DNA from: a virus
Reading direction: 5' to 3' (one strand)
Length of the DNA: 21,260 bases
Virus record (IMG/VR): IMGVR_UViG_3300032093_000995
Location: 1-21,260 of that record
In this document: in pieces, positions 1-21,260 of the stretch
How the letters are laid out: every line of letters begins with the position of its first letter
Position numbering within the stretch: the stretch's first letter is position 1
Notes under the pieces: generated by a model
What the model saw: the letters and a program-made list of their open reading frames with translations, nothing else
The model's database searches: none
Told to the model about the DNA's origin: nothing
Made by a program: the position numbers and the translations under genes

Positions 1-117
1 CGTGCGCAAGAACGTAATTTCGCCTACAGAGTTGCCAGCGGCATCTTTGTAACCGAAAGGTGATTCTTTTGACTTGTACTCCGCTACGAATTCTTCATTT
101 AATTTAAACGAAAACAT
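1..117 (-). CDS. nrdJ: Ribonucleotide reductase, class II (B12-dependent) type, N-terminal fragment
   Basis: The first 39 codons of a leftward gene whose remainder lies beyond the left edge. The product begins MFSFKLNEEFVAEY and continues SPFGYKDAAGNSVGEITFLRT. The 'PFG..daaGNSvGEitfLRT' pattern is typical of the N-terminus of adenosylcobalamin-dependent ribonucleotide reductases of phages. The family reduces ribonucleotides to deoxyribonucleotides in the cytoplasm and feeds phage DNA synthesis, which suits the replication genes in this window. The ATG at 117-115 has an AAGAAGG Shine-Dalgarno about ten bases upstream. The radical, cysteine and B12-binding regions lie outside the window, so the subclass is inferred from the N-terminal pattern only. 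Confidence 0.72.
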   Translation of the reverse strand, partial: MFSFKLNEEFVAEYKSKESPFGYKDAAGNSVGEITFLRT

Positions 118-140
118 ATTTAGTTATACCTTCTTTAATA

Positions 141-192
141 GGGAGTATTTGTGGTTTTATCAGTATACCCCAGGATTTAACCAGGGAGTATT
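141..192. repeat. Direct repeat pair GGGAGTATT (141-149 and 184-192)
   Basis: The same nine bases (AATACTCCC on the coding, minus strand) occur twice, 43 bases apart. They flank the putative -10 at 162-167, and the outer copy overlaps the stop codon of the DUF3039-like gene. The spacing of about four helical turns would suit binding of a regulator upstream and downstream of the reductase promoter, but no known operator such as an NrdR box matches. Confidence 0.45.
162..167 (-). promoter_or_regulatory. Possible -10 element of the reductase gene
   Basis: TATACT on the minus strand matches the -10 consensus at five of six positions. It would start a transcript with an untranslated leader of roughly 35-40 bases before the reductase ATG. 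No recognisable -35 hexamer sits 16-18 bases upstream. Confidence 0.35.
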
Positions 193-430
193 ACTCAGAT
201 GGACGAAATAGTGACTCAAGTAGATCTTTGCACATAGGACATAACGGATATTTATCCGGATTTCTGAATGGAACAAAGACCTTCCCGCATAAAGCTTCAA
301 CTGGAGTACCCATTACATAGCCTTCAGTGACTTTATCTTTGTGAGCGTAGTGAGTAAAAATTTGATCGCCGTTTTCATCATAGGCAATCACGGTTTCCTC
401 GGCTACGACACTATCAAATATCGATGACAT
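191..430 (-). CDS. DUF3039-like zinc-binding protein
   Basis: A 79-residue protein of unknown biochemical function, resembling DUF3039, a family of small actinobacterial proteins. Seen here are the diagnostic stretch 'HYAHKDK...GYVMGTPVEALCGKVFVP' and a C-terminal 'CPMCKDLLESL'. Likely metal ligands are His27 or His30, Cys48, Cys64 and Cys67. The ATG at 430 has AAGGA eight bases upstream. The gene overlaps the end of the beta-propeller gene by 17 bases and is followed by the reductase gene, so the three probably share a transcript. A DUF3039-like protein is one of the clearest signs of an actinobacterial host. Family assignment is from remembered sequence pattern. Confidence 0.82.
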   Translation of the reverse strand: MSSIFDSVVAEETVIAYDENGDQIFTHYAHKDKVTEGYVMGTPVEALCGKVFVPFRNPDKYPLCPMCKDLLESLFRPSE

Positions 431-1358
431 GTATTAGGTCCTTAACTTTGTTTAAGCTTATTTTTGCTAGGTATGAGGCCACATCTTTATGACCATAAGA
501 CACAATAACATCATTTTCAGAAATTACCAAACCAGCAGCAAATTCGATCCTTACGCCAGTAAATTTAAATCTATCAGATAACCCAATTAGTTTCCCCGAT
601 CTGTCATATCTAGCAAACCTATGGTAGTAATGCCTAAATGTTTTTGCTCTATATGCAAAAGACCGAGCTGAATAGACCATTTGCTTAAATGGGTCTACTT
701 CATGAACTATAGCTATATATCCCCAATCTCCTAAATCCCATAAACAGCTACCACCACGTATATTGTTTCCAGCCTGAATACTAGGCTCTCTAAGAGATTT
801 TTTACCTAAGTCATTAACATATATAGAAGTAGCACTATAAACAAAATCAAATAAAGGATTTTTTTCATATGTTGGCATCCAATTCTTTTCTACAGGTTGA
901 AGATCATCGGTGTCATATATATTGAGTAATTTTGCTTTGACCCCATCTAATCTAAAAGTGCCAAGCCTTGGCACATCATTAGTCAGGTGTGGTTCTTTCA
1001 TTACAGATAAGATCTCCCAAGCACCGTCGCGCCAATATAATCGACCATCTTCAGCACCACGCATAAATTTGCCATTTTCAGAAAAATCAAGCTCTCGCAT
1101 AGTTTCTTCAATAATCTGCCAATTTTTATCTAAATTAGCCATCCACATTCGGTTAATCACTCTATTTCCAGCAGTGGCCACCGTATCTCCATTTTTAGGA
1201 TCAAAGAAGTAGTTGCTAGACCTTAAAAGCACAACGTACCCTTCAGCAGGGGAATACGCAATAGAAGGGTTAAAAGCTGAAAATCTAGTGTCTTTTTCAT
1301 CAGCAAATCTGCGAATACGCCAAATTTCTCCCCCAAGATCTGTAAACAAAGTGCTCAT
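414..1358 (-). CDS. GH130-like beta-propeller protein (putative glycan-active)
   Basis: About 314 residues with features of five-bladed beta-propeller proteins related to GH130 glycoside phosphorylases. In order these are 'SAFNPSIAYS', 'RGAEDGRLYW', 'EKNWMPTYE', 'FDFVYSATSIYV', 'IRGGSCLWDLGDWGYIAIVHE', 'YYHRFARYD' and a C-terminal 'IEFAAGLVISENDVIVSYGHKD'. GH130 enzymes cleave mannose-containing linkages with phosphate. Whether this protein is catalytic or only binds sugars cannot be told. A role in modifying host or virion glycans would be reasonable, but is inference. An alternative start at 1388 adds MRNLLWYYRH but has CTCC instead of a Shine-Dalgarno upstream. The ATG at 1358 sits where an extended -10 element would begin transcription, so I prefer it. 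Confidence 0.65.
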   Translation of the reverse strand: MSTLFTDLGGEIWRIRRFADEKDTRFSAFNPSIAYSPAEGYVVLLRSSNYFFDPKNGDTVATAGNRVINRMWMANLDKNWQIIEETMRELDFSENGKFMRGAEDGRLYWRDGAWEILSVMKEPHLTNDVPRLGTFRLDGVKAKLLNIYDTDDLQPVEKNWMPTYEKNPLFDFVYSATSIYVNDLGKKSLREPSIQAGNNIRGGSCLWDLGDWGYIAIVHEVDPFKQMVYSARSFAYRAKTFRHYYHRFARYDRSGKLIGLSDRFKFTGVRIEFAAGLVISENDVIVSYGHKDVASYLAKISLNKVKDLIHVIDI

Positions 1359-1364
1359 ATGTCT

Positions 1365-1373
1365 ATAGTACCA
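1365..1373 (-). promoter_or_regulatory. Extended -10 promoter, possible leaderless start
   Basis: TGG followed by TACTAT on the minus strand fits TGn-TAnnnT. Counting about seven bases past the hexamer puts transcription initiation at or beside the ATG at 1358. No Shine-Dalgarno lies between, so the mRNA of the beta-propeller gene may be leaderless, a common arrangement in Actinobacteria. Confidence 0.45.
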
Positions 1374-1437
1374 AAGTAGATTTCTCATAACTGGAGTAAA
1401 ATTGACTAGACATACCCACTAACACTAAGGATTCATA

Positions 1438-1800
1438 ATGAGCTGCTGCGGATCTTCTGATGTTTATAACATCACAATTACGCAAGGAGATACCCTTTCT
1501 CGAGTATTAACCTGGACTAACAATGCAAAAGTTCCCCACAATTTGACTGGGTATACAGCAAGAATGCAGGTTAGAGAGACCGTAACATCTCAAGATTTTT
1601 TGCTGGAGCTTACAACAGAAAACAGCAGAATAGCCCTCGGAGGAGCCCTTGGGACAATAACTTTATCTGTAGCTTCAAACATAACTGCTCAATTACTTCC
1701 AGGTCAGTACGTTTATGATTTAGAACTTGTATCTGGAGGCGGACAAAAAACAACTCTTGTTGGTGGAAACTTTAAAGTAAAGGCTCAGGTAACTAGATAA
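1438..1800 (+). CDS. Phage structural protein, Ig-like/BppU-like domain
   Basis: A 120-residue protein with the pattern of small beta-sandwich proteins found in tail or neck modules of many phages: 'ITQGDTLSRVLTW' near residue 13, 'LTGYTARMQVRETV', 'GTITLSVASNITAQLLPGQYVYDLELVSGGG' and a basic end. The resemblance is to the N-terminal domain of baseplate upper proteins (BppU), which attach receptor-binding fibres. Its stop overlaps the start of the next gene (TAATG at 1798-1802), and that gene encodes a fibre-like protein, so a fibre-anchoring role is a fair inference. The ATG has AAGGA six bases upstream. The Cys-Cys pair at residues 3-4 is unusual for the family. Confidence 0.65.
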   Translation: MSCCGSSDVYNITITQGDTLSRVLTWTNNAKVPHNLTGYTARMQVRETVTSQDFLLELTTENSRIALGGALGTITLSVASNITAQLLPGQYVYDLELVSGGGQKTTLVGGNFKVKAQVTR

Positions 1801-2453
1801 TGTCCCCAGTATATGAAGATCTGCCAAATAAAATTTTTATTGACTCTTCAGATGTAAATAAAGTAACGATTGTTTCTGGCGGAGCTCAAGGTGCAACCGG
1901 CCCAACCGGGCCAGCTGGCCAAGGTGTTCCAGTAGGTGGAACTGCTGGACAATATTTAACAAAAATAGATTCAACTAATTACAACACTCAATGGACAAGC
2001 ACTCCTACAGCTACAAGATGGTCTCCAACATTTGTAGCAACAGGTTTAACGTTTACTGGATCCGGTTCAACTTACCCAACTTATAATTCTTACTACGTAA
2101 AGTTTGGACAACTTGTTTCTTTTTGGATTCAAATCGATTTTACTACAGTAACCAACTTTGGTACTGGTCAGTTTAAAGTTGACATGCCATTTCCAGCACT
2201 AGCAACAGCATCAAATCACTTCTTTGGTTGGTTGTGGGCTAACCCAGCATTACCACCAGATGACCTAAACGGACATATTCAAATTGCAGCTGACCACATT
2301 GCTGGTTCATCAACGCTAGATTTTCACTGGCTAATGGCAACAACCTCTAATCCTAAGCCAATTATTGAAACAATTTTGTCTCAGGGTAATCCAACAACAC
2401 TTACAACTGTTAGTAGACTTTACGTTAACGGAACATATATTTCAGCAAGCTAA
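1800..2453 (+). CDS. Short tail-fibre-like protein with collagen-like segment
   Basis: A 217-residue virion-type protein. Residues about 27-43 contain a short Gly-X-Y run (GGAQGATGPTGPAGQG). Next comes 'GGTAGQYLTKIDSTNYNTQWT', the linker commonly seen in phage fibres, and a Ser/Thr/Asn-rich beta-type C-terminal domain with many aromatics (FGWLWANP, DFHWLM). Such proteins usually trimerise and recognise the host surface. The gene is translationally coupled to the Ig-like protein upstream. No enzymatic motif is visible. The aromatic C-terminal domain could bind carbohydrate, which would match the beta-propeller gene next door, but that link is speculative. Confidence 0.72.
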   Translation: MSPVYEDLPNKIFIDSSDVNKVTIVSGGAQGATGPTGPAGQGVPVGGTAGQYLTKIDSTNYNTQWTSTPTATRWSPTFVATGLTFTGSGSTYPTYNSYYVKFGQLVSFWIQIDFTTVTNFGTGQFKVDMPFPALATASNHFFGWLWANPALPPDDLNGHIQIAADHIAGSSTLDFHWLMATTSNPKPIIETILSQGNPTTLTTVSRLYVNGTYISAS

Positions 2454-2466
2454 GATACAGGTATAG

Positions 2467-2595
2467 ATGTATAAAATAGTGACTATTACAGAAGACGGTG
2501 TAGAGATCTACGTCGTAATCAACAACATAAACAAAAGAGAAGTTGCTAGATATAATACATATCAAGAAGCAGTTTTGGATGTAACATCCAGATAA
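2467..2595 (+). CDS. Hypothetical 42-residue protein
   Basis: An ATG-initiated ORF starting 13 bases after the fibre gene. It encodes MYKIVTITEDGVEIYVV then INNINKREVARYNTYQEAVLDVTSR. Composition is that of an ordinary soluble protein, with a beta-hairpin-like first half and a helical second half. An AGG lies five bases before the ATG, so the ribosome-binding site is weak. It fills the gap between the fibre gene and the hairpin at 2596-2613, whose 5' arm begins directly after its TAA stop. The alternative is a chance ORF. No family recognised. Confidence 0.55.
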   Translation: MYKIVTITEDGVEIYVVINNINKREVARYNTYQEAVLDVTSR

Positions 2596-2613
2596 ACACA
2601 CTAAAAAGTGTGT
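2596..2613 (+). terminator. Hairpin ACACACT-AAAA-AGTGTGT
   Basis: A perfect 7-bp stem with a 4-base loop begins directly after the stop codon of the 42-residue ORF. No T-tract follows, so it is a weak terminator candidate. TACAAT at 2613-2618, overlapping the last base of the stem, resembles a -10 hexamer, so the element could instead be an operator for the gene at 2671. Confidence 0.4.
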
Positions 2614-2670
2614 ACAATAAAGATGTGTAGAAATACATATCATTTCCAATTACAAAATTAAGGATTACAA

Positions 2671-2871
2671 ATGTCAGAAAATGAAAACCAAATTGAAGTG
2701 CTTGGCAGCGTTATCAATATCACCCGCGATCAGCTAAACAGAGCTATGGCTCTAAACGCAGAACTAGAAGCAATTCTTACAGTAGAACGTAAGCAGAAGC
2801 AGGAACTAGAAGCTAAAGTTGCTGAACTAGAAGCACAACTATCAGGTAAATCTTCTAAAACAAAAGAGTAG
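2671..2871 (+). CDS. Small coiled-coil protein
   Basis: A 66-residue, highly charged, almost entirely helical protein. Residues about 18-58 show heptad-like spacing of Leu, Ala and Val with Glu/Lys between them (LNAELEAILTVERKQKQELE, then AKVAELEAQL). A short Ser/Lys tail follows. It is probably an oligomeric coiled coil; its partner is unknown. The ATG has AAGGA at 2660-2664. The next gene begins two bases after its stop, so the two are cotranscribed. Sequence this repetitive gives no safe family assignment. Confidence 0.7.
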   Translation: MSENENQIEVLGSVINITRDQLNRAMALNAELEAILTVERKQKQELEAKVAELEAQLSGKSSKTKE

Positions 2872-2873
2872 TC

Positions 2874-3350
2874 ATGTTTGAATTTGAAGTTAAAGATGGA
2901 GCAAGAACGCTCCAATTTAACGGCAAGCTACTTGGAGAATCTACATCTTTCAAACGTGGATCTACCAGATGGATTGAATTCAAACTTTACATGACAGAGA
3001 GCGGATCTTACGTATTATCTCGTACAGGTGTTTCTCTTGTTTACCATGGTGCTGCTTGTCAGCTAGTTAGAAACTATAATCTCCACGAACTTCCGTTTAA
3101 TAAACTTGTCCCGGGCAGTATTCCCTGCGATCGGTGCTATCCTACGGAAGAAGCAGATCTAGTTTTTCCTGAAAAACATCGCCACTGGGCACAAGTCAGC
3201 GACAACCCGGCTGCTATACTTGAAGCACTGTATAAGTACGATGATCATGGATCTAAATATTTAACAGGAGTAGCCCAGCGTCTTTTGGAATCAGCTGGAA
3301 AGCAAGATTCCGGAATACAATCGGTATACAATTACGAGATAATTCCTTAG
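2874..3350 (+). CDS. Conserved hypothetical protein with CHCC-type zinc motif
   Basis: A 158-residue protein of a type I associate with actinobacteria and their phages, without a known function. The N-terminal half is beta-rich ('LQFNGKLLGESTSF', 'RWIEFKLYMTESGSYVLSR'). His58 and Cys62 ('VYHGAACQLV') with Cys85 and Cys88 ('IPCDRCYP') probably bind one zinc. The C-terminal helix region reads 'DNPAAILEALYKYDDHGSKYLTGVAQRLLESA'. Spacing to the coiled-coil gene is two bases. A nucleic-acid or regulatory role is possible from the zinc motif, but nothing in the sequence proves it. Confidence 0.7.
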   Translation: MFEFEVKDGARTLQFNGKLLGESTSFKRGSTRWIEFKLYMTESGSYVLSRTGVSLVYHGAACQLVRNYNLHELPFNKLVPGSIPCDRCYPTEEADLVFPEKHRHWAQVSDNPAAILEALYKYDDHGSKYLTGVAQRLLESAGKQDSGIQSVYNYEIIP

Positions 3351-3354
3351 ATAT

Positions 3355-3359
3355 GGAGG
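3355..3359 (+). promoter_or_regulatory. Ribosome-binding site that decides the start at 3365
   Basis: GGAGG lies five bases before the ATG at 3365. It is inside any reading that starts at the upstream ATG (3353), which has no site of its own. The second ATG is therefore the likely start. Confidence 0.7.
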
Positions 3360-3364
3360 CTGAC

Positions 3365-3646
3365 ATGGAAGACCAAAACAACGAAAGTCAGCCGCCCATC
3401 TTGTTTGATGAAAGTTCATTACCAACTGCTCTAGATGTAGCTGCAATTCAAGTACACGAAATCTATTTAGCATTTCAAAACTCTGGATTTACTAAAAAAG
3501 AAGCATTAGAGTTAGTTGGGTTTATTGTAGCCGCTTCTGGTATCATGGAACCCACCCAATATGATCCTCTAGATGATCTTGACAAAGAACCAAAATCTAG
3601 AGATAATTTTGATGATGACGATGATTTTGGAGAGCCCATTTTCTAA
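3365..3646 (+). CDS. Hypothetical acidic protein
   Basis: A 93-residue protein of unknown function. The middle (about residues 21-55) is helical and moderately hydrophobic ('ALDVAAIQVHEIYLAFQNSG', 'KEALELVGFIVAASGI'). The C-terminal third is strongly acidic and likely disordered, with a DDDDD run near the end. Acidic tails of this kind occur in DNA mimics and in proteins that dock on polymerases or ssDNA-binding proteins, but there is no direct evidence here. It is the last gene before the DNA polymerase, separated by 33 bases. Confidence 0.62.
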   Translation: MEDQNNESQPPILFDESSLPTALDVAAIQVHEIYLAFQNSGFTKKEALELVGFIVAASGIMEPTQYDPLDDLDKEPKSRDNFDDDDDFGEPIF

Positions 3647-3657
3647 TCATCTAAAAC

Positions 3658-3678
3658 ACACAACGACAAAAGGAATAA
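3658..3678 (+). promoter_or_regulatory. Translation-initiation leader shared with 6014-6034
   Basis: This 21-base stretch, which includes GACAAAAGGAATAA, recurs with one mismatch at 6014-6034 before the helicase gene. It carries the Shine-Dalgarno (AAAAGGA) and supports the TTG at 3680-3682 as the polymerase start. Confidence 0.65.
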
Positions 3679-3679
3679 T

Positions 3680-5497
3680 TTGAGTTTAGACAACGTAAAG
3701 CTGCATCTTGTAAAAGATGTGCAGACAGCTCAAGACTTTTTAACCTGGCTTGGTGAACGTCGCCCGTACAACGCTATTGCAATCGATACTGAAACCGGCG
3801 AGCTTCCAGGACGTCCACATAAAGATGCCTTATCACCTTGGCATGGAAAACTCCGCCTTGTACAAGTTGGAGATGGTGAGCAAGGTTGGTCTATTCCTTG
3901 GGATGAATGGTCCGGTGTTTTTTATGAAGGCATGGACAGATTCGACGGCCAAATTGTTTGTCACAACGTAGCCTTTGAAGCTAGATGGTTTGAAATTCAA
4001 TCAAAATGGGGAATCCCATGGCACCGTACCCACGACACCATGATTATGGCTCAGATTATTGATCCACTAGGATCCGGTGCGCTTAAAAAACTTACACAGC
4101 AATATGTAGACAGAAAGGCAGCTGGCTTACAGGCCCACCTCGATCAGTCTTTAGTTGCAAATGGTTGGACCTGGGGAACCGTACCTACAAACTTTGAACC
4201 TTACTGGGCCTATGGTGCTTTAGATACTGTGCTTACCATGCGTTTGTTTGAGCTGTTCTGGGAAAAGTGTGGTCCAGGTGGAATTTACAGCATTCCTTAT
4301 GAGCTAGAAATGGCTGCTAGAAAAGTTGTAACCCGTATGGAAATCAATGGCGCACGTGTAGATCTTGACTACTCACAAAAAAAGTTTGATGAACTAAACG
4401 AGTATGGCCAGTCTGTAAGAGACTGGGCTAAAGAAACCTACAACGGTTTGATGATTACAAGCAACATACAGCTAGTTCGTCAGTTTGAGTCAATGGGTTT
4501 CGAGATTACCGAAACAACAAATAGCGGACAAAAATCCGCTTCAAAAGAGCAGCTAATGCTAATTGTTCGTGACGGCGACCCGGGACAGCGTGCTTTGGCG
4601 GAAGCTGTATTGCAACAGCGTAAAGCCGACAAACTAGCTAACACATATTTTAAAAACTTCTTAGAAGGAAATATCAATGGCATCGTGCATCCATCTGTAA
4701 AAACTCTTGGAGCTAGAACTGGTCGTATGTCTATTACAGATCCGGCACTACAAACCCTTCCATCTGGCGATGCAACCGTACGTCGTGCATTTATTCCTAA
4801 AGATGAAGATCATGTAATTATTTCTTCTGACCTCGACCAAGTTGAATTCCGCCTAACTGCAAACTTTAGTGAAGACCAACAACTAATTGATCTTTTCAAT
4901 GAAGCCGATCGTGTTGGCGGAGACGTATTTACATCAATCATGCAACAGGTGTACCAGGACAACACTCTACAAAAATCTGATCCAAGACGTAAACTTATTA
5001 AGGGTGTAGTCTATGGAAAACTTTATGGAGCTGGTGTATCCAAGATGGCACTTACTGCTGGAGTACCAGACCATCAAATGAAAGAAGTAGTCGACGCGTT
5101 TGACAGAAGCTACCCTGGAGTAAAAATGATGCAGATGCAAATTGAAGACTTAGGTATGCGCAGGCTTAGAGATGAAGGTACAGGTTACGTAAAGACCCGA
5201 ACCGGGCGCCGCCTACCATGTGACGACGAGCGCGTTTACTCACTGACTAACTACTTAATTCAAGCAAGTGCTGCAGAGATCTTTAAGCAAAATCTGGTAA
5301 AACTAGATCAAGCAGATTTGACCGAGTATCTAATTGTTCCAGTACATGACGAAATTGTTTTGCAAGCCCCCCGGTCTGAAGCAACAGAAATTATGGAGAC
5401 AGTTAGAGAGTGCATGACCACCCGTGATGGCTGGCAAGTCCCCCTTACAGCTGGAGTAGACGGACCGTTTAATAACTGGGGAGAAAAGTATGAGTAG
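3680..5497 (+). CDS. polA: DNA polymerase I-type (family A) with 3'-5' exonuclease
   Basis: A 605-residue replicative polymerase. The exonuclease domain shows ExoI (D36-T-E38), ExoII (HNVAFE around N96) and ExoIII (Y178-x3-D182). The polymerase domain shows motif A ('SSDLDQVEFR', D384), motif B (R437-x3-K441-x3-Y445-G-x2-Y449-G) and motif C ('PVHDEIV', D557). A 5'-3' exonuclease domain is absent, as in many phage enzymes. Y445 aligns with Phe762 of E. coli Pol I and Phe667 of Taq; Tyr there is the T7-like state. The start is TTG, supported by AAAGGA and by the leader shared with the helicase gene. The resolvase gene begins eight bases before its end, so the two are coupled. Confidence 0.96.
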   Translation: MSLDNVKLHLVKDVQTAQDFLTWLGERRPYNAIAIDTETGELPGRPHKDALSPWHGKLRLVQVGDGEQGWSIPWDEWSGVFYEGMDRFDGQIVCHNVAFEARWFEIQSKWGIPWHRTHDTMIMAQIIDPLGSGALKKLTQQYVDRKAAGLQAHLDQSLVANGWTWGTVPTNFEPYWAYGALDTVLTMRLFELFWEKCGPGGIYSIPYELEMAARKVVTRMEINGARVDLDYSQKKFDELNEYGQSVRDWAKETYNGLMITSNIQLVRQFESMGFEITETTNSGQKSASKEQLMLIVRDGDPGQRALAEAVLQQRKADKLANTYFKNFLEGNINGIVHPSVKTLGARTGRMSITDPALQTLPSGDATVRRAFIPKDEDHVIISSDLDQVEFRLTANFSEDQQLIDLFNEADRVGGDVFTSIMQQVYQDNTLQKSDPRRKLIKGVVYGKLYGAGVSKMALTAGVPDHQMKEVVDAFDRSYPGVKMMQMQIEDLGMRRLRDEGTGYVKTRTGRRLPCDDERVYSLTNYLIQASAAEIFKQNLVKLDQADLTEYLIVPVHDEIVLQAPRSEATEIMETVRECMTTRDGWQVPLTAGVDGPFNNWGEKYE

Positions 5498-5960
5498 ATT
5501 AATTTTGGCAGTAGACCCTGGAAAAGCCAGTGGAGTTTGTCTTTTTAGCTGGGATGAAGGTGAAGAACCAAAAATGTTGTGGTCTGGAGAATACCAACAG
5601 CATGAGTACGCAGATCCAATTCGTAGAGCTTTTTTGTATGCTAGAGGCACAAACAACAGGCTAGAAGTAGTCTGCGAAAGATTTACAATAAACGCACAGA
5701 CAGTTAAGAACTCACAGGCTCCGTATTCGCTAGAGCAAATCGGAATCTTAAAACAAATAATGATGGACTACGGAAGAGACCCATATGACATATATTTTCA
5801 ATCGCCAGCCGACGCTAAGGCAATGTTTACCAATGACAAGATTCGAACACTCGAATACTGGCACCGAGGCGGAGAAGGACACGCCCTTGACGCAATCCGA
5901 CACGCCCTCCTCAGACTAGTCAAAAGTGGCTGGAAACCTGTAAAATTGCTGCAAAGTTAA
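5490..5960 (+). CDS. RuvC-like Holliday-junction resolvase
   Basis: A 156-residue RNase H-fold nuclease. The acidic active site is visible as D9 ('LAVDPGKASG'), E63 ('VVCERF') and the C-terminal 'GHALDAIRHALL' with H131, D134 and H138. RuvC-family enzymes cut four-way junctions using two metal ions and act as dimers. In phages they resolve recombination or replication intermediates before packaging. The gene overlaps the polymerase by eight bases and leads into the helicase and nuclease genes of the recombination block, which supports that role. The exact substrate preference cannot be read from sequence. Confidence 0.88.
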   Translation: MSRLILAVDPGKASGVCLFSWDEGEEPKMLWSGEYQQHEYADPIRRAFLYARGTNNRLEVVCERFTINAQTVKNSQAPYSLEQIGILKQIMMDYGRDPYDIYFQSPADAKAMFTNDKIRTLEYWHRGGEGHALDAIRHALLRLVKSGWKPVKLLQS

Positions 5961-5962
5961 AG

Positions 5963-6009
5963 ATACTAGCAAAAAATTTAAAAATAAAACTAAAAATCTG
6001 TGCTAGTAT
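5963..6009. promoter_or_regulatory. Inverted repeat with extended -10 promoter of the helicase gene
   Basis: ATACTAGCA (5963-5971) and TGCTAGTAT (6001-6009) are perfect 9-bp inverted copies, separated by 29 A/T-rich bases. The right copy is an extended -10 element (TGC-TAGTAT) placed to drive the helicase gene. The left copy is the same element pointing the other way, antisense to the resolvase gene. It may be a paired operator or two divergent promoters. This is the only sizeable gap in the block. Confidence 0.55.
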
Positions 6010-6036
6010 GTATACACAAAGACAAAAGGAATAAAT

Positions 6037-7845
6037 ATGCCAGTAAATGTTGAGCTGAACGACTCCGGCTCTCATATCGCAATCTATACAGATTGGCGAT
6101 TCAAAGAACTATGTAAGAGCATTCCAGGAGCAACCTGGGATCCAAAAGACCAAGTATGGAAATTACCAGTATCCTGGACAGCCTGCTTAGCTCTTAGATC
6201 TACATTTAGAGAAGATCTAATCATTGGCCCACGTCTAACAGAGTGGGCAAACCAAGAACGAGCAAATAGGGTTGACCCGGCAAACGAACTTCGTGATTTA
6301 GAATTTTTGCCAGACGGTGAGGGAGATGAAGATCTATTCCCACATCAAAGAGCTGGTGTTAAATTTCTGTCCACCGCAAAGCGAGCACTACTTGCAGACG
6401 AACCAGGTCTTGGTAAGACGGCTCAGGCAATTCGCGCTTTAAAAGCATTACAAGATAAAGGTGAAGCAGTATTTCCAGCCCTAATTGTTTGCCCGAATAC
6501 TCTTAAAAAGAACTGGATGCGTGAGTTTGCTAAGTGGTGGCCAGGAGTAAATGTGCAAGTTATTTCTGGAACAGCTACACAGCGTCGTAAACAATTTGAA
6601 GAGCAAGCAGATGTGTATGTAATTAACTGGGAGTCACTTCGTTCTCACTCGCGCTTATCTGGCTACGGATCAATTGCACTAGCTAGATGCAAAGAGTGTG
6701 GGGGGCACGATGAAAGAGTCACTGAAACTAGATGCGAAGTCCACTTGCGTGAACTAAACAATATTGATTTCAAAGCAGTAGTTGCAGATGAGATGCACAG
6801 ATCAAAAGAACCAAAGTCTAAGCAGACTCGTGCACTTTGGGCTGCTACTGGAGATGCAGATATTCGTTTTGCTCTCACCGGAACTCCTATTGCAAATAAC
6901 GTCATCGATCTGTGGCCAATTCTTCACTGGATTTCTCCAGATGAATGGCCAAGTAAGACTCGCTGGATTGACCGAATGGTTAACACAATGATTAATGCTT
7001 TTGGTGGAATGATGGTGCTTGGATTAAAAGCTCATATGGAGCAAGAGTTTCACGCTACTATCAATCCTCGTATGCGTAGAATGCTAAAAGCTAAAGTTTT
7101 GCCCTGGCTACCAGAAATGATGTTTGAACGCCGTGATGTAGAAATGTCTACAAAGCAAAAGAAAGCTTACGAGCAAATGCGTGACAACATGATTGCTGAG
7201 CTCGAGTTTGGTGACTCAGTAGTTGCACCAAGTGTTTTGACTCAGGCAGTTAGATTGCACCAATTTGCCAGCTCTTTTGCTGAATCTAGCGTTGATGAAT
7301 CTACCGGAGAAACAGTTATTACTTTGTCAGAGCCATCCTGTAAGGTAGATGCTCTGATGGATGACATTAAAGAAGGTGACTTTGGCGAGGACTCAATTGC
7401 AGTATGTGCTGTATCGCGTCAGCTAATCGATCTATTAAGTGCAAGATTGACTAAAGAAGGCATTCCACATGGATTAATTACCGGAGCACAAACAGGTGAG
7501 CAACGCCAGCAAGCAATTGATGATTTCCAATCTGGTAAGACTAAATGGATTTTATTTACTGCCCAGGCTGGTGGAGTTGGTGTCACCTTGACAGCTGCAA
7601 GAAGACTTGTTATGCTACAAAGACCGTGGTCTCTTGTGGATCACAAACAAGCTTTGGATCGTATTCACAGAATCGGTTCAGAGATTCACGATTCTGTAAT
7701 CATCATTGATTACGTAACCGAAGGAACTATCGAAGAACGAGTAATTCAAGTTCTAGAGACAAAAGCTGACAACTTTGAGCAAATTGTAAAAGATAAAGAT
7801 AAGCTTCTACAGTTGCTAAAAGACGATAAGAAAGGTATTCTGTAA
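6037..7845 (+). CDS. SNF2-family helicase/translocase
   Basis: A 602-residue SF2 enzyme. A short N-terminal region ('GATWDPKDQVWKLPVSW') resembles HARP-like modules of annealing helicases. Motor motifs are Walker A (D-E-P-G-L-G-K-T, 121-128), motif II (D-E-M-H, 251-254), 'FALTGTPIANN' (motif III region, about 278-288), 'AGGVGVTLTAA' (motif V, about 511-521) and motif VI ('QALDRIHRIGS', 538-548). A Cys/His insert (C218-x2-C221, C233-x2-H236) between the first motifs and motif II probably binds zinc. Such proteins move on duplex DNA and remodel forks or junctions. The ATG at 6037 has AAAAGGA six bases upstream. It lies next to the resolvase and nuclease genes. Confidence 0.94.
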   Translation: MPVNVELNDSGSHIAIYTDWRFKELCKSIPGATWDPKDQVWKLPVSWTACLALRSTFREDLIIGPRLTEWANQERANRVDPANELRDLEFLPDGEGDEDLFPHQRAGVKFLSTAKRALLADEPGLGKTAQAIRALKALQDKGEAVFPALIVCPNTLKKNWMREFAKWWPGVNVQVISGTATQRRKQFEEQADVYVINWESLRSHSRLSGYGSIALARCKECGGHDERVTETRCEVHLRELNNIDFKAVVADEMHRSKEPKSKQTRALWAATGDADIRFALTGTPIANNVIDLWPILHWISPDEWPSKTRWIDRMVNTMINAFGGMMVLGLKAHMEQEFHATINPRMRRMLKAKVLPWLPEMMFERRDVEMSTKQKKAYEQMRDNMIAELEFGDSVVAPSVLTQAVRLHQFASSFAESSVDESTGETVITLSEPSCKVDALMDDIKEGDFGEDSIAVCAVSRQLIDLLSARLTKEGIPHGLITGAQTGEQRQQAIDDFQSGKTKWILFTAQAGGVGVTLTAARRLVMLQRPWSLVDHKQALDRIHRIGSEIHDSVIIIDYVTEGTIEERVIQVLETKADNFEQIVKDKDKLLQLLKDDKKGIL

Positions 7846-7847
7846 CC

Positions 7848-8795
7848 ATGACAGAAGACAACACCAACCAACCGTACCGTCTTTCTAATTCAGAAATTCA
7901 GGTATTTAAAGATTGCCGACGTAAGTGGTGGCTAAACTACTATCGCCGTCTACAGCCAAAACTATCTCAATACACCGGAGCACTTGCTCTAGGATCACGT
8001 ATCCACGAAGCTTTGGATCAGTATTATTCACAAAATATTCCGCTACTAGATGCTCACTCTGCACTGGTTAAAAAAGATATGGATGCACTTGTAGCTGAGT
8101 TTAGAGACACTTCAGATTTAGAAGCAGAAGCAGAACTAGGTCGTATCATGCTCGAAGGATACCTAGAATGGGTAGAACTTGAAGGTATCGATGCTGAACT
8201 AGAAATGATTTCTACTGAAGAAATTATTGAGATGCCAATGTTTGATGGAGAAGTTATTCTTCAAGGAAAACTAGACATGCGTGTAAAGCGTAAGATCGAT
8301 GGTGTTCGTATGTTCCGTGACTTCAAGACTGTTGGTGGATCATTTGCTGACTTTGCTAACCAGGCACAAATGAATGAACAGATTCTTACCTACATGCTTT
8401 TGGAACACGCCCAGAATAAAGAACCAGAAGAGCGTGCCGAAGGTGGTATCTTTACTATGCTAAAGAAAGTAAAGCGTACTGCTAATGCAAAACCACCGTT
8501 CTATGAGCAGATTGAAGTTCGTCACAATGTATTTACCATGCGTTCCTTTTGGCAACGTATTCATGGTACAGTTACAGATCTGATGAACACCAAGAAAGCT
8601 TTAGATGCCGGTGCAGATCCTAATTTTGTCGCTTATCCACGTCCTACCAAGGACTGCAAGTGGAAGTGCCAGTTCTACACTATCTGCCCTATGATTGATG
8701 ACGGTTCATCAGCTGAAGCAGCTATTGCAGATATGTATGAGGTTTCCGACCCATACGGTTATTACAACACACAAGAAAAGAAAGGTAGTGAGTAA
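7848..8795 (+). CDS. Cas4/RecB-like PD-(D/E)XK nuclease with Fe-S cluster
   Basis: A 315-residue nuclease of the PDDEXK_1 type. Visible are H53 ('GSRIHEALD'), D143 ('GKLDMRV'), D158 and K160 ('FRDFKTV') and the Q178 motif ('NEQILTYMLL'). Cys23 plus Cys270, Cys274 and Cys280 ('DCKWKCQFYTICP') form the split four-cysteine pattern of Cas4 and AddB 4Fe-4S nucleases. The family resects DNA ends to make single strands. No CRISPR array or other cas gene is near. Its place between the SNF2 helicase and the Sak4 ATPase points to a recombination role. Start: ATG 7848, with AAAGG twelve bases upstream. Confidence 0.9.
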   Translation: MTEDNTNQPYRLSNSEIQVFKDCRRKWWLNYYRRLQPKLSQYTGALALGSRIHEALDQYYSQNIPLLDAHSALVKKDMDALVAEFRDTSDLEAEAELGRIMLEGYLEWVELEGIDAELEMISTEEIIEMPMFDGEVILQGKLDMRVKRKIDGVRMFRDFKTVGGSFADFANQAQMNEQILTYMLLEHAQNKEPEERAEGGIFTMLKKVKRTANAKPPFYEQIEVRHNVFTMRSFWQRIHGTVTDLMNTKKALDAGADPNFVAYPRPTKDCKWKCQFYTICPMIDDGSSAEAAIADMYEVSDPYGYYNTQEKKGSE

Positions 8796-8796
8796 A

Positions 8797-9558
8797 TTGT
8801 CAGATGTACAACGCTCTCTCACTCTTATGGTCTATGGCGAGTCTAAGGTTGGTAAATCAACCTTTGCAGTCACAGCACCATATCCTCGTCTAATGCTTGA
8901 CGTCGAAGGTGGCCACCGCTTCCTCCCGATTACAGTCAAGTATTGGGATCCAATGCGGGAAGAACCTCCTGTTGCGGACGGAACCTGGGACACTGTCGTA
9001 GTGCCAGTACGCGATTACGACGTAGTTCTAAAAGCTTTCCAGTGGCTACAAGCTGGTAAGCACCAGTTCAAGTCCTTAATCATCGACTCGATTTCTGAGT
9101 TGCAGGTTAAGTGCATGGACAACATCGCTGGTACAGAGCAGATGAAAATGCAGCAGTGGGGCGAATTGCTTCGCCACATGGGTGCACTACTTCGTGATTT
9201 GCGTGACCTAACGATGCACCCTACTCAGCCTCTCGAGGCCGTAGTTCTAACAGCAATGGCTCGTTCAGATCAGAATGGACACATGAAGCCTTACTTGCAA
9301 GGTCAACTTGCAGTCCAGGCTCCATACTTCTATGATGTTCTTGGTGCTATTGCGTTGGAAAGCATTCCTAATCCTGATCCAACTCAGCCTGCATACAAAG
9401 CTCGTCGCATGTATGTCGAGCGTACTGAAAAGTACGATGCTGGCGAACGCGTTCAGGGTCGTCTTGGCTCAATCGTTGAGCAAGGAGATCTTGGTGTTGA
9501 GCGTATGCTTGACATCATCTTTGGCCCAAAAGCCACAACAAACAAATCAACTAACTAG
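8797..9558 (+). CDS. Sak4-like RecA-fold ATPase (AAA_24 type)
   Basis: About 253 residues. Walker A is 'GESKVGKST' (residues about 14-22), followed by 'LMLDVEGG' and the Walker B strand 'SLIIDS' (D97). These are features of phage Sak4-type single-strand annealing and recombination ATPases, which pair with an ssDNA-binding protein; one is encoded directly downstream. A longer reading from 8695 merely runs through the end of the nuclease gene. Of the plausible starts, GTG 8788 and TTG 8797, I prefer TTG. The AGAAAGGTA leader lies 11 bases before it, matching the 12- and 10-base distances at the neighbouring genes 7848 and 9578. Confidence 0.88.
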   Translation: MSDVQRSLTLMVYGESKVGKSTFAVTAPYPRLMLDVEGGHRFLPITVKYWDPMREEPPVADGTWDTVVVPVRDYDVVLKAFQWLQAGKHQFKSLIIDSISELQVKCMDNIAGTEQMKMQQWGELLRHMGALLRDLRDLTMHPTQPLEAVVLTAMARSDQNGHMKPYLQGQLAVQAPYFYDVLGAIALESIPNPDPTQPAYKARRMYVERTEKYDAGERVQGRLGSIVEQGDLGVERMLDIIFGPKATTNKSTN

Positions 9559-9577
9559 TTAGAAAGGTATTCCTAAT

Positions 9578-10099
9578 ATGAGTACGACAAACTGGGCTGA
9601 CATTGTAAAGCTTGCTGGAGAATCAGCAAGTGGAAACTATGAGCCACTACCAGACGGCGACTACGACCTAAAGGTTGTAGAAGCCACCGCCACTACTGCT
9701 TCAACTGGACGTAAGATGTTCAAGATTAAGGCAGAAGTTCAAAACGGTGCTTACGCTAAGCGCCTTGTTTGGGACAACCTTGTTGTTGTTCTTGACAACC
9801 CTAAGGCTCTTGGAGCTTTCTTTTCTAAGATGGCTGCTCTAGGTCTGCCACAGACATACTTCACTCCTGATCGCACCGACGCTCAAATTGAAGATGCTCT
9901 TCGTGGTGCACACTTCCGCGTAACTCTTGGAAGAAAGACTTACAACGGAAACGTTAGTAACGAGATCAAGAAGTACCACCGTATCGCTACTGCAAACGTA
10001 GACACCGTCTCAACAACTGCCGGTGCTGCTATTCCACAGGCTGCTCCGGCTCCTGCCCCCGCTCCAGCCCCGGCTCCTGCCCCTGGCGCACCGTTCTAA
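9578..10099 (+). CDS. DUF669-like single-stranded DNA-binding protein
   Basis: A 173-residue protein resembling DUF669, the ssDNA-binding partner usually encoded next to Sak4-type recombinases. The core has 'LPDGDYDLKVVEATATTAST', 'KMFKIKAEVQNG' and 'RLVWDNLVV'. A Pro/Ala linker (about residues 156-169) ends in the short tip 'PGAPF', as in SSB proteins whose last residues recruit partners, although the usual acidic residues before Pro-Phe are missing. It would coat single strands made by the nuclease and load the ATPase. AGAAAGG lies upstream. A strong hairpin follows the stop codon at 10116-10141. Confidence 0.85.
   Translation: MSTTNWADIVKLAGESASGNYEPLPDGDYDLKVVEATATTASTGRKMFKIKAEVQNGAYAKRLVWDNLVVVLDNPKALGAFFSKMAALGLPQTYFTPDRTDAQIEDALRGAHFRVTLGRKTYNGNVSNEIKKYHRIATANVDTVSTTAGAAIPQAAPAPAPAPAPAPAPGAPF
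10043..10084 (+). repeat. Imperfect hexanucleotide repeat encoding an Ala-Pro linker
   Basis: Seven Ala-Pro dipeptides are encoded by near-identical GCTCCN/GCCCCN units. This is the most G+C-rich spot in the block and is prone to slippage that changes linker length without altering the DNA-binding domain. Confidence 0.8.
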
Positions 10100-10115
10100 A
10101 AACTGATTTACGTTG

Positions 10116-10141
10116 GGGCATCACATTAATTTGTGATGCCC
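10116..10141 (+). terminator. Strong stem-loop, probable terminator
   Basis: GGGCATCACA pairs perfectly with TGTGATGCCC across a 6-base loop, directly after the ssDNA-binding protein gene. The stem is typical of an intrinsic terminator, but only 'TACCGTATGTCTTT' follows rather than a run of T, so termination may be partial or the hairpin may protect the 3' end of the replication transcript. Confidence 0.68.
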
Positions 10142-10163
10142 TACCGTATGTCTTTGGAGATTT

Positions 10164-11192
10164 ATGAGCAAAATTTTATTAACAGGTATGTCTGCTTCAC
10201 AGGCATCAGAGTCGGCAAATAATAGATCTCTTGCATTTGCTGGAGTTCTTAATAAAGTTTTAGTGGAACTTGGACATTCTGTTGATTGGATTGATCCAGA
10301 CATTAATTTCAGTTTTGAGGAACTAAACAGCTATGACTCCATATTAGTAGGAATTTCTCCAATAACAAGTCTTGCAGCTAACAGAACATATGGAGCACTC
10401 CACATTATTGATTTAATGTGGGACTCTCCAAAATTAAAGTTTTTTATTGATGCACCACAAGTAAATCAAATTACATTTAGCATCAACTCAATAAAGTCTA
10501 ATCAAGATTCTTTTACTAAATCATTTTTCTCTTACAGAAAAGACTATAAAAAAGTAGTATCTGACGAAGATCTAAAACTAAGACTTTTACAGTGCGTAGA
10601 TAAACTAGCAAACGACACCTGGCCATCAGTCATATACCCATCATTACCATGGTCAGATTCTGCAAATATAAAAAAGCTATTACCAATCAACGTATCTAAT
10701 CTTTTTGCAATCAACCTAGATTCTTTTCTATTTGAAGAAATTCCATTTAATGACCAGCGTCGAGATAAATGGGTTGTAGATACCTATAAAACAGACTGGG
10801 CAAAGTCAACAATTAAGACTTTAGTATTTCCAAACTTTTCCATGAAATGGAATAAAGGTGTCACTGATGATCAAGTTTTTGACCAAATCTCTAGATCATC
10901 TGGAGTCCTAATTACTCCATATAAAAAAGATGGCACATGGTGGTCATATAGATATGTTCAAGCCCTAAACGCCCTTACACCTATTGCAACAGAATGGAAA
11001 GAGTCTATTAAACTTGGACAAGAGTGGGCGATTTTGGCGGCTAACATTGAAGATATGTCCCAAGAAACAAGAAAATTACTGGCTATGGCTCAAAAAGATC
11101 TATACGTGGGAGCTGTACCGGAAAAAGAAAGAGCAAAATCAATCCTAGAATCGATGCTAGGACTAGTTAAAACTGAGGAGAATAATGAGTAA
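10164..11192 (+). CDS. Conserved phage protein, possible GT-B-like fold
   Basis: A 342-residue protein of a type I recognise from actinophages but which has no proven function. It starts like a Rossmann fold ('KILLTGMSASQASESANNRS', 'VELGHSVDWID'). It contains 'DSILVGISPITSLAANRTYGAL' and 'DSPKLKFFIDAP'. Its C-terminal part, 'GVLITPYKKDGTWWSYRYVQALNALTPIATEW' in two pieces around residues 247-278, recalls the nucleotide-sugar-binding end of GT-B glycosyltransferases. The two-domain layout and length suit that fold, so a sugar transferase is a hypothesis only. GGAG precedes the ATG. The next gene overlaps its end by eight bases. Confidence 0.68.
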   Translation: MSKILLTGMSASQASESANNRSLAFAGVLNKVLVELGHSVDWIDPDINFSFEELNSYDSILVGISPITSLAANRTYGALHIIDLMWDSPKLKFFIDAPQVNQITFSINSIKSNQDSFTKSFFSYRKDYKKVVSDEDLKLRLLQCVDKLANDTWPSVIYPSLPWSDSANIKKLLPINVSNLFAINLDSFLFEEIPFNDQRRDKWVVDTYKTDWAKSTIKTLVFPNFSMKWNKGVTDDQVFDQISRSSGVLITPYKKDGTWWSYRYVQALNALTPIATEWKESIKLGQEWAILAANIEDMSQETRKLLAMAQKDLYVGAVPEKERAKSILESMLGLVKTEENNE

Positions 11193-11604
11193 AGTAAATA
11201 TTGACTGGGTAAAAGAACAATTTGTTGCAGTCAAACTAAAGAAAAAGGTTGGGCTGGCAGTCTTAGATCTGCTAGAAGCATGGGATCCAATTGAAATGCC
11301 AGAAGAAGACCTAAAAGAAGTTCTTAAAGTCTTCTCCAAAGTAGCTTTAGGACATGCTATTGCAGAAACGCCTAAAGAAGAGCTTTGGGTTCAAGCACAG
11401 CCAGGACAGCTTGTAGTTGGGGATATTGTTAGAGTTCGCCACGATGCGTTTACCGGACCACTTGGTGCTACCCAAAATGGCCGTCCAGGGGTTGTAGCTG
11501 CCATTAGATCTGGAGATATTATCTTCAACTCAACCGATGGGCAAAATCCAATGCTTGATGGGGTGCACTACAGACCTCAGCAGCTAGAAAAAAGGATTAA
11601 ATAG
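11185..11604 (+). CDS. Hypothetical protein with SH3-like C-terminal domain
   Basis: A 139-residue protein of unknown function. The N-terminal half is helical ('VGLAVLDLLEAWDPIEMPEE', 'DLKEVLKVFSKVALGHA'). The C-terminal half looks like a small beta-barrel ('VVGDIVRVRHDAFTG...NGRPGVVAAIRSGDIIFNSTDG'), similar in outline to SH3/KOW-type barrels. It overlaps the preceding gene by eight bases and shares one base with the following GTG start, so it is translationally coupled on both sides. GAGGAG lies four bases before the ATG. Confidence 0.65.
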   Translation: MSKVNIDWVKEQFVAVKLKKKVGLAVLDLLEAWDPIEMPEEDLKEVLKVFSKVALGHAIAETPKEELWVQAQPGQLVVGDIVRVRHDAFTGPLGATQNGRPGVVAAIRSGDIIFNSTDGQNPMLDGVHYRPQQLEKRIK

Positions 11605-11810
11605 TGTCCCCTTGGAGATCAAAACTTAATTTCAAAGTTCACGGAAAAGATCGAGAGGACCTAGAAAGACGCGCCGAGCAGGTAATTTTAGATTACCTAG
11701 GTGAGCATAGTTATGAAAACGTTAGAAATTTAGTTGACGTTGAGATGGAAGTACTAGTAGACTCAGAATCATCTGGGTTTAGTGCTCAGGTATACGTCAA
11801 AATTAAATAA
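11604..11810 (+). CDS. Small hypothetical protein, alpha/beta
   Basis: A 68-residue protein starting at GTG, which overlaps the preceding stop (TAGTG). The predicted order is strand-helix-strand-strand: 'KLNFKVHGKDREDLERRAEQ', then 'VILDYLGEH', 'VDVEMEVLVDSESSG' and 'FSAQVYVKIK'. A ferredoxin-like half-fold is possible. I do not recognise a family function. It is the last of three coupled unknown genes (10164-11810) placed between the recombination block and the repair glycosylase. Confidence 0.62.
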   Translation: MSPWRSKLNFKVHGKDREDLERRAEQVILDYLGEHSYENVRNLVDVEMEVLVDSESSGFSAQVYVKIK

Positions 11811-11832
11811 CTACACTACAGAAAGAACACTA

Positions 11833-12327
11833 ATGCAAACATTTGTACCAATTACTAGCAGCTTTGAAGACATTGCCAAAGTGCTTGACAACAAGCGCCT
11901 TAACAAACAAGCCTTAGAAGGCTGGCAGATTCTTATGAATCTACTCGAGCTTGATCCAGAAGGTAATCATCGCATCTCCAAAGGCTGGTCTAACCACCCA
12001 GCTGTGCGCATGTGGCGTGGCCACGAAATGGCTTTGCACTACTACATTCAGTGTATGGTAGATGAGTGGAAGCGTCGTGGCTACAAGTCAACTATCGGCG
12101 ACAAAGCTAAAGCAACCGTCTTACGAGCATTAGAAATTGGGGTAATTGATGAAGCAAACATGTTCAATCCTCAGTGGATGCGCTACCAACCACAATACAA
12201 AGAGATCGCAGCTAGCCATCGACTTGCTTTATTGAGCAAAGATTACGAGTGGTATTCACAGTTTGGTTGGCCAGAAGATCCTGGCTATAGACCAGAAACT
12301 TATGAATATATCTGGCCAGTAGCCTAA
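11833..12327 (+). CDS. Pyrimidine-dimer DNA glycosylase-like (MSMEG_6728-type) protein
   Basis: About 164 residues. The opening 'MQTFVPITSSFEDIAKVLDN', then 'KRLNKQALEGWQILMNLLE' and 'GWSNHPAVRMWRGHEMALHYY' match the MSMEG_6728-like branch of the T4 endonuclease V/pyrimidine-dimer glycosylase superfamily. Candidate functional residues are R22, K25, Q26 and E29, with H and R of the NHPAVRMWRG segment. T4 endonuclease V cuts at UV-induced dimers through its N-terminal amino group. Whether this branch does the same is not established to my knowledge. A phage in sunlit water would gain from such repair. I chose the ATG at 11833 (AGAAAG upstream) over an earlier ATG inside the preceding gene. Confidence 0.8.
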   Translation: MQTFVPITSSFEDIAKVLDNKRLNKQALEGWQILMNLLELDPEGNHRISKGWSNHPAVRMWRGHEMALHYYIQCMVDEWKRRGYKSTIGDKAKATVLRALEIGVIDEANMFNPQWMRYQPQYKEIAASHRLALLSKDYEWYSQFGWPEDPGYRPETYEYIWPVA

Positions 12328-12363
12328 ATACAAAAACATCCGTAACTTCTTACAAAGAAAATC

Positions 12364-12369
12364 TATAAT
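12364..12369 (+). promoter_or_regulatory. Perfect -10 hexamer TATAAT
   Basis: TATAAT lies in the 63-base gap before the gene at 12391. There is no clear -35 and no TG extension. If used, transcription would start about 15 bases before the TTG start codon. Confidence 0.4.
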
Positions 12370-12390
12370 TATTTGTAGGATGGTTACATT

Positions 12391-12726
12391 TTGATTGATA
12401 AAAGACCCGGCGAGTCACTTTGGTCTGAGTGGTTTGGTGAAGGCTACGAAGTTAGTAGACTCAAGCCCCTCATATTTTTTACTGAAGAGCACGTCGATTT
12501 ATCCCATGACCTAATTAAAAGAGCTCTTGCATCATCTGTGCAAAGAGACGGATCAGTAGATTCGCTAAGTGAAGCATTTCATTTAGTGGAACGCGGGAAA
12601 ATCACTCATTTATATGCCGGTGAAATTGATGGAGAAGTTTATTTAACAATCTGCGATGAAAACGGAGAAACTGAATACGGAGATACCGTAGATCAGATCA
12701 TCCCAATTACCATCGTGGAGCTTTAA
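12391..12726 (+). CDS. Hypothetical protein upstream of WhiB
   Basis: A 111-residue acidic protein starting at TTG, with AGGA ten bases upstream. It contains 'ESLWSEWFGEGYEVSRLKPL', 'DLSHDLIKRALASSVQRDGS' and a beta-rich end 'THLYAGEIDGEVYLTICDEN'. No cysteine cluster, membrane segment or enzyme motif is visible except one isolated Cys. Its TAA shares a base with the WhiB ATG, so the two proteins are made together and could cooperate in regulation, which is only inference. No family recognised. Confidence 0.6.
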   Translation: MIDKRPGESLWSEWFGEGYEVSRLKPLIFFTEEHVDLSHDLIKRALASSVQRDGSVDSLSEAFHLVERGKITHLYAGEIDGEVYLTICDENGETEYGDTVDQIIPITIVEL

Positions 12727-13220
12727 TGTCATTAGATAACACAGACGACAGAGACTGGATGAACGAGTCATCTTGCGCTAAACCAGAGTACAGGCAAGAA
12801 ATAGAAATATTCTTTTCATCAAAATACGAAGACAGACATAAAGCTAAAAACATTTGTTATTCATGTCCTGTAAGAAAAGACTGTCTAAAATGGGGCCTTG
12901 AAAATAAACAAATATGGGGTATTTGGGGCGGCAGAGACGAAGATGAAATGAGAAGAACTTTATCTGTGAACGTCGATGGAGCAGAAGTGCGTCGTAGCAG
13001 ATTCCCGATCTGCCCATACTGCTCAGCAAATACAAAATATTTAAAAGCTTCAATTGTTGATAAACCAGGCGGTGGCCGTTGGACAACAATGAGAATAGTA
13101 GAGTGCCTTGAGTGTAATTTTAAATGGCGTAGTCGTACAAGTGCAAATGCAGTAAACGCATTTCACGCACTAGCTCAAGAAAAAGCTGCTAAAAAGAAAG
13201 CTAAAAAGACTAAGGCTTAA
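12726..13220 (+). CDS. whiB: WhiB-family regulator fused to a zinc ribbon
   Basis: A 164-residue protein. Residues 1-78 form a WhiB domain: Cys17, Cys44, Cys47 and Cys53 for a 4Fe-4S cluster, then the G-I-W-G-G turn (65-69) and 'RDEDEMRR'. WhiB proteins are specific to Actinobacteria and their phages; they bind the primary sigma factor and change promoter choice. Residues about 94-134 add a four-cysteine ribbon (Cys96, Cys99, Cys127, Cys130), which probably contacts nucleic acid. A Lys/Ala-rich tail ends the protein. Most WhiB proteins stop soon after the turn, so the added ribbon is unusual. The last 11 bases overlap the oppositely oriented phosphoesterase gene. Confidence 0.93.
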   Translation: MSLDNTDDRDWMNESSCAKPEYRQEIEIFFSSKYEDRHKAKNICYSCPVRKDCLKWGLENKQIWGIWGGRDEDEMRRTLSVNVDGAEVRRSRFPICPYCSANTKYLKASIVDKPGGGRWTTMRIVECLECNFKWRSRTSANAVNAFHALAQEKAAKKKAKKTKA

Positions 13221-14409
13221 CAGCTAAAACACTAATATGTTCACGTGGTTCATACTCTCCACCCAGAACCATTGTCAGTAGCCCAGGCTTTGATTCAAGA
13301 CCAGCACGATCTCTAAACCATTCTGATCCAGGATCGGTAGTAGGACACTGCACCCAAAGTCTATGACCAACATCCATACACTTAAAGTTGTGGAAGTGTC
13401 CAGAGATCCATACATCTGCAAGCCCTAAAGCAGTTTGTCCAGCAGCTTGCCCAGACAGATACTTCATAACGTCCCTACCAGCTTGGTGGCCGTGAAATAG
13501 TCCAAGCATTGTGCCATTAATATCCACAGTTAAAGTTTGATGACCAGACGATGGGAATCTAAACTCTACGTGCTGTAGAGCCGGATTCTCTGCACAAGCA
13601 TCTTGAACTGCTGAGGCAATCTCTACGTTCCAGCCGTCTGCCGGATCCGCAGCAACTTGACGAGTTACCTCATCATGGTTTCCATTAATTACTGGAACAA
13701 TAACGCGTTCTGCTAGAGGAGCCAAAGTTTTAATTTGAGTCATCAATAAACGACGTGCAACACGCACCTGTTCGGTTAGACCTAGGTCAGATGCTGCTTG
13801 ACCTTGCAAACGCCCATTCTGACTTGTTAGACCTTCAACATGGTCTCCAGGAAGTGCAAGAACAACTGTCCCTAGATTGAGACCCATTTTTCTTAAGCTA
13901 AGCAGCCTATCAACTGAATACTCAGTTAGTTGTAAAATTCTATCAATTGACTGCTGAGTCCCTTGCCCATTTGCTTTCTTACCAATCTGCTGATCGCTAG
14001 GAGAAACAAGATACGCACCATTTCCAGTGCCGGCTTTTAGCCCACGCTCTGGACGCCACTTCTTAATTTCATCAATTAATGCTTCAGCATCTAGGTGGTC
14101 AGCAACAACAAGACCAGAAGGAACAACATTTACTCGAACAGACTCCAACCATTCACCGCTGTAAGTCTGCCATCTAGATCTACGAAGAGATGTGACAGTC
14201 CAAGAGTTCGGGTCTAGATCAAATTCTTTAAGTACATCAGCTGTATCTGGAATCTCTCCAGCCGGACGCGGCTTAGATACAACAAAACCACCTTTAGAAT
14301 CATCAAGATCTAAACGTGGTCGCCAATCTTCTGGTGTGTTCAAAGCTTTTACATCAGATCCTGTTTGACCAGGCTCTGCTAATTTTTTTAAGTTTTCTGA
14401 AAGTGCCAT
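13210..14409 (-). CDS. Calcineurin-like metallophosphoesterase
   Basis: A 399-residue protein with a unique first ~130 residues and a phosphoesterase domain after that. Motifs are 'SPSDQQIGK' (D139, where the usual D-x-H is D-x-Q), 'LPGDHVEG' (D189), 'INGNHDE' (N244-H245-D246), 'LFHGH' (H307) and 'ISGHFHNF' (H338, H340). Two metals are expected in the active site. Actinophages often carry such enzymes; substrates could be DNA ends, cyclic nucleotides or phosphoesters on proteins, and sequence does not tell which. GGGAG precedes the ATG by four bases. Its start shares one base with the stop of the HTH-like gene. Confidence 0.9.
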   Translation of the reverse strand: MALSENLKKLAEPGQTGSDVKALNTPEDWRPRLDLDDSKGGFVVSKPRPAGEIPDTADVLKEFDLDPNSWTVTSLRRSRWQTYSGEWLESVRVNVVPSGLVVADHLDAEALIDEIKKWRPERGLKAGTGNGAYLVSPSDQQIGKKANGQGTQQSIDRILQLTEYSVDRLLSLRKMGLNLGTVVLALPGDHVEGLTSQNGRLQGQAASDLGLTEQVRVARRLLMTQIKTLAPLAERVIVPVINGNHDEVTRQVAADPADGWNVEIASAVQDACAENPALQHVEFRFPSSGHQTLTVDINGTMLGLFHGHQAGRDVMKYLSGQAAGQTALGLADVWISGHFHNFKCMDVGHRLWVQCPTTDPGSEWFRDRAGLESKPGLLTMVLGGEYEPREHISVLAVKP

Positions 14410-14678
14410 TATTCTCCCGATGTTCGGCTACAACTACATGAATTACGTCGATGTCTATCAACTGCGCTATCTGATAGATCAAAACCTTCTTCTCTCAAAG
14501 CATTAGCCAACACAACGTTTGTTAAACGGCTTGGGTTGCCTTCAGGAACACTAAGTAAAGATAAGAAAGTTTCTCTGTCTTCTTTAGTTAGAGAGTCGCT
14601 ATCAAGAATAATCATAAGTTTACACTTACGGGATTGAGGGCTATTAGTAGCTGAATTTAGTCGATCTGACAATGACAC
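14409..14678 (-). CDS. Small HTH-like protein
   Basis: An 89-residue protein starting at GTG, preceded by a clear AAGGGA seven bases away. The C-terminal half, 'RLTNVVLANALREEGFDLSD' followed by 'SAVDRHRR', has the shape of a helix-turn-helix of the kind found in small actinophage proteins, ending in a Cys-Ser-Cys pair (C81, C83). Cys19 in the N-terminal half might join these in binding metal. It is coupled to the metallophosphoesterase by a TAATG overlap. It could be a DNA-binding partner of that enzyme or a regulator; neither is demonstrated. Confidence 0.68.
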   Translation of the reverse strand: MSLSDRLNSATNSPQSRKCKLMIILDSDSLTKEDRETFLSLLSVPEGNPSRLTNVVLANALREEGFDLSDSAVDRHRRNSCSCSRTSGE

Positions 14679-14762
14679 TGGTTAATCCCTTCGATACGTA
14701 CTTTTGTCATTTTTAATGGTATCAAACCTACCCTAAACATTAGGTATAAGGTTACGGATGTA

Positions 14763-15104
14763 TTAAGAAGTAGTTTTTCTTCTTCTTTTAGCTGGTAGCT
14801 CTACAACAGGGGATGAACTAGCAGCATTGGCCAGGATCAAATTTTTAATGAGCTCTACTTCTGCCGAAGTCTTTACAGCGTGTTTTTCAATTACGTTCAC
14901 ACGATCTGCTAGAGATGTCCCACCATTTTCCCAAAGCTGGTGCTCAACTCGCTCCAACCTTTCAGCAAGTGTTCTACCATTACTGTCTAATCCAATTGCC
15001 GAGTCTATGCGCTTTGATATTTTGTATACAGAAAGAACTCCCCCAAATATTACACCAATTCCGCTAAAAATAGCTGCAACAGTTATAATAAGCTCTTGAG
15101 TCAT
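14763..15104 (-). CDS. Single-pass membrane protein with coiled coil, holin candidate
   Basis: A 113-residue protein. Residues about 5-27 ('LIITVAAIFSGIGVIFGGVL') form one transmembrane helix, followed by 'YKISKRID', a coiled-coil region (about 45-92) and the basic tail 'AKRRRKTTS'. This layout resembles DUF2746-like membrane proteins of actinophages, often listed as holins. No endolysin gene is visible nearby, which weakens the lysis reading; a membrane anchor for another complex is equally possible. TAGGA lies upstream of the ATG. It is divergent from the primase-helicase gene. Confidence 0.68.
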   Translation of the reverse strand: MTQELIITVAAIFSGIGVIFGGVLSVYKISKRIDSAIGLDSNGRTLAERLERVEHQLWENGGTSLADRVNVIEKHAVKTSAEVELIKNLILANAASSSPVVELPAKRRRKTTS

Positions 15105-15200
15105 AAATTTTCCTAAATAGAATAACGTGGATATTCATCTCGTATAATTGTAGCCTACCCCCACAACCAGTGATTTTAAAGCACTAGTCTCTCTGGCGGA

Positions 15201-15217
15201 GTGTCGTAATTAGACAC
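15201..15217. promoter_or_regulatory. Dyad GTGTC-N7-GACAC in the divergent primase/holin region
   Basis: The 170-base gap 15105-15274 holds no convincing gene. It contains this inverted repeat, whose centre TAATTA and flanks resemble the dyad at 19084-19101 (GTG-N3-TAATTAGA-CAC in both). Farther on, GACATA occurs twice (15250-15260) before the AAGGAAGG ribosome-binding site of the primase gene. A shared operator or promoter element is possible. Confidence 0.45.
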
Positions 15218-15274
15218 AAGTCGGTTTTGGGTGTATCTTGTATTTTATCGACATAGACATAGATAAGGAAGGTA

Positions 15275-17884
15275 ATGAACGACAGAACTCATTCCGAAAA
15301 ATTAGCAGCCGGTGCCCAGTGGTATTCATCAAACGGCTGGAGACTTTTACCCTGTTACGGTATTAATTCAGGCGGAAGATGTACATGTGGCGGTTCCCAC
15401 GCCGAGCCAAAAGATGCTGGAAAGCATCCAGCCATTGGTGAGTGGAATATTCAAGCATCAACAGATCCAAGAACGATTGAAAAATGGTGGCCTGGTAATT
15501 CTGAAAACAACATCGGTGTTTATTGTCAGGGATCGGGTTTTATCGTTCTAGATATTGATCCCAGATCTGGTGGAGTTGCATCATTTGAGACTTTAGAAGA
15601 GCAGTTAGATTATTGCTTACCGCCAACCGTTGAAGCTTTTACCGGAGTGTATACATACAACGGCAATACTGCTAGAGGTCGTCATCTTTATTACAAAGTG
15701 TCTGAAGGTGAACAGTTCCAAGGAAATCTAAAAGCTTTAGAACTTCCAGGAATCGACATCAAGCACAACGGCTACGTAATGGTTGCCCCATCACGCCATG
15801 CTTCCGGCGTTGAGTACGAGTGGAAGCCAGGCCACGCTCCATGGGAAATGGAAATGGCAGAAGCTCCTGAAGAACTTTTACAAGTTATTCGTAAAAAATC
15901 ACGTCGCGGTGTAAGTTCACACGGTGCCGGCGACTGGGATTGGATGAATGATCTTGAATACAAAGGCGAACGTGTTGATATTCAAAAGATGCTTGAAAAT
16001 GGAATTGATGAAGGTTCTCGTGCTGTAGACATCTATAAATTGACTTGTGCAATTTCAAATAAGTACGGAGTAGATACTCCTGAAAAACGTTTGATGATTG
16101 AAACAACGATGATGCGGTTTAATCACGAAAAAGTACGTCCACCTCTAGAACTTGAAGGTGCTGGAGGATTGCTTATGCACGTTCGTAGAGCAATGGACTT
16201 TGTTGCTGAAAATCCAATTACTGAAAAAATTTGGCCAGGACTTACTGAGTGGGCAAGTAGACCGGTTGACGGAACTGGATCAGCATCAACAAGCTCCACG
16301 CCGAGTTCATCAACTCCACCACAAGACCCAAGAATGCAAAGTGGTATTGGTGCTGCTATTTCTGCAGCTGCTCATTCAGGCGTTTCAGTATCTCAAGCAT
16401 TTAGTGCAAACAACGTCGATGTACCAAACAACCCTGATGCCTTATCGGAGAACGAGGGTGGAGATCCTGAGCGTAGATCTTTATCTGATATCGGTAACGG
16501 ACGTCGACTAGTGGATTCTTTTGGTAACGTAATGCGCTATACCCCTGGTCTTGGATGGTTTATCTGGGATGGCCAGTACTGGAAGCCAGATGCTGAAGAT
16601 TTGGCAACACAGGAACTTGCAAAACACTTACCTACAATCGTTGCAGCTGAGACCGCTAAATATACAGACGATGATAAAAAGCGTGAAGTAGTCAAGTGGG
16701 CATATCAAGCAAGAGCAAACTCTAGAATGCGTGCAGCAATTGAAAGCGCTAAATCAGACCCTCGTATTGTCAATGAAGTTGAAGAGTGGGATAACCACAA
16801 TCATCTTTTCGGCGTTCTTAATGGAGTAATTAATCTAAAAACAGGTGAACTTATTAAAGGACAGCCAGATCTGCATATTACAAAACGAGCACCTGTTGCG
16901 TACACTCCTGGAATGCGTAACGTCCGTTGGGAAGAATTTATTAATCACGCCACGGGTGGAGATAAAGAACTACAAGAGTGGATTCAACGAGCTGTTGGCT
17001 ATACTCTTACCGGTCTTAGCAACCAAGATGTTTTATTCCTTGTTTACGGACCATCCGGTTCTGGTAAGAACACGTTTGTTGAAACTATTGTAAGAGCCAT
17101 GGGCACAGATCAATATGCTGGTACATTACCATCAGACCAGCTGGCTATTGGCAATGGTTCTCAGAACAACAGCTCAAACCAATACTATTTAGCCGAACTC
17201 CGTGGTAAGAGAATGATCTGGGTAGACGAGCTTCCAGAATCAGAACGTCTAAACGAAAACCAGGTAAAGAGCATGACTGGGTCATCTACAATCCAAGGAC
17301 GTTCTCCTGGTGAAAAGCCATTTACATTCCGTGCCCAAGGTAAGCTGTGGATCACAACTAACCACAGACCTATCATTAACGATGATGCTATGTGGAGACG
17401 TCTACGTCCAATTCCATGGGTACATAAACCAGAAATGGCAGACCCAGATCTAAAAGCTTATTTAGAAGATCCAGAAGGCGGTCTACCGGCTGTACTTGCT
17501 TGGGCAGTCGAAGGAGCAATTAAGTATCTTGGTTCAAGTGCTCGTGATCCACTTGGATGGTGTGCTGCAGTATCAGAAGCCGCTGAGATGTATCGTAAGA
17601 ACGAAGATCGCATTGGCATGTTCTTAGAAGAAGAGACAGTTGAAGATGCGGACCGTGAAACTCAACTAGCAGGAGTTTATGCAGTCTACAGAATGTGGAG
17701 TGAAGAACGCGGAGAACGTCCACTTAGCAATATTGGATTTACTCGTAAGTTAAACGACCGTGGTCTAGAAATTGTCGGGCAAGGAAAAGCAGCAGTTATT
17801 AAGGGTAGGTTTATTCCGCCAAGAGCTGTTCCAAATACCGACGTCGACTGGGGTAGAGCGACCAGCATTGCAAGGAATTTCTAG
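15275..17884 (+). CDS. Primase-polymerase / D5-type SF3 helicase fusion
   Basis: An 869-residue replication protein. The N-terminal prim-pol domain (about 10-210) has the Cys pair 'RCTCGG', the metal motif 'VLDIDPR' (D93, D95), 'GRHLYY' (H137) and 'GIDIKHNGYVMVAPS'. A Ser/Thr/Pro-rich linker spans about 332-352. A D5_N-like region begins near 410. The helicase has Walker A 'GPSGSGKNT' (592-600), Walker B 'MIWVDELPE' (D651, E652), sensor 'WITTNHRP' (694-699) and 'WRRLRPIPW'. It would unwind the origin and prime synthesis for the Pol I-type enzyme. AAGGA lies five bases before the ATG. A bidirectional terminator follows the gene. Confidence 0.95.
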   Translation: MNDRTHSEKLAAGAQWYSSNGWRLLPCYGINSGGRCTCGGSHAEPKDAGKHPAIGEWNIQASTDPRTIEKWWPGNSENNIGVYCQGSGFIVLDIDPRSGGVASFETLEEQLDYCLPPTVEAFTGVYTYNGNTARGRHLYYKVSEGEQFQGNLKALELPGIDIKHNGYVMVAPSRHASGVEYEWKPGHAPWEMEMAEAPEELLQVIRKKSRRGVSSHGAGDWDWMNDLEYKGERVDIQKMLENGIDEGSRAVDIYKLTCAISNKYGVDTPEKRLMIETTMMRFNHEKVRPPLELEGAGGLLMHVRRAMDFVAENPITEKIWPGLTEWASRPVDGTGSASTSSTPSSSTPPQDPRMQSGIGAAISAAAHSGVSVSQAFSANNVDVPNNPDALSENEGGDPERRSLSDIGNGRRLVDSFGNVMRYTPGLGWFIWDGQYWKPDAEDLATQELAKHLPTIVAAETAKYTDDDKKREVVKWAYQARANSRMRAAIESAKSDPRIVNEVEEWDNHNHLFGVLNGVINLKTGELIKGQPDLHITKRAPVAYTPGMRNVRWEEFINHATGGDKELQEWIQRAVGYTLTGLSNQDVLFLVYGPSGSGKNTFVETIVRAMGTDQYAGTLPSDQLAIGNGSQNNSSNQYYLAELRGKRMIWVDELPESERLNENQVKSMTGSSTIQGRSPGEKPFTFRAQGKLWITTNHRPIINDDAMWRRLRPIPWVHKPEMADPDLKAYLEDPEGGLPAVLAWAVEGAIKYLGSSARDPLGWCAAVSEAAEMYRKNEDRIGMFLEEETVEDADRETQLAGVYAVYRMWSEERGERPLSNIGFTRKLNDRGLEIVGQGKAAVIKGRFIPPRAVPNTDVDWGRATSIARNF

Positions 17885-17931
17885 TTTAGATACTAGAATA
17901 AAAACGTGATCTCGGGGAGAGACACAAAAAG

Positions 17932-17961
17932 AGCCGGGTCTTTTAGATCCGGCTTCTTTTT
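17932..17961. terminator. Bidirectional intrinsic terminator
   Basis: AGCCGGGTC pairs with GATCCGGCT (one G-U pair) around a TTTTA loop, followed by TCTTTTT on the plus strand. On the minus strand the same stem is followed by CTTTTTGTG. It ends both the primase-helicase gene and the converging recombinase gene. The 75-base gap 17885-17959 holds little else. Confidence 0.88.
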
Positions 17962-18610
17962 ATCTATCCACGATATTTTTGACCGTGGTGGCGTACCACT
18001 TCCCACCATTTTGGGTGGGGATATTGTCCTTATTGAGACCTAAAGCTATCTCCCTGTAAGACTTGCCAAGCTTTCTTTCCGCTTTGATTCGATCTTTAAT
18101 CTCGTCTGAAGTTTTATTTTTAGGCCCCATATCGACGCCCCACTTGATTCCACGGGCTCGTCTATCCTTGTGAACGTCCTTTTGACGTTCTGCAATAATT
18201 CCACGTTCCATCTCTGCTAGGGCGGACATAATTGTGACCACAAACCGGCCTTGATAGCTAGCTGTGTCCAGATTTAGATCTAGCATGACTAGACGCCATT
18301 TGTTGGCATTTGCCCTGTCTATAATGCTCAAAAAGTCCTTCGTAGAGCGGGCTAAACGGTCGATACGCGTCACAAAAAGGGCTGAAGCATCCCCAGTGTC
18401 TAATCGCTTTAAAGCGGCTGTAAGAGCCGGACGGCCCGTAATTGACTTACCTGAGCGACCCTCTTCTCGAATTAGCTCATAATCAGTAAATCCAGCCACT
18501 TCAGCAGCATTTATAAGCTGTCTTTCCTGGACGTCGAGAGAAACACCGTCATTTACTTGAAGCTGGGTCGATACACGGGCGTATAAAAGAGCTTTACCTG
18601 GATCTGTCAA
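17960..18610 (-). CDS. Small serine recombinase (resolvase/invertase type)
   Basis: A 216-residue recombinase. The catalytic Ser14 lies in 'LLYARVSTQLQ' with R12. Further active-site features are 'EEGRSGKSITGRP' and 'TRIDRLARSTKDF' (D84, R85, R88), then 'MSALAEMERGIIAERQKD' as the dimer helix. The C-terminal part 'GKSYREIALGLNKDNIPTQN' and 'KWYATTVKNIV' is a compact DNA-binding HTH. At this length it resembles resolvases and invertases rather than large phage integrases. It could act in integration, DNA inversion or multimer resolution. The start is TTG, two bases after the stop of the HExxH gene, so the two are co-expressed. No att or inverted crossover site was recognised. Confidence 0.92.
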   Translation of the reverse strand: MTDPGKALLYARVSTQLQVNDGVSLDVQERQLINAAEVAGFTDYELIREEGRSGKSITGRPALTAALKRLDTGDASALFVTRIDRLARSTKDFLSIIDRANANKWRLVMLDLNLDTASYQGRFVVTIMSALAEMERGIIAERQKDVHKDRRARGIKWGVDMGPKNKTSDEIKDRIKAERKLGKSYREIALGLNKDNIPTQNGGKWYATTVKNIVDR

Positions 18611-18612
18611 AT

Positions 18613-18957
18613 CTATTCACCAGTCTCTAAGAGCCATTTTAGAACCGTAGGATTTTCCCTCATGACCATAAGCATTGCATTTTCATAGATTCCTATAAAA
18701 TGATGCTCCCAGGTCTCATAGTCATCAGATTTTTTAGGTCTGGTTGGCCCCTCCAACGACATTCTACAAGCATGGAGGATCTCATGCAGTAAAGTAACCT
18801 GTTTTTTGCTTTTAGGAGCATTTTTATCAATTACTATAAGATTTTGATTCTCTAAAGTATATCCATAGCTCCCTTCATTCAACATTCCATCTTCTAACGA
18901 AGGTTTTTCAACGATCTTGAATATGTGAAGGCCAACCTTCACTTGCTTTGGCATCAT
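18613..18957 (-). CDS. HExxH putative zinc metallopeptidase
   Basis: A 114-residue protein with 'LLHEILHACR' (H58-E59-x2-H62), the zinc-peptidase signature, and a downstream helix 'EHHFIGIYENAMLMVMRENP' that could supply the third ligand (E84 or E92). The pattern 'tLLHEiLHAC...VMRENP' recurs in short phage proteins of unknown substrate. ImmA/IrrE-type proteases share HExxH and cleave phage repressors, but overall similarity is too weak to call this one. It shares a transcript with the serine recombinase and lies beside strong dyads, which would suit control of recombination. Start is ATG 18957, with the near-duplicate ATG next to it. Confidence 0.78.
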   Translation of the reverse strand: MMPKQVKVGLHIFKIVEKPSLEDGMLNEGSYGYTLENQNLIVIDKNAPKSKKQVTLLHEILHACRMSLEGPTRPKKSDDYETWEHHFIGIYENAMLMVMRENPTVLKWLLETGE

Positions 18958-18985
18958 CTCTATTTAACCTAACCACTTGTATAAT

Positions 18986-18994
18986 AATGTATCA
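18986..18994 (-). promoter_or_regulatory. Extended -10 promoter for the HExxH/recombinase operon
   Basis: TGA followed by TACATT on the minus strand fits TGn-TAnnnT and would give a leader of about 20 bases before the ATG at 18957. No convincing -35 is present. Confidence 0.5.
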
Positions 18995-19026
18995 GTTTTG
19001 TACACCATTTTTTGCCGATTTCTCCC

Positions 19027-19052
19027 GTATAAACTTAACTTTAAGTTTATAC
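19027..19052. promoter_or_regulatory. Perfect 12-bp inverted repeat, likely operator
   Basis: GTATAAACTTAA and its exact complement TTAAGTTTATAC are separated by only CT, giving a 26-base near-palindrome between the divergent genes at 18957 and 19126. The A/T-rich arms and two-base centre suit a dimeric repressor site better than a terminator. No repressor gene is recognised beside it. Confidence 0.7.
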
Positions 19053-19083
19053 AACAACTTTACCACATAGGGAATCTGGCTAA

Positions 19084-19101
19084 GTGAGATAATTAGATCA
19101 C
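19084..19101 (+). promoter_or_regulatory. Extended -10 promoter within a dyad
   Basis: TGA-GATAAT (19085-19093) resembles an extended -10 for the gene at 19126. It lies inside an imperfect dyad GTGA-N2-TAATTA-N2-TCAC, in which 14 of 18 positions are symmetric. A dyad of related sequence lies at 15201-15217. Confidence 0.5.
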
Positions 19102-19125
19102 AAGATCGACGACCGTAAGGCCAGC

Positions 19126-19284
19126 GTGGAATATAGCAAATACGAAGATCCATACCAATGCAAGGTATGTAAGCAAGTGTTTGTCGTCCGAAAATTAGCC
19201 GAGTGTTGTGAACTAAAACACCAAGGAATAGTGTTTGTGCGGGATCCTAGACAAGAACCACGACCAAAAAAGCCTAAAAATTAA
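19126..19284 (+). CDS. Small C-x2-C zinc-finger protein, newly called
   Basis: A 52-residue ORF in an otherwise gene-free stretch. It starts at GTG with TAAGG five bases upstream and encodes 'MEYSKYEDPYQCKVCKQVFV' and 'VRKLAECCELKHQG', ending in a Pro/Lys/Arg-rich tail. Cys12, Cys15, Cys27 or Cys28 and His32 could hold one zinc. The spacing and the aromatic/hydrophobic pattern ('Y-x-C-x2-C-x3-F') resemble a C2H2 or C2HC finger. An in-frame TAA upstream limits the start to this GTG. It ends four bases into the oppositely oriented gene. With the flanking dyads it is a candidate DNA-binding regulator, which is inference. Confidence 0.68.
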   Translation: MEYSKYEDPYQCKVCKQVFVVRKLAECCELKHQGIVFVRDPRQEPRPKKPKN

Positions 19285-19493
19285 CTTTCTAAGCTGTCTA
19301 ACTCATTTTGAGCAGCTTCAATAGCAGCTTCAATAACCGTAATTGCTGCGTCAGCTCTAGTCACAGCGTCTTCATCTCCTGAAAGCTCAGCAGTTTTTTT
19401 GTTTAATTCATGCTGATAACCTTCTAGATTTAAAGATTCGATTCTATTAGTTAGTAACTGAATTTTTACGTCATCTGGTACATTAAACGGCAT
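19281..19493 (-). CDS. Small helical protein
   Basis: A 70-residue acidic, Ala-rich protein. Apart from the first ten residues it is probably one long or two antiparallel helices ('IQLLTNRIESLNLEGYQHEL', 'DAAITVIEAAIEAAQNELDS'). It may be a coiled-coil structural or chaperone protein; no family is recognised. The ATG at 19493 has a near-perfect AAGGAG six bases upstream. A longer reading from 19532 would run into the zinc-ribbon gene and is unlikely. Confidence 0.68.
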   Translation of the reverse strand: MPFNVPDDVKIQLLTNRIESLNLEGYQHELNKKTAELSGDEDAVTRADAAITVIEAAIEAAQNELDSLES

Positions 19494-19499
19494 AATATT

Positions 19500-19505
19500 C
19501 TCCTT
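19500..19505 (-). promoter_or_regulatory. AAGGAG ribosome-binding site deciding the start at 19493
   Basis: The strongest Shine-Dalgarno in the region, six bases from the ATG at 19493. It rejects the upstream ATG at 19532. Confidence 0.75.
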
Positions 19506-19510
19506 AAGAT

Positions 19511-19753
19511 TTACCATTTGCCTAGAGGACATTTAGCACCCTCAAGCTTAGTTTTAAATTGCATAAAGCAACCACATTTTTTACATTGATCAGTCAATTG
19601 TATCAACTCCGGGCAAGCCTTACAAATATCCATTCTCCCCTGGGCATGGCTTTCATCAATCTTACGAGCTTTAGGATTTAAGAGATCTAACGGTGTCACA
19701 CCATTTTTTTCTTTGTATTGCTCCCATCGGGACTTTTTAGGCTCAGTGTTCAC
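19511..19753 (-). CDS. Zinc-ribbon-like protein (CKxCGCFM...CPLGKW type)
   Basis: An 80-residue protein with six cysteines: C44, C47, C57, C60, C62 and C75, in 'DICKACPEL', 'DQCKKCGCFMQFKTKL' and 'AKCPLGKW'. This ending is a pattern I associate with small proteins of many environmental phages (DUF6171-like). The function is unknown; one or two zinc ions are likely. The start is GTG, 11 bases inside the end of the preceding gene, with GGAG ten bases away. It lies in a run of leftward genes headed by a fibre gene, so a virion-assembly role is possible, but such proteins also occur outside structural modules. Confidence 0.75.
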   Translation of the reverse strand: MNTEPKKSRWEQYKEKNGVTPLDLLNPKARKIDESHAQGRMDICKACPELIQLTDQCKKCGCFMQFKTKLEGAKCPLGKW

Positions 19754-20141
19754 GGTGAAAAGGCTCCAATTTAGACATGTCGGTATCTATAATTACAAAC
19801 TCGTTATTAACAAATAAAGCATTTGGAGACACAACGTATAGTCCATAAGGATATTCTAAAAGATTTAAAACTAGAGGCTCGCTAAGAAGAATACTTCCAA
19901 AATACTCTGAAGTTTGAAACTCTTCTAAAACTTCACCGTCTTTTAAAAATTTAACGGTGATTCCATCATGGCCCGGGTAGTCTTCCGAGATGTCAACTAT
20001 TTGGTCGTATCCTGTAAAAATAGCAGCGTGCTCTACGGATAGCGGTAGGTCGTACAAGCATCGAGTATCTATTACCCAAACTAATGGAACGCCTCTAACT
20101 CCACCAGCACTTGTAAATTGAATTGAATCATCTGTAAGCAT
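19743..20141 (-). CDS. Hypothetical protein, probable virion accessory
   Basis: A 132-residue acidic, beta-rich protein without recognised family. Parts are 'GGVRGVPLVWVIDTRCLYDL', 'DGITVKFLKDGEVLEEFQTS' and 'YPYGLYVVSPNALFVNNEFV'. No membrane segment or catalytic motif. The ATG has AGGA about eight bases upstream, starting nine bases after the Cys-rich gene stops. The following zinc-ribbon gene overlaps its end by 11 bases. Its place between a fibre and small zinc proteins suggests a structural or attachment role by context only. Confidence 0.65.
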   Translation of the reverse strand: MLTDDSIQFTSAGGVRGVPLVWVIDTRCLYDLPLSVEHAAIFTGYDQIVDISEDYPGHDGITVKFLKDGEVLEEFQTSEYFGSILLSEPLVLNLLEYPYGLYVVSPNALFVNNEFVIIDTDMSKLEPFHREH

Positions 20142-20150
20142 ATTTATATC

Positions 20151-20351
20151 CTAGCAGTCGTAAGTCCAAGTAAATGGGCCTTGGGCGTCTACTGGAGAAC
20201 AAGTTGCTCCCAAACCAAAATCTGCAGCTGCGCAGATCCCAGTAGAAGTGCAACAAGCAAGAGACACTTGAGCACTTGTACAGTATTTACCGGAAGTCGG
20301 GGCACCAGCCGATTTATATGATCCTATAAGTCCTTGCACGCAACCAGCCAT
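20151..20351 (-). CDS. Cysteine-rich 66-residue protein
   Basis: Seven cysteines in 66 residues: C4, C24, C33, C34, C40, C51 and the C-terminal C66. There is no CxxC pair, so disulphides or a compact cystine fold are more likely than zinc. The rest is small residues ('GSYKSAGAPTSGKY', 'AAADFGLGATCSP') with aromatics at the end ('FTWTYDC'). No signal peptide is evident. The ATG shares one base with the stop of the fibre gene (TAATG), so it is translated directly after the fibre and may be a virion component. No family recognised. Confidence 0.65.
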   Translation of the reverse strand: MAGCVQGLIGSYKSAGAPTSGKYCTSAQVSLACCTSTGICAAADFGLGATCSPVDAQGPFTWTYDC

Positions 20352-21260
20352 TATGTTAATCCGTTTCCGCTAATAATCCATGAAGTGGATGTGATCTTTA
20401 CTGCAGTAGCCATACCAAATGGAGCAAGAGTACGAGATCCTGTAGTTCCAGTACCTGCTAAATACATGGTATCAGAAGTAATAGCAATAGTCATAGTTGC
20501 ACCCGAGCCAGCAATAAACGTAAGTGTTGTGCCGATAGGCAGTGCAAGGTTTGTGTTTGAGTTGATTGTCACTGTGCGAGTAGCAGAAGCGTAAATATGC
20601 TTACCTGCATCTGCGGCTACAATAGTGTAAGAGCCAGTTGTTGTTGAATTTTGTGGAAGACCCATAAAACCTGCACCAGCTGCGGCGGTTGAGGTTGTAC
20701 CATCTAGTGGGTTTGGGTCTGTTCCATCCGCATTTACGATGGTTCGTGCTGAACTAGAAGTTCCACGATATTTTAGAGCACCAGATTCAACAAATAGAAC
20801 ACCGCCACCGCTAGGGTTGGAAGACGGAACAGTTCCAGCATTAGCTATACCAATAACACCGGATCCTCCACCGGTTCCTGCAGTTCCAGCAACTCTAAGG
20901 TTTCCCATAGTAGTTAGAGTTGAAGATGTTAAGAAAGATCCGTCTGCAGTTATATAAGCTCTAACGGTACCATCTGATATTTGCCATTGTTGAATATCGG
21001 TAACCTGGCTTGCTGCAGCGCGAACAATTAAGCCTACCGTTGCGGCAGATCGAGAAACAGACGAGGCTTGGGCATAAACTCTAACTGTTCCAGCAACAGT
21101 TTGAGATCCAGTAGTGGTGTTTGCATAAGTAAAGCTTGTAGTTGTTGGGGTAGAAGCAACAGAAAAAGTACCGTTATATCCAGTTGGAGTAATTCCAGCA
21201 ACTGTTACAATGTCACCAACAGCCAAGTTGTGGTTGTTTGTGGTAGTTATGGTTGCTGTA
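20351..21260 (-). CDS. Tail or head fibre protein, partial
   Basis: About 303 codons of a leftward gene whose start is beyond the right edge; the frame stays open to the last base. The first visible part, 'LAVGDIVTVAGITPTGYNGT', is a beta-repeat common in phage fibres and adhesins. The middle is Gly/Ser/Thr-rich ('VAGTAGTGGGSGVIGIANAG', 'NPSGGGVLFVESGALKYRGT'). The C-terminal domain includes 'AADAGKHIYASATRTVTINS', 'FIAGSGATMTIAITSDT' and ends 'KITSTSWIISGNGLT', an ending I know from fibre proteins of many phages. It should help contact the host surface. A TTG at 21226 is in frame, but the sequence before it continues the repeat, so it is not the start. Confidence 0.82.
   Translation of the reverse strand, partial: TATITTTNNHNLAVGDIVTVAGITPTGYNGTFSVASTPTTTSFTYANTTTGSQTVAGTVRVYAQASSVSRSAATVGLIVRAAASQVTDIQQWQISDGTVRAYITADGSFLTSSTLTTMGNLRVAGTAGTGGGSGVIGIANAGTVPSSNPSGGGVLFVESGALKYRGTSSSARTIVNADGTDPNPLDGTTSTAAAGAGFMGLPQNSTTTGSYTIVAADAGKHIYASATRTVTINSNTNLALPIGTTLTFIAGSGATMTIAITSDTMYLAGTGTTGSRTLAPFGMATAVKITSTSWIISGNGLT

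Follow-up and report, generated by a model that had tools for sequence, protein, structure and literature searches.

In the locus described here, a leftward gene pair for an HExxH protein and a serine recombinase, separated by two bases, diverges from a zinc-finger gene, with a 168-bp intergenic stretch between them (18958-19125). The locus lies in a 21,260-bp IMG/VR virus record, which is referred to as the window. A sequence-only reading of this DNA had described the gene pair, the divergent zinc-finger gene and a perfect 12-bp inverted repeat in the intergenic stretch, all of which were confirmed (Table 1), and the repeat proved to be conserved in relatives. Which protein reads this palindrome, and does it serve recombination, the control of transcription, or both?

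Table 1. Features of the locus, with positions in the window.
Feature	Position	Strand	Remarks
Terminator-like hairpin	17931..17955	.	Between the convergent ends of the recombinase and PrimPol genes
Small serine recombinase	17960..18610	-	216 aa, TTG start; resolvase-type catalytic domain and short 'Recombinase' helix-turn-helix
HExxH protein	18613..18957	-	114 aa, minigluzincin/M78-like metallopeptidase; variable occupant of the first position in the recombinase operon
Conserved leftward promoter block TGTACAAAACTGATACATTATTATA	18980..19004	-	Conservation in relatives
Leftward extended -10 TGATACATT	18994-18986 (TACATT 18991-18986)	-	35 bp from the palindrome end
Perfect 12-2-12 palindrome GTATAAACTTAA-CT-TTAAGTTTATAC	19027..19052	.	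Predicted recombinase binding site and predicted operator of the leftward promoter
Zinc-finger-gene extended -10 TGAGATAAT	19085..19093	+	Core conserved, surrounding palindrome 19084-19101 not
Zinc-finger gene	19126..19284	+	52 aa, GTG start, single C2HC finger CxxC-x12-C-x3-H

Genome context and the genes flanking the palindrome

The window encodes a WhiB-like protein, DNA polymerase I, a helicase, a PrimPol-type primase and an Mre11-like exonuclease, of which the polymerase and helicase were recognised from their sequence and from counterparts annotated in Actinomycetia phage DSL-LC01. This 129-kb lake phage is the closest annotated relative by recombinase, and further relatives are viral contigs of 95-137 kb among the matches listed. 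Given this gene content and these relatives, the window is part of a large freshwater actinophage genome. The recombinase family is large, with at least 599 rows in the viral-contig scan, and we found no literature on these recombinases in Nanopelagicales phages. An Rfam search of the window gave no match, and PADLOC reported no defence family.

One gene order, found in a single genome context, is widely kept: tail genes, small ORFs, zinc finger, a variable slot, recombinase, PrimPol and Mre11. HExxH occupies the slot in the window lineage and in contigs L075 and L086 only; elsewhere the genes found there include a dNMP-kinase-like and a DUF4406-like one, or the slot is empty. The idea that the three genes are linked in relatives was therefore borne out for the zinc finger and the recombinase in this one context, but not for HExxH, which is not fixed and lies between the other two only in the closest relatives.

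Two minor features of the surrounding sequence were recorded. Contig L005 (IMGVR_UViG_3300008120_005292), elsewhere identical to the window, is without 198 bp inside the PrimPol gene (window 15978-16175) and without 107 bp across two small ORFs (window 19525-19631), and it differs from contig L004 by 91 bp in the tail region; these are either micro-deletions or assembly errors. Window positions 21039-21256, which encode the N-terminal part of a tail-like protein, recur with 73% DNA identity in an adjacent second tail gene of the same orientation (L004 2030-2247).

The HExxH protein gave weak matches to DUF6782 and M78, the latter scoring 19.0 bits against Pfam Peptidase M78, below the curated cut-off of 22 bits. 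H58, E59, H62 and E84 are invariant in an alignment of 23 members, a gluzincin-like HExxH motif with a downstream Glu, and E84 is the presumed third ligand. Its structure was predicted with high confidence (pLDDT 92.6). The protein resembles the minigluzincins (selecase, abylysin) and IrrE/ImmA (M78) in its length of about 110 aa, its HExxH helix and its top fold matches (the minigluzincins and IrrE/PprI); these matches are weak, however, with E-values of 0.04 or worse, and the protein has no attached helix-turn-helix. Its distance from the recombinase gene varies, the two being adjacent (in both orders; G001, G011, G022 and G028), 1-4 kb apart or, in nine relatives, 9-33 kb apart. Genomes G013-G016 carry HExxH without the recombinase, and DSL-LC01 and G026 carry the recombinase without HExxH. 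An HExxH-recombinase operon as a conserved pair was discarded on account of this variable distance and separate occurrence. The earlier comparison of the pair with ImmA-type control fell on the same grounds, and on the finding that no repressor lies beside HExxH, which sets it apart from the protease-repressor linkage of the ImmA/ImmR switch.

The zinc-finger gene is real. Its C12, C15, C28 and H32 are invariant in 30 aligned sequences, its top fold matches, although individually weak, are C2H2 fingers, so that it is of C2H2 type, and it is conserved next to recombinase and PrimPol in one genome context. No such gene was found in G026 and G028, both of which have strong dyads, and binding of the dyad by the zinc finger, proposed as a repressor role for this protein, was rejected for this reason. 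A conserved GACCGTAAGGCC stretch in the zinc-finger leader, just ahead of the GTG start (window 19094-19125 and nearest relatives), may serve in ribosome binding or in control.

A second dyad had been noted beside the perfect repeat. It does exist (19084-19101, seven of nine pairs in the window), but only 2-6 of nine pairs form at the same place in relatives, which keep just the TGnGATAAT core. Dyad conservation thus holds for the main palindrome and not for the second, which, judged from this pattern, is a palindrome formed by chance over a genuine extended -10.

Pairing of the recombinase with the palindrome

The recombinase matches Pfam Resolvase (E 1.6e-31) and the PHROG 'DNA invertase'. 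Its DNA-binding end is short, with just positions 16-49 of the 102 of Pfam Recombinase present, and its length places it among the small serine recombinases (about 200 aa), not the large serine integrases. The catalytic residues R12, S14, D84, R85, R88 and R136 are conserved at 98% or more in 120 recombinase proteins, and the catalytic motifs are intact in the window protein. In contigs L066 and L068 a second, partial recombinase (5156-5410, 49% identity to residues 132-216) sits 0.6 kb ahead of the complete one.

The palindrome consists of two 12-bp inverted half-sites around a 2-bp core, which fits the geometry of serine recombinase sites; a 12/12 palindrome of 12-2-12 geometry occurred in 0.04% of control 160-bp windows. 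The window holds one such site. When whole relatives were scanned with a matrix, the strong sites in a genome numbered one or two, mostly one, where about none were expected, and the site was present in 15 of 18 recombinase-bearing records compared with none of four recombinase-free ones. All 33 palindrome matches lay within 3.5 kb upstream of a recombinase, with none elsewhere and none in shuffles (115 distinct loci, 901 kb). With a broader matrix, which covers both arm types, 74 of 120 distinct loci had a palindrome in the 3.5 kb preceding the recombinase, against one match elsewhere (954 kb) and four in shuffles; since the training sites of this matrix had themselves been taken from recombinase upstreams, the match count is partly circular, and it is the internal control, the single match elsewhere, that carries weight. 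In a motif-free test, 12-2-12 palindromes of 11/12 or better were found in 7% of recombinase upstreams and in 0.6% of control windows. Diverged recombinase clades have other palindrome arms, e.g., GTACATCCTTAA-NN-TTAAGGATGTAC, 50-98 bp upstream, and in DSL-LC01, whose recombinase is a distant one, a diverged site lies immediately upstream of the recombinase gene.

When the gene families of 20 records were compared, the recombinase was the sole genuine family present in all 10 large palindrome-bearing genomes; the one further ORF found in all of them is antisense to it, and the zinc finger was absent from two of the ten. The pairing is kept both beside PrimPol and about 40-55 kb away from it (G026, G028), and the association is therefore not mere collinearity. 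At 46 of the 120 recombinase loci no site was detectable nearby, many of these having several kb of upstream sequence, and the 127-kb genome G010 has no palindrome site anywhere. In G002 and G003 the sole site stands at HExxH, far from the recombinase. From these comparisons, it is the pairing of recombinase and palindrome that is conserved, not a three-gene unit.

Promoter phasing and covariation of the arms

Two extended -10 promoters had been proposed in the intergenic stretch. A consensus promoter scan reported neither, and both are called on, and supported by, their conservation in relatives. Downstream of the palindrome, relatives carry an extended -10 of the form TTGTACAtt or TGATACATT, a pattern found at 77% of palindrome sites and in 1.5% of control 60-mers. 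In 27 non-redundant spacers, the distance from the palindrome end to TAC was 10-12, 21-24 or 32-36 bp, with one of 39 bp and none at 13-20 or 25-31 bp (p 5e-5 against uniform spacing). With this helical-phase spacing, a bound protein would sit on roughly one helix face relative to RNA polymerase. The site and promoter block also precede HExxH alone in G002, G003 and G004, and in contig L087 a palindrome site lies 157 bp before HExxH. G001 has another site with promoter block before a galactosyl-transferase-like gene. A search for accessory sites found just a conserved promoter block beside the palindrome, and no clear sites II/III.

The arms of the palindrome vary together with the DNA-binding domain of the recombinase. 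Arm distances correlated with distances in this domain (r 0.59) more than with those in the catalytic domain (0.31), and in partial Mantel tests the values were 0.52 (p 0.0005) and 0.008, respectively. The covariation holds against catalytic columns that are equally or more variable. Within the predicted recognition helix (WYATTVKNI in the window), residue 208 agreed with arm base 4 at 62 of 74 loci (T-T 26, S-C 32, A-A 4), and the 12 loci off this pattern mostly have asymmetric sites. On the catalytic-domain tree residue 208 needs ten changes. A phylogenetically strict test yielded two independent pairs on well-supported branches and six on all branches, which is not significant alone; because only two pairs lie on well-supported branches, this covariation is consistent with a recognition code rather than significant.

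The recombinase family occurs in abundant freshwater actinophages, and its natural variation offers a testable recognition code, relating one helix residue to one half-site base of a serine recombinase. Such a code would be useful for the long-standing problem of reprogramming serine recombinases. The findings also raise the question of phased transcriptional regulation by a recombinase at genes besides its own. The palindrome appears to be read by the enzyme whose gene it precedes, which points to a possible double role of a single enzyme, in DNA rearrangement and in gene switching.

Candidate functions and relation to known systems

Recombinase binding at the palindrome is a well-supported prediction, for which conservation, geometry, placement, covariation, phasing and intact catalytic motifs were all computed. 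We consider it reasonably probable that the palindrome is the recombinase's own binding site and probably its crossover site, and that it also serves as the operator for a small regulon, with HExxH among its genes. From the sequence data we infer that a dimer binds, that strands are exchanged at the core and that the leftward operon is regulated, and also the biological purpose. A recombinase dimer would bind the two half-sites and cut at the core. Against this reading, near-identical contigs showed no inversion at the palindrome and gave no recombination product, the cores differ in genomes with two sites, and part of the recombinase loci have no detectable site nearby. As the palindrome lies whole helical turns upstream of the extended -10, the bound recombinase would be placed to control its own transcription. 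The HExxH metallopeptidase would be a changeable passenger, first in the recombinase operon and under the same control, and in some cousins it would stand elsewhere with its own copy of site and promoter. The purpose would most likely be to resolve or circularise phage genomes by way of the single site per genome. The regulation could be of either sign: resolvases usually repress at res, and the whole-turn spacing, which extends to three turns upstream of the promoter, fits activation or contact with RNA polymerase. It is a tentative, somewhat doubtful proposal that the intact recombinase is a transcription regulator of a small phage regulon at phased 26-bp sites, acting on its own operon and on unlinked ones (HExxH, galactosyl-transferase-like), its site having been re-specified repeatedly by T/S/A at residue 208.

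The same observations could be read in other ways. A site used for recombination only (resolution, circularisation or phage-phage exchange), its proximity to a promoter being incidental as in the res sites of transposons, would agree with the single site in most records, the intact catalytic motifs and the 12-2-12 geometry; we regard it as rather unlikely, since the tight helical phasing suggests a transcriptional role as well and since copies of site and promoter precede genes other than the recombinase. Such phasing is characteristic of proteins that regulate transcription, and one of another kind would fit it too. The palindrome might accordingly be an operator through which some other phage or host regulator, and not the recombinase, controls the recombinase, HExxH and glycosyltransferase operons, and the promoter block and palindrome do precede HExxH alone, the galactosyl-transferase-like gene, the dNMP kinase and the DUF4406-like gene. 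Three results make this unlikely: the palindrome's presence across all genomes is matched by no other gene family, the arms covary specifically with the recombinase DNA-binding domain, and bacterial genomes scanned with a degenerate pattern yielded only 31 scattered matches in unrelated phyla, as expected by chance, which led us to reject a host operator.

Inversion of a tail-fibre or promoter segment between two inverted palindrome copies is suggested by the family resemblance to DNA invertases, by the nearby tail genes and by G004, which has two sites of opposite promoter orientation 15 kb apart. We consider it very improbable, as the window and most genomes have one site and repeat searches in G001, G002 and G004 found no tight cassette flanked by inverted repeats. 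In addition, the 2-bp cores differ in two-site genomes. Mismatched cores block religation in the serine recombinase family, and recombination between the two sites is therefore not expected; the differing cores would instead favour an operator role for the extra site copies. The inversion switch of the sequence-only reading is not supported, given these cores and a search that found no nearby invertible segment. Least probable of all is a switch in which HExxH, as an ImmA-like protease, removes the zinc finger as a repressor from the dyads. HExxH does weakly resemble the IrrE/M78 fold and the zinc finger matches DNA-binding C2H2 fingers, but HExxH has no fixed linkage to zinc finger or recombinase, the palindrome occurs without the zinc-finger gene, and the second dyad is not conserved. 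The complete relative DSL-LC01 has no annotated lysogeny genes, which also speaks against the lysogeny switch once suggested.

The preferred reading, a recombinase acting at its own site, has its closest parallels in the Tn3/gamma-delta and Sin resolvases with res, which likewise combine a serine recombinase of about 200 aa with inverted half-sites around a 2-bp core, the site lying in the promoter region of the recombinase's own gene. Tn3-type resolvases autoregulate. The system described here differs in being phage-borne, in having no clear sites II/III, in having its site also before other genes, and in a DNA-binding end that resembles the 'Recombinase' domain found in large serine integrases instead of the helix-turn-helix of Tn3 and Hin. 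The recombinase and palindrome thus work like a resolvase with res and appear to control more than the recombinase's own gene. In res, cleavage takes place at the centre of site I, with site II as a helper (PMC2428073). The Hin, Gin and PinQ invertases belong to the same catalytic family as the recombinase and act at sites that, for this type of enzyme, are 26 bp of 12-2-12 form; here, neither a second core-matched site nor an invertible segment was found. In phage P1, Cre-lox comprises one recombinase and usually one site per phage genome. The likeness lies in these numbers; Cre is a tyrosine recombinase, and circularisation would be the predicted counterpart here.

A Cre-lox-like neighbourhood of a pac site, near the terminase small subunit, was considered and rejected: the DSL-LC01 gene in question, although near the recombinase, belongs to a function-unknown family, phrog_3979, and the corresponding 'terminase' gene of G026 and G028 lies far from their recombinase. 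This gene (DSL-LC01 127932-128171) is annotated 'terminase small subunit', and phrog_3979 is the best PHROG both for it and for its window counterpart (14409-14678). The idea that a tail segment is inverted was likewise discarded, as the repeats found in three genomes are long-range or unrelated, being repeated intergenic elements. Inverted intergenic repeats of the TTTGTTTAGGATTTATTCCC type occur in the early region of G001 (11890-12000 and 25380-25490), and similar ones in G002 (14884 and 24768); the copies, 10-14 kb apart, are probably repeated control elements.
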